The position numbers and the translations under genes are program-made. 64,000 nt of DNA from Hwanghaeella grinnelliae (GTDB lineage Bacteria > Pseudomonadota > Alphaproteobacteria > UBA8366 > Aestuariispiraceae): NCBI RefSeq assembly GCF_004005845.1, contig NZ_SADE01000004.1:620001-684000 (forward strand). The letters are read 5' to 3'. The notes beneath the pieces were generated by a model that had not been told where the DNA came from, did not search any database, and worked only from the letters and a program-made list of their open reading frames with translations. The stretch's first letter is position 1. Each line of letters opens with the position of its first letter. Shown piece by piece: positions 1 to 64,000 of the stretch.

Positions 1-1
1 C

Positions 2-817
2 GGTGGCAGCTGGGTGGAAGAGTCGTCCATGCGGTACGTCATCACCAAAGTCTATACGATCGGAAAGCTTGGCTATTTCAATCAGGTGCTGTTGGAAAGG
101 GGATGGACCCTTTTATGCTATGCCGCGATTGTCATCGTCTATCTGAAGAACATTAGGGCATTGGGCAGTGCATTGGCGCTGTGTTTGCTATTGATCGCAC
201 TGGCGCCGACGGCAATGTATCTTGTGACACTCTTGGGACCGAACATCTTTCTGCCAAGATTGATTGTGCCACTGGCCTTGCCGTTTGGTGTACTAATCGC
301 CGTTGCGCTCGTCAAAGTGCGCAACAGATACATCGTCACGGTTTTATGTTGTGTCACAGCCGCTTCATTCGCTTTCCAGACCTACACTATGATGACCGAA
401 AAACCGAAGGGCGGGTATTTGCGGGCATTTTCTGTCGCCCTCCAGGAAGAGTATCAGCCGGACGATCTACTGCTGTTCTTGCCGAATTCCCTGGAACTCC
501 CCCTGTCCTTGGAATTGGAAGGCCTGAAAAACGTGCCGCTAGACAGGGTAGCTTTGCCCCATGTCTATCCTGCGATCGGTGTGTCGGATTTTTATCCCGC
601 AGGCACGCCGTCAGTACCCGGACTGACTGAAGCAGACGCGGACTTGATCAAGGCCAAGATCGGGTCGCGGAACCGGGTTCTCGTCTTGACGCGTATTGAG
701 GAATTGTTCGATCCGTCTTCCGTCCTACGGCGGACTTTGGCGGAAATGGGTTTCCGGTCCGTGCGGTCGATGGGCGAGGACATCAGGCCGCTCTACTTTG
801 ATGTTTATGAGCGATGA
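2..817 (+). CDS. C-terminal part of a polytopic membrane protein (5' truncated)
   Basis: The reading frame is already open at the first bases of the window, so the true start lies upstream and only the C-terminal part (about 270 residues) is visible. It begins with three or four hydrophobic membrane segments (about residues 30-120) and ends in a soluble domain of about 140 residues. This layout, transmembrane helices followed by an extracytoplasmic C-terminal domain, is common in GT-C (dolichyl-phosphate-mannose/ArnT-like) glycosyltransferases, but the catalytic N-terminus is not in the window. It sits beside polysaccharide genes, convergent with a GT2 gene 19 bases away, so a role in surface glycan assembly is plausible. 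The family call is only an inference from topology and context. Confidence 0.7.
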   Translation, partial: GGSWVEESSMRYVITKVYTIGKLGYFNQVLLERGWTLLCYAAIVIVYLKNIRALGSALALCLLLIALAPTAMYLVTLLGPNIFLPRLIVPLALPFGVLIAVALVKVRNRYIVTVLCCVTAASFAFQTYTMMTEKPKGGYLRAFSVALQEEYQPDDLLLFLPNSLELPLSLELEGLKNVPLDRVALPHVYPAIGVSDFYPAGTPSVPGLTEADADLIKAKIGSRNRVLVLTRIEELFDPSSVLRRTLAEMGFRSVRSMGEDIRPLYFDVYER

Positions 818-836
818 GGTCGCGGCAGCAGCAGGT

Positions 837-1811
837 CTATCCGGACCGTTTGAATTTGTCCCGCTGTTTGAAAACCAAGCGATATCCGTAGGTTCCCAGC
901 ACCAAGGCGGCTAATACTTTGATGGAGGAAGTCAGCCGGTTGGGGTGGTATTTCAAGGATGCAAACAGGCTTTTGATCCAGTTTTTGCTGCCGGACAGTC
1001 TCTCCAGGTAGGATTTCTCGAACAGAACGCCGCTGAAGCTTTTCCCGATCACATCCCGTTGCGACGGCGTCAGGTCCATCGCGAGCAATTCCATCAGGCT
1101 CTGCTCAATATAGGAAAGGGCCTTCAGCCGGTTTTCGTCGTATAGATTGATCAGGGCGTCCTGATCACCGGCAAGCCGACGGACTTGGGCAAGGACATCC
1201 CCGGTGAAAACCCATGCGCCCTTGATCGCCAGTTTCGAAAAGAGCGATGTGTCTTCATGAACCGGCATGTCTTCGGAGAAGCCGCCAAGGGCCAAGGTCT
1301 CTTCTATCCTGACCGCAGTGACGCTTGGGAATATGCCCGGCAGGATCAGGCCGACTGCATCCGGTATTTGGGTGCCTGAAGCCTCGTCGAAGGACAGGTT
1401 GCGAAGTTCGAACAGACGCTTCGAATACCCGTCGCCGGTCAACCGCATGTCACCGGTATGGGCGACCGTATTTTGCCCGGCAACGGCAAGGTCCCGGTGC
1501 AGGGAAGCCATTCGGCCCGGCAGCCACAAATCATCAGAATCCAGGAATGCGGCCCAGCTGCTATCGGCCAGCTTGATCCCGGCGTTCCGCGCCGCCGCCA
1601 CACCCGCATTCTTTTGGCGGAGGACCTTGATTCGGTCGCCATAGGCCGCAAGCACCGTCGCCGTATCATCGGTGGACCCGTCATCGACGATGATGACTTC
1701 GTCTGCGGGCGGGTCCTGGTTCAAGACGCTGTCGATCGCATCCCCCACGCAATGGGCGCGGTTATAGGTCGGAATGATAACCGCGACAGTGACTCCGCTC
1801 TCAGGCTGCAT
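837..1811 (-). CDS. Family 2 glycosyltransferase
   Basis: A 324-residue protein with a GT-A fold N-terminus. The segment VAVIIPTYNRA near residue 9 is the typical GT2 opening. VDDGSTDDT near residue 42 is the nucleotide-sugar binding acidic motif, and FLDSDDLW near residue 90 contains the DxD metal-binding motif. The C-terminal third is helical and of lower complexity, without an obvious membrane bundle, so it is probably a cytoplasmic or membrane-associated enzyme adding a sugar to a lipid-linked polysaccharide intermediate. It lies in the same direction as the flippase gene 54 bases upstream, so the two are probably co-transcribed. Donor and acceptor sugars cannot be read from the sequence. 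Confidence 0.92.
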   Translation of the reverse strand: MQPESGVTVAVIIPTYNRAHCVGDAIDSVLNQDPPADEVIIVDDGSTDDTATVLAAYGDRIKVLRQKNAGVAAARNAGIKLADSSWAAFLDSDDLWLPGRMASLHRDLAVAGQNTVAHTGDMRLTGDGYSKRLFELRNLSFDEASGTQIPDAVGLILPGIFPSVTAVRIEETLALGGFSEDMPVHEDTSLFSKLAIKGAWVFTGDVLAQVRRLAGDQDALINLYDENRLKALSYIEQSLMELLAMDLTPSQRDVIGKSFSGVLFEKSYLERLSGSKNWIKSLFASLKYHPNRLTSSIKVLAALVLGTYGYRLVFKQRDKFKRSG

Positions 1812-1865
1812 GTTTCGGTGTTCTCTTGGAGTTAGTCGTTGAACGTAAACTATTGGGAAGACGCA

Positions 1866-3362
1866 TCAGTCCACCGGCCATCCCAGTTTACGGTAGATTG
1901 TTGCAACTTTTGTAACAAGGCGTCCATGGGAGCCGATTTTCTCCAGCACGATGTGGACGCCGACAAAACCGGTCGCAAACCCCAGGACCAGGGACAGGAT
2001 GCCACCGATCAGGGGAAATTCCGGCGCAAAAACCAGCAGACCGCCGGCAAGCGCGGCATGCAAGCAGAACAGGACCAAGGTTAGTTTTTGCCATTTGAAA
2101 CGGTGAAGTTTCCTGGCCAGCAATGTGACAACGAAAAAATCCACCGTTTGGGCGATGACGAAGGCGATGCCGGTCACTTTCAAACCGAATTCCGACAAGC
2201 CGTACCAAACGAGAAGAAGGAAGATGGCATTGAAGATCAGCGTTGTCGTCAGGCTGACGCGCGGTTGTCCGGCAGCGATAAACACGAATCCCAAACTCCA
2301 GGTCGCCAGTTTCAGCACATTGCCGAACATTTGCCACTGAAGGATGGTCACGGCTTCTCCGAATTCGGAGGAGTAGAGCAGGCTGATGAGCCATGGGGCG
2401 CAGCCGATCAGTGACAGGATGAGCGGCCCTCCAAGGGCCAAGGCAAGCTGCAATTGGTCGTTCATCAACTGGACGGCCTTCTCGCGCTCGCGAACGATCT
2501 CGGTGAGGCGGGGGAAATAGTCCGCCCCCATCGCCTGAAGCAGAAAGCCGATATAGACGGTGCCGACGCTCCAGGCCGCGGCGAAATAGCCCGCGTCTTC
2601 AAGCGACATGTCTTGCGTGATCTTACTGCGCACCAACAGCAAGGTGCCGAACATGGCAAAGCTGCCGACCATGAAGACGACCCCCAAACGGGTCATGGGG
2701 AGCCATACCCGCCAGATATCCCGAAGGCTCATCTGTACCGGCACTGGTTTCGGCAGCCGTCGAATATATACGAAACCGAAGAGAATGCTGAAGACGGGCG
2801 GCAGAAGGATCAACCAAACCAGGCCGGCCTGATCGGCCATGATGACCGCCAAAAGGCCCCCGGCGGTCCCGATCAGGGTGCTCCAGACGGTCACCTTCCC
2901 AAGGTCGCCGATGCGTCGTAACCCCTGAAACAAGGTCGTTTGCGATGTGGCTAACAGGAAAAGCAGCACACCGACCCCGACCAAGCCGACATCGGTCGCA
3001 TGTTTTGCATCGTCGAGGATCCACACGGCCAGTTGTTCGCGCAGGAACCAGATTACCAGCATGGCAATCGCACCTTGGGTGAACAGGGCGCCCAGCAAAA
3101 CCCGCCGGACGCGGGATTGACCTTCGGGACTATCCTTGGCGCCGGCCAGTTCGCGCACGCCGCTGCCGCTCATCCCCAACCCGGCCGCCATGCCCGCGAT
3201 TTCGCGCAGGTTGGTGAGCAAGCTCAACAAACCGATGCCGGCAGGGCCGAGCAGCAGGGCCACGATCTTGGCACGGGCCACGGTGATGATGATGCGCAAC
3301 GCCTGTGCGCTGGCGATGATTGCCATCGACCGCACCAGCCCGCGAAAAGACGAGTCAGACAC
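1866..3362 (-). CDS. Wzx-type oligosaccharide flippase
   Basis: A 498-residue protein made almost entirely of hydrophobic segments (about 12-14), the expected size and topology of the polysaccharide transporter (MOP/MATE-like) superfamily. The N-terminus resembles O-antigen translocases, including a conserved stretch around ALLLGPAGIGLLSLL (residues 35-50) typical of Wzx-like flippases. Such proteins move undecaprenyl-linked repeat units from the cytoplasmic to the periplasmic face of the inner membrane. It lies upstream of the GT2 gene on the same strand. Its presence points to Wzx/Wzy-type assembly here, although a Wzy polymerase and export genes are not in the window. Confidence 0.9.
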   Translation of the reverse strand: MSDSSFRGLVRSMAIIASAQALRIIITVARAKIVALLLGPAGIGLLSLLTNLREIAGMAAGLGMSGSGVRELAGAKDSPEGQSRVRRVLLGALFTQGAIAMLVIWFLREQLAVWILDDAKHATDVGLVGVGVLLFLLATSQTTLFQGLRRIGDLGKVTVWSTLIGTAGGLLAVIMADQAGLVWLILLPPVFSILFGFVYIRRLPKPVPVQMSLRDIWRVWLPMTRLGVVFMVGSFAMFGTLLLVRSKITQDMSLEDAGYFAAAWSVGTVYIGFLLQAMGADYFPRLTEIVREREKAVQLMNDQLQLALALGGPLILSLIGCAPWLISLLYSSEFGEAVTILQWQMFGNVLKLATWSLGFVFIAAGQPRVSLTTTLIFNAIFLLLVWYGLSEFGLKVTGIAFVIAQTVDFFVVTLLARKLHRFKWQKLTLVLFCLHAALAGGLLVFAPEFPLIGGILSLVLGFATGFVGVHIVLEKIGSHGRLVTKVATIYRKLGWPVD

Positions 3363-3552
3363 TCTGTGCCCCCTTAGCGTTACCGGGCGTCCACAATCTC
3401 ACTCTGCCGCAGATATTGCCACCGGCGTTTGCATTGGGCTTGGCCTGTGCGTGTGAGATCCGATGCGGATGGTCCCTGAATGCCGCGCGAATGGAATGGC
3501 ATCGCCCAGATTACGGTCAAATGGGCGCGTTGAGACCGAAAACTCGTTCCGT

Positions 3553-4533
3553 CTATCGTGATGCAAGCTTGGAGACAATGGACGCACGAACTTTTTCGCT
3601 CGGCACTTCGACAATCGCATAGAAAATGCATGTCGATAAGGCGACGACCGCCAGCACGATGACTTTGTCCGGTGTCTGGATCGGGCCGAAAAAATGTCCG
3701 TATAGGGCGATGACCGGCCAGTGGGTGATATAGAGCGCGTAGGACATATTGCCGAAATGCCGGTCCAGTTTGCCGCTCTTCTGGGCCACGTTGAACGCGT
3801 AGAATGGAATTAGCGCGGCTGTCCAGATCATGCCGAACCAATCCTCGTTGAAGGGGGAAACCGTGTTCTTCAGCAGCAGGGGCCTCGCGTCGTCCCAGAT
3901 CCACACGACGACCCCAATAAGAATGAAGCCGGCGGCTGAGGCATAGGCCGTCGTTTTCCTCGGTTTCCAATCCGTCAAATATATCGCTATCCCGATCGCG
4001 AATGACGGAAGGTACATGAAGACGGTCCAAATACCGACGTTCATCTGCAGGTACCATCCGACCGGCAGTAAGAAAATACTAAGCAAAATGATCGCGGCAC
4101 TGGCCCTTGCCGGGGACCGCAGACTGGCCGCAAGACCGGCGATCAACGGCACCAGCAGGTAGAACTGAAGCTCAAGGTCCAGAGACCATGAAACGCCTAG
4201 GACGTCGTTCTGCGTCGTCGCTATACCAAAAATAGGCAAACCGAGAAGTTTGCTGTAGTCGGGGTCTCCGTATGTCCAAGCGAATATACAAAAAAATGTC
4301 ACGTATGCCGCAAAGAAAGGCAAAAATATCCGCAGTGCGCGCGACGTGTAAAAGACTGTCACATCACTGTATTTGGAGTATTTCTCCACATACATTCTAG
4401 TGACCCAGTAGCCGCTTAACGCAAAGAAGGCGAACACGGCCGGCCGGCCAATTTCCAGGTTTGAAAGATGACTGATAACGACTAGACCTGCTAGAAGGAG
4501 CCTGAAAATACCGGGCGGTATTGAGGGAATCAT
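3553..4533 (-). CDS. Acyltransferase 3 family membrane protein
   Basis: A 326-residue polytopic protein with about ten hydrophobic segments. The N-terminus carries the acyltransferase-3 pattern: FALSGYWVTRMY near residue 40 and SRALRIFLPFFAAY near residue 65. A late YALYITHWPVIALYG (about residue 270) matches the conserved final helices. Members transfer O-acyl (often acetyl) groups to cell-surface carbohydrates across the inner membrane. It is shorter than typical 350-400-residue members and starts directly in a helix. It is divergent from the adenylation-carrier fusion whose likely start lies about 60 bases away, so the two share a promoter region. Both contain acyltransferase-3 modules, suggesting the local polysaccharide is acylated. 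Confidence 0.88.
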   Translation of the reverse strand: MIPSIPPGIFRLLLAGLVVISHLSNLEIGRPAVFAFFALSGYWVTRMYVEKYSKYSDVTVFYTSRALRIFLPFFAAYVTFFCIFAWTYGDPDYSKLLGLPIFGIATTQNDVLGVSWSLDLELQFYLLVPLIAGLAASLRSPARASAAIILLSIFLLPVGWYLQMNVGIWTVFMYLPSFAIGIAIYLTDWKPRKTTAYASAAGFILIGVVVWIWDDARPLLLKNTVSPFNEDWFGMIWTAALIPFYAFNVAQKSGKLDRHFGNMSYALYITHWPVIALYGHFFGPIQTPDKVIVLAVVALSTCIFYAIVEVPSEKVRASIVSKLASR

Positions 4534-4592
4534 ATTCGGTCGGCTTACAATCGGGTCGTTGGAGAAGTACTCATCGCTTGTCGGGGGACAGA

Positions 4593-7184
4593 ATGCCAGA
4601 TTATTTCTGGGACAATCTAGAAAATTATTCTGACAACCTGGCCGTAGTCTCCAGCGACGGGCAGGGGCATTCCTATGCAGATTTAGATAAAGCGGCGAAG
4701 GTATTTGCCGAAGAGCATTTCGCCGGTCTGGAATACCGGCCGCTTGTCTTGCTGGAAACCGCCAACAGTTTTCCCGTCATTGCTGCGTATATAGCTGTAC
4801 TTCAGGCGCGCTATCCCGTCATATTGCTGGCGCCCGGTGCTATCGCGGAAGACTCGCGGATAGCGGATACCTACCAGCCGAACATCGTGATCCGAAGCAA
4901 TGGCGATGCGGTGACGGTGACCCGCACGGACGCGCCGCCGGTCGATATGCATCCCGAACTGGCCGTTCTGCTCTCCACATCCGGAACCACGGGCGCGCCG
5001 AAACTGGTGCGCCTGTCGCGGGACAACATCCAGTCGAACGCGGAATCAATTGCGCAATATCTGGAGCTGGACGAGACCGAACGTGCCATCACGACGCTTT
5101 CCTTCCATTACTCCTACGGGATGTCGGTCGTGCACACGCATCTTTCGATCGGGGCGGCCCTCGTCACGACGGATTCATCGGTAATCGAGGACGCGTTCTG
5201 GGCTTGCGCGGACCGCCACGGCGTTACCTCGCTGGCATTGGTTCCGTTCCAGTTCGAGCTTCTGGAAAGAAGCGGGTTTGAAAACCGAAGACTTCCCTCC
5301 CTCAGATACATCACTCAGGCCGGCGGAAAGCTTGCCGAACCCTTCGTACGCCGATTTGCAGAACTGGGTAAGCGGGACGGCTGGCGTCTTTTTATCATGT
5401 ACGGCCAAACCGAAGCATCGCCGCGCATGGCCTATCTGCCGCCCGAGGATTTGGATGAATGGGCGTTCAGTATCGGGCGGGCCGTCCCTGGCGGTAAATT
5501 CCACCTTCTGGCGGACGACGGATCGCCCATTGATGTCCCCAACAAGACAGGCGAACTGATCTACGAAGGTCCCAATGTGATGCTCGGCTATGCCGAGGAA
5601 AGGGGGGATCTGGCCGCGCCGTCAGGTCCGTCCGAACTCCATACCGGCGACATGGCTGAAATGTTGGAAAATGGATATTTCCGTATCGTCGGAAGGCTGA
5701 AGCGGTTCATCAAGATCTTCGGCCTCAGGGTCAGCCTGGATGAAGCCGAAGACTTTCTGCGCCGGGAAGGGTTCACCGCCTGGTGCGCGGGCAAGGACGA
5801 GCGCCTGGTCGTCTTTTTGACGGAGATGGACCGGGCGGACCGGGCCAAGGAGATGCTGGTTGAGCGCTATCACCTGACCGAAAGCGTCGTCTTCGTGACC
5901 CAAATCGATGCACCGCCGCTGCTGTCGTCCGGCAAGGTGGACTACAGCACTCTGACGGCCCATGCGAATGCGCTAGAGGCCGCCCAAGGCCACGGCCAAG
6001 GGGCAAGGGTCGAGGATACCGGCGGTGTCGCCGCAAGCCTCAAACGAGCAATGCGCGTTGCCAAAATCGACGCCGACCGCAGCTTTCTAGAGCATGGCAG
6101 CGACAGCCTCGGCTATGTCGAGGTGCAAATGGTCCTGACAGAGCTTCTCGGTTCTCCCCCGCCGAACTGGGAAGAAATGCCTATGGGCGAATTGATTGCC
6201 CTGTGTAAGTCGGGGCCGGATCGCGGAAGCAGGGCGTTGCAAACGCGGCTTCAATGGACGCCGACGAGCTTGATGCTCAGACTCGTCGCGATCACCGCCG
6301 TAATCTTGCTGCATAGCACCAGTTTGCCGGTCTCTGGCGGCGGTTACCTTCTGATCATGCTCGTCGGCGCATCGCTAGGGCGCTTCCAATTCGAGCAGTT
6401 GAAGGCAGGCAAGGTCGGCCAAGTGATCGGCACGCAGCTGACAGACATCGTGATTTGGTACTTCTTTCTGATTATCGGTGTCAGCTTTCTCTTCAATCCG
6501 GTGAATCTGAGCTGGTTTCTGCTTCTGGGGAATTTTGATCCGGCGGTGAAGCCGGATGGAATCTCGCCCTATTGGTTTGTGTGTTTCTATGCCCAGGCGA
6601 TCCTTATCGTCTGCGCCTTTTTCCTGGTGCCGGGGCTTCGGCAAACCATCGCCGGGCGGCCGTTCCTTTCCGGGCTTGTTGGCGTAGGCGCGTTTTCCGC
6701 GCTTGCCATTCTCATCGATCCGTCTTCTACGGCGACCGGTGGCATCCAGATCCGTCATCCATTGTTCGCGATGCAACTGGTACTGCTCGGTTGGACTATT
6801 CAGTTCTCCAAGACCCTGCTTGAGAAACAGATCATTTCAGTCGTCTTGATCGCGAATGCGCTATTGATCTGGTTCTATGGAACGACAGTCCTGCCGTTTA
6901 TCATCCTCGGCGGGTTGCTTATGATTTGGCTACCCACGGTCGAGCTGCCACAAATGCTGTCACGGTTGGTATTCTTTCTGGGTGCAAACACCATGTATTT
7001 CTACCTGTTGCACCCGGTAATGCTTTACCTCGTGGAGAAGAATTTCAGGTTGAAGGAACTCGATTTGTTCCTGTTTACGATTGCTTTTACTTTGCCTGTA
7101 TCGATCGGATGCCGGATTATCGCGCAGCGGTTCCTAAGTGTTTCCAAGCAACTGCTGTTTTCGCGCCGGGGGGCGGCGAATTGA
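4593..7184 (+). CDS. Adenylation-carrier-acyltransferase-3 fusion protein
   Basis: A three-module protein of 863 residues from the ATG at 4593, chosen because GGGGGACAG precedes it; an upstream in-frame ATG at 4521 overlaps the divergent gene. Residues 1-460 are an ANL-family adenylation domain: phosphate-binding loop STSGTTGAPK (about 128-137), YGQTEASPRM (270-279), ELHTGD (348-353), a hinge region GRLKRFIKIFGLRVSLDEAE and a terminal lysine in LSSGKVDY (about 448). Residues 475-545 are an acyl-carrier domain whose FLEHGSDSLG supplies Ser505 for phosphopantetheine. Residues 560-863 form a hydrophobic domain resembling acyltransferase 3, with an early His in ILLHS and a late YFYLLHPVMLYLV. Inferred role: activate a carboxylic acid, load it on its own carrier and pass it to a membrane transferase that decorates the polysaccharide. 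The substrate is unknown. Confidence 0.88.
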   Translation: MPDYFWDNLENYSDNLAVVSSDGQGHSYADLDKAAKVFAEEHFAGLEYRPLVLLETANSFPVIAAYIAVLQARYPVILLAPGAIAEDSRIADTYQPNIVIRSNGDAVTVTRTDAPPVDMHPELAVLLSTSGTTGAPKLVRLSRDNIQSNAESIAQYLELDETERAITTLSFHYSYGMSVVHTHLSIGAALVTTDSSVIEDAFWACADRHGVTSLALVPFQFELLERSGFENRRLPSLRYITQAGGKLAEPFVRRFAELGKRDGWRLFIMYGQTEASPRMAYLPPEDLDEWAFSIGRAVPGGKFHLLADDGSPIDVPNKTGELIYEGPNVMLGYAEERGDLAAPSGPSELHTGDMAEMLENGYFRIVGRLKRFIKIFGLRVSLDEAEDFLRREGFTAWCAGKDERLVVFLTEMDRADRAKEMLVERYHLTESVVFVTQIDAPPLLSSGKVDYSTLTAHANALEAAQGHGQGARVEDTGGVAASLKRAMRVAKIDADRSFLEHGSDSLGYVEVQMVLTELLGSPPPNWEEMPMGELIALCKSGPDRGSRALQTRLQWTPTSLMLRLVAITAVILLHSTSLPVSGGGYLLIMLVGASLGRFQFEQLKAGKVGQVIGTQLTDIVIWYFFLIIGVSFLFNPVNLSWFLLLGNFDPAVKPDGISPYWFVCFYAQAILIVCAFFLVPGLRQTIAGRPFLSGLVGVGAFSALAILIDPSSTATGGIQIRHPLFAMQLVLLGWTIQFSKTLLEKQIISVVLIANALLIWFYGTTVLPFIILGGLLMIWLPTVELPQMLSRLVFFLGANTMYFYLLHPVMLYLVEKNFRLKELDLFLFTIAFTLPVSIGCRIIAQRFLSVSKQLLFSRRGAAN

Positions 7185-7221
7185 CGGATTTCCGAAGGAA
7201 TGTGAGCCGGGGGACAGGTGT

Positions 7222-7671
7222 GTGACTAAGAAGATTTTAGCGGTCGCGTCGGGCGGTGGACATTGGCAACAACTGATGTTGATGCGTCGAGCCTTCGAGG
7301 GGAATGACGTGCGCTTCATCACCACTTTGCCTGGGCTGCCGGAGCAGTTCGATGCGCATCCCGCGGCGATCGTGCGTGACTGCAATCGGAATGAACGGGT
7401 GAAATCCTTCCTGTCGCTGCTGGCGATTACCTGGCAGATACTAAAGTTTCGTCCGGATGTAATCATTTCAACGGGTGCCTTGCCCGGGGTGATGGCCCTT
7501 GCGGTCGGCCGTCTTTTCGGTGCCCGAACGATTTGGGTCGACTCCATCGCGAATGCTGAAGAAATGTCGATGTCCGGAAGGCTGGCACGACGTTTTGCCC
7601 ATCTTTGGCTCAGCCAATGGGACCATGTGGCGAAGGATGCGGGCGCTGAGTATGCGGGGGCCGTACTGTGA
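7222..7671 (+). CDS. pssD: PssD/Alg14-like glycosyltransferase subunit
   Basis: A 149-residue protein opening with a P-loop-like ILAVASGGGHWQQLMLM, the signature of the Alg14/PssD/EpsE membrane-recruiting half of a two-part GT-B glycosyltransferase. STGALPGVMALAVGRLFGARTIWVDSIANAEE (two halves around residues 85-115) is the conserved C-terminal region. The GTG at 7222 was chosen because GCCGGGGGACAGG precedes it and earlier starts would overlap the upstream gene. Its stop overlaps the start of the next gene, giving translational coupling of the two subunits. In rhizobia the PssD/PssE pair adds a glucuronic acid to the lipid-linked intermediate; the sugar here is not determined. Confidence 0.85.
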   Translation: MTKKILAVASGGGHWQQLMLMRRAFEGNDVRFITTLPGLPEQFDAHPAAIVRDCNRNERVKSFLSLLAITWQILKFRPDVIISTGALPGVMALAVGRLFGARTIWVDSIANAEEMSMSGRLARRFAHLWLSQWDHVAKDAGAEYAGAVL

Positions 7672-8141
7672 TTTTCGTAACCGTGGGTACGCAGCTGGCT
7701 TTTCCCCGCTTGATGGAAGCGTTCGATACCTTGGCCCCGGGATTGGGTGAGGACGTTGTCGCCCAAGTCGGACCCGATACAGGTAATTATCCGAACCTGA
7801 AGGCGCAGCCGAACGTCGCCCCCGATGAATTCGAGCGCCTGTTTACCGAAGCCCGTTTGGTGGTCGGCCATGCCGGGGTAGGGACCATCCTGTCCGCCAA
7901 ACGGTTTGGAACGCCGCTGGTGCTGATGCCGCGGCGGCATGCCTTGGGCGAACATCGCAACGATCATCAACTGGCGACGGCCAAGGCGGTCGAAAAATTA
8001 CCCGGCGTTTACATCGCGTGGCAGGCGGATGAGCTTGCCGGATTGCTTGTCAGGGATGATCTCAAACCGATGACAAATGATGAAAGTCCAACACATTCCG
8101 CCCTTATCGGCCGTTTGAAAGCGTTTATAGAAACCGCTTAA
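7668..8141 (+). CDS. pssE: PssE/Alg13-like glycosyltransferase catalytic subunit
   Basis: A 157-residue protein starting at a GTG that overlaps the stop codon of the preceding subunit (GTGA). It begins IFVTVGTQLAFPRLMEAFD, the hallmark of Alg13/PssE/EpsF proteins. The donor-binding region VVGHAGVGTILSAKRFGTPLVLMPRR (two segments near residues 65-90), followed by LGEHRNDHQLA, is the nucleotide-sugar binding half of a GT-B fold. With the upstream subunit it forms a split membrane-bound glycosyltransferase for exopolysaccharide repeat-unit synthesis. It is probably the last gene of the polysaccharide transcript, since a change of function and a roughly 110-base gap follow. Confidence 0.88.
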   Translation: MIFVTVGTQLAFPRLMEAFDTLAPGLGEDVVAQVGPDTGNYPNLKAQPNVAPDEFERLFTEARLVVGHAGVGTILSAKRFGTPLVLMPRRHALGEHRNDHQLATAKAVEKLPGVYIAWQADELAGLLVRDDLKPMTNDESPTHSALIGRLKAFIETA

Positions 8142-8251
8142 GTTATTGTCGGCACGCTGAATCGCCGGGCCTTCTTCTTGTCAGGTTCCTATTGTCGCTG
8201 ATGGCGTCGATGGTGTTTGATGGTTGCAACAGCAAACGCACACGGAACACG

Positions 8252-9523
8252 ATGACCGGTCCTTCCCTGAACGATTTCTATAACACTGGCGGCAAGATGG
8301 CCGTTGAGCGCGATGCGGCCTATGACAGGGCGAAGAGTATCGCCGAAAAGGGCTCGGCGACGGAACGGATGGCCCTGGCGCAGGAAGACGATGTACCGGC
8401 GGAAATCCTGTTCTTCCTTGCAAATGACAAAAATGCCGACGTTCGCCGCGCGGTTTCCGGCAACGACAGCGCACCAATCCATGCCGACCTGATTCTCGCC
8501 AAGGATGTGGAAGACGATATCCGCGGTGGGATCGGCGAGAAAATGGGCCGGATTTTACCCGCCATGTCAGGCGAGCAGAATCAGAAGGTCGTCGATATGG
8601 CGTTCCAGGTGGCGGGTGTTCTGGCCCAAGACCGGTTGCCGACGGTGCGGGCGCTGATCGCCCAGCAGGTCAAATCACTGAACAACGTGCCGAAGGACAT
8701 CGTCATGACCCTGGCACGGGATACCGAGGCCATGGTGTCTGTTCCGGTTTTGGAATTCTCACCACTGTTGAGTGAGGTGGACCTGATCGAATTGATTTCG
8801 ACCGGTGTGAATGGTGAGGCGCTTGCCGCGGTCGCCCGGCGCGAGAACCTGACATCATCCGTGTCCCAGGCCATCGTCGCGACGGAAGATGACCTTGCGG
8901 TGCCGGCCTTGCTCGCCAACAGGACGGCGGAGATCGGGCAGGAGGCGATGGAGGCGATCGTCGAAGCGGGCGAAAATCATCCCGGTTGGCACCAACCCCT
9001 GGTCGAGCGCGGCGGGTTCGCCAATGAATTGGTCATTCGCATCGCTTCCTATGCCAGCGAGCGGTTGGTGGAAAAGTTGCTTTCGGAGCATGACGAAATC
9101 GATGCGGAAACGAAGGATAACCTGCGGCAATCGGTGCGCGAGCGTATGCAGGATTTGAAGATGGCTTGGGATAAGAACGACCCTGAGGTCGTCCGCGCCC
9201 ATATCTTCCATCGTGACGGCAAATTGACCGCGCAGACCATGGCCGTTGCCGCAGCCCAAGGGGAAGAGACCTTCGTGTTGACAGCCTTGTCCCTAATGAC
9301 AGGCGTTCATGACACGATCGTCCGGCGCGCTTTGCAGGGGGCGGAATCGAACAAGGCGGCGGTGACCCTGGCCTGGAAAGCCGAACTTGGCCCGAAATTC
9401 GCCCAAATTCTGCAGTCTGAGCTGCTGCGTTTGCCGAAAGCGGAGATCTTGTCGCCGAACGCGTCCGGCAAGTATCCGTTGGAAGATCTGGAGATGCGCA
9501 AATTGCTGATGGTGATGCGCTGA
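8252..9523 (+). CDS. DUF2336 domain protein
   Basis: A 423-residue soluble protein that reads as consecutive short alpha-helical repeats, for example AEILFFLANDKNADVRRAVSG followed by ILAKDVEDDIRGGIGEKMGR, resembling HEAT-like repeats. This matches the DUF2336 family, common in Rhodospirillales and other alphaproteobacteria and of unknown biochemical function. The ATG at 8252 is preferred because ACGGAA lies just upstream; a longer frame begins at 8192. No signal peptide or membrane helix is evident, so it is likely cytoplasmic and probably works through protein contacts. It stands alone between the polysaccharide locus and a peptidase gene. I infer no specific function. Confidence 0.85.
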   Translation: MTGPSLNDFYNTGGKMAVERDAAYDRAKSIAEKGSATERMALAQEDDVPAEILFFLANDKNADVRRAVSGNDSAPIHADLILAKDVEDDIRGGIGEKMGRILPAMSGEQNQKVVDMAFQVAGVLAQDRLPTVRALIAQQVKSLNNVPKDIVMTLARDTEAMVSVPVLEFSPLLSEVDLIELISTGVNGEALAAVARRENLTSSVSQAIVATEDDLAVPALLANRTAEIGQEAMEAIVEAGENHPGWHQPLVERGGFANELVIRIASYASERLVEKLLSEHDEIDAETKDNLRQSVRERMQDLKMAWDKNDPEVVRAHIFHRDGKLTAQTMAVAAAQGEETFVLTALSLMTGVHDTIVRRALQGAESNKAAVTLAWKAELGPKFAQILQSELLRLPKAEILSPNASGKYPLEDLEMRKLLMVMR

Positions 9524-9668
9524 CATCCTTGCTGTCCCGGATGTTCGGAACCTGCCGCCGTCAAGCAACCTGCGGCTATTTATCCCTCCCGTCGTCGTCC
9601 AGTCCTTTTGCGCCACGCCGTGAGTCCCGTTAAGGTCTTGCCTTCCTTTTATTTCTTTAGGTTGGGCC

Positions 9669-11579
9669 GTGCCGGAAATCTCACCCTTTGGAACCTGGCG
9701 TTCCGATATCACCACAGATCTGATCACGCAGGGCGCCGTGTCCTTGGGGCAAGTTGGCGTCGACGGCGACGACATCTATTGGACGGAGTTGCGATCCTGG
9801 GAAGCGGGGCGCACCGTTCTGGTTCGCCAGAACGCCAAAGGCGAGCGGGTCGATATGACGCCGACGCCGATGAACGTCCGCAGCCGGGTTCATGAATATG
9901 GCGGCCTGTGTTTCGTAACCGGCAATGGTGGTGCGTGGTTCGTCAACGGCGCCGATAACAGGATCTACCGCGCAGATGGGGCGGGGGCCGCGTCACCCTT
10001 GACCCGTAAGGGCGATGCCAGTTTTGCGGACCTTATCCTGGATGAGGGCCGGGAACGGCTGATCGCGGTCCGGGAGGATTTTTCCGGGAACGGCGAGTCG
10101 TCTAACAGTATTGTCGCCGTTGGGTTCGATGGAACTGTCACGGTCCTGGCGGAAGGCGCTGATTTTTATGCCTTTCCGCGATTGTCACCCGATGGGGCGG
10201 ACCTTGCCTGGATCGAATGGCGGCACCCGAACATGCCGTGGGATGGAAGCGAACTCAGGCTTGCCGCCTTCGATGCCGCGGGAAAATTGACCGACCCGGT
10301 TACAATTGCGGGCGGGATGCGGGAGAGCGTTTTCCAGCCCGGCTGGTCGCCGGGCGGTGAGCTTTATTACGTCTCCGACCGAAGCGGGTTTTGGAACCTC
10401 TACCGGGCGGGCGAGCCCGAACGCCATTATGCGATGGACGCGGAGTGCGGCCTGCCTTTGTGGCAATTCGGCATGTGCACCTATGCCTTTCTGGATGAGG
10501 GGCGGGCCGTTCTTACCTATGCGGTCGACGGCGAATGGAAACTCGGCATTCTGGACCTCGGCTCGGGTTCGCTGGAACCGGTTGAGAGCGACTATGTCTC
10601 GTTTGCCTGGATGATTGCCCATGGGGGGGCGGTTTGGTTCGTCGGCGGATTGGCGGATGCACCGGACCAACTCGTCGAATGGCGGCCATCGGCTAATGCC
10701 TGGACCGTGCTGCGGCGATCGTCGGATACGGATCTCGATCCCGCCTCCATTTCCAAGGCTGAAACCATATGCTTTCCGACCCAAGAGGGACGGCATGCTT
10801 ATGCCTATTTCTATCCGCCCGCGAATGCCGGCTTCCAGGCGCCCGAGGGGGAACGTCCCCCATTGATCGTGAAGGGGCATGGCGGGCCGACCGGCCAGTC
10901 CAGCAACGCGCTTGCCTTGAAAATCCAGTATTGGACCAGCCGCGGCTTTGCCGTCGTCGACGTCAATTACGGCGGTAGTACCGGTTATGGGCGGGATTAC
11001 CGCCAGCGCTTGGATGGAAACTGGGGTGTCGTCGATGTCGAGGATTGCGTCAACGCGGCGCGTTTCCTGGCCGACCAGGGAATGGTCGACGGGGATAGGA
11101 TGGCGATCACGGGCGGCAGCGCCGGTGGCTTCACCGTTCTCAGCGCACTGACCTTCCATGATGTCTTCAAGGCCGGTTGCAGCGCCTATGGCATCGGTGA
11201 CCTGGAAGCGCTGACCCGGGACACACATAAATTCGAAAGCCGTTACCTGGATCGCTTGGTTGGGGAATGGCCCGAACAGGCCGATCTCTACCGCCGGCGT
11301 TCTCCCATCCATCATACGGAATTGCTGAGCTGCCCGGTGATTTTCCTGCAAGGGGCGGACGACAAGGTTGTTCCCCCCAATCAGGCCGAATCTATGGTCG
11401 CCGCATTGAAGGAAAAGGGACTTCCTGTCGCCTATTTGCTGTTCGACGGGGAAGGGCATGGTTTCCGGCGCGCGGAAAATGTTTGCCGGGCCTTGGAAGC
11501 GGAACTCTCGTTCTATGCCCAGGTTTTCGGCTTCGACCCGGCGGATGAAATCAAGCCGGTCCGGATCGAAAACCTGTGA
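9669..11579 (+). CDS. S9 family prolyl-oligopeptidase-like serine peptidase
   Basis: A 636-residue protein with the two-part organisation of the S9 family. The N-terminal portion (about 1-370) reads as a beta-propeller with repeated strands such as FPRLSPDGADLAWIEW. The C-terminal alpha/beta-hydrolase domain contains GGSAGGF with the nucleophile at about Ser484, an acidic residue in QGADDKVVPP (about Asp564-565) and a histidine in GEGHGFR (about His597). The GTG start gives MPEISPFGTW, a usual opening for bacterial dipeptidyl/acylaminoacyl peptidases. No signal peptide is seen, so it is probably a cytoplasmic enzyme trimming short peptides; exact specificity is not predictable. It could work with the Dpp importer downstream, though they are separate transcripts. 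Confidence 0.92.
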   Translation: MPEISPFGTWRSDITTDLITQGAVSLGQVGVDGDDIYWTELRSWEAGRTVLVRQNAKGERVDMTPTPMNVRSRVHEYGGLCFVTGNGGAWFVNGADNRIYRADGAGAASPLTRKGDASFADLILDEGRERLIAVREDFSGNGESSNSIVAVGFDGTVTVLAEGADFYAFPRLSPDGADLAWIEWRHPNMPWDGSELRLAAFDAAGKLTDPVTIAGGMRESVFQPGWSPGGELYYVSDRSGFWNLYRAGEPERHYAMDAECGLPLWQFGMCTYAFLDEGRAVLTYAVDGEWKLGILDLGSGSLEPVESDYVSFAWMIAHGGAVWFVGGLADAPDQLVEWRPSANAWTVLRRSSDTDLDPASISKAETICFPTQEGRHAYAYFYPPANAGFQAPEGERPPLIVKGHGGPTGQSSNALALKIQYWTSRGFAVVDVNYGGSTGYGRDYRQRLDGNWGVVDVEDCVNAARFLADQGMVDGDRMAITGGSAGGFTVLSALTFHDVFKAGCSAYGIGDLEALTRDTHKFESRYLDRLVGEWPEQADLYRRRSPIHHTELLSCPVIFLQGADDKVVPPNQAESMVAALKEKGLPVAYLLFDGEGHGFRRAENVCRALEAELSFYAQVFGFDPADEIKPVRIENL

Positions 11580-11645
11580 CGGTCGCGGGCGAGTGCGATA
11601 CCGTCCAAGCGGCTTAGAAGTTGATGTTTTTTGGGAGGAATTGAC

Positions 11646-12284
11646 GTGCAGTTCTATGACTATTTCCGCTCGTCCGCGGCTTATCGCTGCCGGATCGCCC
11701 TCAATCTGAAAGGTCTTGAGCCAGAGCGGACCTTCGTGAACCTACGGACCGGGGAAGTTCGCAGCGACTGGTATACGAAAATCAACCCGCAGCAATTGGT
11801 CCCAACGCTGATCGATGGCGACGCCACGCTGACCCAGTCTTTGGCGATCATCGAATATCTGGACGAGATTCACCCGGAACCGGCCTTTATGCCGAAGGAT
11901 CCGCTTGGGAAAGCGCGCGTCCGGGCAATTTCCCAAACCATCGCCTGTGACATCCACCCGCTGAACAACCTCCGTATCCTTAATTATCTGACCGGTGAAC
12001 TTGGCCAGAGTGAGGAGGCCAAGAACCAGTGGTATGTCCATTGGGTGACTCTCGGCTTTACGGCGCTGGAAGCACAATTGGCGGCGAGTGCGGATACCGG
12101 GACCTATTGTCATGGCGACACGGTGACCATGGCCGATATCTGCCTGGTGCCACAGGTCTTCAACGCCCGGCGTTTCAATACCGATATGACGCCCTATCCG
12201 ACGATCGTTCGAATCGACGAGGCCCTCGCGCAATTGCCGGCGGTTGCCGACGCCGCGCCTGGAAAGCAGCCCGACGCGGTCTAG
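11646..12284 (+). CDS. maiA: Maleylacetoacetate isomerase (zeta-class glutathione transferase)
   Basis: A 212-residue protein that begins QFYDYFRSSAAYRCRIALNL after the initiator. This is the N-terminal thioredoxin-like domain of zeta-class glutathione transferases, with the Ser-rich glutathione-activating segment and the later PTLIDGD and SLAIIEYLDE segments. The C-terminal helical domain includes DIHPLNNLRILNYL, typical of maleylacetoacetate isomerase. The enzyme uses glutathione to isomerise maleylacetoacetate to fumarylacetoacetate in tyrosine/homogentisate breakdown. GTG 11646 was chosen because GGGAGGAA stands six bases upstream, whereas the TTG at 11631 would bury that site in the coding region. 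Other homogentisate genes are not nearby, so a different zeta GST role remains possible. Confidence 0.88.
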   Translation: MQFYDYFRSSAAYRCRIALNLKGLEPERTFVNLRTGEVRSDWYTKINPQQLVPTLIDGDATLTQSLAIIEYLDEIHPEPAFMPKDPLGKARVRAISQTIACDIHPLNNLRILNYLTGELGQSEEAKNQWYVHWVTLGFTALEAQLAASADTGTYCHGDTVTMADICLVPQVFNARRFNTDMTPYPTIVRIDEALAQLPAVADAAPGKQPDAV

Positions 12285-12316
12285 ATTGAGCGCGTTGGTT
12301 CAGGAGGAAACATCAA

Positions 12317-13081
12317 GTGAGCGACGGCAAATCGGTGACGGCGGCCCTTTTGATTATCGGGAACGAAATTCTCAGTGGGCGGACGCATGACAAGAATATA
12401 GCGCATATTGCCGGAAAACTGACCGAGGCGGGCATCCGCCTCAGGGAAGTGCGCGTTGTGCCGGATATCGAAGAGGAAGTCGTCCACGCGGTGAACCGGT
12501 TGCGGGCGAAATACACCTACCTGTTCACGACCGGCGGGATCGGACCGACGCATGACGACATCACGGCGGAATGCATTGCGAAAGCTTTCGGGCGCGCTTT
12601 GATCCGCCACCCGGAAGCCGATCGCCGACTGGTCGAGCACTATCAGCGCACGGGCATGGACTATAACGAAATGCGCCAGCGCATGGCCAATACGCCTGAA
12701 GGCGCGGCGCTGGTCGACAATCCTGTTTCGACCGCGCCGGGGTTCCAGGTAGATAACGTTTATGTGATGGCCGGCGTGCCGCGTATCATGCAGGCGATGC
12801 TCGATAATATTCTGCCGACGCTTGTGGGCGGGCCGAAAATGCTGTCGCGGACGGTGATTGCCGAACTGGGGGAAGGGGTAATCGCGGGCGGTTTGCGGGA
12901 TATTCAAAACCTGTATCCCGGCATCGATATCGGCTCCTATCCCGCCTACACGAACGAAGGGTTTCGGACATCGCTGGTCCTTCGTGGAACCGATGCCGAA
13001 GAATTGGAAACCGCGTGTGACGCGGTCCGGCAGTTGGTTCGCTCGCTTGGTGCGGAGCCGGAGGACGGCGCCGCCACCTAA
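12317..13081 (+). CDS. Stand-alone CinA N-terminal (MoCF-biosynthesis-like) domain protein
   Basis: A 254-residue protein built on the MoaB/MogA fold: AALLIIGNEILSGRTHDKN at the start, and TTGGIGPTHDDITAECIAKA (around residues 70-90), the diagnostic CinA/MoCF motif. Full-length CinA carries an additional C-terminal nicotinamide-nucleotide amidase domain; that is absent here, so this is the short form often annotated competence/damage-inducible protein A. The N-terminal domain of CinA acts as an ADP-ribose pyrophosphatase in characterised members. The GTG at 12317 is preceded by CAGGAGGAAACATCAA, a strong ribosome site. It lies 33 bases after the isomerase gene in the same direction. Confidence 0.88.
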   Translation: MSDGKSVTAALLIIGNEILSGRTHDKNIAHIAGKLTEAGIRLREVRVVPDIEEEVVHAVNRLRAKYTYLFTTGGIGPTHDDITAECIAKAFGRALIRHPEADRRLVEHYQRTGMDYNEMRQRMANTPEGAALVDNPVSTAPGFQVDNVYVMAGVPRIMQAMLDNILPTLVGGPKMLSRTVIAELGEGVIAGGLRDIQNLYPGIDIGSYPAYTNEGFRTSLVLRGTDAEELETACDAVRQLVRSLGAEPEDGAAT

Positions 13082-13273
13082 AGCGTTTAAGCGGCCTAAA
13101 TGTTTTACAAAAGCTTGTATAAGAAGATCCGTTTTTTTGCTTGCAACGCAGGGTGAAGGGGCGGACCATCCGCCTAACGGAGGCGCTTAAAGAGCTTTGG
13201 GGATCATAAAAACCGCGCCAGCGGTTCGACCTCGGGGCGGCTCCGTGACCTATGAAAACACGGGAGTATTCCA

Positions 13274-14866
13274 ATGAAAAAGTTTGCGATTGCCGTCGCG
13301 GCGAGTGCCTTGGCGCTTGGCGTGGCTGCGTCGGCTAACGCCAAGACGCTCGTCTATTGCTCGGAGGGCAGCCCGGAAGGGTTCGACCCCGCGCTGTACA
13401 CGGCGGGAACGACGTTCGATGCCTCATCGCGTCAGATCTTCAACAAACTTGTTGAGTTCGAGCGCGGCACGACCAAGGTCGTTCCGGCCCTGGCGACGTC
13501 CTGGGATGTCAGCGACGATGGGCTGGAATACACGTTCCACCTGCGTAAGGGCGTAAAGTTCCATACGACCAGCTTCTTCACCCCGACTCGCGATTTCAAC
13601 GCGGAAGACGTCGTCTTCTCGTTTGAACGCCAGCGGGTCAAAGACCATCCCTACCATTCCTATGTATCCGGCGCGTCCTGGGAATATTTCGACGGGATGT
13701 CCATGCCTGACCTGATCAAATCGGTCGAGAAGGTGGACGACTATACGGTGAAGTTCGTGTTGAATCGCCCGGAAGCCCCGATGATCGCGAACCTGGCGAT
13801 GGATTTCGCGTCCATCGAATCCAAGGAATACGCGGACAAGCTGGCTGCCGACGGCAAAATGGATCAGTTGAACCAACAACCGGTCGGTACCGGTCCGTTC
13901 AAGTTCCAGGCTTACCAGAAGGACGCTGTCATTCGCTATCAGGCGCATGAAAGTTATTGGGCCGGCAAGGCGGCGATCGACACGCTGATTTTCGCGATCA
14001 CGCCCGATGCGTCGGTCCGGTACCAGAAGCTGAAGGCGGGTGAATGCCATGTCATGCCATATCCGAACCCGGCTGACATCGATGCCATGAAGACCGACGG
14101 CGACGTCAACCTGCTCAGCCAGGAAGGTCTGAACGTCGGGTATCTCGCCTATAACACCAAGGTTGCCCCGTTCGACAATGTGAAGGTCCGCAAGGCCCTG
14201 AACATGGCGATCAACAAGGAAGCGATCCTGGATGCGGTCTTCCAAGGTGCGGGCAAGGTTGCCACGAACCCGATCCCGCCGACGATTTGGTCCTACAAGG
14301 CCGATCTGAAGGACGATCCGTACGATCCTGAAGCCGCGAAGAAGATGCTGGAAGCCGAAGGCGTCAAGGATCTCAGCATGAAGATCTGGGCGATGCCGGT
14401 GCAGCGTCCCTACAACCCGAACGCCAAGCGCATGGCCGAACTGATGCAGGCGGACTTCGCCAAGGTCGGCGTCAATGTCGAGATCGTTCAATTCGAATGG
14501 GGCGAGTATCTGAAGCGTTCCAAGGAACTGGACCGTGACGGTGCCGTGCTGCTGGGCTGGACCGGTGACAATGGCGACCCCGACAACTTCCTGGCCGTAT
14601 TGCTGGGCTGTGACGCGGTCGGCGGGTCCAATCGCGCGCAATGGTGCTATCAGCCGTTTGAAGATGTGATTCAGAAGGCGAAGATCGTGTCCGACACGGC
14701 CGAGCGTACGAAGTTGTACGAACAGGCCCAGGTCATTTTCAAGGAGCAGGCTCCTTGGGCGACGATCGCGCATTCGGTTGTTTTCAAACCGGTTCGTAAG
14801 GAAGTCGTGGACTTCAAGATCGATCCGTTCGGCGGCCATATCTTCTATGGCGTCGATTTGAAATAG
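13274..14866 (+). CDS. dppA: Periplasmic dipeptide-binding protein DppA
   Basis: A 530-residue secreted solute-binding protein of family 5. Residues 1-23 form a Sec signal peptide (basic start, hydrophobic core, cleavage near ASANA-K). The mature start KTLVYCSEGSPEGFDPALY is nearly the same as Escherichia coli DppA, as are later blocks such as MPYPNPADI, WAMPVQRPYNPNA and GWTGDNGDPDNF, making this an unusually clear orthologue. It captures dipeptides (and in some bacteria haem or 5-aminolevulinate) and delivers them to DppBC. It is the first gene of a complete dppABCDF operon. The 192-base gap upstream probably carries the promoter. A hairpin directly downstream could leave dppA expressed above the membrane genes. 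Confidence 0.97.
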   Translation: MKKFAIAVAASALALGVAASANAKTLVYCSEGSPEGFDPALYTAGTTFDASSRQIFNKLVEFERGTTKVVPALATSWDVSDDGLEYTFHLRKGVKFHTTSFFTPTRDFNAEDVVFSFERQRVKDHPYHSYVSGASWEYFDGMSMPDLIKSVEKVDDYTVKFVLNRPEAPMIANLAMDFASIESKEYADKLAADGKMDQLNQQPVGTGPFKFQAYQKDAVIRYQAHESYWAGKAAIDTLIFAITPDASVRYQKLKAGECHVMPYPNPADIDAMKTDGDVNLLSQEGLNVGYLAYNTKVAPFDNVKVRKALNMAINKEAILDAVFQGAGKVATNPIPPTIWSYKADLKDDPYDPEAAKKMLEAEGVKDLSMKIWAMPVQRPYNPNAKRMAELMQADFAKVGVNVEIVQFEWGEYLKRSKELDRDGAVLLGWTGDNGDPDNFLAVLLGCDAVGGSNRAQWCYQPFEDVIQKAKIVSDTAERTKLYEQAQVIFKEQAPWATIAHSVVFKPVRKEVVDFKIDPFGGHIFYGVDLK

Positions 14867-14883
14867 GTCGGTTGACGAATGTG

Positions 14884-14907
14884 GGCGGGGGACCGAGGTC
14901 CTCCGCC
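14884..14907 (+). terminator. Intra-operon hairpin between dppA and dppB
   Basis: Ten-base arms (14884-14893 and 14898-14907) with one G-T wobble enclose a four-base loop CGAG and are followed by TTCTTC. There is no strong U-tract, so it is more likely a partial terminator or an mRNA 3'-end stabiliser protecting dppA message than a full stop. Confidence 0.55.
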
Positions 14908-14941
14908 TTCTTCGCACCAGATCTAATTCGAATATATCCAT

Positions 14942-15946
14942 ATGATAAAGCTCCTCTTCCGGCGCGTCGGATTGATGATCCCGACCTTCATTGGCGCCAC
15001 GCTTCTTTCATTCCTTTTTATCCGCATGCTTCCCGGCGACCCGGTTCTGTTAATGGCCGGAGAGCGCGGCATGACCGATGAGCGCTATCAGCGGCTACTC
15101 CACGAATTCGGGTTCGACCGTCCGTATTGGCAGCAATACCTGGAATACCTCTGGGGTGTCCTGCAGGGCGATCTGGGCGAGTCCTTCCGCACCAAAGTTC
15201 CGGTTCTTCAGGAATTCCTGACGTTGTTTCCGGCGACCGTTGAACTGTCGCTTTGCGCCATGCTTCTAGCGACGGTTATCGGCATCCCGGCGGGCGTGAT
15301 CGCCGCGATACGGCGCGGCCGGGCGCTCGACCACGGGACCATGGGGACCGCGTTGGTTGGTTATTCCATGCCTATTTTCTGGTGGGCGTTGATGTTGATC
15401 ATAGTGGTGTCGGGGCAATGGGGGCTCACCCCCGTTTCGGGCCGCATTTCACTGTTGTATTTCTTCGAACCCGTAACCGGTTTCATGCTGATAGACAGCC
15501 TGCTTTCCGGCCAGGAAGGCGCGTTTGGGTCGGCGGTCCAGCATTTGATTCTTCCGACCATCGTATTGGGCACGATTCCCTTGGCGGTCGTCGCCCGGCA
15601 GACACGGTCCGCCATGTTGGAAGTTTTGGGTGAGGACTATGTCCGCACGGCGCGGGCCAAGGGGCTTTCGCCATTCCGCGTCGTCGGAATTCATGCATTG
15701 CGAAACGCCTTGATTCCGGTGACCACGACGATCGGTCTTCAAATCGGTGTGCTGTTCGGCGGGGCGATCCTGACGGAAACTATCTTTGCCTGGCCGGGTA
15801 TCGGCAAGTGGATGATCGAATCCGTTTCAGCGCGTGACTACTCGGTCGTTCAGGGCGGGTTGCTGCTGATTGCCGTGATTGTGATGGTCGTGAATCTCAT
15901 GGTCGATCTGATGTACGGCCTCATTAATCCGAAGATCAGGTATTGA
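14942..15946 (+). CDS. dppB: Dipeptide ABC transporter permease DppB
   Basis: A 334-residue inner-membrane protein with six hydrophobic segments. The N-terminus LLFRRVGLMIPTFIGATLLSFLFIRMLPGDP is the standard opening of DppB/OppB permeases. The cytoplasmic EAA loop (YVRTARAKGLSPFRVVGIHALRNALIP in two parts, around residues 235-262) contacts the ATPases. The final TETIFAWPGIGKWMIE block is highly conserved in the family. It pairs with DppC to form the transmembrane channel of the dipeptide importer. It lies 75 bases after dppA and 10 bases before dppC. Confidence 0.95.
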   Translation: MIKLLFRRVGLMIPTFIGATLLSFLFIRMLPGDPVLLMAGERGMTDERYQRLLHEFGFDRPYWQQYLEYLWGVLQGDLGESFRTKVPVLQEFLTLFPATVELSLCAMLLATVIGIPAGVIAAIRRGRALDHGTMGTALVGYSMPIFWWALMLIIVVSGQWGLTPVSGRISLLYFFEPVTGFMLIDSLLSGQEGAFGSAVQHLILPTIVLGTIPLAVVARQTRSAMLEVLGEDYVRTARAKGLSPFRVVGIHALRNALIPVTTTIGLQIGVLFGGAILTETIFAWPGIGKWMIESVSARDYSVVQGGLLLIAVIVMVVNLMVDLMYGLINPKIRY

Positions 15947-15956
15947 GGCGCCCGCT

Positions 15957-16874
15957 ATGACCGATACGACGGCAGTTTCAACAGCCAACGCCGCGCCGAA
16001 CAACCAAGCACCGGTCGGTCCTTGGCGGGAGTTCTGGGCCTATTTCAGCGAGAACAAGGGGGCGGTCGCAGGGCTCGGTTTCTTCGTCGTTCTGGTCGTG
16101 GTTGCCCTGCTGGCGGATTTCATTGCGCCGCACGACCCGATCGAACAATACCGGGAACATTTCCTGGTGCCCCCGGTCTGGGTTGACGGGGGCAGTTGGG
16201 ATTTCCTTTTGGGAACGGATGCCGTCGGCCGCGATATACTGTCCCGTTTGATGTTCGGCGCGCGTTATTCCCTGTTCATCGGTTGCATCGTTGTTTCCGG
16301 CGCGGCCGTGGTGGGAATCGCAATCGGCTTGTTTGCCGGCTATCTGGGCGGATGGGTCGACACGGTCGCCATGCGGGTCATGGATATTCTTCTGTCGTAT
16401 CCACCGTTGCTGTTGGCGCTGGTTTTCGTTGCGATCCTGGGCCCGGGTCTGGAAAACGCGATTGTCGCGATCGCCGTGATCCAACTGCCGCATTACGTTC
16501 GCCTGACGCGGGCCTCCGTCATGTCCGAGAGAAACCGCGACTATGTCACCTCTGCCCGGGTTGCGGGGGCGGGTACGCTGCGCCTCGTGACCGTTACGAT
16601 CCTGCCGAACTGCATGGCGCCGATCATCGTTCAGGCGGCCTTGTCCTTTTCCACCGCAATTCTGGACGCGGCGGCGCTCGGCTTTCTCGGTATGGGCGCG
16701 CAACCTCCGCTGCCGGAATGGGGAACCATGCTTGCCGAGGCGCGGGAATTCATCCTGCGGGCCTGGTGGGTAGTGACCTTCCCGGGCGTTGCCATCCTGG
16801 TCACCGTGCTGGCGATCAATCTAATGGGCGACGGTTTGCGCGACGCTCTCGATCCGAAGTTGAAACGCTCATGA
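15957..16874 (+). CDS. dppC: Dipeptide ABC transporter permease DppC
   Basis: A 305-residue inner-membrane protein with six hydrophobic segments and the N-terminal cytoplasmic segment typical of DppC/OppC ([19 protein letters not shown]). The [23 protein letters not shown] block is diagnostic for this subunit. The EAA loop [19 protein letters not shown] lies near residues 185-205, and the C-terminus closes with [18 protein letters not shown] as in most orthologues. The start codon has a weak upstream GAGGCG site only 10 bases from dppB. Its last four bases overlap the ATG of dppD, which indicates coupled translation. Confidence 0.95.
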
Positions 16875-17881
16875 GTTTGCTTGAAATCGAAAACCTGACG
16901 GTCGAGTTTCAGACCGCGCAAGGCCAGTTCCGCGCTGTCGACGGGGTTTCCCTTTCGGTCGATCAGGGGGAGTTGATGGCGATCGTCGGCGAGTCGGGAT
17001 CCGGGAAATCCGTTTCCATGCTGGCGCTGATGGGGTTGCTGCCCTGGACGGCGACGATCACCGCCGACCGTCTTGAATTCGACGGCATCGATTTGGTGCG
17101 GCAAAGCGCAAGGGACCGGCGCAAGGTCATCGGCAAGGATATGGCGATGATCTTCCAGGAACCCATGACCAGCTTGAACCCGTGCTTCACGGTCGGGTTT
17201 CAGATCACCGAGGCGTTGAAAACGCATCTGGGCGGTTCGCGCGCCACGCGGCGGGCCCGCGCCGTGGAACTTTTGAACTTGGTCGGGCTGCCGGAACCGG
17301 AACGCCGATTGAACGCCTTTCCGCACCAACTCTCAGGCGGCATGAATCAGCGCGTCATGATCGCGATCGCAATCGCCTGCCGGCCGAAACTGTTGATCGC
17401 GGACGAGCCCACGACGGCGCTGGACGTTACCATTCAGGCGCAGATCCTGGACCTGTTGCTGGACCTTCGCGAGAAGGAAGGCATGGCGCTGATCCTGATC
17501 ACCCATGACATGGGGGTCGTTGCCGAAACGGCGGAGCGCGTTTCGGTCCAATATGCGGGACAGAAGGTTGAGGAACAGAAGGTCCGCGACCTGTTCCGCG
17601 ACCCGCATCATCCCTATACCTCGGCCTTGCTGTCCGCCCTGCCGGAACGGGCACAAGGAAAGAAACTGCCGACCCTGCCGGGTGTCGTGCCGGGTCTGTT
17701 CGACCGGCCTGAAGGGTGTTTGTTCGCGCCGCGTTGTGCCCATGCCTTCGACCTGTGCCACAAACGGCAGGCCGTTCAGGCGGGCGCGGAAGACGGCTTC
17801 GCCTTGTGTCATACGCCCTTACGCAAGGGCGTACCGACATCCTTGGAAGGGGCATCCTTGGAAGGGCAGGTGCGGTCATGA
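16871..17881 (+). CDS. dppD: Dipeptide ABC transporter ATP-binding protein DppD
   Basis: A 336-residue ABC ATPase. Walker A is GESGSGKS (about residues 39-46), the Q-loop lies in [12 protein letters not shown], the signature is LSGGMNQRV and Walker B is [12 protein letters not shown], followed by the H-loop in ILITHDMG. The C-terminal extension with [14 protein letters not shown] is the oligopeptide/dipeptide transporter domain, whose cysteines bind an iron-sulphur cluster in some homologues. The start ATG overlaps the dppC stop (ATGA). Near the 3' end a 15-base unit is tandemly duplicated (about 17838-17867), giving a repeated SLEGASLEG tail not expected in the family core. Confidence 0.95.
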
Positions 17882-18858
17882 ATGCGCAAACGCCTCTCTT
17901 GAGCGGCAATGACCTGACGCGGCATTACGATATCACCGGGAAGCGCTTCGGTGAAAAACTGTCGGTCAAGGCGCTGCAAGGTGTCAGCTTTCAATTGGAT
18001 AAGGGCGAAACGCTCGCCGTTGTCGGGGAAAGCGGTTGCGGGAAGTCCACCCTGGCGCGGTTGATCACGATGATTGAATCGCCGACCGCCGGGTCATTCC
18101 GGATTGGTGAGACCGTGGTCGACCGGGATACGGGCAAGCCCGGCAAGGAACTGCGGGCCGCGGTCCAAATCGTTTTTCAGGACCCGTATTCCTCACTCAA
18201 TCCGCGGCAAAAGGTCGGCACCATTCTGGCCGAACCCTTGTTGATCAATCATCCGGAGATCTCGCGGGCGGATCGGGAGAAGAAGGCGCGGGACATGCTG
18301 GCCCTGGTCGGGCTGCGGCCGGAACATTATGACCGCTATCCGCATATGTTTTCCGGTGGGCAGCGTCAGCGCATCGCCGTCGCCCGTGCCTTGATGATGA
18401 ATCCCAAGGTGCTGGTGTTGGACGAACCGGTTTCGGCGCTCGATCTATCTGTGCAGGCACAGATCCTGAATCTGCTGGTCGATCTGCAGGACGAATTCGG
18501 CCTAGCCTATTTATTCATCTCCCACGATCTGTCGGTCGTGCGCCACATGGCCGACCGGGTTATGGTGATGTATCTGGGCCGACCTGTCGAATACGGTGAG
18601 CGGGATGAGATTTTCAACAATCCGAAACACCCCTACACAAAGGCGCTTCTGTCCGCGACGCCCGTTGCCGACCCGGAACACACGAAACAGCGGCTGAAAC
18701 TGGAAGGGGAATTGCCGTCCCCGATCAATCCGCCGGCCGGCTGTGCCTTCCATCCGCGTTGCCCGGTGGCCATCGACCGTTGCGCGAAGGAAAGGCCTGA
18801 CCTCGAAGCAGTCGCGGGACGCGACGTTTCCTGCTGGCGGGCGGGGGAGAGCGTCTAG
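17878..18858 (+). CDS. dppF: Dipeptide ABC transporter ATP-binding protein DppF
   Basis: A 326-residue ABC ATPase, partner of DppD. It has Walker [10 protein letters not shown]-loop [14 protein letters not shown], signature [15 protein letters not shown], Walker [13 protein letters not shown] and H-loop FISHDLSVV. The C-terminal oligopeptide-transporter domain includes [19 protein letters not shown]. The ATG at 17878 overlaps the dppD stop, the third tight junction in this operon, so the subunits are made in matched amounts. The gene ends four bases into the 3' end of a convergent methyltransferase gene. No clear terminator separates the two. Confidence 0.95.
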
Positions 18859-19730
18859 GTCCCCGTTTGGGGGGGCGCCTGGGACGCCATTGGGGCCGCT
18901 TTGCAAACCAAAACCTGTTCCTTGCCGTGGTCGGGCACGCCGCCTAGGAAGTCGCCATATTCCTCGGTCACTTCGAAACCGGCGCGGGCCAGAAGGTGTT
19001 TCATTTCCTGGCGATAGGTCCAGCGGACGGTCAGGGTCAGGTGCTCGCTGCGCTCGACCGAACCGTCTTGTCCTTCCAACTCATAGACCCAGCGGTTCTC
19101 CAGGATCTGGTTGAAGCGGTCTATCTCCACATTTTCCAAACGGGCCACGATGGTCCGGCCGGTTTCGGCGTCATGCCCGCGGCGTTCTTCCTGGGGCGGT
19201 TTCCGGAAGCTGGACAGGTCGTCGATCCGCGGGTCGAATAGATGCAGGATCATGACCCCGTCAGGCGCCAGGTGCCGACCCATTGCCCGAAGCGCCGATA
19301 GCTGGTCTTCCGGCGTCAGCAACACATGGAAGGTCCGAAAGGGCGCGATGATAAGGCCGAATTTCGTTCCCAGGTCGAAGGCCCGCATATCGCCTTGCGT
19401 GAAGGTGGGTGATGTTGCCGCCGTGGTGTGTCCCTGCGACAGGCTTTTCCGGCAGGCCAGTTGAATCATGGAAGGAGAGATTTCCAGCCCGGTCACCTTA
19501 TGTCCGCGGTCGGCGAGGGACCAGGCGACGCGGCCGGTTCCGGACCCGATTTCCAGAACCGGGCCGTCCGCGCGGCCGGCCGCCACACCATAGAAATCGA
19601 CATCGCCTTGCACGCAGGGCGTCGCCGACCCATGTAGCGTGTCATAAGCGCGGATATGAAGGCTGTCGCCTTCGTAGAAACCGCGGGAAGTGCGCGGCTC
19701 GGCCTTGTCTGGGGTGAGGCTGTCGGACAT
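18855..19730 (-). CDS. Class I SAM-dependent methyltransferase
   Basis: A 291-residue soluble protein with the class I methyltransferase motif I at VLEIGSGTGRVAWSLADRG (about residues 58-76). The acidic end of strand 2 is in VTGLEISPSMI, and a post-I strand sits at FTQGDMRAF. The segment FGLIIAPFRTFHVLLTPEDQLSALRAMGRHLAPDGVMILHLFDPR (read in parts) corresponds to motifs II and III. The substrate cannot be predicted; small-molecule methyltransferases of this type are diverse. It converges with dppF with a four-base overlap. A 56-codon gene lies upstream on the same strand. Confidence 0.88.
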   Translation of the reverse strand: MSDSLTPDKAEPRTSRGFYEGDSLHIRAYDTLHGSATPCVQGDVDFYGVAAGRADGPVLEIGSGTGRVAWSLADRGHKVTGLEISPSMIQLACRKSLSQGHTTAATSPTFTQGDMRAFDLGTKFGLIIAPFRTFHVLLTPEDQLSALRAMGRHLAPDGVMILHLFDPRIDDLSSFRKPPQEERRGHDAETGRTIVARLENVEIDRFNQILENRWVYELEGQDGSVERSEHLTLTVRWTYRQEMKHLLARAGFEVTEEYGDFLGGVPDHGKEQVLVCKAAPMASQAPPQTGT

Positions 19731-19773
19731 GAGGGGCTTGCCGGACCTGTTGATGATTAAGTGACGTTACGGG

Positions 19774-19944
19774 CTAGAATGGGTCGTATAGCAGCGTCAC
19801 CACCACGATGGTGATGGCGATGGCAAGCAGGATTGGGGTCATGGTGCCGAAGCGGGTGGCGCGCCTGCGATGAAAAATAAGGATCGCCAGGGCGAACACC
19901 GCGATTGCACCGAAGCTCCAAACCAGTCTTTCATAGCCGTCCAT
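19774..19944 (-). CDS. 56-residue two-helix membrane protein
   Basis: An intact 56-codon frame beginning MDGYERLVWSFGAIAVFALA and ending in LLYDPF. It has two hydrophobic stretches (about residues 8-24 and 36-53) separated by a basic HRRRATR turn, a topology typical of real bacterial small membrane proteins. It lies 43 bases upstream of the methyltransferase gene on the same strand, so the two may be co-transcribed. A GAGG-containing site precedes the ATG at a long spacing (about 13 bases). No family is recognised; function unknown. It is supported by the clean two-helix pattern rather than by homology. Confidence 0.55.
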   Translation of the reverse strand: MDGYERLVWSFGAIAVFALAILIFHRRRATRFGTMTPILLAIAITIVVVTLLYDPF

Positions 19945-20122
19945 CAACGGGATGTGACCTCACCTGACAAAATCCGAACGGCGCGGTATTAGCGTATGTT
20001 GAGGCCGGGCGGTGCATTGCGCCATTCTACATTGTGGGCTACCCGGCGGGCAGCTTCCGGACCACGATCCCCGCGATCGTCGGGGCCGAAGTCTGCCTCA
20101 CGGTTGCCTTAATTGTCGCTTA

Positions 20123-20140
20123 TTCTCACCCATGTGAGAA
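20123..20140. promoter_or_regulatory. Perfect inverted repeat in a 347-base gene-free stretch
   Basis: TTCTCAC and GTGAGAA flank a four-base CCAT spacer. The stretch between 19945 and 20291 otherwise shows no gene I can support. The palindrome could be an operator for the gene starting at 20292 or a short hairpin; there is no T-tract, so it is not a terminator. Confidence 0.35.
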
Positions 20141-20291
20141 GACGGCGGTATTGATACGCGCAGAATGCCGGTTATTCGGCGACAAGGGAATAGGACCTGC
20201 CGGCGCCTGGATGGGTGACGCCGCGCAACGGCCCTATACGAACGAAACGGGCGCATGTTGAAGCGCCTTGAACAAGGAAGGAGAGTTTTTC

Positions 20292-20582
20292 GTGGCTTTA
20301 GGACGTCGGAAGCTGCGGGGCAGGAGCGGTTCCATTAGGTTTGAAAAGGGCGATACGCTGGGGGGAACGGCGTCGCTGTTGTTGTTAAACCAGATCGGTG
20401 GCGGTGTCCGCGGCAAGTCCCAGGTGGGACGGCGCCGGGCCGGATCCGCCGGCAGGATATTGGGCAAGGTCTTTTCTTTCCTCCTGCTGGTCATCGGGGT
20501 GGGGGCATTGTTCCTGCTCGGTTGGGACTGGATCGAGGAATTCATACGGGTAGAGGTGCTGCCCTATCTCAACGGATCGTGA
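20292..20582 (+). CDS. Small basic protein with one C-terminal membrane helix
   Basis: A 96-residue protein from a GTG preceded by AAGGAAGGAGAG, a strong ribosome site that decides the start. The first 55 residues are basic and Gly/Arg-rich, with a short hydrophobic TASLLLLNQIGGG. A single clear membrane segment (FSFLLLVIGVGALFLLGW, about residues 63-80) is followed by an acidic amphipathic tail. The likely orientation, from the positive-inside rule, places the N-terminus in the cytoplasm. No family is recognised. It is followed 106 bases later by another small membrane protein in the same direction. Confidence 0.6.
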   Translation: MALGRRKLRGRSGSIRFEKGDTLGGTASLLLLNQIGGGVRGKSQVGRRRAGSAGRILGKVFSFLLLVIGVGALFLLGWDWIEEFIRVEVLPYLNGS

Positions 20583-20688
20583 GCATTGTCCTCCCGACAA
20601 TGTGAAGCTCCGTGTTTTTCGCCCAAGGCTGCATAACCTGTAGAACAGAACGGGTTTTGATGCAGACCGGGAATGGAAACACGCGCCC

Positions 20689-20991
20689 ATGATGACCCTG
20701 TTCGACAGTATCCAACACGTATTTGCGGTCGCTTATGGACGGGCCTGCGGGGGTTCCCTGTGGCCGGACGGCGTTGAAACAACCAGCCTTTCCCGCAAGC
20801 CGGTTTGCGTGCTTGTCCTGCTTTTGATGGCAGTGCCGCTCCTGGCTTTTGCGCTGGTGCTGGAACTACTCTTTCCCAGCTACTTGCGCTTCCTTCTTCT
20901 GATTTGGATCGCCTGCGTTTTCTTTTTCCTGGCTTCCGTAGACCGACGGGCAGCCCGCCTGCTGATGGCACACCCCCACACGCATACGTAA
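20689..20991 (+). CDS. Small membrane protein, 100 residues
   Basis: A 100-residue protein with a soluble start, MMTLFDSIQHVFAVAYGRAC, and two closely spaced hydrophobic segments (about residues 38-60 and 65-83). It ends in a basic, histidine-rich tail with alternating His-Thr. The start is ambiguous between ATG 20689 and ATG 20692, with GGGAATGG upstream. No conserved family is recognised. The position among other small membrane proteins and before an outer-membrane protein gives no clear functional hint. The histidine tail could bind metal, but that is speculation. Confidence 0.5.
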   Translation: MMTLFDSIQHVFAVAYGRACGGSLWPDGVETTSLSRKPVCVLVLLLMAVPLLAFALVLELLFPSYLRFLLLIWIACVFFFLASVDRRAARLLMAHPHTHT

Positions 20992-21086
20992 TAAATTCAA
21001 GCTATTCGCCCTGTTGTCTGCGTTCCATGTTGATGTATGTTTACATTTGGTGCCTGTGAACTGGGATCGAAAGGGTCCGTGCAGGG

Positions 21087-21782
21087 ATGAGGAAAGCGCT
21101 TCTAGCCGCGATGTTGATGCCGGGCCTTTCGGCCGGAAGCGTTGCGGTTGCCGCCGATCTGACCGAAGCCTATTTCTCCGGCGCGCTGTCCTATGACGGC
21201 CTGACTGCCCGGCAGAGCACGACCGACAGGGCCGTCCGCGCCGCAGACCGGGCCTCCTATACGCCGGATCCATTCGCGTCCTGGTCCCTTACGCTCGGCC
21301 CCTTCGCGGGCTCTGAAGACCGCGCCTTCGATCTCTACCGCAACAAATTCGGTCCCTTGGGCCTATCGCTGGGCGGTGGATATCAGATGTCCGGCACGGG
21401 CGGTGTGGAGCCCGACAGTTATATGCTTGGCGTGAAGGTCGACTATGGCGGGGTGTCGCTGGGGTCCCAATGGCGGGGCAGGGATACCGGCGCCTGCGCC
21501 TTGTCCGACACATTCTGCGATGCCGGACCGACCTGGAATATCGGGGCGTCTTACAGCGCCGGCGCGGCGTCGCTGTCGGCCCAATACCAAGCCGTGACGT
21601 CTTTCGATGCAGAGGGGCAGGGCTTAGAAGGGCTTGGCGGCGATGTTCTGCGCCTGGGCGTGGATTACCAAATTTTCGACGGTTTCTCGTCGCGCGCGGA
21701 TGCCTATTTCATCGACGGTGAGAATAACCTGACCGAGGGGGACTCCACAGTCGTCCTGATCGGCACGCGCATCACGTTCTGA
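21087..21782 (+). CDS. Secreted outer-membrane beta-barrel (porin-like) protein
   Basis: A 231-residue protein with a Sec signal peptide (MRKALLAAMLMPGLSAGSVAVAA, cleaved near AVA-A). The rest alternates Gly/aromatic-rich strands such as LGLSLGGGYQM, YMLGVKVDYGGVSLGSQWRG and LSAQYQAVTSF. It ends in VVLIGTRITF, a terminal Phe as in many outer-membrane barrels. The strand pattern resembles the C-terminal part of alphaproteobacterial porins, but at about 208 mature residues it is shorter than a 16-strand porin, so an 8-12-strand barrel is more likely. Two cysteines (in CALSDTFC) sit in a probable loop and may form a disulphide. Specific function unknown. Confidence 0.72.
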   Translation: MRKALLAAMLMPGLSAGSVAVAADLTEAYFSGALSYDGLTARQSTTDRAVRAADRASYTPDPFASWSLTLGPFAGSEDRAFDLYRNKFGPLGLSLGGGYQMSGTGGVEPDSYMLGVKVDYGGVSLGSQWRGRDTGACALSDTFCDAGPTWNIGASYSAGAASLSAQYQAVTSFDAEGQGLEGLGGDVLRLGVDYQIFDGFSSRADAYFIDGENNLTEGDSTVVLIGTRITF

Positions 21783-21875
21783 TCGATTTCTAGGCCGTCA
21801 CACCGCTTGCCGCCGGCCCCATCGCTTTGTAGGTTGCCCTCCGACGACTGGCGCGGTATGCGCGCCGTCCCCCAA

Positions 21876-21963
21876 GGCCCCTTGGCGGAATTGGTAGACG
21901 CAGCAGACTTAAAATCTGCTATCGCAGTGCGGTGTTCCGGTTCGAGTCCGGAAGGGGCCACCA
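21876..21963 (+). tRNA. tRNA-Leu (anticodon UAA)
   Basis: A class II tRNA. The acceptor arms are GGCCCCT at 21876-21882 and AGGGGCC at 21953-21959, followed by discriminator A and an encoded CCA (21961-21963). The anticodon stem GCAGA/TCTGC encloses the loop CTTAAAA with anticodon TAA. A long variable arm (ATCGCAGTGCGGTGT region) and a T-arm TCCGG-TTCGAGT-CCGGA complete the cloverleaf. It reads UUA (and UUG by wobble) leucine codons. No integrated element is seen at its 3' end, although such tRNA ends are common phage attachment sites. Confidence 0.97.
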
Positions 21964-22108
21964 TGATACGATTTCATGGCGTTATAATTCTCGCCTCGCC
22001 TTTCAGCGATACCCGGGTCAGCTTCGGCGACGTTGCAGGTCGATAGCCGGGGGGAGTAGAACGGACAGGATTGGTTCGTCCGTAAACTCTATCCAAGAGG
22101 TGATATTC

Positions 22109-22288
22109 ATGCGCCGTATTCTGAAAGCTCTTCCCAGCCTTCTTTCCCTGGCCGTTATCGGCCTGTTCCTGACCGCCTGTTCCCCTGAGGTCGGCAGTGA
22201 AGATTGGTGCGCGGACATGAAGGAAAAGCCCAAGGGCGATTGGTCGGCCAATGAAGCCGCCGATTTCGCCAAGCACTGCGTGCTCTAG
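22109..22288 (+). CDS. Small lipoprotein, DUF3012-like
   Basis: A 59-residue lipoprotein precursor. The start ATG 22109 follows CAAGAGGTGATATTC. The signal MRRILKALPSLLSLAVIGLF leads to a lipobox LTAC (Cys at about residue 24), giving a mature peptide of about 36 residues with SPEVGSEDWCADMKEKPKGD and a second and third cysteine (WC, HC). This short mature sequence with EXWCXXMXXKPKGDWS resembles the DUF3012 family of small bacterial lipoproteins of unknown function. The two non-lipid cysteines could form a disulphide in the periplasm. It stands alone after the tRNA gene. Confidence 0.8.
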   Translation: MRRILKALPSLLSLAVIGLFLTACSPEVGSEDWCADMKEKPKGDWSANEAADFAKHCVL

Positions 22289-22411
22289 GGTCCGCACCGG
22301 CTTTTTCAGGTTCCGGGCGCAAGGCTGGATGACCGGTCGATTGGCGGAAGGCGCCGCTTGCGCCGCGTCATCCGCCGTGACGGCCGTCGCCGCGTCCAGG
22401 CGCCACATGCA

Positions 22412-22440
22412 TAAAAAAGGCCCCGGAAACGGGGCCTTTT
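22412..22440 (-). terminator. Rho-independent terminator of the VPLPA-CTERM gene
   Basis: The stem GGCCCCG-GAAA-CGGGGCC is flanked by six or seven A on the left and TTTT on the right, so it can act in both directions. It is placed 25 bases after the stop of the minus-strand VPLPA-CTERM gene, where the A-run becomes a U-tract, and about 125 bases after the plus-strand lipoprotein gene. Confidence 0.88.
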
Positions 22441-22464
22441 GACATTCTGTGACGCTATGTCGTG

Positions 22465-23211
22465 TTACGCGATGCGTTTGCGGCGCCGCGCCAAGAAGCC
22501 CAGGCCCGCGAACGCTGTTGCCAGCAAGGGCAGGGCGGCGGGAATCGGCACTGCCGACACATTGTTCCCGGTGATGGACGTGACGACATATTGGTCGAAA
22601 CTGTTGGTGTTTGGCGTGTTGTACAATTCCGTGCTGAAGACGAGATACTCGAAGGCCGTCCCTGCCAACGGACCGAGAATATCCTGGAACAGAATTTCCT
22701 GCGTGCCGGCGATGTTACTGCTGAATACCTGGGTCAGTTCCAGGAAATCGATATCGCCGTTATTGTCCGTGTCGTTCCCGACGTAGATGTCCACATGGTC
22801 GCTGGCATTGTTGCCGTTCAGGACCGCGCTGACCGGGACCCATTGCGGTGAATCGAACTGAACAACCAACCAATCCGCATCAAAACCGCCTTGTGTGCCG
22901 GTCTGTTCGTTGTTGTCGATCTGCGTTCCGCCGACATCGTCGATGCCGAGACCGTCGGAATTAACGACCAGCTTCCGCGCGATCCGGTCCACGCCGCCGG
23001 CGATGTTGTCTTCATCATAAAGATAATATCCGAAAGCGGTCAGGGTGCCTTCCGCCGTGTTCGAAACCGTGTTGGTGCCGCCGACGGTTCCGCTCAGCTT
23101 GTTTCCGGCCAGTGCGATATCGTTCAATTCGAAAACGGTCGCTGCGCTGGCCGGCGTTGCAGCCGCGACGCTTAAGGCTGCAAAGGCGATGGCGAAAGAG
23201 ATTTTCTTCAA
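22465..23211 (-). CDS. VPLPA-CTERM (PEP-CTERM type) sorting-signal protein
   Basis: A 248-residue exported protein. The Sec signal MKKISFAIAFAALSVAAATPASAA is cleaved near ASA-A. The mature part is an Asn/Asp/Gly/Thr-rich, probably beta-rich domain (for example FDADWLVVQFDSPQWVPVS and YVGNDTDNNGDIDFLEL, the latter possibly calcium-binding). It ends with VPIPAALPLLATAFAGLGFL followed by ARRRKRIA. That is the tripartite VPLPA-CTERM signal: VPLPA-like motif, hydrophobic helix and basic tail, recognised by exosortase D-type enzymes and linked to exopolysaccharide-associated surface proteins. No exosortase is in this window. A terminator lies just after the stop. Confidence 0.88.
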   Translation of the reverse strand: MKKISFAIAFAALSVAAATPASAATVFELNDIALAGNKLSGTVGGTNTVSNTAEGTLTAFGYYLYDEDNIAGGVDRIARKLVVNSDGLGIDDVGGTQIDNNEQTGTQGGFDADWLVVQFDSPQWVPVSAVLNGNNASDHVDIYVGNDTDNNGDIDFLELTQVFSSNIAGTQEILFQDILGPLAGTAFEYLVFSTELYNTPNTNSFDQYVVTSITGNNVSAVPIPAALPLLATAFAGLGFLARRRKRIA

Positions 23212-23451
23212 GGGGACGCTCCTGACAACATAAGAAAGACGTATTGAAGTAATGTCTAAACTAAGTCGCCGGGCGCTGTGTCAATTCGTGCTGTCATGTT
23301 GTTGATGAATGTTAACAAATGCTTGGCTTTTGGTAATATAGATTCAAGGACGGTCCCGTTCGACAGCCTGGCGCGCAAATCTGGCCGTAACCCGCGACGA
23401 AATCTCATGCCTTGGCGACGGATGGCCAAATTCTGAGTGGACTTCTCCCAA

Positions 23452-23475
23452 ATATGTCGATAAGTCCAGACATAT
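23452..23475. promoter_or_regulatory. Candidate ArsR operator overlapping the arsR start
   Basis: ATATGTC (23452-23458) and GACATAT (23469-23475) form a perfect 7-base inverted repeat with a 10-base spacer, reaching into the proposed start codon at 23474. This size and symmetry fit an ArsR/SmtB dimer site, suggesting autorepression of the arsenic operon. The overlap makes the second ATG (23480) an alternative start. Confidence 0.55.
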
Positions 23476-23845
23476 GGACATGATTACGGCAACGAAGGCC
23501 TTTGGGGCGCTGTCGCAGGAGACTCGATTGAAGGTCTTCCGGTTGCTGGTCCGTCGGGGCGCGGAAGGCATGGCGGCGGGGGAGATCGCGCGGCTGCTGG
23601 ACATTCCGCACAACACCCTGTCGACACATTTGGCGGTGCTCACCGCGGCGGGCATGGTCTCCTCACAACGCGACGGGCGGTCGATCATCTACAGCATAGA
23701 CCTGACCGGTATTCGCGGGTTGCTCGCTTTCCTGATGGAAGATTGCTGCCAAGGCCGGCCCGAGCTTTGCGCACCGGTCCTGGACACGCTGTTATCCGGC
23801 GACGCCCCTGAACCATCACACGAAACAAGATTGGCGGATCATTGA
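23474..23845 (+). CDS. arsR: ArsR-family metalloregulator
   Basis: A 123-residue winged-helix repressor. The ArsR core runs from [19 protein letters not shown], through the recognition helix region ([26 protein letters not shown]), to the wing ([11 protein letters not shown]). It lacks the N-terminal CVC arsenite site of plasmid ArsR; instead a C-terminal CCQGRPELC places cysteines at 91, 92 and 99, resembling the three-cysteine C-terminal arsenite site known in Acidithiobacillus ferrooxidans ArsR. Its stop is one base before the efflux gene start, so the two form one operon. It probably releases its operator upon As(III)/Sb(III) binding. The start may instead be the ATG at 23480. Confidence 0.9.
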
Positions 23846-23846
23846 G

Positions 23847-24908
23847 ATGAATACGGAAACTGGTGCGGCTTCCCCCGACGTGTCCCCGATGGGGCTGTTC
23901 GAGCGGTACTTGTCTGTCTGGGTCGGGCTGTGCATTGCCGCTGGGGTGGCGCTCGGCGCGGCGTTGCCACAGGTGTTCCAGGCCATCGCCGCCGTGGAAT
24001 ATGCCAACGTCAATCTGGTCGTCGCGGTGCTGATCTGGGTGATGATCTATCCGATGATGGTGAATGTGGATTTCGCCTCTCTGAAGGATGTTGGCAAGAA
24101 GCCGAAGGGGCTCTGTGTGACCCTGGTGGTGAACTGGCTGATCAAGCCCTTCACCATGGCGGCGCTGGGCATTCTGTTCTTCGAACATGTCTTCGCCGGC
24201 CTGGTCGATCCGCAGACCGCGCGGGAATACATCGCCGGCATGATCTTGTTGGGTGTCGCGCCTTGCACGGCGATGGTCTTCGTCTGGAGTCAACTGGTGC
24301 GCGGCGACGCCAACTACACGCTGGTTCAGGTGTCGATCAACGACATCATCATGGTCTTCGCCTTCGCCCCGATCGCGGCTTTCCTGCTGGGCGTCACGGA
24401 TATTACCGTGCCGTGGGAGACACTGCTGCTGTCGGTCATTCTCTATGTGGTGATCCCGCTTGCCGCCGGTTATGTGACCCGCAAGAAGCTAGACCGGTCG
24501 AACGATCACTCCCGTGTCGCCGGGTTCACGGACCGGATCAAACCGTTTTCCGTGATGGGTCTGTTGGCGACGGTGGTGCTGCTCTTCGGGTTTCAGGCCC
24601 AGACCATCCTGGACAAGCCCCTGGTCATCGCGCTGATCGCCGTGCCGCTGTTGATCCAGAGTTACGGCATTTTCGCGGTCGCTTATGGCTGGGCGTATAT
24701 TTGGCGCATACCCTTCGATACAGCCGCGCCGGCCGCCCTGATCGGCACATCGAATTTCTTCGAATTGGCCGTCGCGGTGGCGATCAGCCTGTTCGGTCTG
24801 AACTCCGGCGCGGCGTTGGCGACCGTGGTCGGCGTGCTGGTCGAAGTGCCGGTAATGCTCTCGCTGGTCTATTTCGCGAACCGGACGCGGAAGATGTTCC
24901 CGGCTTAG
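23847..24908 (+). CDS. acr3: ACR3-family arsenite efflux transporter
   Basis: A 353-residue membrane protein with about ten hydrophobic segments. Signature stretches include [36 protein letters not shown] and [21 protein letters not shown], the last containing the conserved cysteine essential for arsenite transport in ACR3 proteins. The later [42 protein letters not shown] (in parts) is also conserved. ACR3 exports As(III) using the proton gradient. It follows arsR by one base. No arsenate reductase gene adjoins the pair, so this unit alone would handle arsenite. Confidence 0.95.
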
Positions 24909-24918
24909 GGAAAAGGTC

Positions 24919-25611
24919 TCAAGCTAACGCCTCTTGCACCGCCGCGCGGCAGTGCAGGTCGGTTGTGGCGAATGTGGGAACCTCGACGTCGCCGGCATCC
25001 AGCAGCAGGGGGATTTCCGTGCAGCCAAGCACGACGCCTTCCGCCCCGCGTTTGTGGAAGGCCTTGATCAGCTCGACATAACCGGATTTGGTTTCGGGCA
25101 GGAAGCGGTCCTTCACCATTTCTTCCATGATCGTCTTGTCGATATAGTCGCGTTCTTGCGCTTCGGGCACCATCGTCTCGATGCCCAAGGACGAGAGAAC
25201 GGATTGATAGAAGCTGCCCTCCATCGTCTTGCGCACGCCCATCAACGCCACCCGTTTCAATCCGGCCCGTTTGATCGACTGGCCGGTCGCCTCGGCGATA
25301 TGCAGGAAGGGGATCGATAGATGCGGCGCGATCTGGGGCACGAAACGGTGGACGTCGTTGCAGGTGATGACGATGAAGTCGGCGCCGCCCGACTGAACGG
25401 CCTTTGCGGTTTCCAGGATCATAGCACAGGCGGCGGCTTCGTCCCCGTCGTGGATGACATGGTCGACATAGCGTTGGCGGTCGACGCTCTCCAGGATCAG
25501 ATGGGCGGAATGCACGCCGCCCAGCGCTTGGTTCGTCATTTGGTTCAGCAGGCGGTAATAGGCGGCTGTGGAGATCCAACTCAATCCGCCGATCAACCCG
25601 ATTTTCTTCAT
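24919..25611 (-). CDS. Aspartate/glutamate racemase family protein
   Basis: A 230-residue enzyme starting MKKIGLIGGLSWISTAAYYR, the typical opening of the Asp/Glu racemase superfamily. The two catalytic cysteines expected in the family appear in IVITCNDVHRF (about residue 80) and VVLGCTEIPLLL (about residue 190). In place of the usual TCNT the first motif reads TCND-VH, seen in the YgeA-like branch of uncertain substrate. It converges with the arsenite gene (10 bases apart) and is downstream of the RpiR regulator on the same strand. The adjacent divergent amino-acid importer suggests, by inference, a role in D-amino-acid use. Confidence 0.87.
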   Translation of the reverse strand: MKKIGLIGGLSWISTAAYYRLLNQMTNQALGGVHSAHLILESVDRQRYVDHVIHDGDEAAACAMILETAKAVQSGGADFIVITCNDVHRFVPQIAPHLSIPFLHIAEATGQSIKRAGLKRVALMGVRKTMEGSFYQSVLSSLGIETMVPEAQERDYIDKTIMEEMVKDRFLPETKSGYVELIKAFHKRGAEGVVLGCTEIPLLLDAGDVEVPTFATTDLHCRAAVQEALA

Positions 25612-25724
25612 TGCGACCCTTCCCAAGCGTGCAGCCTAATTTGCCGGTATTATCCGTCTGAGGGTGGGCAAGGGAAGATGGCAAAACTGAAAACCGGGTA
25701 TCTGGCCGTGTATTCCTATCCGCC

Positions 25725-26603
25725 CTATCTGTCGTTTGGATCCTGCCAGTAATACCCGCTTTCCCGCAGTGCGACTTCATAGTCGGAGATCGCCTTCACC
25801 CCGGGCGGGCCAAGCTTGACCGCGATGGCGGCGCTGAGGATCTCCAAGGAAGCGTTCAAGGTGATCATCGAGGGATAATAATGCGGGCTGCTGGTATCGA
25901 TGCAGATGGCGGCTTCGGCGATCAGCGCGATGGGTGAGGAGCGCCGGTCGGTCACCGACGCGACAGGCACGCCGCGTCGATGGGCGAACTGGGCGGCCTC
26001 AACGGTCTGCGCGGCATAGGGCGAGGTGGAGATTGCGAGGACAAGGTCCTTCGGTCCCGCTGTCGCTAGGCCGTCAATCGCGCGGATTCCCATATTGTTC
26101 GCCAATTCGATTCCCGGCATTGCCAGTCGGCAGACATAGTGGAAGCTGACTGCCTGGCCGAAGGAAGCGCCGCTGGCGACCACATAGGTGGTTTCCGCGG
26201 CGGCGGCCAGTTCGGCAACGCGTCCCACTTCGTGACTGAAGACCGCCTCGGTGAATCCGTCTATGCCGTGTATCGCCGCCTCGGCGGTGCGTGCGATCAG
26301 ACCCGGAACACCGTCATGGCCGGTCCGCCGCCGCAGATTGTCCGCCCGGTCGCCATAGGTCCCGGTCGAAACGCCCCGGCGGAAGACGTCGCGGAAGGCC
26401 TCGTAGTTCGGAAACCCCACCCGTGTCGCCAGGCGCAGCATGGTCGGCGGGGAGACACCGGCCCGTGCGGCCATCACCCGCATGGAATGAACCGCGACGG
26501 CGCGCGGGTCGTCCAGGACCACCATGGCGGCGCGCTGCATCTGCGGACTCAGTTCCTTGTAGGCAGCCGATATCTCATTGATTACGACAGGCATTTCCGA
26601 CAT
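25725..26603 (-). CDS. RpiR/MurR-family regulator with SIS domain
   Basis: A 292-residue regulator. The N-terminal HTH_6 domain (residues 1-80) reads YKELSPQMQRAAMVVLDDPRAVAVHSMRVMAARAGVSPPTMLRLATRVGF in parts, with the recognition helix at SPPTMLRLATRV. The C-terminal SIS domain (about 115-265) contains TYVVASGASFGQAV, LVLAISTSPYAAQTVEAAQFAHRRGVPVASVTDRRSSPIA and similar sugar-phosphate-binding elements. Family members usually sense phosphosugars or small metabolites. ATG 26603 is preferred over the upstream TTG at 26615. It is divergent from the amino-acid transporter, which it probably controls, with a palindrome just before its start. Confidence 0.88.
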   Translation of the reverse strand: MSEMPVVINEISAAYKELSPQMQRAAMVVLDDPRAVAVHSMRVMAARAGVSPPTMLRLATRVGFPNYEAFRDVFRRGVSTGTYGDRADNLRRRTGHDGVPGLIARTAEAAIHGIDGFTEAVFSHEVGRVAELAAAAETTYVVASGASFGQAVSFHYVCRLAMPGIELANNMGIRAIDGLATAGPKDLVLAISTSPYAAQTVEAAQFAHRRGVPVASVTDRRSSPIALIAEAAICIDTSSPHYYPSMITLNASLEILSAAIAVKLGPPGVKAISDYEVALRESGYYWQDPNDR

Positions 26604-26615
26604 GGTGAGACTCAA

Positions 26616-26635
26616 TTTGTAACAAACGGTACAAA
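26616..26635. promoter_or_regulatory. Candidate RpiR-family operator
   Basis: TTTGTA (26616-26621) and TACAAA (26630-26635) form a perfect inverted repeat with an 8-base spacer, 13 bases before the regulator's ATG. It lies between the regulator and the transporter it faces, fitting autoregulation plus control of the divergent operon. Confidence 0.45.
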
Positions 26636-26729
26636 CATATTGCCTCTGTTACCCCTCGGGAAACAAGCGGAGATTAAGCGGAGATCAACCATAGACTGTT
26701 CAAAAGCTTTCCCGCACTGCACAATCAAG

Positions 26730-26757
26730 TTGACACGGGAAACAAACGTTCCATAAG
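26730..26757 (+). promoter_or_regulatory. Putative sigma-70 promoter of the amino-acid transporter operon
   Basis: A perfect TTGACA -35 hexamer (26730-26735) is followed after 16 bases by CATAAG (26752-26757), a four-of-six match to the -10 box. It would place the start of transcription about 140 bases before the binding-protein ATG. Confidence 0.45.
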
Positions 26758-26902
26758 CTTCGGGACGAGCGTCCTGCCGTGAGGCCGGATGCAGAGACCG
26801 AACAGGGTCACTAGGGGTCTGGAAAGAAGGCGCTCGGGCTTTTGAGCCTGGAATTATGGGCCTACGGTGGACCTTGCAGTCACGCAATTTGGGAGACCAG
26901 TG

Positions 26903-27736
26903 ATGAAAAAGTTATTTTCGGCGATTTCCGTTGCCGCCTTGCTCGCGACGACGTCCGCCGCGACGGCCGCGCAATGCACGAACGACACCTGGAACAAGGT
27001 GATGACCCGCGGCAAAATGGTCGTCGGCGTCAAGGCCGACTACAAGCCTTGGGGTTTCCGGAACGAAAGCGGCGAAATCGTCGGCATGGAAATCGACATG
27101 GCCAAGGCCGCGGCGGATGCCATGGGCGTCGACTTGGAACTGGTTCCGGTTCAGTCCTCCAACCGCATGCAGTTCCTGGAACAGGGCAAGATCGACATGA
27201 TGATCGCCACCATGTCGGACCGTGACGACCGCCGCAAAATCGTCGGCATTGTTCAGCCGAACTATTATACGTCGGGCACCAATGTCATGGCGCCGAAGGC
27301 GCTGGGCCTGACCAAGTGGGAAGACCTGCGCGGCAAGCCGGTCTGCGGCAAGCAGGGCGCGTTCTATAACAAGATCGTCGCCGAACGCTACGGTGCGGAA
27401 ATCATCGCCTTCACCGGCAACGCGGAAGCGAAGCAGGCCCTGCGCGACAAGAAATGCATCGCCTGGGTCTATGACGACAGCTCCATCGGGTCCGACCTCG
27501 CGTCGGGCAACTGGGACGAGTTCGAAATGCCGCTCGTTTCCGAAGATGACAACCCCTGGGGCCTCGCCGTTCCGCTGGAAGAAAAGAACTGCATCTTCGG
27601 CAACTTCATGTCGGGCCTCAGCTACAACATGCTGGCGGACGGTTCCCTGGTGGAGCTTGAGAAGAAGTGGGGCATCAAGCCGACTCAGTTCCTGGCCGAC
27701 AAGCTTGAAAACTTCGCCGATTGGCTGGAAAAGTAA
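26903..27736 (+). CDS. Amino-acid ABC transporter substrate-binding protein
   Basis: A 277-residue family 3 periplasmic binding protein. The signal peptide MKKLFSAISVAALLATTSAATA is cleaved near ATA-A. The mature start contains WNKVMTRGKMVVGVKADYKPWGFRNESGEIVGMEID, the standard lobe-1 opening of polar amino-acid binding proteins, followed by VQSSNRMQFLEQGKIDMMIATMS. The substrate arginine normally found in the TxxR block is in DRDDRRKIV. Cysteines at KPVCGKQG and DKKCIAW could form a disulphide. ATG 26903 follows GGGAG. It is the first gene of an SBP-permease-permease-ATPase operon; the exact amino acid is not predictable. Confidence 0.93.
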   Translation: MKKLFSAISVAALLATTSAATAAQCTNDTWNKVMTRGKMVVGVKADYKPWGFRNESGEIVGMEIDMAKAAADAMGVDLELVPVQSSNRMQFLEQGKIDMMIATMSDRDDRRKIVGIVQPNYYTSGTNVMAPKALGLTKWEDLRGKPVCGKQGAFYNKIVAERYGAEIIAFTGNAEAKQALRDKKCIAWVYDDSSIGSDLASGNWDEFEMPLVSEDDNPWGLAVPLEEKNCIFGNFMSGLSYNMLADGSLVELEKKWGIKPTQFLADKLENFADWLEK

Positions 27737-27754
27737 GGTTTCGTAATTGGTCCT

Positions 27755-27790
27755 CGGGGCGCCCCGGTCATTAGCGGCCGGGACGCCCCG
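27755..27790 (+). terminator. Intra-operon hairpin after the binding-protein gene
   Basis: Arms CGGGGCG (27755-27761) and CGCCCCG (27784-27790), extended by CCCGG/CCGGG after a single mismatch, enclose a 10-base loop. TTGATCTTTTT follows. It is probably a partial terminator or mRNA-stabilising end that keeps binding-protein levels above those of the permeases. Confidence 0.65.
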
Positions 27791-27816
27791 TTGATCTTTT
27801 TGGAACGTACCAATCG

Positions 27817-28572
27817 ATGATCGAATTCATCCGCCAGTTTTTCCTCGACCTGTACGAAGGCGCGCCGCGCTGGAATTTCATCTTCTTCCATGATGAAACC
27901 CAGTGGGAACGCGTCGTCAGTGGCTTTTGGGTCACGGTTGAACTTTCCATCTTCTGCGTGATTTTCAGCGTCATCATCGGCGTAGTCGGGGCCTGGCTGC
28001 AAAACTCGCCGTCGCGGATCCTGCGTCTCTGCGTTCAGGGTTATATTCAGTTCTTCCGCAATACGCCGCCTTTCGTGCAATTGCTGTTCTTCTATTTCGC
28101 GCTCGGCCAGTTCACGCCGACCTATTCGCCGGACGGCTGGCTGGAAGTGCCGATCATCACGAATGTCGGCTGGGCGATCATCTCACTCAGTTTCTTCGCC
28201 GGCGCCTTCAATGTTGAAATCTTCCGATCCGGGATCGAAGCGGTGCCGGAATCGACACAGGAAGCGGCCGAAGCCCTGGGCTTCAATCGGTTTCAAATTT
28301 ATACGCGGATCGTCATGCCGCTGGCCTTCCGGGTCAGCCTGCCCGCGCTGAACAACAACCTCGTCAATCTGGTGAAGACGACGACCCAGGCCTTGGCCAT
28401 CGCGGTGCCGGAATTGTTGTACGAGATGCTCGGCATCTGGAACGACTATCCCTCCGCGCTCTATCCGGCGCTGACGGTGGTCTTCGTGGTCTATATCGGC
28501 CTTGTCGGGATATTGGTTCTGTCGATGAACAAGTGGGAGCGGGCGATGCGTATCCCCGGATACGGCGCATGA
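27817..28572 (+). CDS. Amino-acid ABC transporter permease (HisM/GlnP family), first subunit
   Basis: A 251-residue inner-membrane permease with five or six hydrophobic segments. GFWVTVELSIFCVIFSVIIGVVGAW and YIQFFRNTPPFVQLLFFYFALG (around residues 65-90) are the classic HisMQ opening. The EAA loop (STQEAAEALGFNRFQIYTRIVMPLAFRVSLPALNN in two parts) contacts the ATPase. The C-terminus has a final helix and GYGA. Its stop overlaps the next permease start (ATGA), so the two permeases are translationally coupled and form a heterodimer. Confidence 0.93.
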   Translation: MIEFIRQFFLDLYEGAPRWNFIFFHDETQWERVVSGFWVTVELSIFCVIFSVIIGVVGAWLQNSPSRILRLCVQGYIQFFRNTPPFVQLLFFYFALGQFTPTYSPDGWLEVPIITNVGWAIISLSFFAGAFNVEIFRSGIEAVPESTQEAAEALGFNRFQIYTRIVMPLAFRVSLPALNNNLVNLVKTTTQALAIAVPELLYEMLGIWNDYPSALYPALTVVFVVYIGLVGILVLSMNKWERAMRIPGYGA

Positions 28573-29459
28573 TAAGGCGTATACCCGGTCTCGATACAAA
28601 GGCGGCGACGGACCTCGCCGTGCTGCATCCTTTCGATCCGAATGGAAGCACCGCGCCCGACGGGCTGCTGGTCAGCCGTTGGATGGCCAAGCTGCCGCTC
28701 TGGACGCCGCTTGCCCTCGCCGCGCTGATCTTTGCTTGGCCGATGGCCGCGTTGGCGCAGAATTTCACCTATGGCGATGCGTTCGATACGCTGCTGCGCT
28801 GGATGCCTTTCCTGATCAAAAGCGGGTTCCTGTTCAATGTGCTGATCTCCTTCTTCGCGATGTTGATCGGGACCTTGCTCGGTACGGCGCTGGGCCTGGG
28901 CCAGATATCCCTGAACCCGGTGGTGCGGTGGTTCGCATGGGCCGTCACCCAGACATTCCGGAATTCGCCCTGGCTGGTTCTGCTGTTCATCGTGCTGCTG
29001 GCCTTTCCGTTCGAGATCGTGATCGGCACAGTGATCATTCCCGTGCCCGATTGGATGAAGGCGGTGGTCGGTCTGTCCCTGCCGGTCATGGCGAACATTT
29101 CCGAAATCGTGCGCGGTGCGGTGATCTCGGTCCCGACAGCGCAGTGGGAGGCCTCGGAATCTCTGGCCTTCAGCCGCACGCAGACCCTGTGGCGCATTAT
29201 TCTGCCGCAATGTTTCAAACGGATGATCCCGCCCTGGATGAACTGGTATGCGATCCTGACCATGGCGACGCCGCTGTGTTCGCTGCTGGGCGTCGAGGAA
29301 CTCCTGACCCTCACGCGCCAGGCGATGGAAGGGGCCGACAACCATCCGGAATTGCTGGTGCCGTTCTACTCTTTCGCGCTGCTGATTTTCTTTCTGTACT
29401 GCTATCCGATCGCCCGGCTGACGATCCGCCTGGAGCGCCGGTTCATGGTGAAATTATGA
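28569..29459 (+). CDS. Amino-acid ABC transporter permease, second subunit
   Basis: A 296-residue permease of the same family. It has an N-terminal extension of about 75 residues, including a basic start (MIRRIPGLDTK), a first hydrophobic segment and a short loop AALAQNFTYGDAF, before the conserved part. The core carries FLFNVLISFFAMLIGTLLGTALGL and TQTFRNSPWLVLLFIVLLAFP, and the EAA-loop AQWEASESLAFSRTQTLWRIILPQCFKRMIPPWMN in parts. ATG 28569 overlaps the previous stop. The extension makes it longer than its 251-residue partner, a common asymmetry in importers of this type. It is followed nine bases later by the ATPase gene. Confidence 0.92.
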   Translation: MIRRIPGLDTKAATDLAVLHPFDPNGSTAPDGLLVSRWMAKLPLWTPLALAALIFAWPMAALAQNFTYGDAFDTLLRWMPFLIKSGFLFNVLISFFAMLIGTLLGTALGLGQISLNPVVRWFAWAVTQTFRNSPWLVLLFIVLLAFPFEIVIGTVIIPVPDWMKAVVGLSLPVMANISEIVRGAVISVPTAQWEASESLAFSRTQTLWRIILPQCFKRMIPPWMNWYAILTMATPLCSLLGVEELLTLTRQAMEGADNHPELLVPFYSFALLIFFLYCYPIARLTIRLERRFMVKL

Positions 29460-29468
29460 GGTGCCGTC

Positions 29469-30224
29469 ATGGCTGAGAGCAACTGGACACCCGACCAACC
29501 GATGGTCAGCGCCAAGGATGTGCACAAATCCTTTGGCTCGCTGGAGGTCTTGAAGGGCGTCTCCATGGACGTGATGAAGGGCGAATGCGTCTGCGTGATC
29601 GGCCCGTCCGGTTCGGGCAAGTCGACCTTCATTCGCTGCATCAACGGCCTCAACGATATCCAGTCCGGTTCCATCACTGTGGAAGGGCAGGAGGTCAATG
29701 ACCCCAAGCTGGACAAACTTTCCCTGCGCAAGAAGGTCGGGATGGTCTTCCAACAGTACAATCTGTTCCCGCACAAGAATGCGATCGAGAACATCATGAT
29801 GGCCCCGGTCCTGGTCTTGAAAGAAGACAAGGACGAGGTTGAGGCCCGCGCCCGCGAATTGATCCGAAAGGTCCGCTTGGAAGGCAAGGAAGAAGCCTAT
29901 CCGGGTGAGCTATCCGGCGGTCAGCAGCAGCGCGTCGCCATCGCCCGCTCGCTCGCCATGCGGCCGGACGTGATGCTGTTCGACGAAGTGACCGCGGCGC
30001 TGGATCCTGAAACGGTGAAGGAAGTGCTGACCACCATCCGCGACCTAGCGGAAGAGGGGATGACCTGCATCCTGGTCACGCATGAAATGGGTTTTGCGCG
30101 CGAAGTCGCCAACCAGATCTATTTCACCGACCGCGGGGTTATCGTCGAACACGGCCCGCCCGCTACCTTCTTCAAGGAAGCGAAAGACCCCCGGACCAAG
30201 GAATTCCTCAGCCAGATCCTATGA
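29469..30224 (+). CDS. Amino-acid ABC transporter ATP-binding protein
   Basis: A 251-residue ABC ATPase of the polar amino-acid (HisP/GlnQ) class. It has Walker A GPSGSGKST, Q-loop MVFQQYNLFPHKNAIENI, signature LSGGQQQRVAIARSLA, Walker B VMLFDEVTAALDPE (note Val in place of the usual Pro of DEPT) and H-loop LVTHEMGFAREVAN. DRGVIVEHGPPATFF is typical of the C-terminus. It completes a four-gene importer with the binding protein and two permeases. It ends four bases before the 3' end of the convergent HxlR gene. Confidence 0.95.
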   Translation: MAESNWTPDQPMVSAKDVHKSFGSLEVLKGVSMDVMKGECVCVIGPSGSGKSTFIRCINGLNDIQSGSITVEGQEVNDPKLDKLSLRKKVGMVFQQYNLFPHKNAIENIMMAPVLVLKEDKDEVEARARELIRKVRLEGKEEAYPGELSGGQQQRVAIARSLAMRPDVMLFDEVTAALDPETVKEVLTTIRDLAEEGMTCILVTHEMGFAREVANQIYFTDRGVIVEHGPPATFFKEAKDPRTKEFLSQIL

Positions 30225-30227
30225 CGT

Positions 30228-30584
30228 TCAGGCTGGCTTTCGGGTCATGAACCAGTCGGGCGGTTTCCAGGTTTCAGGCATGTAGTGATTTGCCCAGCGG
30301 CAAATTTCCTGCAGCGTGGGCAGCAAGGCTTCGCCTTTTTCCGTTAATGTGTATTCGAAGCGCTTCGGCCTTTCCTGGTAGGCTCGTTTGCGCACCAGTC
30401 CCGCCTGTTCCATTCGATTCAGACGGTCGGCAAGGGTGCTGGTCGTGATGCGTTCCGGCGAGTCCAGGAAATCCGAATATTTCCGCTTTCCCGCGAGCAG
30501 GTCGCGGACCAGTACAAGGGTCCAGCGGTCCCCGATCGTCTCAAGGCTCGTCGCGATTGGGCATTGCGAGCGGGAAATCTCCAT
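30228..30584 (-). CDS. HxlR-family transcriptional regulator
   Basis: A 118-residue winged-helix regulator beginning MEISRSQCPIATSLETIGDRWTLVLVRDLLAGKRKYSDF, the diagnostic HxlR start with a conserved N-terminal cysteine. ITTSTLADRLNRMEQAGLVRKRAYQERPKRFEYTLTEKG (in parts) provides the recognition helix and wing. Members of this family commonly repress a divergent gene and respond to thiol-reactive electrophiles such as aldehydes or quinones via the conserved cysteine. A perfect palindrome lies 50 bases upstream. The divergent neighbour is a GFA/CENP-V-type zinc protein, a plausible target. Confidence 0.9.
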   Translation of the reverse strand: MEISRSQCPIATSLETIGDRWTLVLVRDLLAGKRKYSDFLDSPERITTSTLADRLNRMEQAGLVRKRAYQERPKRFEYTLTEKGEALLPTLQEICRWANHYMPETWKPPDWFMTRKPA

Positions 30585-30612
30585 GGCTGATCCTAACGTA
30601 AAAAACCTATAT

Positions 30613-30642
30613 GTAACTTGTAACTTGCAATAGACAAGTTAC
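30613..30642. promoter_or_regulatory. HxlR-type operator with extra half-site
   Basis: GTAACTTG (30620-30627) and CAAGTTAC (30635-30642) form a perfect 8-base inverted repeat with a 7-base spacer. An extra direct copy of GTAACTTG at 30613-30620 overlaps the first arm by one base. It lies 29 bases upstream of the HxlR start in the divergent region. Confidence 0.65.
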
Positions 30643-30789
30643 TATGCTTCGATTTGTCCGGCAAGGGGGAGGCCCGCTGGCGTGGACCGATCGAGAGAGA
30701 AACCCTGAAAAGAACCGTTTCGTGTGTGCGCCTTGATGAGAGCGGCCTGCTATAGGCGGGCCGGGTGATTGGAAGAGGAGAAGCAGGTA

Positions 30790-31227
30790 ATGTTGGAAGG
30801 TAGCTGCCTTTGCGGCACGGTTCAGTACCGGACGGAGGCCCAACCGATGATCACCGGGCACTGCTATTGCATTGATTGCCGGAAATCGAGCGGTACGTCC
30901 CATTGCACGCATGTGATGGTGCCGCAGGACGGATTGACCATGACCGGGGATGTGAAACTCTACGAACGCCCGGCCGATAGCGGCAATATCGTCAGCCGGG
31001 GTTTTTGCCCGGATTGCGGATCGCCGGTCTTTTCGACCAACAGTGCCTTCGCGGGCATGGTCATTCTGCGCGCCTCTAGCTTGGACAACCCGGATGCGGT
31101 GGAACCGGAGATGGCGGTCTATGCCAGCCGGGCGCCGGGTTGGGCCAAAATCGATGAGACCAAACCCGTTTTCCCGGAAATGCCGCCGGGCGGGCCGGAT
31201 CGCGTTATCGAGGAACGAAGCGAGTAG
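30790..31227 (+). CDS. GFA (glutathione-dependent formaldehyde-activating)/CENP-V family zinc protein
   Basis: A 145-residue zinc-binding protein. The cysteines occur in the family's characteristic spacings: GSCLCGTVQYR near the start, GHCYCIDCRKSSG (residues about 23-35) and GFCPDCGSPVFSTN (about 70-83). The family includes the Gfa formaldehyde-activating enzyme and many uncharacterised homologues, so glutathione or formaldehyde activity is not certain. ATG 30790 follows GGAAGAGGAGAAGCAGG. Divergent position relative to HxlR and the intervening palindrome suggest HxlR control, consistent with aldehyde sensing by that family. Confidence 0.88.
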   Translation: MLEGSCLCGTVQYRTEAQPMITGHCYCIDCRKSSGTSHCTHVMVPQDGLTMTGDVKLYERPADSGNIVSRGFCPDCGSPVFSTNSAFAGMVILRASSLDNPDAVEPEMAVYASRAPGWAKIDETKPVFPEMPPGGPDRVIEERSE

Positions 31228-31292
31228 CGCAGGAAACGCCGACACCGGCCGTTGCCATCAGGCGGCGGCCCTTCCCGGCAAAGTGAGGCTGT

Positions 31293-31637
31293 ATGGCTTA
31301 TGATGAGGAATTGACCGCCCGCATGCGCAGCTTTGTTGAAGGCCTGGAAGGCGTGTCGGAAAAGAAGATGATGGGCGGCATGTGCTTTCTGCTCAATGGT
31401 CACATGATCGGCGGGGCCGACCGGTCGAAGACCGGGCAGGGGCGTTTCCTGTTTCGGGTCGGCAAACCGAACGACAACAAGGCCGCCACCATGCCGGGCG
31501 CGGAGCCGCTGATGCAGGGCGGAAAGCGGCTGACTGGCCTTTTTTTCGTCGCCGAAGACATCTGTGACGACACGGTGATGAAGGAATGGATGTCGCTGGC
31601 TATAGACCACGCGCTTTCCCTGCCGGCGAAGGCCTGA
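31293..31637 (+). CDS. TfoX N-terminal domain protein
   Basis: A 114-residue protein with the TfoX/Sxy N-terminal fold: MAYDEELTARMRSFVEGLEGVSEKKMMGGMCFLLNGHM near the start, and a conserved later RFLFRVG followed by PLMQGGKRLTGLFFV. Full TfoX proteins have a second C-terminal domain; this short form is widespread outside competent bacteria and its role is unknown. It lies 65 bases downstream of the GFA gene in the same direction and may share its transcript. No competence genes other than the CinA-N protein are in the window. Confidence 0.85.
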   Translation: MAYDEELTARMRSFVEGLEGVSEKKMMGGMCFLLNGHMIGGADRSKTGQGRFLFRVGKPNDNKAATMPGAEPLMQGGKRLTGLFFVAEDICDDTVMKEWMSLAIDHALSLPAKA

Positions 31638-31888
31638 CAGTTGCCGCCGGCGGGGATGTCTTCAAGGGGGCAGCCTGAATCCGGCGACTGTATGTTTTTC
31701 CTACTCACAAGGTGCCTGCTAAATGCAGCCGAATCCTTCAAGACCCGATCATTAAAGAAGGGTCTACTGCGACATTCGGTGGGGTGACGAGGCGGCATTT
31801 GAAATTCGCCGAACACCATCGGTCGGCAGCGACGCGATAGCTCATGCTTTTAGCCTCTGTGCATCCGGCATAAAAATGATAGACATCA

Positions 31889-32152
31889 ATGGCCGACTTA
31901 AGCGGTTGCTTCTTATTTAGAGGTCTTGGCCCGATGCTGAAAACCTTTCTCTATGGTCTTGCCGCCTGCTTGTTTGTGGGACCGATCGCGGTATGGATCT
32001 ATTTCGTCGAGCTTGCTTGCGCTTATCAAACCAGCAATGCCGACTGCGGTTTTCAGTTGGCCAATTTCTTGGATTCCGAGTTTTTTGTCTTAGCGGCCTT
32101 GCCTTGGATTTTGGCGGGATTTTGCGCGTTCCTGGGTTTCAAGCGACGTTGA
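31889..32152 (+). CDS. Small two-helix membrane protein
   Basis: An 87-residue frame (or 72 residues from an internal ATG at 31934, MLKTFLYGLAACLF). Two hydrophobic stretches (about residues 16-38 and 63-83) flank a short loop with two cysteines (ACAYQTSNADCGF), which would lie in the periplasm and could form a disulphide. It ends in a basic GFKRR, consistent with a cytoplasmic C-terminus. No family is recognised. The 250-base region before it holds nothing I can support. Confidence 0.5.
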   Translation: MADLSGCFLFRGLGPMLKTFLYGLAACLFVGPIAVWIYFVELACAYQTSNADCGFQLANFLDSEFFVLAALPWILAGFCAFLGFKRR

Positions 32153-32200
32153 ATGACATAGGCCCCAGTTTGATATTCTGGGCTTTCCTGCGGGGCTTTC

Positions 32201-32232
32201 AAAAAAAAGGAGAGACCCGTTTGGGTCTCTCC
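32201..32232 (-). terminator. Rho-independent terminator for minus-strand transcription
   Basis: The perfect ten-base stem GGAGAGACCC (32209-32218)/GGGTCTCTCC (32223-32232) with loop GTTT is preceded on the plus strand by eight A (32201-32208), which become a U-tract in a minus-strand transcript. No clear large minus-strand gene lies upstream of it, implying a short transcript from 32.25-32.45 kb. Confidence 0.8.
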
Positions 32233-32276
32233 AGTTGCTTCCTTCCTGGAACGTAAAGGCTGTGGGGGCCTTCGGG

Positions 32277-32360
32277 TCAGGCGGAAACATCCGTCGGATG
32301 CGGCCCTTGTAGGGGATGGTCCGGATTGTCGTCTTGGTCTTGAACATGGCTGAGCTGCAT
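32277..32360 (-). CDS. Possible 27-residue acidic peptide
   Basis: A short frame MQLSHVQDQDDNPDHPLQGP followed by HPTDVSA, preceded by AAGGAACAGGAA at a suitable distance and followed 45 bases later by a strong minus-strand terminator. It is rich in Asp, Gln, His and Pro, hence probably disordered. It is the best-supported candidate for what the orphan terminator ends, but a non-coding RNA or one of two longer overlapping frames is equally possible. The 407-base interval 32153-32559 otherwise holds only the LysR promoter region. Confidence 0.25.
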   Translation of the reverse strand: MQLSHVQDQDDNPDHPLQGPHPTDVSA

Positions 32361-32559
32361 GGGTCGTTCCTGTTCCTTGTTTGGTTCCGTGCCGGTGGCT
32401 GCATCCGACTGAAGTCCTCACCGGAACCTCAGTTGTTTCTGCCTTGCCTCCTTATAGTTGGGTAATTCTTTGAAAGCTTAAATACGAAAACAGATAAAAT
32501 TTTGATAGGAATTTCCTATCTAAGTGTTTCACACTTTCAGAACGACCTTGGGAGGGACC

Positions 32560-33495
32560 GTGTCAACACGTTCCAAGATCACGCTGAAACAGCTCGAGAT
32601 GATGATCTCGCTCGGGACCGAATTGAATTTCAGGAAGGCGGCGGAGAGGATCGGCGTCAGCCAACCGTCGCTCAGCGCGCAGATTCAGGCGCTGGAAGAA
32701 GCGGTCGGTCTCAGGATGGTCGAACGGGCGCGCAGCGGCACCATCCTGACACCGGCGGGCAGGGAGGTTCTGCGCCGCGCCCAGACCGTCATGGGGGAAG
32801 TCCGCGGGCTTGAGGATTATGCATCCGACATGCGGCTCGGACCGGCCGGTACCATTCGGCTGGGCACGAAGACGACGTTGGGTCCGTATATTCTGCCGCG
32901 CCTCGTCTCCCGGCTGCATCGGGAAAGCCCCGAGCTTAGGCTTTATATCCGGGAAAGCGCGCCCCGCGACCTGGAAGTCGAACTCTATAATGGCGTGCAC
33001 GACCTCATCCTTGTGCAATTGCCCCTGACGGATACCGACCTTTCGGTCGCCCGCCTGTTCAGGGAACCGCTTTATCTTGCGGTCGCGGCCGATCATCCGC
33101 TTGCCTCCCGCAAGGCGATTGAGCCCGAATTGCTGAAGGGGTTGGAGGTCCTGTCGCTGAACCCGAGTTTTCATCTCCACGACCAAGTCCTGTCCCTGTG
33201 CCGGGATTTTGGCGCAACATTGCTGCGGGACTATGAGGGCACCAGCCTCGACGCCTTGCGGCAGATGGTGGGCATGGGGATGGGTACGACGTTCCTGCCG
33301 GCCTTATACGTTCAATCCGAACTGCCGTCCCGCGACGACGTCGTCGTACTGGAAGTGGTCGGCAAACCGATCTACCGATCCACCGGTCTCGCCTGGCGCA
33401 AATCGGCGGGGCGCGTCTCCGCCTTCCACCTGATCGCCGACACGATCCGCCAGGTGGTGAAACAAGACTGTCCGCAACTCGTCTTGGAGAGGTGA
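32560..33495 (+). CDS. LysR-family transcriptional regulator
   Basis: A 311-residue regulator. GTG 32560 is chosen because GGGAGGGACC directly precedes it; the longer GTG at 32524 has no such site. The HTH reads ITLKQLEMMISLGTELNFRKAAERIGVSQPSLSAQIQALEE in parts, followed by the linker helix and a LysR substrate-binding domain (about 90-295). PAGTIRLGTKTTLGPYILPRLV resembles OxyR-type openings, and LSLNPSFHLHDQVLSLCRDFG resembles the hydrogen-peroxide sensor region of OxyR, with a Cys in LSLCRDFG. A second cysteine at the OxyR 208 position is not obvious, so redox sensing is only a suggestion. Confidence 0.9.
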   Translation: MSTRSKITLKQLEMMISLGTELNFRKAAERIGVSQPSLSAQIQALEEAVGLRMVERARSGTILTPAGREVLRRAQTVMGEVRGLEDYASDMRLGPAGTIRLGTKTTLGPYILPRLVSRLHRESPELRLYIRESAPRDLEVELYNGVHDLILVQLPLTDTDLSVARLFREPLYLAVAADHPLASRKAIEPELLKGLEVLSLNPSFHLHDQVLSLCRDFGATLLRDYEGTSLDALRQMVGMGMGTTFLPALYVQSELPSRDDVVVLEVVGKPIYRSTGLAWRKSAGRVSAFHLIADTIRQVVKQDCPQLVLER

Positions 33496-33609
33496 ACGAC
33501 CAGCCGGTTTTTTTGGGGGGGCGTCCACGGCGGTTGTTAAACTAAGATCGGCACACCGTGTAATGCGCCACGGTAACAACTGCTTGGAACAGACCGTATC
33601 CTTGCGCGC

Positions 33610-35748
33610 TTGGCAGGAACGGAGTCAGACCGGTATCTTTATCGCTTGATACTGAAAAGCCCTCCATTTTGGATGGAAATTCTCTTCCATTATCATTGCC
33701 ACCTTGTAAGACTGATCCCGCGCCATCCCAATTACCGTTTCTTGAGAAAGCACAGTAGTAAATTGCCGTTACGGAAGCCCCGTCTGGGTCAAAAACTGGC
33801 GATACGCCTCATTTCCGTTTCGATCCTGGTCACATTGGTGGTCGGGGGGCTTTGGGGCCTTTCCGAATATAGGTCCTACCAGGAGAGCCTTGAGCGAAGC
33901 CGCAATATTTACAAAGCGGGCAAGGAAGAACTGATCAAGGAAATCGTTGGCTCCGTCCAAGAATTCATACGTCATAAACAAAAAGACGCCGCCGAAACGG
34001 ATCTGGGGAGCAAACCTTCCGAATTTTCGATTCTTCAGAACCACACGATCGAACTCATAGAACGCATTCGCTTCGGTGACGGCGGGTATGTCTTCGCGGG
34101 TACGTTCGACGGCATATCCCTATCCGGGCCGGCCAAAGGCCGAAATGTCTTGGACGTGACCGACGTCAACGGCGTAATGGTCGTTCAAGAACTAATCGCG
34201 ACCGCGCGGAATGGAAGCGGCTTCGTAACCTACCATGTCCCCGCATCCACCGGCGCGGCGCCCATTGAGAAGACCAGCTATGTCGTCGGCGTTCCGAAGT
34301 GGGGTTGGTATATCGGCGCCGGATACGACCTCGAAAAATTCGAGAACGACGTTCACGCTCTTCAGGAAGAAACCGAGCAACGGTTCCAGATGATCCTGGT
34401 CATGGCCGTCGCGGTGATCCTGGTGTCGGTAAGCTTCATGATTTTCTTCGCCAGGCGCGAATTCAGGAAGATCGCGGACGACCACAACGACTTCATGGAA
34501 TTCTTTGAAAATATTCAAAAGGGCGATTCTGAGATAGACCCGGCGACTTTGGAATACGCGGAGTTCGAACAGATCGGAGAGGCCGCCAACCGGATGGTGG
34601 CGCGCCGCCTCAAAGCCGAGGAAAGCCTCCAGATCAGTGAACGCAACGCGATGGAGAAGGAGCAACTGCTCGACTCTATCTTCCACAATATACCAGTCGG
34701 GCTGATGATCAAAAATCGCGACCACGTCGTCGAACGGGTCAACGCGGAGTTCCTTTCCTGGATCGGGTACAAAGCCGAGGATGTTGTCGGCAAGACCGTC
34801 GTGGACGCGGGATTCATCGATTCCCAATACGATGCCGAGGCCATGATCGAACAGGAGAACCATGTCTTTGCGACCGGCGAAATTCTCCATCGAAGCGTGA
34901 AACAACGGTTCGCCGACGGGACCGTCCACCGCCTTCTGTCCACGCGGTTCCCCATCTATGATCACGCCGGTAAGATTGTGAAGATCGGTTCCGTCAATGT
35001 GGATCAGACGGAACTTCTGAAAGCTCTGGAAGCCGCCGAATCCGCCAACAAGGCCAAGACCGAGTTTCTCGCCAGCATGAGCCATGAACTGAGGACGCCG
35101 CTCAACGCGGTGATCGGCTTTTCACAGATGGTGGGGCTGGACCCGAAACATCCCCTTACGCCATCGCAAAAGGAATATCTCGACCTGGTCATACAAAGCG
35201 GGAACCACCTGCTCGACCTCGTAAATGAAGTTCTCGACCTGTCGATTATCGAGACCGGCAAGGCGCATTTCGATATCGCCGATGTAAACGTCTCTCACGC
35301 GGTGGACCATTGCCTTACCATGGTGTCGCATCTGGTTGATCGGAATGCGATCACGGTGACCAACAACCTCCATGGCACAAGTGTCGTCCTCGCCACCGAC
35401 GAGACCCGCTTCAAGCAGATTCTCCTGAATCTGATTACCAACGCCATCAAGTATAACAAGGTCAATGGCTCACTCGTCATCGAAGGCAAGGAAGCCGGGG
35501 ACAACCGTTACCGAATTTCCGTAACCGATACGGGGCACGGCATACCTGACGATGAACAGGACAACATCTTCAAGATGTTTCACCAGATTGGACGGTCGCC
35601 GGACATTGCCGCGGAAGGAACCGGCATTGGGCTTTATGTGTGTAAGCTTTTGATCGACGGGATGGGCGGCCGGATCGGTTTCGAAAGCACGGAAGAGATG
35701 GGCAGCACGTTCTGGATCGAACTTCCCCAGGCTTCACGGGAAGGGTGA
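33610..35748 (+). CDS. Hybrid-free sensor histidine kinase with Cache and PAS domains
   Basis: Up to 712 residues from a TTG; ATG 33673 is a plausible alternative, as neither has a strong ribosome site. It has a membrane helix (about 65-85), then a single Cache domain of the sCache_2 type (GDGGYVFAGTFDGISLSGPAKGRNVLDVTD in parts, ending WGWYIGAGYDLEKF) in the periplasm. A second membrane helix (about 256-278) and a short linker follow, then a PAS domain (LLDSIFHNIPVGLMIKNRD, about 355-475). HisKA with MSHELRTPLNAVIGF carries the phospho-accepting His at about 492. HATPase has LLNLITNAIKYN, DTGHGIPDD and GTGIGLYV. No response-regulator gene adjoins it. sCache domains often bind small carboxylates. 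Confidence 0.9.
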   Translation: MAGTESDRYLYRLILKSPPFWMEILFHYHCHLVRLIPRHPNYRFLRKHSSKLPLRKPRLGQKLAIRLISVSILVTLVVGGLWGLSEYRSYQESLERSRNIYKAGKEELIKEIVGSVQEFIRHKQKDAAETDLGSKPSEFSILQNHTIELIERIRFGDGGYVFAGTFDGISLSGPAKGRNVLDVTDVNGVMVVQELIATARNGSGFVTYHVPASTGAAPIEKTSYVVGVPKWGWYIGAGYDLEKFENDVHALQEETEQRFQMILVMAVAVILVSVSFMIFFARREFRKIADDHNDFMEFFENIQKGDSEIDPATLEYAEFEQIGEAANRMVARRLKAEESLQISERNAMEKEQLLDSIFHNIPVGLMIKNRDHVVERVNAEFLSWIGYKAEDVVGKTVVDAGFIDSQYDAEAMIEQENHVFATGEILHRSVKQRFADGTVHRLLSTRFPIYDHAGKIVKIGSVNVDQTELLKALEAAESANKAKTEFLASMSHELRTPLNAVIGFSQMVGLDPKHPLTPSQKEYLDLVIQSGNHLLDLVNEVLDLSIIETGKAHFDIADVNVSHAVDHCLTMVSHLVDRNAITVTNNLHGTSVVLATDETRFKQILLNLITNAIKYNKVNGSLVIEGKEAGDNRYRISVTDTGHGIPDDEQDNIFKMFHQIGRSPDIAAEGTGIGLYVCKLLIDGMGGRIGFESTEEMGSTFWIELPQASREG

Positions 35749-35753
35749 ATCTG

Positions 35754-35777
35754 CCGTACCCTAAGTCTTGGGTACGG
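35754..35777. promoter_or_regulatory. Palindrome between the kinase gene and the next gene
   Basis: CCGTACCC (35754-35761) and GGGTACGG (35770-35777) are perfect arms around an 8-base loop. There is no U-tract, so it is either a weak rho-dependent/attenuator hairpin at the end of the kinase message or an operator for the gene starting at 35795. Confidence 0.45.
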
Positions 35778-35794
35778 AAGGGAATTGAACAGGA

Positions 35795-36505
35795 ATGACC
35801 GAACGTCATAACTGGGGTCCGCATCAATGGGCCGACTACATCATCGCGGCGCACGGTCGGACCGTAGCGTCGATTGTCGAGACAGGGAAGCGGTGGGGCG
35901 AATACAGGGCAGCCGTTCATGCCGAAAAGCAAATCGGCTGGGGTGACAAGGTGTTCGACCTGACCGGCTATGGGAAGCGCAGCGCCAACCGTCACATCCT
36001 GATCCATGAGAAATTGAGTCCCATTGGGACCCGATATGCCGAACTACCGTCGTCCTGGCGCGCCCTTTCGGAACTGGCGCGGCTGGACACCGACAAGATC
36101 GAAACCCTGCTCGACGCGGGGCTCGTCACACGGTCATCCACCCGCAAGGACATCGTCGCCGCGGTCACGCTCGCCCGGGATATCCTACCCCAAGACTTCC
36201 GCATCGCCTTTGGCGGCGACTACTGCGACGACCTGCGCGAAGCGATGGCGGACTTCCAGGCTGTCACCGAGGTGGCCAAAGGCGAAACCACGAAGGGCAG
36301 CAGTGCGCCCCCTGACGCCGCCGTTCCTGCCGCCGGGGCCGACCCCCGCGTCCGGTCGGTCCTGAACCGGCTGCGCGGGTTCAACAAATGGGTCGACACC
36401 GCCGAGAACCCGTTCGACCACCCCGATGCCAGACGGGAAATGGTCGGCTTCATCAAGCACTGGGCCGGCGAGCTAGGACTTACCGTCACGGAGAAACCTG
36501 GTTAG
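35795..36505 (+). CDS. Protein of unknown function with DUF3102-like helical region
   Basis: A 236-residue soluble protein. Residues 15-95 read as helices with IVETGKRWGEYRAAVHAEK, followed by FDLTGYGKRSANRHILIHEKL and PSSWRALSELARL. This resembles the small-helix region of DUF3102 or ParB-like plasmid and phage proteins (a KxxxxHGxW-like start, then a crossing helix and an R-H-x-hydrophobic helix). A Pro/Ala-rich linker (about 165-185) joins a C-terminal domain of about 50 residues beginning VRSVLNRLRGFNKWVD. No catalytic motif is visible. The palindrome just upstream may regulate it. The family call is tentative; DNA binding is a guess. Confidence 0.6.
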   Translation: MTERHNWGPHQWADYIIAAHGRTVASIVETGKRWGEYRAAVHAEKQIGWGDKVFDLTGYGKRSANRHILIHEKLSPIGTRYAELPSSWRALSELARLDTDKIETLLDAGLVTRSSTRKDIVAAVTLARDILPQDFRIAFGGDYCDDLREAMADFQAVTEVAKGETTKGSSAPPDAAVPAAGADPRVRSVLNRLRGFNKWVDTAENPFDHPDARREMVGFIKHWAGELGLTVTEKPG

Positions 36506-36552
36506 CGGCCGATCTCAATGTGCTTTACGCTGCCGGCGTTATCTCGAAAGGT

Positions 36553-37269
36553 TCACCCGAGGCCGACAGTCATCCCACCGCAGGTGTACAACGTCTGGCC
36601 GGTCATGAAGCCGGACTTCTCGGTCAGGAAGAACGTCACCGCATGGGCGACGTCGTCCGGCGTGCCCAGGCGCTTGACCGGCACCGCGTCGATGATGGCC
36701 TGGGTGCGCGGGCTGCCCGGCGGGTTCACAGTATTGAACAACTCCGTCGCAATCGGGCCAGGGGCGACCGTGTTGACGGTGATGCCCCGTGCGGCCAGTT
36801 CCAGCGCCCAGACCCGCGTCATGGAGGCGATCCCGCCCTTCGTCGCCGCATAGGCGGTGCGCAACTCCTTGCCCAGCGCGACGCGGCTGGAAATGTTGAC
36901 GATCCTGCCCCAGCCGACGCGCTCCATCGCCGTCACCGCGCGCTTTGCGCAGAGGGTGGGCGCGATCAGGTTCAGCGGCACCAGCTTTTCAAAGTCTTCC
37001 GCCTCGGTCTCTTCGAGCGAATGCGCGATGGAGGCCCCCGCATTGTTGACCAGCCCGACCATCGGCCCAAGCGCCTCGATCTTATCGAAAGCCGCGTGGA
37101 TCGCCGGAATGTCGGTCATGTCGGTCCGAATGAAACTCTCGCCCTCCATCGGGTCGCAAGCATTGATGTCCAGGTTCACGACCCGCCAGCCCGCGGCCAA
37201 AGCCTGGGTGACGCAAGCCCGCCCGATGCCGCTGGACCCGCCCGTGACCACCACGATTTTCCCGCTCAT
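36553..37269 (-). CDS. SDR-family oxidoreductase (3-oxoacyl-reductase-like)
   Basis: A 238-residue classical short-chain dehydrogenase/reductase starting MSGKIVVVTGGSSGIGRA, with the cofactor motif TGGSSGIG (about residues 8-15). D39-like acidic residue context LDINACDP at the end of strand 2 suggests an NAD preference. NNAGAS lies near residue 80 and a catalytic triad Ser-Tyr-Lys is in ISSRVALGKELRTAYAATKGG. PGPIATELF and the C-terminal GQTLYTCGGMTVG complete the fold. The substrate is not predictable. It converges with the DUF3102-like gene at a 47-base gap. ATG 37269 is preferred over the upstream 37293. Confidence 0.9.
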   Translation of the reverse strand: MSGKIVVVTGGSSGIGRACVTQALAAGWRVVNLDINACDPMEGESFIRTDMTDIPAIHAAFDKIEALGPMVGLVNNAGASIAHSLEETEAEDFEKLVPLNLIAPTLCAKRAVTAMERVGWGRIVNISSRVALGKELRTAYAATKGGIASMTRVWALELAARGITVNTVAPGPIATELFNTVNPPGSPRTQAIIDAVPVKRLGTPDDVAHAVTFFLTEKSGFMTGQTLYTCGGMTVGLG

Positions 37270-37503
37270 TGTTCCGCCCCTTTTCTCTTTCAATGGTGTT
37301 TGGCACCCATCGGTAAAGGCGGCCTTGTTCCCCTGTCAACCAGATCGGCTGGCGATGGTAGGCGCCCCAAGCGTTGCTGTACGGGTGGGGAGGGGGGCGC
37401 TGATATAGAGAAACGGATAATTCGTGGCAGCGTCGTCGACGGGACGACGACGGGAGTACCACGCCATACCGAAATCAGCGGCGGGTCAGGTATAAAGTAA
37501 AGC

Positions 37504-37529
37504 GTCACCGTAATTAGTCACCGTAATTA
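37504..37529. repeat. Tandem pair of a 13-base repeat (GTCACCGTAATTA)
   Basis: Two exact, adjacent copies of GTCACCGTAATTA (37504-37516 and 37517-37529). The same core recurs at 38482-38622 and 38802-38816 in this patch. The rest of the 343-base gap 37270-37612 shows no gene I can support. Confidence 0.85.
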
Positions 37530-37612
37530 CCAACTCAGTGAATCGGTTGCGGTGGATTGGGGGCGGTTCGGATGGTTGCGAAGGCAAATCAATTGGGAAT
37601 TTGCGTGCATTC

Positions 37613-38296
37613 TTAGAACGGAAGCTTGATTGAAGAGTAGGAGTCGGGACCGTACAGAATCACATTTGTCCCGTAATTGGCCAAAACAACGGGCCAGAGG
37701 CGCCGGACCTGCAAGTAGATGAACGTCAAGATGGTGGCGAAAACGACCCCTTCCAGCACCGCGTCAACCCCGGCACCCCATAACGATAATCCAAAAAGCG
37801 ATGAAGGAATGAGTACCAGAAACCATCTGTTCGTGGTTTTTGTTTCCAGCCATTGTATTGCCATCCGCCTAAAAACGACTTCGTCGGCAATTGCCGAGAA
37901 AATAAAGACGATCGTCAGGTCGTAAATCGCCGTGTCCGGACTGGCTATCCGCGGTAGTGCATACCATCCGCCGATTTCCGGGAAATCCGCTAACGGCCGC
38001 CCAATTGCGTAATGACACGCAAGTCCGAATGCACAAGCGCCGACGGCGTATGCAAGCATCCGGGTGACGTATACTTGCTGAGCCGGCACGTTGAACGCCC
38101 CGCGATCCGGTCGACTTATCATTGCGATGAAGAACGTGATGACAACGAGCTGGATGATGTGGAAGTTGTACAGATAGTCCGGCATGTGGTTGAGCCAGAC
38201 GTATCCAAAGTCGTTCGCATAGAAAAATGCGGCCAGAAGAAGGAACTCCGGTCCATATCGGCTTCTTGCATGGTGCAGCAAACTGAGATCGGTCAT
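37613..38296 (-). CDS. CPBP-like intramembrane protein lacking the usual histidines
   Basis: A 227-residue membrane protein with about seven hydrophobic segments and the overall layout of the CPBP (CAAX protease/bacteriocin-processing) family. The first catalytic motif survives partly as ADEVVFRR (Asp138-Glu139, Arg143; usual EExxxR). The second motif, normally FxxxH, reads FGLS at about 168-171, and the third, normally HxxxN, reads NYGTN at 207-211, so both metal-binding histidines are replaced (Ser171, Asn207). This predicts no protease activity. It lies in an AT-richer accessory patch with repeats on both sides. Alternatively it is an unrelated membrane protein with chance similarity. Confidence 0.6.
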   Translation of the reverse strand: MTDLSLLHHARSRYGPEFLLLAAFFYANDFGYVWLNHMPDYLYNFHIIQLVVITFFIAMISRPDRGAFNVPAQQVYVTRMLAYAVGACAFGLACHYAIGRPLADFPEIGGWYALPRIASPDTAIYDLTIVFIFSAIADEVVFRRMAIQWLETKTTNRWFLVLIPSSLFGLSLWGAGVDAVLEGVVFATILTFIYLQVRRLWPVVLANYGTNVILYGPDSYSSIKLPF

Positions 38297-38481
38297 GACG
38301 GCAACTTAAAAAGTATCAATCCATTCAAGTTTGCTCGCAGAACACGTTCGTGTCTAGCCGTGGCATCATCAGTTTGCGGCGGGAGACCGCGGCGGCCTCG
38401 TCGCTTTAGAAAATCGTTGCTTTAGAAAACGGGACACACGATGAGTGGCTTAACCTTGGCCCGTATTATTAATATTGGAAC

Positions 38482-38500
38482 TACGGTGGCAGTTTACTTA
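38482..38500. repeat. Degenerate copy of the GTCACCGTAA-GTTTACTTAA repeat
   Basis: TACGGTGGCAGTTTACTTA matches the inverted-orientation form TTACGGTGACAGTTTACTTAA with one central change. It lies in the 583-base stretch 38297-38879 that has no intact gene. Confidence 0.6.
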
Positions 38501-38550
38501 TTTTTATTTCTTCAAGTCCAGCCAAGGGACAGTTCCAACCGCCCAGTTAA

Positions 38551-38622
38551 TTAAGTAAACTGTCACCGTAACCTAGGTGATTTTGATTACGGTGACAGTG
38601 ATTACGGTGACCGTTTACTTAA
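38551..38622. repeat. Inverted pair of the TTAAGTAAAC-GTCACCGTAA repeat
   Basis: TTAAGTAAACTGTCACCGTAA (38551-38571, 20 of 21 bases form the core) is met by two copies of ATTACGGTGAC (38586-38596, 38601-38611), the second continuing into CGTTTACTTAA (38612-38622). The outer parts are inverted complements, so a long hairpin can form. The right copy supplies an in-frame stop to the LysR remnant that follows. Confidence 0.85.
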
Positions 38623-38783
38623 CTCCCTGTCCGCTGACTTCCCCACCAACAACTCCCCCGCCCAAATCCCGGAATGCACCAAATCCGCCATCTGTTCTTT
38701 CAACGTGTCGGCGGACAGGCGCACGGCGTTGGAACTGGCGTTCACGACGCTGCGGGCCAAGACCAGTTCGCGGGTCGGTTTAC
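38602..38783 (-). pseudogene. C-terminal remnant of a LysR regulator gene
   Basis: About 136 bases (38646-38781) are close to the 3' end of the intact LysR gene at 39947-40888 (38648 aligns with 39969). Read on the minus strand the frame is preserved: RKPTRELVLARSVV, SSNAVRL, ADTLKEQMADLVHSGIWAGELL, roughly 43 codons with only a few substitutions. Downstream it runs through novel residues VGKSADRELSKRSP into a TAA supplied by the neighbouring repeat. Upstream, a TGA from the 38802 repeat closes the frame. It is therefore a non-functional fragment bounded by repeats, from a duplicated or rearranged paralogue. Confidence 0.88.
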
Positions 38784-38801
38784 GATCATTGTGTAGAGTG
38801 C

Positions 38802-38816
38802 ACTGTCACCGTAATT
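38802..38816. repeat. Single copy of the GTCACCGTAATT repeat
   Basis: ACTGTCACCGTAATT marks the right-hand border of the LysR remnant, in the same orientation as the copies at 37504 and 38561. Confidence 0.75.
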
Positions 38817-38879
38817 GTTTGTGTTAAGAAACTTTGTCACTTGTTAAAAAAATGAAGAAAGAAAACGAGATTGGGGCGT

Positions 38880-39800
38880 TTAGTAAAAGTCGCACTGATG
38901 CGCTGAGTATCGGAATGAGATTGTCATAGTTGGAATTTTAGCTGAATAAAACTTTGCTCGTGTAAGTGTTTCAAATCGAAGGGTTGATGAGACGTACTGC
39001 GCTATATCTACTAGTCCAAGAAAGTCTTTATTCCTCTTGGAGCGTATAGTTTGTGCGTCTTCCAAATAATATATCAGAACCGCCGCGTGCTTTTCCATAG
39101 GAGACGCCAGATAGCTGCGTAGTTCGGACGCGCGTTGTTCCTCACTACTGCTTTTCCCGGGTTTAAATATGCCGTCCCTATTCTTCCTGACGATCTGTTG
39201 CTCATTGGTGATATAGATTTCGCCCATGCGCCGTAATGTATCAAATCTCTTAGCCATGTTCCGGTCACTCAGTTTTTTCTCCTTTTGAATTCGGATGCGA
39301 GCACTTTCGAGCGCTTCACCTGTCAACGGCTCACCATTATCATATACACTTTCGACTGTAATCGGGGTGTACTCTGGATTCGAGGGAACACACACAAAAT
39401 CAAAAGTGCTTTCGATACTCGAGCTCTCCGCCGGAAGGTACTGTTTGAGATCATTCCATATGACAAGGCGGCATTCGGTAACTGTCTTAAAGGCATCAAG
39501 TAGGTGTTCCCGGACAAATCCTGTATAGCTATTAATTGTATATTTCCCATCTAACTTCGCCCCGAGGTCGAGTAACTTCTTAAGCAAACCGTTAAGTTCG
39601 GCACCTGCTTCACCTTCCACGGCAATATTCTTTTGTTCTCCGGAGAACTGAACCTCGTCGCAGAACTTTTTGGCGAAATCCTGGATTGTGCCTAACATCT
39701 CCTGGTTTAGCGAAGCCGCATCCGCGCTAGGCACTGCAGACATACCCAGGAATAATATAAAGACGGCTCGGGAAACCAATGAATTAAGCAGACATTGCAT
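38880..39800 (-). CDS. Secreted protein of unknown function, AT-rich
   Basis: A 306-residue precursor. ATG 39800 is selected because GGAGGACTCCG precedes it and a clean Sec signal follows (MQCLLNSLVSRAVFILFLGM, cleaved near ADA-A). The mature protein (about 275 residues) is charged, with predicted helices and cysteines in KKFCDEV, VTECRL, DFVCVP and HQCDF, an even number compatible with disulphides. A short motif EEQRASELRSYLASPMEKHAAVLIYYLEDA lies near residue 235 (in parts). Base composition and codon use are visibly AT-richer than the flanking genes, a sign of transfer. No family is recognised. Its 3' end abuts the repeat-bounded LysR remnant. Confidence 0.65.
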   Translation of the reverse strand: MQCLLNSLVSRAVFILFLGMSAVPSADAASLNQEMLGTIQDFAKKFCDEVQFSGEQKNIAVEGEAGAELNGLLKKLLDLGAKLDGKYTINSYTGFVREHLLDAFKTVTECRLVIWNDLKQYLPAESSSIESTFDFVCVPSNPEYTPITVESVYDNGEPLTGEALESARIRIQKEKKLSDRNMAKRFDTLRRMGEIYITNEQQIVRKNRDGIFKPGKSSSEEQRASELRSYLASPMEKHAAVLIYYLEDAQTIRSKRNKDFLGLVDIAQYVSSTLRFETLTRAKFYSAKIPTMTISFRYSAHQCDFY

Positions 39801-39946
39801 CGGAGTCCTCCAATCGAGTTTTGTGGTATTATAGTATATAGGCAGGGCTTCAAGAAATGAACTCCCTTTTTGGTTGCTGCGAAATGAGCGTTGAACCGAG
39901 TAAAAGGAATTCGTCAGCGCATTTGCATTAACGCTGTATCGAAACT

Positions 39947-40888
39947 TCAGGTGGCTGCATTTCCTGACAACAACTCCCCCGCCCAAATCCCGGAATGCAC
40001 CAAATCCGCCATCTGTTCTTTCAACGTGTCCGCGAACAACCGCACCGCGTTGGAACTGGGTTTGACGACGCTGCGGGCCAGGACCAGTTCGCGGGTCAGT
40101 TTCGGGTCGATGACCGGGGCGGCGCTGAGTATGCCGGCCTGCGCCTCCGCCCGCACGGAGGCGAGCGGCAGGACGGTGTAGCCCAAACCGCGCAGGACGA
40201 GGTCTTTCAGCGTCTGCAATGAATCCGCTTCGACCGAAACCTTGAGCGCGATCCCGGCATCGCCGGCCTTTTCCTCGATCAAGGCGCGCAAGCCGTGGCG
40301 CGGGCCGGGCAGGACCAGCGGCAGGTCCGCCAGCGTCTCGAACCGCACAGACCGGTCCAGCGACAGGTCGGCGCCCGCGGGGCCGATCAGGAAGAGCGGC
40401 TCGACGATCAGGGGTTCCGGCTTCAACTGCTGCACCCCATGGGTGTTGTACATCACGGCCAGGTCGACCTCGCCCCGTTGCAGGAAATCCAGCAGATAGC
40501 CGCTGAAGGCGGGGACGATGCGGATCGTCACGTCGGGATATTGTTTCGCGAACCTTTCCACCAGCGGCCCCGCGATGACCTCCCCGGCCGTCGGCGGCAC
40601 GCCCAGGCTGACCGTGCCGCGCACCGTCGCCTTGGAGGATGACAGTTCGACCCGGGTTTCCTCCACCAGCCGCAGGATGGTCGCGGCCCGTTCCGCCAGG
40701 ATCTGCCCGGCCGCGGTCGGGACCATGCCGCGCCCGTGCCGGGTGAACAACGGGGTCGACAGCTCTTCCTCCAGCAGTTTGATCTGCCGGCCCAGCGCCG
40801 GCTGGGCGATGTTGAGCCGGTCGGCGGCCTTGGTCAGGCTGCCGAGTTCCGCCACCTGTAAAAAGGTTCGAAGCTGTTTGATGTCCAT
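39947..40888 (-). CDS. LysR-family regulator of the ThDP-decarboxylase cluster
   Basis: A 313-residue LysR protein. MDIKQLRTFLQVAELGSLTKAADRLNIAQPALGRQIKLLEEEL (in parts) is a canonical winged helix-turn-helix, followed by the linker and a ligand domain (about 90-295) with VRGTVSLGVPPTAGEVIAGPLVERF. It resembles Cbl/NAC-type regulators in general form only. It is divergent from the decarboxylase alpha gene 139 bases away, with an inverted repeat in between, so it probably activates that cluster in response to its substrate. The 3' end of this gene is duplicated as a remnant at 38602-38783. Its stop is reached 146 bases from the AT-rich gene. Confidence 0.92.
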   Translation of the reverse strand: MDIKQLRTFLQVAELGSLTKAADRLNIAQPALGRQIKLLEEELSTPLFTRHGRGMVPTAAGQILAERAATILRLVEETRVELSSSKATVRGTVSLGVPPTAGEVIAGPLVERFAKQYPDVTIRIVPAFSGYLLDFLQRGEVDLAVMYNTHGVQQLKPEPLIVEPLFLIGPAGADLSLDRSVRFETLADLPLVLPGPRHGLRALIEEKAGDAGIALKVSVEADSLQTLKDLVLRGLGYTVLPLASVRAEAQAGILSAAPVIDPKLTRELVLARSVVKPSSNAVRLFADTLKEQMADLVHSGIWAGELLSGNAAT

Positions 40889-40903
40889 GAACTATAAAAT
40901 TCC

Positions 40904-40928
40904 AGCATATCTATTAAGCTAACATGCT
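40904..40928. promoter_or_regulatory. Candidate LysR binding site
   Basis: AGCAT (40904-40908) and ATGCT (40924-40928) are inverted arms with a 15-base AT-rich spacer, close to LysR recall-type geometry and midway in the divergent gap. Confidence 0.35.
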
Positions 40929-41027
40929 ATTTGTTTATCAATGGGTCAATTGATACGCCTATCCTCCGTGTCGCCGCACCGGCCGCACTGTAGGCCCTTG
41001 GCAGGCGACCCATTCCGGAGGAACAGG

Positions 41028-41558
41028 ATGAGCACCGACGAAACCCCGCAACCTTGGCAGGACCAGATTCTGCCGATCCTGAAGAAATTCGATGTGAAAC
41101 ACATCGCCTATGTGCCGGATGCCGGGCATAGCGCCGCCATCAATCAAGCGGAGGCGGACCCGGACATCACCGCCGTCACGCTGACGACGGAAGAAGAGGG
41201 TATCGGCTATCTTGCCGGCGCCTGGCTGGGCGGGCAGCGCGGCGCGATGCTGCTGCAATCCAGCGGCGTGGGGAATTGCATCAACACGCTGGCGTTGGCG
41301 GAACGTGCGCGCTTCCCGCTGCTGATGCTGGTGACCATGCGCGGCGACTGGGCCGAATTCAACGGCTGGCAGAACCCGATGGGGCAGGCGACCGAACCGG
41401 CGCTGAACCTGATGGGGGTGCGCACCTGGCGCGCCGACAAGCCTGAAGATGTCGAGCCCCTCGTGCGCGGCGCGGCCGGCATGGCCTTCAACGGGGATGC
41501 GTCCTGCGCCGTCCTGCTGGGACAACGCCTGATCGGAGAAAAGAAATGGGTGAAGTAA
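41028..41558 (+). CDS. ThDP-dependent 2-oxoacid decarboxylase, alpha (PYR) subunit (ComD/sulfopyruvate-decarboxylase-like)
   Basis: A 176-residue protein matching the N-terminal PYR domain of thiamine-diphosphate enzymes. It resembles the alpha subunit of sulfopyruvate/phosphonopyruvate decarboxylases: FDVKHIAYVPDAGHSAAINQ, then TTEEEGIGYLAGAWLGGQRGAMLLQSSGVGNCINTL (in parts), with the activating Glu in EEEGIG. ATG 41028 follows GGAGGAACAGG. The last 13 bases overlap the beta-subunit start, giving coupled synthesis of the two halves. The true substrate is unknown; the neighbouring acyl-CoA genes argue for a carbon-acid pathway rather than coenzyme M synthesis. Confidence 0.85.
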   Translation: MSTDETPQPWQDQILPILKKFDVKHIAYVPDAGHSAAINQAEADPDITAVTLTTEEEGIGYLAGAWLGGQRGAMLLQSSGVGNCINTLALAERARFPLLMLVTMRGDWAEFNGWQNPMGQATEPALNLMGVRTWRADKPEDVEPLVRGAAGMAFNGDASCAVLLGQRLIGEKKWVK

Positions 41559-42142
41559 ATTCAGGGACTCTTCTCGACCGCCGCGCGGCGGTGGCCCGCC
41601 TGCTCGAGGGGCGCAAGGATCTGCTGGTCGTGACCGGGCTCGGCTCGCCCTCCTACGACGTGATGGCGGCGGGGGACCATGACAACAACTATTACCTCTG
41701 GGCCGCCATGGGCAGCGCCACGACGGTGGGCCTGGGCCTCGCCATGTCGCAACCGGACAAGACCGTGCTGGTCCTGACCGGCGACGGGGAGGTGATGATG
41801 GGCGTCGGCGCGCTGGCGACGGTCTCGATCACGGGGCCGAAGAATCTGACCATCGGCGTCATCGACAATGGGCTGTTCGGCGAAACCGGCCAACAGCGCA
41901 GCCATGCGGGGCGGGGAATCGAGATATCCAAACTGGCGGCCAGCATGGACTTCGCCTGGACGGGTATTATCGATGACGAGGCCGGGATCGACGATCTGCG
42001 CGACCGTCTTTCTCATCGTGACGGGCCGCAACTGGCGACGATCAAGGTGACGGGGGAGAATGCGCCCCGCGTCCTGCCGCCCCGGGACGGGGTCCATATC
42101 AAGAACCGCTTCCGCGCGGCGCTCGGTTTCGAGCCGATCTGA
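41546..42142 (+). CDS. ThDP-dependent 2-oxoacid decarboxylase, beta (PP) subunit
   Basis: A 198-residue protein with the pyrophosphate-binding domain of ThDP enzymes: the GDG-x(n)-N motif reads TGDGEVMMGVGALATV through VIDNGLFGETG (about residues 88-125). It starts within the alpha gene (13-base overlap) and corresponds to the beta subunit (ComE-like) of sulfopyruvate/phosphonopyruvate decarboxylases. The two together form the active site. It is followed 63 bases later by the acyl-CoA dehydrogenase, which has an AAAAGGTAAGAGGA ribosome site. An aldehyde dehydrogenase that would take the product further is not in the cluster. Confidence 0.87.
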   Translation: MGEVNSGTLLDRRAAVARLLEGRKDLLVVTGLGSPSYDVMAAGDHDNNYYLWAAMGSATTVGLGLAMSQPDKTVLVLTGDGEVMMGVGALATVSITGPKNLTIGVIDNGLFGETGQQRSHAGRGIEISKLAASMDFAWTGIIDDEAGIDDLRDRLSHRDGPQLATIKVTGENAPRVLPPRDGVHIKNRFRAALGFEPI

Positions 42143-42205
42143 CGGGACGTCCAACGGAAAGATCGAGCGGCCAGGGTAGAGCGGAAAAGGTAAGAGGAAA
42201 ACTTC

Positions 42206-43372
42206 ATGCAAAACAGCAGCATCGGCGAAGGGTACGAGGATATCAGGGACGCGGTCCGCGCGCTCTGTGCCGAATTTCCATCCGAGTATCACCGCAAGGT
42301 GGACGAGGCGCGGGGATATCCCGAGGAATTCGTCGATGCGCTGACCAAGGCGGGCTGGATGGCGGCCCTGATCCCGGAGGAATTCGGCGGGTCCGGCCTG
42401 GGCCTGACGGAGGCCTCGGTCATCATGGAGGAAATCAACCGGGCGGGCGGCAATTCCGGCGCCTGCCACGGCCAGATGTACAACATGAACACGCTGGTCC
42501 GGCACGGCTCGGACGAACAGCGGCAGCGTTACCTGCCCAAGATCGCCAGCGGTGAATTGCGGCTGCAATCCATGGGCGTGACCGAACCGACGACCGGGAC
42601 CGACACGACCAAGATCAAGACCACGGCGGTGAGGAAGGGCGACCGCTATGTGATCAACGGGCAGAAGGTCTGGATCTCGCGCATTCAGCATTCCGACCTG
42701 ATGATCCTGCTGGCGCGCACCACGCCACTGGACGCGGTGAAGAAGAAGTCGGAAGGCCTGTCGATCTTCCTGGTCGACTTGAAGGAGGCCATCGGCAACG
42801 GCATGACCGTTCAGCCCATCGCCAATATGGTCAATCATGAGACCAATGAGCTGTTCTTCGACAATCTGGAGATCCCGGCGGAAAACCTGATCGGGGAGGA
42901 GGGGATGGGCTTCAAATACATCCTCACCGGCCTGAACGCGGAACGCGCCCTGATCGCGGCGGAATGCATCGGCGACGGCTATTGGTTCGTCGAGAAGGTC
43001 TCCGACTATGTCCGGGAAAGGGTCGTCTTCGGCCGCCCGATCGGCCAGAACCAGGGCGTTCAGTTCCCGATCGCGGAAAGCTATATCGAGGTCGAGGCCG
43101 CGAACCTGATGCGGTTCGAAGCCTGCCGCCTGTATGACGAGGGCAAACCCTGCGGGGCGCAGGCGAATATGGCGAAATACCTCGCCGCCAAGGCGTCCTG
43201 GGAAGCAGCGAATGCCTGCATTCAGTTCCATGGCGGTTTCGGCTTCGCCTGCGAATACGATGTGGAGCGAAAGTTCCGGGAAACCCGTCTTTATCAGGTC
43301 GCCCCGATCTCGACCAACCTGATCCTCAGCTATGTCGCCGAACATGTGCTCGATTTGCCGAGGTCCTTCTGA
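42206..43372 (+). CDS. Acyl-CoA dehydrogenase with non-standard C-terminal motif
   Basis: A 388-residue flavoenzyme with the three ACAD domains: N-terminal helical (about 1-115), beta (about 120-220, MGVTEPTTGTDTTKIKTTAVR and INGQKVWIS) and C-terminal helical. At the position usually reading YEGTxxI with the catalytic Glu, it has YQVAPISTNLIL, so that Glu is absent. An alternative base could be the Glu in GLNAERALIA, aligned by eye with Glu254 of isovaleryl-CoA dehydrogenase. Its stop overlaps the start of the CoA-transferase gene (one base), indicating joint production. Substrate unknown. Confidence 0.9.
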   Translation: MQNSSIGEGYEDIRDAVRALCAEFPSEYHRKVDEARGYPEEFVDALTKAGWMAALIPEEFGGSGLGLTEASVIMEEINRAGGNSGACHGQMYNMNTLVRHGSDEQRQRYLPKIASGELRLQSMGVTEPTTGTDTTKIKTTAVRKGDRYVINGQKVWISRIQHSDLMILLARTTPLDAVKKKSEGLSIFLVDLKEAIGNGMTVQPIANMVNHETNELFFDNLEIPAENLIGEEGMGFKYILTGLNAERALIAAECIGDGYWFVEKVSDYVRERVVFGRPIGQNQGVQFPIAESYIEVEAANLMRFEACRLYDEGKPCGAQANMAKYLAAKASWEAANACIQFHGGFGFACEYDVERKFRETRLYQVAPISTNLILSYVAEHVLDLPRSF

Positions 43373-44499
43373 TGGCGGGCGCCGGGCGGTTGCCGCTTGA
43401 AGGACTGACGGTCGTCGCGGTCGAACAGGCTGTCGCGGCACCCTTTTGCACCGCCAGGTTGGCCGATGCCGGGGCGCGGGTGATCAAGATCGAACGGCCG
43501 GAGGGGGATTTCGCGCGCGGCTACGACGCCGCCGTTTCGGGCCAGAGCAGTTATTTCGTCTGGCTCAATCGGGGCAAGGAATCCGTCGCGCTCGATCTCA
43601 CCACGGCCGACGGGAAAGCCGCCCTGCAAGCTTTGTTGGAGGAGGCCGACGTGCTGGTCCAGAACCTCAAGCCCGGCTCGCTCGAACGGCTCGGTTTTGG
43701 CCCGGACGCCTTGCGCAAATCGCATCCGCGCCTGGTAATCTGTTCAATCAGCGGCTATGGCGAAACCGGTCCTTTTGCGGAACGCAAGGCTTACGATCTG
43801 CTGATTCAGGCGGAATCCGGCCTGTGTTCCATCACCGGCGGGCCCAGCGAACCGGCCCGCGTCGGGATTTCCATCGTCGATGTCTCCACCGGCGCTACCG
43901 CCCATGCCGCGATCCTGGAAGCCTTGATCGCGCGCGGCGTCACGGGGGACGGGGCGGATATCCGTGTTTCCATGTTCGACGTGATGGCCGATTGGCTGAC
44001 CGTGCCGTTGCTGCAGCATGAAGGCGGCAAGCCGCCGAAGCGGATCGGCATGGCGCATCCGTCGATCGCGCCCTACGGAGTCTTCACGACGAAGGACGGG
44101 AAACAGCTTCTTATTTCGATACAGTCTGAGCGCGAATGGAAGAAATTCTGTATCACTTTTTTGCAGGATCCGGCGGCCGTCACCGACCCGACCTACGCCA
44201 GCAATGTCGCTCGGGTGAAGAACCGGACGGCGACCGACGACCTCGTCGGATCCGTCTTCGCCGAATTGTCCGAGGAAGAAGCCCGCGCGCGCCTGACCGA
44301 CGCCGATGTCGCCTTCGCGGGTGTCAACGATATGGGCGACTTGTCCCAGCACCCGCATCTGCGCCGAGTGACGGTGGAGACGGAAGCCGGGCCTGTATCT
44401 TATCCCGCGCCCGGCCCGATCTTCATCGGCGCGGAACGGCAATACGGTGCCGTTCCCGCCCTTGATGAACATAAAGAAACGCCGCCGAAACGCGGCTGA
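43372..44499 (+). CDS. CaiB/BaiF family CoA-transferase
   Basis: A 375-residue class III CoA-transferase. LPLEGLTVVAVEQAVAAPFCTARLADAGARVIKIERPEGDFARGYD (in parts) gives the N-terminal Rossmann-like start. YFVWLNRGKESVALDLTTADGKAALQALLEEADVLVQNLKPGSLERLG and ISGYGETGPFAERKAYDLLIQAESGL are conserved family blocks. The catalytic Asp is expected at the AYDLLIQ region. These enzymes move CoA between carboxylates, typically from an acyl-CoA to an incoming acid. The ATG overlaps the dehydrogenase stop. It probably activates the substrate of that dehydrogenase. Confidence 0.92.
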   Translation: MAGAGRLPLEGLTVVAVEQAVAAPFCTARLADAGARVIKIERPEGDFARGYDAAVSGQSSYFVWLNRGKESVALDLTTADGKAALQALLEEADVLVQNLKPGSLERLGFGPDALRKSHPRLVICSISGYGETGPFAERKAYDLLIQAESGLCSITGGPSEPARVGISIVDVSTGATAHAAILEALIARGVTGDGADIRVSMFDVMADWLTVPLLQHEGGKPPKRIGMAHPSIAPYGVFTTKDGKQLLISIQSEREWKKFCITFLQDPAAVTDPTYASNVARVKNRTATDDLVGSVFAELSEEEARARLTDADVAFAGVNDMGDLSQHPHLRRVTVETEAGPVSYPAPGPIFIGAERQYGAVPALDEHKETPPKRG

Positions 44500-44511
44500 C
44501 CGCCGGCGGTT

Positions 44512-44835
44512 CTATTTCAGGACGGACGCCGCCGTCGGAATGATCCGCTCGACCTTGATGGTTTCCCGATTGATGCAGGCGCCGACGCGATCGCTGAGGT
44601 TGTTCTTCCATTCGTCGCTTTCATAAACCGCCGCATAGAGCGCCTTGCGATGCTCTTCATCCTCGAACCGGCGGATCCAGATATACAGTCCGTCATTGTT
44701 TTCGACGCGGAAACTGCCGGCGATGACCATGCCGCGGGCCACCTGCATCGGGATGATTTCCTTTTCCATCAGCTCGATCCATTCGTCGATCTTGCCGGGG
44801 CGGATTTCGTAGGTACGCAATTCGTAGAACGCCAT
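44512..44835 (-). CDS. NIPSNAP family protein
   Basis: A 107-residue protein of the NIPSNAP/dimeric alpha-beta barrel type: MAFYELRTYEIRPGKIDEWIELMEKEIIPMQVARGM at the start, then GSFRVENNDGLYIWIRRFEDEEHRKALYAAVYESDEWKNNL, in parts. ATG 44835 follows GATGGAGGAAGAC. The family is often encoded beside catabolic clusters and may act as a small stabilising or substrate-binding protein; no catalytic residues are assigned. It is convergent with the CoA-transferase gene (12-base gap) and transcribed away from the amidohydrolase. Confidence 0.85.
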   Translation of the reverse strand: MAFYELRTYEIRPGKIDEWIELMEKEIIPMQVARGMVIAGSFRVENNDGLYIWIRRFEDEEHRKALYAAVYESDEWKNNLSDRVGACINRETIKVERIIPTAASVLK

Positions 44836-44940
44836 GTCTTCCTCCATCGCAACGCGTTGATTCCATTGCGGGGAGCATTCCATAGGGCAACGCGCCGCGC
44901 CAGCGGATATGCGCCTGGATTTATGACGCGGGGTAAACTT

Positions 44941-46275
44941 TTAAAGCGTGTCCTGGAACTGGACCTGTTGGCCCAGCGGCGTGCCCAAAAGCTCGTCTTC
45001 CCGCATCACCGTGTTGCCGCGGATGATCGTGGCCATGGGCCAGGCGGTGACGCGCTTGCCGTCATAAGGGGTCCAGGCGGATTTGCTCTTGATCCAGCCA
45101 TCGGTGATTTCCCGGTCGGCCTTCATGTCGACGACGGTGAAGTCGGCGTCATAGCCGACCGCGATACGGCCCTTGCCGGCGATGCGGAAAATGCGCGCCG
45201 GTCCGGTGCTGGTCATATCCACGAAGCGTTCCAGCGTCAGGCGCCCTTCATTCACATGGTTCAACATGATGGGAACCAAGGTCTGAACCCCGGTCATGCC
45301 GCTTGGGCTTTGCGGGTAGGGTTTGGCCTTTTCCTCAAGCGTATGCGGGGCGTGGTCGGACCCGATGACGTCGACGATGCCGTCGGCGACAGCGCGCCAT
45401 AGGGCGTCGCGCTGTTCCGCGTCGCGGATCGGCGGGTTCATCTGGGCCCGCGACCCAATGCGTTCGTAGTCATCGGGCGCGCAGAGGGTCAGGTGCTGCG
45501 GTGTCGTCTCCACACTGGCGATATGCTTGTGGCGGGCCAGTAGCGCCATTTCCTCGCCAGTTGTAATATGCAGGACATGGACCCGCCGGCGGGTTTCTTC
45601 CGCCAGTTTCAGTATCCTTTGGGTCGCTTTCAGGCAAACCTCCACATCGCGCCAGACCGGATGCATCGTGACCGGCGCGCCGTCGGCGACCAAATGCGCC
45701 CGTTCCTGCAGGCGGTCATTGTCTTCGGCATGAACGGCGACGACGCGCCGCCCAGCGCCCAGAATGCCGCGGATGGTTTCGTCATCGGGGGAGAGCAGGT
45801 CGCCGGTCGAAGCGCCCATGAAGATCTTCACCCCGCAGATGCCCTTTTTATACTCAAGTTCCGGCAGTGTTGCGATGCTCGCCGCCGCCCCGCCGACATA
45901 AAAGGCAAAATCGGTCCAGGACCGGCCTGCCGCGCGGTCCAGTTTGTCGTCTATGGCCTCCGCCGTGATGGTCAGTGGAGAGGTATTCGGCATCTCGAAA
46001 AAGGCCGTGACGCCGCCCGCCGCCGCGCCGGCCGACCCGCTGGCCAAATCTTCCTTGTGCGTCGGCCCAGGTTCCCGGAAATGAACCTGGCTGTCGATCA
46101 CGCCGGGCAGGACGTGAAGGCCGGTGCAATCCATCGTCTCCGTGGCATCGGCGGATGAAAGGCTGCCAATCGCGATCACCTTGCCGCCGGAAATGCCGAC
46201 ATCAACGTCTTGGCGTCCCGAGGGAGTAAGGACAGTGCCGCCTTTGAGAAGGAGGTCGAAGAGAAGGGCGGCCAT
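44941..46275 (-). CDS. Dihydroorotase-like amidohydrolase with QxH in place of HxH
   Basis: A 444-residue cyclic amidohydrolase. GVIDSQVHFREPGPTHKEDL is the dihydroorotase/allantoinase signature, but the usual DxHxH reads Asp61-Ser-Gln63-Val-His65, so the first metal-binding His is replaced by Gln. The carboxylated Lys is in GVKIFMGAS (Lys150). Other ligands are in VHAEDN (His182), HVLHITT (His236) and GSDHAPHT (Asp307). The general form fits class I dihydroorotase or a related hydantoinase/allantoinase; a Gln variant is seen in some alphaproteobacterial members. No pyr genes adjoin it. Together with the previous genes it may belong to a ring or imide breakdown route, which is inference. Confidence 0.87.
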   Translation of the reverse strand: MAALLFDLLLKGGTVLTPSGRQDVDVGISGGKVIAIGSLSSADATETMDCTGLHVLPGVIDSQVHFREPGPTHKEDLASGSAGAAAGGVTAFFEMPNTSPLTITAEAIDDKLDRAAGRSWTDFAFYVGGAAASIATLPELEYKKGICGVKIFMGASTGDLLSPDDETIRGILGAGRRVVAVHAEDNDRLQERAHLVADGAPVTMHPVWRDVEVCLKATQRILKLAEETRRRVHVLHITTGEEMALLARHKHIASVETTPQHLTLCAPDDYERIGSRAQMNPPIRDAEQRDALWRAVADGIVDVIGSDHAPHTLEEKAKPYPQSPSGMTGVQTLVPIMLNHVNEGRLTLERFVDMTSTGPARIFRIAGKGRIAVGYDADFTVVDMKADREITDGWIKSKSAWTPYDGKRVTAWPMATIIRGNTVMREDELLGTPLGQQVQFQDTL

Positions 46276-46493
46276 GGCATTTCCTTTCTGTTACCGAACG
46301 GGTTGGAGGCTGCGCGACTCTAAGCACGCTGTGTCCGGCCCTGCAACGGGCCCCGGCGTCAAACAGAGCGAAGCGGTGTAAAGACCCGGCTTGTTTATAG
46401 GCCCGGTCTTTTTAGAAGCCCGGATTGGCAACAAGACTTGGATTGCGCCTGAAACACGGTACGTTTCAAGGAAAGATCGATCAGGGGGTGGCT

Positions 46494-47375
46494 ATGATTG
46501 AGGCAACGGAACACCCGAAGTCATTTGTCGAAGTCAAAGGCAAGCGGATGGCCTATGTGGAAATGGGCGAGGGCGATCCCATTGTCTTTCTGCACGGCAA
46601 TCCGACCTCGTCTTATCTGTGGCGGAACATCATGCCGGAATTGACCGGTCACGGGCGCTGCATCGCGCCCGACCTGATCGGCATGGGGGACAGCGACAAG
46701 CTGGAACCGTCCGGACCGGACCGGTATCGCTTCGTTGAACATAGGGATTATCTGGACGGATTCTTGGATGCGGTGGGCGCGACCGGCAATGTCATCCTGG
46801 TCGTCCACGATTGGGGATCGGCGCTTGGTTTCGACTGGGCGAACCGCAACCGCGGCAGGGTCCAGGGCATCGCCTATATGGAAGGCATTGTCCGGCCCAT
46901 CGCCTGGGACGAATTCAACCAGGATGCACGACCGGTTTTCGAAGGCTTTCGGTCGGATAAGGGCGAGGCGATGGTGCTGGAGAAGAACATCTTCGTCGAA
47001 CGTGTTCTGCCGGGATCGATCCTGCGCGGGTTGACCGACGCGGAAATGGCGGTCTACCGCCGGCCCTTCGAGACACCGGGGGAGGACCGCCGCCCGACCC
47101 TGACCTGGCCGCGTCAGATCCCTTTGGACGGTATGCCCGAAGACGTCACCGCCATCGTCGCGGATTACGCCACCTGGATGGCGGGGAACGACGTGCCGAA
47201 ACTGTTTGTGGACGCTGACCCCGGGGCGATCCTGATCGGCCCCCAGCGGGAGTTCTGCCGGGGATGGAAGAACCAAACCGCCGTTACCGTGAAAGGCAGT
47301 CATTTCATCCAGGAAGATTCACCGGGTGACATTGCCGGGGCGCTGCGGGGATGGGTCGCCGGTATTCGCGGATGA
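46494..47375 (+). CDS. dhaA: Haloalkane dehalogenase (subfamily II)
   Basis: A 293-residue alpha/beta hydrolase closely following DhaA-type enzymes. The nucleophile is Asp106 in VVHDWGSALGF, the acid Glu130 in YMEGIVRP and the base His270 in GSHFIQEDSP. The halide-stabilising pair is Asn36 (HGNPTSSYLWRN) and Trp107. This complete pentad with Glu after strand 6 is the subfamily II pattern. The reaction hydrolyses haloalkanes to alcohol and halide (EC 3.8.1.5). ATG 46494 follows CAGGGGGT. It is divergent from the amidohydrolase, with 218 bases between. Environmental relevance could be natural halogenated compounds in seawater. Confidence 0.93.
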   Translation: MIEATEHPKSFVEVKGKRMAYVEMGEGDPIVFLHGNPTSSYLWRNIMPELTGHGRCIAPDLIGMGDSDKLEPSGPDRYRFVEHRDYLDGFLDAVGATGNVILVVHDWGSALGFDWANRNRGRVQGIAYMEGIVRPIAWDEFNQDARPVFEGFRSDKGEAMVLEKNIFVERVLPGSILRGLTDAEMAVYRRPFETPGEDRRPTLTWPRQIPLDGMPEDVTAIVADYATWMAGNDVPKLFVDADPGAILIGPQREFCRGWKNQTAVTVKGSHFIQEDSPGDIAGALRGWVAGIRG

Positions 47376-47398
47376 TCCAGGCGGTTCGGGAGTTTTAG

Positions 47399-48145
47399 AT
47401 GCTGGAAGCCTTGAACTTCATCGTCGATCAGGTCGGCTTGTCGGGTCTGCTGCTGAATGCCGCGATCCTCGCGTTGATTTTCGGTGGTGGCGCGAAACGG
47501 CGCGTCCTGGGCATTGCCCTTCTTGTCGTTGCAATGCCTCTGTCATCACGGATCGCGGCGCTGCCCCTGGATGCGACAACGGTCGAGTTCGATGCATTCC
47601 CGCCCAGCCTTCGTGGCGACGCGGTCGTGGTTTACGGGGCAGGGGTGTTTGCCGATCCGACCGGCGGGATGTGGCCGACCGGCGCCTCTACCAGTCGGGC
47701 CGCGGTAGGGGTGGCTCTCTCCAAGAGCTTGAATGTGCCATTGGTCGTCAGCGGCGGCATCGTCAGACCCGATTTGGCCGCCGAAGCCCTGGTCCTTGCC
47801 GAAGTGTTGCGACTGCCGCCGGAAACAGTGCTTGAGTCGAAAGCAGGCACGACCGCTGAAAATGCGCACTATGTCGCTGAAATTTGCGACCAGCGTGACT
47901 GGGATTCAATCATTCTGGTGACCAGTCGGGAGCATACGCGGCGCGCGGTGGCCGCTGCGCGGACGGCAGGAACCGATGTTGCCGAGGTGATTGCTGCTTC
48001 CGGCGGTCCGGTGCCGGTCGGTTTGGCGGACTTTATCCCGGGGGCCAGTGGACTGAGCCATTGGAGGCCGATCATCCACGAATATGTCGGCATCCTTTGG
48101 TACATCCTTTCCGGTGGGATCGATCCCGGGACTTTGCTCCAATAA
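47399..48145 (+). CDS. YdcF/ElyC-like DUF218 membrane protein
   Basis: A 248-residue protein with two N-terminal membrane helices (about 12-28 and 33-50) and a periplasmic DUF218 domain. The nucleotide-like binding start is DAVVVYGAGVFADPTGG, SGGIVRPDLAAEA matches the middle part, and LESKAGTTAENAHYVAEICDQRDWDSIILVTSREHTRRAVAAARTAG (in parts) matches the conserved ExxxxxTxENA...S..H.RR block. ElyC-type proteins act in envelope or peptidoglycan-lipid carrier metabolism; the exact function here is unknown. It is 24 bases after the dehalogenase gene and may share its transcript. Confidence 0.87.
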   Translation: MLEALNFIVDQVGLSGLLLNAAILALIFGGGAKRRVLGIALLVVAMPLSSRIAALPLDATTVEFDAFPPSLRGDAVVVYGAGVFADPTGGMWPTGASTSRAAVGVALSKSLNVPLVVSGGIVRPDLAAEALVLAEVLRLPPETVLESKAGTTAENAHYVAEICDQRDWDSIILVTSREHTRRAVAAARTAGTDVAEVIAASGGPVPVGLADFIPGASGLSHWRPIIHEYVGILWYILSGGIDPGTLLQ

Positions 48146-48296
48146 GGTTTTGTCCGATAGGGAAGGGTGCGGCGATCGGGCCGTAAACCCGTTGATCGGC
48201 CCTTGCTTGGCTGGTTGAGTAGGATCATACCCCAATGCGGATCGACACATTCGGGATCGCAAAACCCGGGACGGCAAAACAAGGGAGAGAATGGGA

Positions 48297-49097
48297 ATGG
48301 ATAATTGGCTTCCGGATTTCAGGTTGGACGGCAAGGCAATCCTGGTCACCGGCGCATCGCGCGGGTTGGGCCTGGCGATGGCACAGGCGATGGCCGCCAG
48401 CGGCGCGACCGTCGTGCTGAACGGGCGCGATGAGAAAAATCTGGAGGAAGCATGTAAGGCCTTCGCCGAAGCCGGCCTTAGCGCCGATATCGCCCCTTTC
48501 GATGTGTTGGACATGGACGCGGCGGAAGACGCCTTGGCGGAAATCGGGAAACGCCACGGGGGGCTCTATGGCTTGATAAACAATGCCGGTCACCAGCACC
48601 GCAGTCCTTTGGAAGAGTTTTCCGATGACGCCTTTCAGGAATTGATCGCGGTGCATTTGACCAGCGCGTTTCAACTGTCCAAACGCGCCGCCAAGATGAT
48701 GCTGGATACTGAAATACTGGATGAATCCAAACCCGTCGACCGGGGGCGCATTATCAACATCTGTTCCGTGCTTTCCAGTCACGGACGACCGACGGTTCCG
48801 GCCTACGCGGCGGCAAAGACGGGGCTGGTTGGGCTGATACGCGGCTTGGCCGCGGATCTTGGCCCTCGCGGCGTTAATGTGAATGGCATCGCGCCGGGCT
48901 ATTTCCTGACCGAGATCAACAAACCTTTGTTGGCGGACAAGGCGTTCACGGCCTGGGTCGAGAACCGGACGCCGATGGGGCGTTGGGCGGATCCGCGTGA
49001 GTTGGGCGGGGCGGCAGTTTATCTGATGTCACCCGCGGCGTCTTTCGTGAACGGTCACGTCCTGTCTGTAGACGGTGGCATGACGGCGGTACTTTGA
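48297..49097 (+). CDS. SDR-family oxidoreductase
   Basis: A 266-residue short-chain dehydrogenase/reductase. ILVTGASRGLGLAMAQAMAASGATVVLNGRDEKNLEEA (in parts) is the TGxxxGxG cofactor motif followed by the NGR sequence typical of NADP-preferring enzymes. NNAGHQHRSPLEE lies near residue 90, and the catalytic Ser-Tyr-Lys is in ICSVLSSHGRPTVPAYAAAKTG. GVNVNGIAPGYFLTEINKPL is the conserved P-G segment. The closest general resemblance is to gluconate 5-dehydrogenase-type SDRs. ATG 48297 is favoured over 48291 by spacing from AGGGAGAG. A terminator follows. The substrate is not predictable. Confidence 0.92.
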   Translation: MDNWLPDFRLDGKAILVTGASRGLGLAMAQAMAASGATVVLNGRDEKNLEEACKAFAEAGLSADIAPFDVLDMDAAEDALAEIGKRHGGLYGLINNAGHQHRSPLEEFSDDAFQELIAVHLTSAFQLSKRAAKMMLDTEILDESKPVDRGRIINICSVLSSHGRPTVPAYAAAKTGLVGLIRGLAADLGPRGVNVNGIAPGYFLTEINKPLLADKAFTAWVENRTPMGRWADPRELGGAAVYLMSPAASFVNGHVLSVDGGMTAVL

Positions 49098-49140
49098 GGC
49101 GGGCTTAAAAAAGGATCTTGGAAGACGGGAAGGCAAAAAA

Positions 49141-49165
49141 AACGGGGCGTCCAAGACGCCCCGTT
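49141..49165. terminator. Bidirectional rho-independent terminator
   Basis: The perfect 11-base stem AACGGGGCGTC (49141-49151)/GACGCCCCGTT (49155-49165) with loop CAA has eight A on the left side and TTGAAAA on the right. It can end both the SDR gene and, with a U-tract, the convergent zinc-ribbon gene. Confidence 0.85.
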
Positions 49166-49188
49166 TGAAAATCGATATCGGTTAAACG

Positions 49189-49359
49189 TTAAGCGGCCAG
49201 CGAGGAATCGTTCCATGCACTGGTTTGCTTGCAGTTCGAACAAATCCGTTCACCCGGCCAGGAACTGTTGAACTCGTTCCGGCACATGAGGCATTTCCGG
49301 GGCTTCGTCTCATACTGACGGTCGGAACGCGGCTTCTTGTTCTTTTCGGAATCGCTCAT
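49189..49359 (-). CDS. 56-residue zinc-ribbon-like protein
   Basis: An intact 56-codon gene starting MSDSEKNKKPRSDRQYETKP. A CLMC...CSNC pair (cysteines at about 23, 26, 40 and 43) gives a four-cysteine zinc ribbon with a conserved SSWPGERIC between the knuckles. It ends in an Ala tail. ATG 49359 follows GGTGAGAGAG. Short alphaproteobacterial zinc-ribbon proteins of this shape are usually annotated as hypothetical or as transcription-coupled small proteins. It has its own terminator (49141-49165). Function unknown; nucleic-acid or protein binding is likely. Confidence 0.8.
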   Translation of the reverse strand: MSDSEKNKKPRSDRQYETKPRKCLMCRNEFNSSWPGERICSNCKQTSAWNDSSLAA

Positions 49360-49569
49360 CTACTCTCTCACCTTCTACAGTTTCCGCCCCGGCGCTTTGT
49401 TTTTTTAGACAAAGACTTTTGTCGCACGGAACCTGATGGAACCGTCAATTTGCGCAGCAGTGCGGATTGAATTTTTGAACAATGCTGAAATTCAGCAACC
49501 AACGTCGTGGACGAGATATATAGGACATCTGTCACAGAAATGCAAAGATTTTTGCCTTAAAGGACATCC

Positions 49570-50313
49570 GTGGTGCAGTGCAATATACGCTTCCGAAAGC
49601 ATATCAATAACTTGGCCCGAATAGCTGCTGTAGGATTAGTTTCCCTATACCTTTTCGGCTGCAGTTCATACCGAGGTATTAGCGTCCGTTCATCCAACGA
49701 AAACGTCTCGGAAGCCTTTCTGACAGCGGCTTTGGGGCGGGAGGGGCGGTTCTCCGATGACGTGCTTTCGAAATGGTGTGGGCCGGTCGGCGTGACCCTG
49801 CCCGCGGCAGTGCCCGATGACCGCCGCGAGCGTGTTTTGAGTGAGCTGAATTCGCTTTCCGGGTTAACGGCTGTTGACTTCCAGGTGGGGGCTGATCCGG
49901 GCATAGAAATGCACTATCCTGCGACTTCCACAGAAATGGGTATATTGATTGCGGCCCTACCGATCGACTCGGCGGCGAATCGCCGCCGCGTGACAAGCGC
50001 GCGGTGTTTTTTCGTCCTTCAGGCGGACCAGGAGACAGGCTGCCTTTTCAAGGCGGATGTCGTTCTGCCCGCGGCGCTTGATGGGCCGTCCTTCGATCAC
50101 TGTATCGTGGAGGAGTTTAGCCAGTCCATGGGGCTGCCGAACGACATCGACGCGGGCGATGGGTCCATATTCAGCCGGACCGGCCGCCCGCAGGCGCGAA
50201 CGCCGCTGGACGACCTGTTCCTGAAAGTACTCTACGACCCTGCCTTGGAGGCTGGATCAAGCCGGACGGAATTGGAAGCCGCGGTTCCGGATTTGATCCG
50301 CAAGCATCGCTAG
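49570..50313 (+). CDS. DUF2927 lipoprotein
   Basis: A 247-residue lipoprotein precursor from GTG. A long basic N-region leads to the hydrophobic IAAVGLVSLYLF and the lipobox FGC (Cys at about residue 31). The mature protein carries the DUF2927 pattern: FLTAALGREGR and later DHCIVEEFSQSMGLPNDIDAGDGSIFS, where a zincin-like EExxQ..GLPND block replaces HExxH. Family members are predicted metallopeptidase-fold proteins of unknown action. It lies convergent to the caspase gene (23-base gap). A second in-frame GTG at 49573 is possible. No strong ribosome site is seen. Confidence 0.82.
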   Translation: MVQCNIRFRKHINNLARIAAVGLVSLYLFGCSSYRGISVRSSNENVSEAFLTAALGREGRFSDDVLSKWCGPVGVTLPAAVPDDRRERVLSELNSLSGLTAVDFQVGADPGIEMHYPATSTEMGILIAALPIDSAANRRRVTSARCFFVLQADQETGCLFKADVVLPAALDGPSFDHCIVEEFSQSMGLPNDIDAGDGSIFSRTGRPQARTPLDDLFLKVLYDPALEAGSSRTELEAAVPDLIRKHR

Positions 50314-50336
50314 GAAGACCCGGCGGCGCCCGTGGA

Positions 50337-52700
50337 TCACTGCGAAGCCACTTTGCCCAGCGTGAAGTCCAAGCCCCGCGAATAGATCAGCGGCCAGTGC
50401 TGGTATTGGGCGTATTTCTGTGACAGGGCCGGCACTTCGTCTTCGGAATAGTGCACGATTTCGCGCACGGTCAGGTTTCCGTCGCGGGGATCCGTGTCCG
50501 CCTTGCCGGCCATTGCTTCGATCAGGGCATAGGTGAACACGCCGTGGCCCAATTCCTCATGCTCGACCGCGAATTGTTCCTTGGCAGTGGCGGAGACGAT
50601 GTGGAGACCGACAGACTGACCCAGCTTGCGTATCACGCGGCGGTCCATCTGGTCTTGGAAGCCGGCAACGGCGGTTCCGGATTTACAGGCGTCGATCAGC
50701 ATGATGACGCGGCGCGCGCCGATCTTTTCGATGTAATCCTTCATACTGCCGGCCGACAGCGCGCGTCGTTCCAGGCGATTGTTGGATAGGGGAAGCTCGA
50801 ATTCGTAAGTGACGAAATAGAAGTCCTCGTCCGTCGCCTCGCCGTGACCGGCATAATAGATCACGACCACATCTTCCGGCGCGGTGTTCTCCAGGTTCGC
50901 CAGGGCCTGCTGCATACCGCGCCGCGTCGCTTTGTCGTCAAAGACCTCGATAAGGCGTACCTCGCCGAAAATCTGGCCATACTCGGCTTCCATGATCTGT
51001 TGGATGCCGCGCGCGTCCGGCAGGGCGTAGTTCAGCTTCAGCTGGGGGTCCAGATAGTCGTTTATGGCGACGGTCAGCACATGCAGGACAGGTTCGCGTG
51101 GCGGCGCCTGGACGTCCACGGCGACCAGATTGGTGGCGCCCAGGATGGACTCGGAACTCACCGCGTTGGAATGGAACAGGTTCTGTCCGGCGATGGGCCG
51201 CAGCCGGTAGGTCGCGGTGATGGTCTTCAGGCCCTTGCTGCTCTCATCCTCGTCTTGCGAGACGATACGGTCGGGGGAGACCAGCTTGGTATTGTGGAAC
51301 AGAAAGAAGCCGTTGATGCCGCCGCCTTCGTCCGTCACCGTCACCGGGACGTCGATTTCGGTCAACGCGTCGAGTTTCATTTGCGGCGGCAGGTCGACCG
51401 TTGCTGTCGGGGGCGGCAGGATGCCTTCATCCCAATTGGGAACGCCCGGCGCCAGAAGCTGCCCGACACCCAATCGCTTTTTCTCAAGCAAATCGGGCTC
51501 GTAGAGATTGTCGGTGAAATTGTCGATCGGCAGTTCCAGCGTTTCGCCGACCCAAGCCAGATTGGAAAGCGCCCGGCTGTTTCCGTCGAACCGACCGTCC
51601 TTGTCGACCACAGCCCATCCATGTTCCGTCGATATCAGTTGAATGATCAGGCTGCCGTCCTTGCGGTTCCAGATCCGGGTGACGCCGTCATCCCCGAAGG
51701 TGATCACACGGTTCGGATCGGCATCGAAAGAAACGCCCTCAATCCGTCCCGCATGGGCCTCTATGATCAGGGGTTTGCCGGGTGACGCCGTGTCCCAGAT
51801 CAGCAGGTTCTTCTCTGCCTCGACCGCGGCGACGGCCGCACCGGTCGGTTCCACGGCCAATCCCGCGATTCCGCGGGACGCGCCGGCAAACCGGGTGCCG
51901 ACGATATCCGAATCGACACGCCAGCGGGCGACGCCGCCAGTGTTGTCCGCGGTATAGAATTCGGTCTCGTCGATGCCGAAACGGGCATCGGTCAGCGCTG
52001 CGTCCGTGACCGATGCACTGCGCACCACGGCGCCGGAAGACGCTTCCACGACGCGTACCGTGCCATCGGCCGTACCAATCAAGATGAACTGGCCGGTCGT
52101 ACCGACATCGACATTCGTGGCCGTTGCGCCATTGCCGGGGAAACTGCGTGCAATGGAAAAGTTGCTCAACGTCAACAACGTGGCCGACCCGTCCGCATGC
52201 CCGACGATTGCCGCAGCGCCGTCCGGGCTCAAGGCCAAAGCCGTCGGGGCGGGGCCGGACAACGCCGCCCGGCCGAGGGCGCCGGCCTGATCCGTGCTCC
52301 ACAGGGACAATGCCCCGTTGGTTTCGACAATAGCGAAACGCCGGCCGTCAGACGCGAAGGCGACAGCGGCCGCCGTCGCGGACAGCCGGTCTTGGCGGCG
52401 GATTTCCCTTCCTTGCTGCAAATCCCATAGCCGGGGACGACCGTCTCCGGAAACCGAGACCATGTACTGTCCGTCCGGCCCCAGCGCCAGGGCTTCAATC
52501 GGCCCGGCTGAGTTTTCGACCCGCAGGCGCAGCCGCTGGCGTTCAACGGCAAGCTGGACGTTCTTCTGAATGGCGCGGCGCAGTTGCCGCAACTGCGCGT
52601 CGGCGGGCGTGGTGGCCGCGACCGAGGTGCCAACGGCCACGCAGACGGCCAACAGGAAGGACGCAAACCCGCGCGGCAGGGAGGGACGGTTTCTCGTCAT
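50337..52700 (-). CDS. Exported WD40-caspase (C14) protein
   Basis: A 787-residue protein. ATG 52700 is preferred because AAGGAGCCCC precedes it and a signal peptide follows (FASFLLAVCVAVGTSV..., cleaved near ADA-Q). Residues 55-380 contain about seven WD40/beta-propeller repeats such as GPIEALALGPDGQYMVSVSGDGRPRLWDL. A middle region (about 390-550) includes a beta-rich segment. The C-terminal C14 caspase domain (about 560-780) starts HVLTVAINDYLDPQLKLNYALPDA and has the catalytic dyad His619 in YYAGHGEA and Cys672 in IDACKSG. Orthocaspases with WD40 are usually cytoplasmic; an exported one is unusual. It is divergent from the outer-membrane barrel gene. Confidence 0.92.
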   Translation of the reverse strand: MTRNRPSLPRGFASFLLAVCVAVGTSVAATTPADAQLRQLRRAIQKNVQLAVERQRLRLRVENSAGPIEALALGPDGQYMVSVSGDGRPRLWDLQQGREIRRQDRLSATAAAVAFASDGRRFAIVETNGALSLWSTDQAGALGRAALSGPAPTALALSPDGAAAIVGHADGSATLLTLSNFSIARSFPGNGATATNVDVGTTGQFILIGTADGTVRVVEASSGAVVRSASVTDAALTDARFGIDETEFYTADNTGGVARWRVDSDIVGTRFAGASRGIAGLAVEPTGAAVAAVEAEKNLLIWDTASPGKPLIIEAHAGRIEGVSFDADPNRVITFGDDGVTRIWNRKDGSLIIQLISTEHGWAVVDKDGRFDGNSRALSNLAWVGETLELPIDNFTDNLYEPDLLEKKRLGVGQLLAPGVPNWDEGILPPPTATVDLPPQMKLDALTEIDVPVTVTDEGGGINGFFLFHNTKLVSPDRIVSQDEDESSKGLKTITATYRLRPIAGQNLFHSNAVSSESILGATNLVAVDVQAPPREPVLHVLTVAINDYLDPQLKLNYALPDARGIQQIMEAEYGQIFGEVRLIEVFDDKATRRGMQQALANLENTAPEDVVVIYYAGHGEATDEDFYFVTYEFELPLSNNRLERRALSAGSMKDYIEKIGARRVIMLIDACKSGTAVAGFQDQMDRRVIRKLGQSVGLHIVSATAKEQFAVEHEELGHGVFTYALIEAMAGKADTDPRDGNLTVREIVHYSEDEVPALSQKYAQYQHWPLIYSRGLDFTLGKVASQ

Positions 52701-53062
52701 AATCGGGGCTCCTTGGTGCTTTTGCCATTGCGCGGGCGCTTCCGCGGCACGGCATAGCGTGGGCTTATCTGACAGGCACTCTAACGCAGCGCCGCGCTTC
52801 GACCAAAGGGCCAAACTGTGGTATTCAAATGTGATAATTGTGCAACAAAGGTTTAGGTTTTTCTGGTGTTGCAATGCCTCATAAAAAAAACAGAATAAAA
52901 ACATATGGTTAAGGTTCTTTGGCGAAAGTCTTGTCGGTGTTTCGAAATGCTGAGCCTCATGGATTCTCATGGGGCGGTAGGTTACTTTCATAAGAATTGG
53001 GAAATATCCGCGTCGAAATCTCCGTCTTAAGGCGAAATTCCGGTCCAAGGACCTGGGGGAAT

Positions 53063-54199
53063 ATGATGAATATGATACTGCGTGCCGTGTCGGTGCTGAC
53101 CGTTCTGACCGCGTTCTCGCTGGCTACGCCAGCCTTCGCCCAATCAAACGATTTTTTGGATGACCCTGCGCAATCAACGCAACGCGATGAAGCCGGCAAG
53201 CAAGGTCTTGTGGGGGCAAACCGCACGATCACCAGCCGGACGCAGGCAGCGGTCAAGAGCGTGCTCCTTCAAGGTATTTTTCGGGCCGATTCAGGTGCGG
53301 TGAATACCGCCACCGGGAACCAGCAACAGGTCTCCGTATCTGTCGGTACCGATGAGGAGTTTCCCGACCTGCTGGATGCATCGGCGATATGGGCCAACGC
53401 CGCGTTTACGAGTGCGGATGACAGAGTTGTCGATTACACGGCCGAAACGTTGATCCGCACCGGGATCGTCGGGTACGACAAGTTCTTCATGGATAACCTG
53501 CTGGTCGGCATCGCCCTGGGACGGACACATTCCAATACCGACTCGATCAGTAATTTCGGCGGCGGCGACAATAGCGGCGAAAACGAGGCGCAGACATCGC
53601 TTTATACGCTGTATGGCGCCTACATCCTGAACGACAATGTGTTCTTCGATGCGACGGTCGGTTTGGGTGACGAAGAAGTCGATTTCAAGGCGTTCAACAT
53701 CGGGACAGGCGCGGCCACGGCGCGGAGCACGACGGAAGGGCTTACGCGCTTTGCATCCGTTGGGGTGACTGCCGTGGTGCCGCTGGAAGAGGTTTGGGCC
53801 GTTACGGGTAACGCCAATGTTTTCCGGTCCATTACGGAATATGATGCGATCACCGATCAAGTCGCCAACGTCACCGTCGGAGAGCAGCAATCCGATGTCA
53901 CCTTGTTGTCGCTCGGCTTGCAGGTTGCGCGGTCTTTCGAGAATGGCGCGTTGGTTCCGTATGCCGGTTTGGCGCTGGAGCATAACTTCCAGGATCAGTT
54001 GATCGGGCTGCCCATCGGGGGCGTTGGCGTCAATGGCGTCGACAATCAGACAAACGATAAGACCCAGGCGTTGGTGACGCTCGGTTTGGATTTTTATCCG
54101 ACGGATGCTGTTGCCGTGTCGCTTGAAGGTCAGCGTTATATCTTGCGCTCGGGTCAGAGTGCTTATGGCGGGTTCTTCAACTTCCGCTACAATTTCTAA
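53063..54199 (+). CDS. Secreted autotransporter-type or outer-membrane beta-barrel protein
   Basis: A 378-residue precursor. ATG 53063 follows CTGGGGGA. The signal MMNMILRAVSVLTVLTAF is cleaved near AFA-Q. A 100-residue polar linker (SNDFLDDPAQSTQRDEAG...) precedes about ten to twelve alternating strands such as LLVGIALGRTHSNTDS, YTLYGAYILNDNVFFDATVGLG and LVPYAGLALEHNF. The last residues, GGFFNFRYNF, end in Phe with the aromatic-x-F pattern of outer-membrane barrels. Size and strand count fit the autotransporter beta domain. It is divergent from the caspase gene with 362 bases between, where promoters must lie. Confidence 0.82.
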   Translation: MMNMILRAVSVLTVLTAFSLATPAFAQSNDFLDDPAQSTQRDEAGKQGLVGANRTITSRTQAAVKSVLLQGIFRADSGAVNTATGNQQQVSVSVGTDEEFPDLLDASAIWANAAFTSADDRVVDYTAETLIRTGIVGYDKFFMDNLLVGIALGRTHSNTDSISNFGGGDNSGENEAQTSLYTLYGAYILNDNVFFDATVGLGDEEVDFKAFNIGTGAATARSTTEGLTRFASVGVTAVVPLEEVWAVTGNANVFRSITEYDAITDQVANVTVGEQQSDVTLLSLGLQVARSFENGALVPYAGLALEHNFQDQLIGLPIGGVGVNGVDNQTNDKTQALVTLGLDFYPTDAVAVSLEGQRYILRSGQSAYGGFFNFRYNF

Positions 54200-54226
54200 G
54201 CCGCCGTTCCAGGCGTTGCGTTTGAC

Positions 54227-54257
54227 AAGCCGGTCAGGGTCATGCCCTGGCCGGCTT
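54227..54257. terminator. Terminator of the barrel gene, overlapping the DMT gene end
   Basis: The 13-base arms AAGCCGGTCAGGG (54227-54239)/CCCTGGCCGGCTT (54245-54257), with one G-T pair, enclose loop TCATG. CTTCTTT follows. It covers the stop codon (54240-54242) and last codons of the convergent DMT transporter. Confidence 0.78.
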
Positions 54258-55151
54258 CTTCTTTGCCGACCATGAATAGAGCGCAAGCGCCGACAGCACG
54301 ACGACGCCGCCGGTATATTGCGCCCCGGTCAGCGTCTCGCCGAGTAGCACGGCGCCCGCGGCGATCGATATGACCGGTTCCAGGTTGAACAGCATGGCAA
54401 GGGCCGAGGCTGGGAAGATCCGAAGGGCGGCGATCTGACTCAAGATCCCCGCGGCGTAAATGACAACCACGATGAGGGAAGCCGTCGCCGCGCCGCCGGT
54501 CGTTCCGAAGGACAGACCGCCAAGAAAAGGGGCCGCGGCAAGCGCGACCGCGGCCGCGCCGACATTGGTGCCCGCGATCAGCACCGGCAGTTCGGTATCG
54601 GCCAGCAGCACGCGCGATCCCAACACGTAGAGCGGCAAGCAACACGCGCCTAAGAAGGCAAGCGCGATGCCCCGGATGTCCAGGCTTTGGAAATCCGGAC
54701 CGATTGCCAGTGCAAGACCGGCAAACGCGCCCAGGAAACAGAGGAACCGAAAAGGCGTCAGGCGCGCACCGCCCGCCAAAGGTTCGAACACGGCGACCAG
54801 TAGAGGCCATGTGTAGAGGATCATTGCCGCGAGCCCGACCGGGATATAGACGACCGAGGCGAAGTAACACATGCCCTGCATCGCCATGCCCAGCGTGGCC
54901 AGCCAGAAGGCACGGCGCCGAAGCATTCGGCCGAACCCCGGCATCCGCGTCCATAGAACGAAGGCGAGGGCGAGGAGGCCGGCGGCGAGGGTGCGGGACG
55001 CGGCAAGCGTGATAGGCGTGACGCCGTCCTGATAGGCCAACGCCGCGACCGGCGTGTTCATTGCGAACATAAAGGCGGAAAACAGCGCCAGGACGGGACC
55101 GTGCCAAGCGGTCCGGGCGGTTTCCGCTCGCGGGGCGTCGTCGGCGTTCAT
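54240..55151 (-). CDS. EamA/DMT-family transporter
   Basis: A 303-residue membrane protein with ten hydrophobic segments arranged as two EamA repeats (about 20-145 and 160-295). The first has VLALFSAFMFAMNTPVAALAYQDGVTPITLAASRTLAAG, in parts; the second ends with NLEPVISIAAGAVLLGETLTGAQYTGGVVVLSAL, the typical EamA C-terminus. ATG 55151 is preferred over the upstream frame start. Substrates of this superfamily are metabolites or drugs that cannot be predicted. It lies 46 bases downstream of the ankyrin protein gene on the same strand. Confidence 0.88.
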   Translation of the reverse strand: MNADDAPRAETARTAWHGPVLALFSAFMFAMNTPVAALAYQDGVTPITLAASRTLAAGLLALAFVLWTRMPGFGRMLRRRAFWLATLGMAMQGMCYFASVVYIPVGLAAMILYTWPLLVAVFEPLAGGARLTPFRFLCFLGAFAGLALAIGPDFQSLDIRGIALAFLGACCLPLYVLGSRVLLADTELPVLIAGTNVGAAAVALAAAPFLGGLSFGTTGGAATASLIVVVIYAAGILSQIAALRIFPASALAMLFNLEPVISIAAGAVLLGETLTGAQYTGGVVVLSALALYSWSAKKKPARA

Positions 55152-55197
55152 GGTGTCACTTGCGGTCTTGGGGCGGACCTTCTGTGGCCCGAAGCGG

Positions 55198-57429
55198 TCA
55201 GCCCACCCGGAACGGGTTTCCAATGACGATCCGGTGGAAGCCGCGGTCACGCTTGTACCCGATCATCTTCATATGAACATAGACCGGGCGCTTGAGGTTA
55301 TCGTCGGGCCAGTACTGAAAATATTGTCCCGTGCCGATGGCGGGCGTCAGGCTTTCGAAGACCGGCATGTCCGACGGAATGTCGCGGACCGGGAAGCCGA
55401 ACTGATCCGGCGGAACGACCTTGGCGATCAAGCCGGCGGCTTTCTTGAAGCCGACTTCCGCGTCGTCGGCATCCGAATACAGGCGGCTGTCCACTTGAAT
55501 GGCGACCAAACGGTTGCCGTTACGGGTGTCGAACTGGGCGATGATGGCGGCGGTGTCGTCCAGCCAGGACTCGGCCTTCAGGGAACAGGCGATGAAGCCT
55601 TCGCCGACCTGTTTACACACCTTGCTGCGGGCTTTGACCGTTTCCACCGTATCCGACCAAGACAGGCCGAACATCAAGGGCGAATACATTGCCTGATCGG
55701 CGGCGAGGACCAGCTTTTCCTGCATGTCTACGTGCTTGGCGCGGGCGGCGAAATCGGCGGCGCGAAGGCCGTCGCCGGTTTCGAATGCGGGGTCGGCGCC
55801 AAGCGTCAGCAGCGCTTCTACCCCTTGTCCGTCGCCGATATAGGCGGCTTGCATCAGCGGCGTCATGCCCGTGTCAGAAACGCGATTGGGATCGATGCCG
55901 ACTTTGCGCAGAATTGGGACGATCCGTTTCAGGCTGGCTTGATCGGCGGACTGCGTCAGAAGCGTCAATATCTCTGCCGACGGGCTTGCGCCCTCGGCAG
56001 CCAGGGCCGCGGCATGGTCCGGCCTGCCTTGCAGCAATGCGAAGTCGAGAAGCGGGGTAAGGTCGCGCCGAACAGGTGCTATGGCGCTATCCGATAGGGA
56101 GGCGACTTCGACAACTTCGTCAGGGCGGTCGATCAGGGTCAAAAGATCTTCGACCGTTCCCCGCTCGATTGCATCGGCCAAGGCAGCCCGATAGGCCGCG
56201 CGTTCCTTGATCGCAGCGGGCTTGCGCAGCGGCCTCGGGAAGGCGGCAGCGGTTTCCAGTTGGGATGCGTCACCCGCCACCGCCGTGGTGAAGGTGCCTT
56301 GGCTCACCGCATTCTGCGGGCCTTGGGGGAGAAGCTGAAGGCCGTCATCCACGGTCGCCGCAATTTGGACCGCTTTACCAGCTGATGGCGTGACCGGCGC
56401 CTGATCGTGATCCAAGGGCACCGGAAGCGACGCCTGCAGGGCATAGGCTTGTTCCGCCGTCATCGCGGCGGGCGGGGCCGTCGATGCTGCCTCTGGGCCA
56501 TTGGCGATGTGCTGCTGGACCGGTCCGGTGGGCGCGGCGATGGCGGCCAGTGATGCCGCCAGCATGTTGGCGGCGGGTTGGCGATGTTCCGCTTCCAAGT
56601 CCAGGCCGGACGGGGCTGCGGCAACAGCATATGCTTTCACAGGGTCGGCCATCCGCGCCGGCGCCGGGGCGATCCCGGTCTGCGGGCCCCAGGCAACAGG
56701 CCATGCAACCGGGTCTTCCTGCGACTGCCTTGCGGTGGATGCAATGCCAGCCGGTTCGGGCGCCTGCGCGAGCTGGGTCGCTCGCATTACGGCTTCGACA
56801 CCGATGCGCTCGAAGAGGGCGGCGGCGAGTTTTTCCGATTGGTCCGGCGCCATCGCGGAAACCGCAACCCCGGCGGCAAAGGCGCCGACCATGACACCGG
56901 CCATCAGGCGGGACCGCATGCTGCGTCGGCGCAGCATGTCTTGGCGCAGTTCGCTTTGCGAGGCCCGGCTTGGCGTGGCTTTCTGTTGTCGGGGTATCAA
57001 ATCATGACGCAAGCCGTCGAAACGGGTGTCGCCGTGTGGGGCCGACACGGCAGCCACGTCCTCTCGGTCCGCTTCGACCGTCGTGTCGTCGGCGGCATTC
57101 TTGGTGGCCGACGGCAGCAAGGGGGCAATCGTTCCCGAAAGGTCCATGCGGATATGATCGGGATGGCTGTTTCCTTGGAGGCCGGCGAAATGCGCCCCGG
57201 CGATGTCGACTGTGACGACCTCAAAAAACTCTGTCCGGCCTTTCTGGGGATGAAAGCGCGCTTCCAGCAGACGAACAGCATCGTAAACCGTATCTTGAGC
57301 GGCAGTGCCGGTCCGGGTCATGGCGTCGCCGGCATCGGCTATCTGCTCAAGGTTTCGCCAATGTCCCGCTTGCAGGGCCTGTAACCAGTAGGACGTTTCC
57401 GCGCCGTCATTTGGGATGGGCTTCGGCAT
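55198..57429 (-). CDS. Single-pass membrane protein with C-terminal ankyrin repeats
   Basis: About 743 residues. The N-terminal half (1-165) is polar and low-complexity with Asp/Glu and Gln, ending in a basic MLRRRSMRSR. A single membrane helix follows (LMAGVMVGAFAAGVAVSAMA, about 172-191). An Ala/Pro/Gln-rich linker leads to a C-terminal region with two recognisable ankyrin-like repeats (DTGMTPLMQAAYIGDGQGVEALLTLGADP, about 565-595). A final domain of about 140 residues has several aromatics and a cysteine pair. Topology suggests the ankyrin end lies in the periplasm. ATG 57429 is the likeliest start. Function unknown. Confidence 0.75.
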   Translation of the reverse strand: MPKPIPNDGAETSYWLQALQAGHWRNLEQIADAGDAMTRTGTAAQDTVYDAVRLLEARFHPQKGRTEFFEVVTVDIAGAHFAGLQGNSHPDHIRMDLSGTIAPLLPSATKNAADDTTVEADREDVAAVSAPHGDTRFDGLRHDLIPRQQKATPSRASQSELRQDMLRRRSMRSRLMAGVMVGAFAAGVAVSAMAPDQSEKLAAALFERIGVEAVMRATQLAQAPEPAGIASTARQSQEDPVAWPVAWGPQTGIAPAPARMADPVKAYAVAAAPSGLDLEAEHRQPAANMLAASLAAIAAPTGPVQQHIANGPEAASTAPPAAMTAEQAYALQASLPVPLDHDQAPVTPSAGKAVQIAATVDDGLQLLPQGPQNAVSQGTFTTAVAGDASQLETAAAFPRPLRKPAAIKERAAYRAALADAIERGTVEDLLTLIDRPDEVVEVASLSDSAIAPVRRDLTPLLDFALLQGRPDHAAALAAEGASPSAEILTLLTQSADQASLKRIVPILRKVGIDPNRVSDTGMTPLMQAAYIGDGQGVEALLTLGADPAFETGDGLRAADFAARAKHVDMQEKLVLAADQAMYSPLMFGLSWSDTVETVKARSKVCKQVGEGFIACSLKAESWLDDTAAIIAQFDTRNGNRLVAIQVDSRLYSDADDAEVGFKKAAGLIAKVVPPDQFGFPVRDIPSDMPVFESLTPAIGTGQYFQYWPDDNLKRPVYVHMKMIGYKRDRGFHRIVIGNPFRVG

Positions 57430-57751
57430 ATCGCAACACTCTCGCCATCTTTGAACCGTTCGGCCGCCCGGATGGAAATTCCAGGGTCGGACCTCCACGG
57501 TGTTGATTCTCATTGCGAAAACTATATCGCAAAGCACTGATCAGGCAAAAATAAAAAGCCCTGGAACTGTTGCAGTAGTTCGAAGGTATCTTTGTATTCA
57601 CGGCATCAATTACTTTCAGCTTCCAATACTCCCAAGTGAAAACCCGATCCTTAACAAGAAACCTGAAAGGAAATCCGACCTTGTCACCGGGTCCGTGCAA
57701 AGGGTAGGCATCGCCTGATCCCCAAGACACAACCTCAAGGACAGGATTGCG

Positions 57752-58660
57752 ATGCCGGAGACCAAGCACAGAGAGTTGCCCGCCACGCCATGGATGAACC
57801 GCTGTGCGGTCATGGGGATCGTGAATGTCACGCCGGACTCGTTTTCCAGCGACGGATTGGCGGGGTCGGCGCAGGCGTCGAGCGATCGGGGATTGGTTGA
57901 TCGTGCCGTTGCACAAGCCGCCGATTTCATTGAGCACGGGGCAGAGATTCTGGATATCGGCGGCGAAAGTACCCGTCCGGGTGCCGCCCCCGTTCCAGCC
58001 GATGAGGAGTTGGACCGTGTCGTGCCGGTAGTGGAGGCCATCGCAAAGCGGTTTCCCGCGACGTTGATTTCCGTCGACACCTACAAGGCCGCAGTCGCGC
58101 GGGCCGCTCTCGACGGTGGCGCGCATATCATCAATGACGTCTGGGCCGGGCGGGCGGATGAGGACATGCTGCCCTTGATGGCCGAGAGCGGCGTGCCCGT
58201 TGTTTTGATGCATAACAAGGCCCGATGGGGTGTCGCGACCCAGGATGCAAAGCTCGGCGGAAGTTACGATGCGCCGCTCTATGGCGACTTCATGCAGGAC
58301 ATTCTCCACGAGATGCAGGCGATGGCGAAAACCGCCGAGGATGCTGGGGTGCCGCGCGACCTGATCATTCTCGATCCAGGGGTCGGATTCGGCAAAACGC
58401 TTGATCAGAATCTGACCTTGATCCGTGACCTGGGCGCGATCCGGAAACTGGGATACCCGGTGCTGTTGGGGCCGAGCCGCAAGAGCTTCATCGGCAAGGT
58501 GCTGGATGTGGAACCGGGGGGACGCCTTATGGGCACGGCGGCCAGCGTTTCCGTCGGGGTCGCGCAAGGGGCCGATATCGTTCGGGTGCACGATGTCCGC
58601 GCGATGACCGAGGTGGTAAGGATGACCGAAGCGATCCTGAGCAGCGGCCAAGAGGCGTAA
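57752..58660 (+). CDS. folP: Dihydropteroate synthase
   Basis: A 302-residue TIM-barrel enzyme. CAVMGIVNVTPDSFSSDGL (about 17-35) is the first signature and binds the pterin diphosphate. AEILDIGGESTRPGAAPV is the second. LGPSRKSFIGKVL (about 246-258) with the conserved Arg-Lys and the C-terminal VRVHDVRAM complete the active site. The enzyme joins para-aminobenzoate to 6-hydroxymethyl-dihydropterin diphosphate in folate synthesis and is the sulfonamide target. It has ACAGGATTGCG upstream. It lies 7 bases before folK, an operon-like spacing. Confidence 0.96.
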   Translation: MPETKHRELPATPWMNRCAVMGIVNVTPDSFSSDGLAGSAQASSDRGLVDRAVAQAADFIEHGAEILDIGGESTRPGAAPVPADEELDRVVPVVEAIAKRFPATLISVDTYKAAVARAALDGGAHIINDVWAGRADEDMLPLMAESGVPVVLMHNKARWGVATQDAKLGGSYDAPLYGDFMQDILHEMQAMAKTAEDAGVPRDLIILDPGVGFGKTLDQNLTLIRDLGAIRKLGYPVLLGPSRKSFIGKVLDVEPGGRLMGTAASVSVGVAQGADIVRVHDVRAMTEVVRMTEAILSSGQEA

Positions 58661-58667
58661 AGAACCG

Positions 58668-59174
58668 ATGACGAAACTGGTGGAGCCCATCTTTGTCGCG
58701 CTTGGGTCGAACCTGGGTGACCGTGCCGGCCATATCCGGGACGCGGTTGCCTTGCTCGCGCAGTCGGAGGGGTTCGAGGTGGTGGCCGTGGCGCCGCTTT
58801 ATGAATCCGCGCCGATGTATGTCGAGGACCAGCCGCGATTCGTGAACACCTGCCTGAAAGGCCGTACTTCGTTGACGGCAGAGCAGCTTTTGGCGTTGCT
58901 GAAATCCGTCGAGTCGGAGATCGGAAGGCGCGTGACCTACAGGAACGGGCCACGGGTCATCGACCTGGATATCGTCTATTTCGGGGGGGGCCGCATTGAG
59001 ACGGGGGATTTGATCGTTCCCCATCCGCGCCGTGGCGAACGGATGTTCGTGCTGCAGCCCTTGGCGGACTTGGCGCCTGATTTCATCGATCCGGAAACCG
59101 GGGACACCATAGCAGCCCTGATGGCAGCGCTGACCGCCGATCCGGGCGAGCCGCCTTTGCGACGCTTGGATTAG
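58668..59174 (+). CDS. folK: 2-amino-4-hydroxy-6-hydroxymethyldihydropteridine pyrophosphokinase
   Basis: A 168-residue enzyme with IFVALGSNLGDRAGHIRDAVALL at the start. ESAPMYVEDQPRFVNTCLKGRTSLTAEQLLALLKSVESEIGRR, in parts, carries the conserved substrate segment. RNGPRVIDLDIVYFGGGRI contains the RxxxRxxDLDI motif that binds ATP and magnesium. It makes the diphosphate substrate used by FolP. The gene follows folP by 7 bases. Dihydroneopterin aldolase (folB) is not in this pair, so that step must be encoded elsewhere. Confidence 0.95.
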   Translation: MTKLVEPIFVALGSNLGDRAGHIRDAVALLAQSEGFEVVAVAPLYESAPMYVEDQPRFVNTCLKGRTSLTAEQLLALLKSVESEIGRRVTYRNGPRVIDLDIVYFGGGRIETGDLIVPHPRRGERMFVLQPLADLAPDFIDPETGDTIAALMAALTADPGEPPLRRLD

Positions 59175-59233
59175 GCGGTTGACTGAGAGTTTTTCACTTT
59201 AGACGCGCGGGGGTTGCTTTGGCCGCTTGCGCC

Positions 59234-59250
59234 GTTAAATTTATATTAAC
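59234..59250. promoter_or_regulatory. AT-rich palindrome in the 313-base gap after folK
   Basis: GTTAA (59234-59238) and TTAAC (59246-59250) with a 7-base ATTTATA spacer lie in a locally AT-rich stretch upstream of the HTH gene; a promoter or operator is likely, though no good -35/-10 pair is clear. Confidence 0.35.
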
Positions 59251-59387
59251 AATTTCTAAAATAAGGTAGGATCGTAAGGTCAGGGCCGGAAGAGCCCACC
59301 GTTGGCGGTTCGACGCATAGCCGCTATGCAGGGAAAGCATTGGCCAAGCATATAGCGACGCAGCATATTTTTTGCATCGCAACATAT

Positions 59388-59486
59388 ATGGAAAATTTGG
59401 AGCCGATCCGGGCAAGAGGCAATCCGGAGGGCGCGGATGGTGACCCTGCTAACGAGTGGGACCTCGCCAGATTTTTTGGAGGCTGA
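59388..59486 (+). CDS. Possible 32-residue leader peptide of the HTH gene
   Basis: A short frame MENLEPIRARGNPEGADGDP continuing to ANEWDLARFFGG whose TGA ends one base before the ATG of the next gene, a spacing typical of translational coupling. It has no strong ribosome site of its own, and the next gene's ribosome site GGAGG lies inside its last codons. It is listed as a candidate only. Confidence 0.22.
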   Translation: MENLEPIRARGNPEGADGDPANEWDLARFFGG

Positions 59487-59487
59487 A

Positions 59488-59820
59488 ATGACAAAACAAT
59501 ATGGAATGAATACGACGACTTTAGCGCCGACGACTTTGGCGCCTTGGGCAGCGGGTGGCGTGTGGCTCCGGTCCTTGCGGGATCGTTCTGAGATCACGGC
59601 CCGTGAACTTGCCGAACAGGTCGGCGCGCCGTCCGTCGTGTGGTTGCTTGAGGTCGAAGCGGGCCTGCGTCCGGTTCCTTCCTCAATGTATCAGGACTAC
59701 GCCAAGCATCTTGGTGTCGTCGTCAGCGACTTCGCGGCAACCTGCCTGCGCCATTACGACCGCAAGGCCTATGACGCTCTGTTCGGTGCGGAAGAACAAC
59801 GTTTGAGCGTCGCCGCCTAA
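59488..59820 (+). CDS. Helix-turn-helix (XRE-like) protein
   Basis: A 110-residue protein with ATG 59488 chosen by TTTTGGAGGCTGAA. After a short leader with a repeated TLAPTTLAPW, residues 25-85 carry an XRE-type helix-turn-helix: LRSLRDRSEITARELAEQVGAPSVVWLLEVEAGLRPVP, in parts, then SSMYQDYAKHLGVVVSDFA. The general form is that of small DNA-binding regulators. A strong terminator follows. Its targets are unknown; the upstream palindrome suggests autoregulation. Confidence 0.8.
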   Translation: MTKQYGMNTTTLAPTTLAPWAAGGVWLRSLRDRSEITARELAEQVGAPSVVWLLEVEAGLRPVPSSMYQDYAKHLGVVVSDFAATCLRHYDRKAYDALFGAEEQRLSVAA

Positions 59821-59893
59821 AAACAAGATTACACCCGGACCTGTACGTCGCATTCTCGGCTGACAGGCACCGGTTATTCGGGACCCCTCCCGC

Positions 59894-59924
59894 GAAACCC
59901 CACGTTCTATGAATGTGGGGTTTC
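59894..59924 (+). terminator. Rho-independent terminator after the HTH gene
   Basis: A 14-base stem GAAACCCCACGTTC/GAATGTGGGGTTTC with one G-T pair and loop TAT is followed by GTTTGC. It lies 74 bases after the stop. The interval 59821-60111 contains nothing else that I can support apart from a G-rich run near 60040. Confidence 0.85.
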
Positions 59925-60111
59925 GTTTGCGTGTAAACGGCATTCAAGGGGGCAAAAGCGATCGCCGCCCTTTTTGCCGCTCTTCCTGGGCCATTTGCCG
60001 GAAGACTTGGCGGCCTCGCGCAGGCGCAAGGGGGCAGGTGCAGGGGGGGGGCGGGTGCAGGGGTCGTTTTGGCAGAGAATGTGGGAAAAGGGAGTTTTCC
60101 CGTTCACACGG

Positions 60112-60888
60112 TTAGGACAAGAGATTGGAGCCGCAAGCCTTGATGATGGACAGGACCGCTTCGGCGGTTCCGGCACCCGCCCATCGGGTGGACGCGTAAA
60201 GCCCGCCGGTCGCGGCGGCATAGCTTCGCATCAGGGCGGCGACCTCCTCGTCGGGGAGGTCGCTGAACCCGCCGGTCGGCACTTGGATGGCGGAGATGTG
60301 GATATCCTTTGCCAGGGCCTGCGCGACATAAGAGAGTGCGCGCCGGTCGTCGACACCGGTCACGAATTCGTCGTCGAATCCGCCCGGACGGCTGTCGGTG
60401 ATCAGCACAAGAATCCGGCTATGGGCCTTCCATTCGCCGGTGAAATCGCCTTCCTGGGGCCGGGTCCCGGCCACCAGGCTGTTGATGGCCGTGTTCATCG
60501 CCTCGTCGGACGCTTCCGGGCCGCCTTCGCCGCCCTCGGCGCGCAAGCTGCGGATGCTCCGCCGCATCGAGTTGGCTTTTGCCGCGGGTGAGGGGATGTC
60601 GTTCAGGTCCTCCAAGACCCGGATGCGGTCATCGAAGGCAATCAGCCCAAGCCGGTACTTGCCTTCTGAAACCGCTTCCAATTGGCTGACGATCGTGTCG
60701 GATTCCCGCTTCATCTCCCCGATCGCAGCGGCGAGGCTATAGGTCGTATCGATCAGGATGACCAAGTCGACGCTGCCGCATGCTACTTTCCCCGGGTCTT
60801 CGACGCTCGACGCGCCTTGCGCATATGTGTCCGTCGCCGCAAACAGCAGAAAAAGGGCAAACAGCGGAACCAGATGACGCGGGCGCAT
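60112..60888 (-). CDS. Exported von Willebrand factor A domain protein
   Basis: A 258-residue secreted protein. The signal MRPRHLVPLFALFLLFAATDTYAQ is cleaved near AYA-Q. The VWA domain (about 40-245) begins VDLVILIDTTYSLAAAIGEMK; the MIDAS reads DTTYS, a DxTxS variant of the usual DxSxS. Further MIDAS residues come from the Thr/Asp regions GPEASDEAM and LVLITDSRPGGFD. Two cysteines (ACGS and KACGS) probably bridge. VWA domains bind metal and mediate protein contacts. It is 17 bases downstream of the acyl-CoA dehydrogenase gene on the same strand. Confidence 0.87.
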   Translation of the reverse strand: MRPRHLVPLFALFLLFAATDTYAQGASSVEDPGKVACGSVDLVILIDTTYSLAAAIGEMKRESDTIVSQLEAVSEGKYRLGLIAFDDRIRVLEDLNDIPSPAAKANSMRRSIRSLRAEGGEGGPEASDEAMNTAINSLVAGTRPQEGDFTGEWKAHSRILVLITDSRPGGFDDEFVTGVDDRRALSYVAQALAKDIHISAIQVPTGGFSDLPDEEVAALMRSYAAATGGLYASTRWAGAGTAEAVLSIIKACGSNLLS

Positions 60889-60905
60889 GAACCTCCTTCG
60901 GAGTG

Positions 60906-62699
60906 CTAGAACAACTCCTCGTCCAAGGCCATGACCGTAGCATGCCCACCCGTGATGGGCGCAAGCAGTCCGGCGGTCAACGGCAGGACATTCTCAGCAT
61001 AGAAACGAGCCAGCAATAGCTTGGTGTCGTAATAGGTGCCGTCGCCATTGGACGCGTCTGCACGTTTCTCGACAGCGGTCTTCGCAATGCGCGCCATCAT
61101 CGCCCCGCCGGCCGTTTGGCCGAAAAGGCGCAGATAGGTGGCGGAGCTGGCATGCGCGGCGTCGGGATTTTCCCCGCCTTCGGCCAACAGCCATTCGGTT
61201 GCCTGTTCCAAAACATCGACCGCGGCGGCCAGGTTCCGGCGGATGACGGTGATGGCGTCGTCTTCGACATGGCCAAGTCCGTTCACCAGCGAATGCAATT
61301 CGTCGATATATTCATGCACCGCCTCGCCACCGTCGCGGAGGATCTTGCGGCCGATCAAATCCGCCGCCTGGATGCCGTTCGTTCCTTCATAGATCGGCAG
61401 GATGCGCGCATCGCGATAATGCTGGGCGGCGCCGGTTTCTTCGATGAACCCCATGCCGCCATGAACCTGAACGCCGATCGAGGCCATCTCCACACCCGTA
61501 TCGGTGCACCATGCCTTGATGACCGGGGTCAGCAGGTCGACACGTTTGCCCGCCCATTTCCGCCAACTCTCTTCAGGGTGGCGGTGGGAGATATCCAGCG
61601 TCGTCATCGTTTCCAAAATCAACGCCCGCATCGCTTCGGTATGCACCCGCATGGTCAACAGCATCCGGCGGACATCCGCGTGTTGGATGATCGGCGCCGG
61701 GGCGCCGCCCGATACGGCGCTTTTGCCCTGCTTGCGTTCCTTGGCGAAATCACGGGCTTGCTGGAAGGCGCGTTCGGCAATTGCCAGGCCTTGCATGCCG
61801 ACCGCGAGGCGGGCGTTGTTCATCATGGTGAACATGCATTCCAGGCCGCGGTTTTCCGTGCCGATCAGATAGCCGATCGCCCCTTCGTTGTCGCCATAGG
61901 CCATGACGCAGGTCGGGCTGGCGCCGATACCCAGCTTGTGTTCAAGCGATACGCAGCGCAGATCGTTGCGCGCGCCCAACGAACCGTCTTCGTTAACAAG
62001 GAATTTCGGCACAAGGAAAAGCGATATGCCGCGTGTGCCTTCCGGCGCATCCGGCAAGCGCGCCAACACCAGATGGACGATATTGTCCGTCATGTCGTGC
62101 TCGCCATAAGTGATGTAGATCTTCTGACCGCGAATGCGGTAGGCGTCCCCGTCACGTTCCGCCTTTGTCTTTACCTGGCTCAGATCCGATCCGGCCTGCG
62201 GTTCCGTCAGGTTCATGGTCCCGGTCCATTCGCCCGAGATCATCTTTTCCAGATAGATGTCCTTCAACGCGTCGCTGCCATGGGCCGTGATCGCTTCCAC
62301 CGCCCCCTGGTTCAGAAGCGGACACAGGGCCCAGGCCATATTGGCCGACTGGAACATCTCCTGCACCGCCGTCGTGATCGCCCAGGGCAGGCCTTGCCCG
62401 CCGTAGTCCGGGGAAAAGGGCACAGAATTCCAGCCGCCGTCGACATAATGCCGATAGGCTTCCTTCCATCCGTCGGCCGTGCGTACGACGCCGTTCTCAA
62501 CCTTTGCGCCCTGCTTGTCGCCGGAATAGTTCAGCGGCGCCAGCACGCCGCTGGCCAGCTTGTTCGCTTCCTCTAGGATCTGGGAGACGAGGTCCGATGT
62601 TGCGTCCTCGCAACCGGGCAGCGACTGCAATTGGCCCAGCAGTCCCATTTCGTTGAACAGAAATTGCATGTCCCGGGTCGGAGCGGAATAGGGGATCAT
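60906..62699 (-). CDS. Long acyl-CoA dehydrogenase (FadE-type, with C-terminal extension)
   Basis: A 597-residue ACAD of the long form. MIPYSAPTRDMQFLFNEMG is the typical opening. TGTMNLTEPQAGSDLSQVKTKAERDGDAYRIRGQKIYITYGEHD (in parts) spans the beta domain. The catalytic Glu is in YEGTNGIQAADLIGRKILRD (about residue 430). The last 150 residues form the acetyl-CoA-dehydrogenase-like C-terminal domain. It oxidises acyl-CoA esters in fatty-acid breakdown, passing electrons to ETF. ATG 62699 follows GGGAGCCGCC. It lies 71 bases downstream of the FAD oxidase on the same strand. Confidence 0.94.
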   Translation of the reverse strand: MIPYSAPTRDMQFLFNEMGLLGQLQSLPGCEDATSDLVSQILEEANKLASGVLAPLNYSGDKQGAKVENGVVRTADGWKEAYRHYVDGGWNSVPFSPDYGGQGLPWAITTAVQEMFQSANMAWALCPLLNQGAVEAITAHGSDALKDIYLEKMISGEWTGTMNLTEPQAGSDLSQVKTKAERDGDAYRIRGQKIYITYGEHDMTDNIVHLVLARLPDAPEGTRGISLFLVPKFLVNEDGSLGARNDLRCVSLEHKLGIGASPTCVMAYGDNEGAIGYLIGTENRGLECMFTMMNNARLAVGMQGLAIAERAFQQARDFAKERKQGKSAVSGGAPAPIIQHADVRRMLLTMRVHTEAMRALILETMTTLDISHRHPEESWRKWAGKRVDLLTPVIKAWCTDTGVEMASIGVQVHGGMGFIEETGAAQHYRDARILPIYEGTNGIQAADLIGRKILRDGGEAVHEYIDELHSLVNGLGHVEDDAITVIRRNLAAAVDVLEQATEWLLAEGGENPDAAHASSATYLRLFGQTAGGAMMARIAKTAVEKRADASNGDGTYYDTKLLLARFYAENVLPLTAGLLAPITGGHATVMALDEELF

Positions 62700-62770
62700 G
62701 AAAGGCGGCTCCCTGGCATTGTCGTTGGGCAAATGGCCGGCGCGTTCGGCGCCGGCAGGCTATTTTCGGC

Positions 62771-64000
62771 TCAGATGTCTAGCACCTTGCCGGGGTTCAT
62801 CAAGCCTTGTGGATCCAGCATCGACTTCAACTGCCGCATCAGGTCCAACTCCAGCTTTGTCTTGTAGCGTTTCAGTTCCTCGCGCTTCAACTGGCCGATA
62901 CCGTGTTCGGCGCTGATCGAACCGTTCAGGTCCGCGGTGATGCCGTGAACGATGTCATGGATCTCAGGCGCGGCGGCCATGTAGGCGTCCGCGTCCATAC
63001 CCGCCGGTTGGGTGACGTTGTAGTGGATGTTGCCGTCCCCGACATGACCGAAGGGGTAGGGGCGAATGCCCTCCATGAAATCGTGCAGGGCTTCGTTCGA
63101 CCGGTTGATGAATTCAGGCACTTTGCTGACCGGGACCGAAACGTCGTGTTTGATCGACGCGCCTTCGGCCGCCTGGGCTTCGACCACGGCTTCGCGAAGG
63201 AACCAGATATCGGCCCGTTGCTGTTCGGACTGCGCGATCACCGCATCGATGACGACACCGTCTTCGAACGCTTTTTCCAGCATGGTTTCCAGGGCGTCGT
63301 TCATCCGGTGCCCGGGTTCAAGGCCGGAAAACTCGAACAGGACGTTCCAGTCATAGCTGCCTTCCATGGCCCGTTTGGCGGAGTCCACATGCTGATAGGC
63401 AAAATCCAGCGTGATGCCGGCCAACAGTTCGAAACTGCTCAACGCGTCACCACTGGCCGCGCGGGCCCGGGCCAACAGGTCCAGACAGGCGTCCAGGTCG
63501 CGGATCGCGCATAAGGCGGTCGCCCGTTCCTTGGGCAGCGGGAACAGCTTCAACACTGCGGCGGTGACGATGCCCAGCGTTCCTTCCGATCCGATGAACC
63601 ACTGCTTCAGGTCATAACCGGTATTGTCCTTCCGCAACCGGCGCAGACCGTTCCAGATTTCCCCGTTCGGCAGAACGACTTCCAATCCCAAGACCAGGTC
63701 GCGGGTATTGCCGTATCGCAGCACGTTGATGCCGCCGGCATTGGACGCGATATTCCCGCCGATCATGCAGGATCCTTCGGCCCCGAGGCTCAGCGGGAAA
63801 AGACGGTCTTTTGCCTCCGCCGCGTCCTGCAGGTCCTTCAGCACGCAGCCCGCTTCCACCGTCATCGTATAGTCGACGGGGTCCACTTCCCGTACCGTGT
63901 TCATGCGGGCAAGTGAGAGCAGAATGGTGCCGCCGCTTTCGTCCGGGGTGGCGGACCCGACGCGGCTGGTATTGCCGCCCTGCGGGACGACGGGGACACC
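62771..64000 (-). CDS. FAD-linked oxidase (GlcD/D-2-hydroxyacid dehydrogenase type), 5' end beyond window
   Basis: At least 409 residues; the frame is open through the last base of the window, so the start lies outside. The visible N-terminal part has VPVVPQGGNTSRVG, the FAD-binding PxGGNT motif of the PCMH fold, and later SCMIGGNIASNAGG and NTRDLVLGLEVVLPNGEIW. The C-terminal half contains a cap domain with PFGHVGDGNIHYNVTQPAG (the HxGDGNxH motif) and ends SAEHGIGQLKREELKRYK near LMRQLKSMLDPQGLMNPGKVL. These are standard for D-lactate/D-2-hydroxyglutarate dehydrogenases. It probably runs with the acyl-CoA dehydrogenase. Confidence 0.93.
   Translation of the reverse strand, partial: GVPVVPQGGNTSRVGSATPDESGGTILLSLARMNTVREVDPVDYTMTVEAGCVLKDLQDAAEAKDRLFPLSLGAEGSCMIGGNIASNAGGINVLRYGNTRDLVLGLEVVLPNGEIWNGLRRLRKDNTGYDLKQWFIGSEGTLGIVTAAVLKLFPLPKERATALCAIRDLDACLDLLARARAASGDALSSFELLAGITLDFAYQHVDSAKRAMEGSYDWNVLFEFSGLEPGHRMNDALETMLEKAFEDGVVIDAVIAQSEQQRADIWFLREAVVEAQAAEGASIKHDVSVPVSKVPEFINRSNEALHDFMEGIRPYPFGHVGDGNIHYNVTQPAGMDADAYMAAAPEIHDIVHGITADLNGSISAEHGIGQLKREELKRYKTKLELDLMRQLKSMLDPQGLMNPGKVLDI

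Follow-up and report, generated by a model that had tools for sequence, protein, structure and literature searches.

An adenylation-carrier-acyltransferase-3-like fusion protein of Hwanghaeella grinnelliae, most likely a carrier-fed transmembrane acyltransferase

Can a single protein activate an acid, carry it and deliver it through a membrane domain of the acyltransferase-3 (AT3) kind? The question is raised by a gene of Hwanghaeella grinnelliae that lies in a stretch of 64,000 nucleotides (contig NZ_SADE01000004.1, positions 620,001 to 684,000; hereafter the window, with positions counted from its first letter). A sequence-only reading of this gene had seen an adenylation (A) domain, a carrier domain and an AT3-like membrane domain in one frame. 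We find that this architecture is real and unusual, and sequence comparison suggests that the protein most likely works as a carrier-fed transmembrane acyltransferase. Our search of titles and abstracts found no A-carrier-AT3 protein in the literature (full texts may hold one), and we found no name for the fusion family. The gene and the parts of its protein are as follows.

4593 to 7184, plus strand: adenylation-carrier-AT3-like fusion of 863 residues (P0001), from the open frame, Pfam and a 33-row family alignment
4593 to 5972, plus strand: ANL adenylation region, residues 1 to 460 (Pfam AMP-binding over 4929 to 5591)
5934 to 5936, plus strand: A10 lysine, Lys448 (Lys in 33 of 33 fusions)
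6024 to 6227, plus strand: carrier domain, about residues 478 to 545, bounds approximate, from alignment with PP-binding regions of relatives
6105 to 6107, plus strand: phosphopantetheine serine, Ser505 (Ser in 33 of 33 fusions)
6276 to 7109, plus strand: AT3-like membrane domain, residues 562 to 839 (Pfam Acyl_transf_3, under its cut-off)
6279 to 6314, plus strand: R-X10-H motif of TMH1, Arg563 and His574 (Arg in 32 and Lys in 1; His in 33 of 33)
6582 to 6584, plus strand: Cys664 (Glu in 30 of 33 fusions by column count)
7002 to 7004, plus strand: TMH9 tyrosine, Tyr804 (Tyr in 33 of 33)

An open frame runs from TTG 4521 to the stop at 7184, and ATG 4593, preceded by the ribosome-binding-like site GGGGGACAGA, is the likely start. 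The profile search of each module proposed by the sequence-only reading returned AMP-binding (2.1e-41, residues 113 to 333) and Acyl_transf_3 (5.6e-06, residues 562 to 839, profile positions 7 to 323 of 326), the latter at 26.1 bits, below the gathering score of 31. PP-binding received no Pfam call in the window protein, and its carrier was recognised by alignment to relatives, in which Ser505 falls on the serine of the GGDSL motif in all 33 rows. The three domains in one frame and the built-in carrier at Ser505 are thus borne out. The two outcomes that the earlier reading had named against itself, a C-terminal half belonging to another family and homologues lacking the phosphopantetheine site, did not occur. 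A hydropathy scan of the C-terminal half gave seven clear membrane segments, the AT3 fold having ten helices. Modelled alone, the window protein reached a mean pLDDT of 40.2, and this model was left out of any fold search. The sole PPTase that we found in the genome is, on our own reading, AcpS-like.

The fusion is a member of a wider family in Alphaproteobacteria and Actinomycetota, rather than a singular protein, and its recurrence goes beyond a chance arrangement. Searches with the whole protein at E<=1e-25 gave matches in 211 plasmid records, the best identity being below 60% in each; in 81 records the match spans at least 80% of the query length. The best plasmid relative of the adenylation region is a Rhodococcus fusion, at 47.8% identity. 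Closer to home, the same query matched one of 14 genomes of the family (E<=1e-30) and one of 43 of the order (E<=1e-60), the own genome alone in both cases. In a draw from the class (E<=1e-60), ten of 385 genomes matched, four with fusions (the own included) and six with A domains that have no carrier-AT3 half. No relative was found among viral contigs, and phage records gave no match at E<=1e-20. With the carrier-AT3 half as the query, 8 of 398 genomes drawn from the phylum matched (the own included), all in open frames of 866 to 944 residues, and the corresponding half of the Sinorhizobium meliloti member matched 5 of 385, all in frames of 866 to 953 residues. This half is therefore almost confined to long fused frames (8 of 8 and 5 of 5 matches). 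It is also joined to clearly different A domains in three proteins (L086, L096 and L105), and together these observations indicate that carrier and AT3 travel together.

The 33 aligned fusions comprise the window protein, nine actinobacterial members (drawn from plasmids), 14 that are rhizobial or fall into the rhizobial group (one of these from a plasmid with the label Roseateles) and nine others. The three proteins with clearly different A domains were kept in the set despite their long branches, while an interrupted frame (L104), a broken one (L090) and a near-copy of L075 (L076) were left out. When 21 members were scanned by Pfam (E<=0.001), AMP-binding was called in 21, PP-binding in 14 and Acyl_transf_3 in 12, and in L096 the AT3 gathering score was exceeded, at 45.3 bits.

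What distinguishes the AT3-like half is the pattern of residues kept and lost. The carrier serine, the A10 lysine, the R/K-X10-H motif (32 Arg, 1 Lys), the TMH2 glycine and the TMH9 tyrosine are invariant in all 33 fusions. The phenylalanine of the TMH2 motif FxxxxG occurs in none of them, being replaced by Leu (18) or Met (15), while its glycine is kept throughout. The first arginine of the RxxR motif before TMH3 is likewise absent from all 33 (Pro 16, Ser 8, Thr 6, Leu 2, Ala 1), and the second is present in 12 and is Asp in the window copy; many alphaproteobacterial fusions have an arginine one place ahead of the first. The aspartate of the TMH1 motif DxxR is missing at its place in the fusions, where L, V, I, T, F or H stands. 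By contrast, RxxR and FxxxxG (the latter scored by eye) are both present in 14 of 14 whole AT3 controls, among them the divergent neighbour of the fusion at 3553 to 4533. These controls were retained from 20 proteins found in a search of 19 related genomes; six were dropped on our own reading, two having no whole AT3 in frame (L061, L062) and the others being OpgC-like (L063), MFS-like (L066), exchanger-like (L052) and DUF1624-like (L053). The OpgC-like protein is also without RxxR. A profile-profile comparison (hhalign) of the fusion AT3 half with eight ordinary AT3s aligned 47 columns only (77% probability, E 2e-05), and the AT3-half profile had no match at E<=1 among PDB sequences. Because RxxR was tested for and is missing, we class the C-terminal domain as AT3-like rather than AT3 proper.

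The lost residues bear on the donor. In the parts available of the cited papers, RxxR is reported to be essential in OafA (PMC7448272), the RxxR and TMH2 Phe positions to line the acyl-CoA site of AT3 (PMC12423673), and the 3',5'-ADP head to be located at the cytosolic mouth of HGSNAT (PMC11357348). From the accessible portions of two papers, whose HGSNAT numbers we matched by a shift of 28, we infer that the second RxxR arginine lies at the cytosolic mouth and the TMH2 phenylalanine on the pantothenate. Since pantothenate is present in a carrier arm too, the change at the phenylalanine is neutral between a carrier-fed and a CoA-fed transferase, and only the loss of RxxR points to the nucleotide end. 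The fusions thus appear to retain the thioester end of the site but not the RxxR contact close to the nucleotide, a pattern that an arm tethered to a carrier would permit. Such a loss of acyl-CoA-site residues fits a carrier-fed rather than a CoA-fed transferase. Weighing on the other side are the neutral phenylalanine change, the arginine that many alphaproteobacterial fusions have one place ahead, the OpgC-like control without RxxR, the missing DxxR aspartate and the short profile-profile alignment, and for the window copy also the sub-threshold AT3 match and the AcpS-like PPTase. The sequence-only reading had proposed a different donor logic for this protein, and the contrast between the 33 fusions and the 14 controls supports it.

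The A domain probably activates an acid other than an alpha-amino acid. No Asp is found at residues 170 to 176 in the 30 core members (L105, one of the three others, has one), and the Asp of gramicidin synthetase is paired by HMMER with Ser174 of the window protein, which makes an alpha-amino acid an unlikely substrate. The best NCBIfam match of the window protein is TIGR03098, an exosortase A-associated acyl-CoA ligase, at 165.6 bits against the 592 needed. A quick tree of 40 A domains, rooted at the midpoint, places 30 fusions in one group (SH-aLRT 93, under the 95 mark), with seven stand-alone A domains and the three divergent fusions outside. The window A domain is the deepest branch of this group (SH-aLRT 93 for the other 29), and the idea that it lies closer to the stand-alone A domains was rejected on the same support and rooting. 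Two of these stand-alone relatives lie in glycan clusters. L078 is in a NeuB cluster with LuxE, LuxC, MBOAT and AlgX-like genes, its small carrier-like frame having no Pfam match, and L106 lies in a cluster of glycosyltransferases that also has a gene annotated as acyl carrier protein. A scan of genome contigs also returned ten distant ANL loci, which were set aside.

For the acceptor, we turned to the neighbourhood of the gene in the window.

837 to 1811, minus strand: family 2 glycosyltransferase gene (Pfam Glycos_transf_2)
1866 to 3362, minus strand: polysaccharide flippase-like gene (Pfam Polysacc_synt_3)
3553 to 4533, minus strand: stand-alone AT3 with RxxR, divergent, a natural control (Pfam Acyl_transf_3, 105 bits)
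4534 to 4592, no strand: intergenic gap separating the divergent AT3 gene from the fusion (within -200 to +30, no box of the IdeR, RirA, Fur or Irr-like kinds found)
7222 to 7671, plus strand: pssD-like glycosyltransferase gene (NCBIfam PssD, 69.4 bits, under the cut-off of 110)
7668 to 8141, plus strand: pssE-like glycosyltransferase gene (Pfam Glyco_tran_28_C, 42 bits; NCBIfam PssE, 68.2 bits, under the cut-off of 120)

The likely start of pssD lies 37 bp past the fusion stop, and GGGGGACAG stands immediately upstream of both the fusion gene and pssD; these two features suggest that fusion, pssD and pssE probably form one operon. The split PssD/PssE pair named by the sequence-only reading was matched, both scores falling below their cut-offs. 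The scan of L068, the stretch upstream, covered nine proteins, among them an FrhB-like protein, a polysaccharide pyruvyl transferase, two GT2 proteins and one each of the TPR and AAA kinds; two further matches were sub-threshold (Wzy_C-like, 29.0 of 31.7 bits; PTPS_related, 26.1 of 26.4 bits) and one protein had no match. No MBOAT or SGNH gene was found among the window neighbours scanned. We viewed the contexts of 31 of the 33 fusions, 21 by annotation, nine unannotated ones by the first residues of their frames, and the window; for L021 the context covers Fbp proteins only, for L096 flanks of about 1.5 kb, and L105 lay outside the Fbp search. A polysaccharide cluster occurs in one of the 31, the window's own, and L102 has a single GT4 gene nearby. 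In the survey proposed by the earlier reading, the fusion recurs, and pssD was found in one of 19 relatives, the own genome only. The polysaccharide role that it had suggested holds locally, with pssD, EPS-type genes, a flippase and a GT2 at hand, but not for the family; all the evidence for it lies in the window's neighbourhood. We also considered whether positions 1 to 8141 form a recently acquired foreign island. The case is weak (GC 0.565 against 0.595 in the rest), though pssD occurs in no other of the 19 relatives.

In the relatives, the neighbourhood and promoters point instead to iron. Genes of Fe3+ ABC transporters adjoin eight fusions by annotation (L019, L020, L022, L088, L089, L098, L099 and L100), and L071 has as its neighbour an FbpB-like protein that shares 69% identity with the one of L089, giving nine of 33 fusions with iron-transporter neighbours. 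No FbpA- or FbpB-like protein was found at E<=1e-15 among the frames kept from the window. Actinobacterial promoters were scored for IdeR-like sites against a 19-position consensus. Eight of nine reach at least 15 of 19 and the ninth scores 14, compared with none of 138 control genes at 15 and four at 14. The RirA box TGA-N9-TCA is present in 12 of 14 rhizobial promoters compared with 12 of 191 controls. With close relatives counted once, by our own grouping, the boxes occur in 3 of 3 lineages for IdeR and 6 of 8 for RirA (Fisher p ~2e-6 and ~6e-6). The control genes were frames picked by length, false ones included; we moved the starts of L021 and L073 manually, and for three Mycolicibacterium loci the promoter was taken from the fbpA that heads the gene row. 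These counts cover 23 of 32 relatives, with L096, L102 and L105 outside, and six further relatives, viewed without controls, gave TGA-N9-TCA in one (L077). The available text of PMC8822346 gives TGA-N9-TCA as the RirA pattern and finds it in only 5 of 10 RirA peaks. The window fusion promoter, over -200 to +30, holds none of the four kinds of box listed above for the gap.

Published expression data from S. meliloti are consistent with this link. The member in strain Ak57 (L084) precedes ndk by three genes and uvrC by ten; ndk and uvrC are SMc00595 and SMc00602 according to the accessible parts of PMC2912261 and PMC12542648, respectively; by gene order, the fusion is SMc00592. In the portion available of PMC2848241, SMc00592 ('hypothetical, transmembrane') has values of 1.47 for semisolid against broth at 14 h and 1.30 for semisolid against solid at 7 h, resembling hmuV and hmuT; at the other two array points it has -0.44 and -0.23, and in that portion the authors do not name it an iron gene. 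Taken together, the fusion gene in many relatives looks to be induced by iron starvation, and the acceptor or product there would then probably serve iron acquisition. For the family, the iron link is a better lead than polysaccharide.

We propose, as a reading that we consider somewhat more probable than its opposite, that the protein is a self-sufficient carrier-fed transmembrane acyltransferase, whose acceptor here is likely a polysaccharide and whose use in many relatives is in iron acquisition. The A domain would adenylate a carboxylic acid, one that is probably not of the alpha-amino kind, and load it onto the phosphopantetheine arm that the carrier of the same chain bears at Ser505. In place of free acyl-CoA, this loaded arm would enter the AT3-like pore from the cytosol. 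Arg563, His574 and Tyr804 would then hand the acyl group on to an acceptor across the membrane; in this genome, that acceptor is most likely a polysaccharide, or its lipid-linked unit, built with PssD/PssE. A more specific version, which we put forward tentatively, holds that this family, each member fed by the carrier of its own chain, is a one-gene iron-starvation system in two phyla that would fix an iron-binding acyl group to the envelope or to a product that is secreted. The window copy, which branches deepest among the fusions as sister to all the iron-linked ones, would keep an older polysaccharide role.

Several other readings have to be weighed against the carrier-fed transferase. The iron boxes and Fe3+ transporter neighbours would also suit a small-molecule synthase, a minimal NRPS-like line in which the AT3-like domain joins the acid to a small amine or alcohol to give a secreted metallophore, the window neighbourhood being incidental. 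A Condensation-domain gene lies directly ahead of the fusion in L105, and many plasmid loci have no constant partner gene. Such a synthase is nonetheless rather unlikely, given that all 33 fusions retain the catalytic residues with which AT3 proteins transfer across a membrane, that no other biosynthetic gene is constant beside them and that the window copy sits in a likely operon with pssD and pssE. As a role for the family at large, the acyl decoration of polysaccharides is in our view improbable. The window operon and the stand-alone A-domain relatives in glycan clusters (L078, L106) speak for it, and the single polysaccharide cluster in 31 contexts, together with the iron boxes and transporters at other fusions, speaks against it; iron-induced glycan acylation would reconcile the two.

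The remaining alternatives concern the donor and the state of the window copy itself. A CoA-fed transferase, in which the A domain supplies acyl-CoA or serves other enzymes, acyl-CoA is the donor for the AT3-like domain and the carrier is a relic, would agree with the retained R/K-X10-H motif and with the description, in the available part of PMC12423673, of the AT3 proteins studied to date as acyl-CoA users. We consider it very doubtful, because the carrier serine is kept in all 33 fusions while RxxR is lost in all 33, and carrier and AT3 remain joined even with an A domain of another kind. There is also a small probability that decay, or the loss of one step, has affected the window copy. 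This copy departs from the alignment with Cys for the near-invariant Glu664, Asp for the second RxxR arginine and Trp for Pro622, its end branch in the A-domain tree is long (1.08), and, as noted, it was found in its own genome alone within family and order. Against decay stand the whole frame with its ribosome-binding-like site and the intact Ser505, Lys448, Arg563, His574 and Tyr804. The Cys at Glu664 is a warning that the window copy may differ from its relatives, and this loss, together with the missing iron boxes, makes its activity less sure than theirs.

If the carrier-fed transferase is real, its own activating enzyme and carrier would free an AT3 protein from the cytosolic acyl-CoA pool, and a free acid could be delivered across the membrane in the form of an acyl group. 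With the residues of the acyl-CoA site lost in the fusion, swaps with the adjoining ordinary AT3 would directly test how the pore recognises its donor, and the iron link offers a phenotype that can be sought in S. meliloti, where genetics is easy.

Among known systems, the AT3/TmAT family (PF01757; OafA, OafB, OatA) shares with the fusion the R-X10-H motif in TMH1, the TMH2 glycine and the TMH9 tyrosine, and the Pfam alignment spans nearly the whole profile. The fusion differs by the A domain and carrier in front and by the absence of the TMH2 phenylalanine, RxxR and the DxxR aspartate. The fusion partners described for AT3 in the available parts of three papers are SGNH and alanine racemase in bacteria and NRF in eukaryotes (PMC9558356, PMC7448272, PMC12423673). 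NRPS A-T modules, with linear gramicidin synthetase the source of the best PDB matches, share the A domain followed by a carrier; in the fusion, a membrane acyltransferase replaces the condensation or thioesterase domain, and the 30 core members do not have the alpha-amino-binding Asp. The nearest A-domain kin outside the fusions, the stand-alone ligases with carriers in glycan clusters (near TIGR03098), have carrier and acyltransferase as separate genes, unlike the fusion. Epsilon-poly-L-lysine synthetase (Pls) likewise links A and T domains to membrane parts within a single protein; it is longer than the fusion, and its membrane part is not known to be of the AT3 kind. In the Dlt system (DltA-DltC-DltB-DltD), an ANL enzyme activates, a carrier is loaded and a membrane acyltransferase transfers across the membrane. 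The fusion is one chain, AT3-like rather than MBOAT, with no DltD and no alpha-amino Asp at 170 to 176, so that the Dlt analogy of the sequence-only reading stands for the logic alone, the acid probably being other than an alpha-amino acid. That logic of activation, loading and transfer is shared, and DltA is among the distant matches of the fusion.

The window holds a stand-alone AT3 gene (3553-4533, minus strand) in which RxxR, the acyl-CoA-site motif of ordinary AT3s, is present; it starts 59 bp from the fusion and runs in the opposite direction. The fusion and this divergent AT3 may be two acyltransferases that differ in donor type and share a common polysaccharide target. The sole ACPS-family PPTase found in the genome (G000:C1:2146863-2147144, locus L067) reads as AcpS and lies close to lepB- and rnc-like frames. 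The genome gave no match of the Sfp type.

Elsewhere, at L024 (14713-19630) of Rhizobium sp. Kim5, the genes that come after the fusion are of the AAA ATPase, YcaO-like and TfuA-like kinds. At L105 (5131-9167), an A-carrier-AT3 fusion with a different kind of A domain lies immediately downstream of a Condensation-domain gene, and what read as transposon-like repeats adjoin this stretch. Rhizobium sp. RCAM05350 and Neorhizobium galegae carry interrupted or broken copies of the fusion (L104, 7980-10106, and L090, 8774-10885), and R. bangladeshense and Rhizobium sp. NXC14 gave split matches as well.

A relative of the A domain occurs as a separate gene in a NeuB cluster (L078, 6535-15064), where its neighbours are LuxE, LuxC, MBOAT and AlgX-like genes. 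This cluster resembles the Dlt system, as a Dlt-like set with its parts on separate genes.
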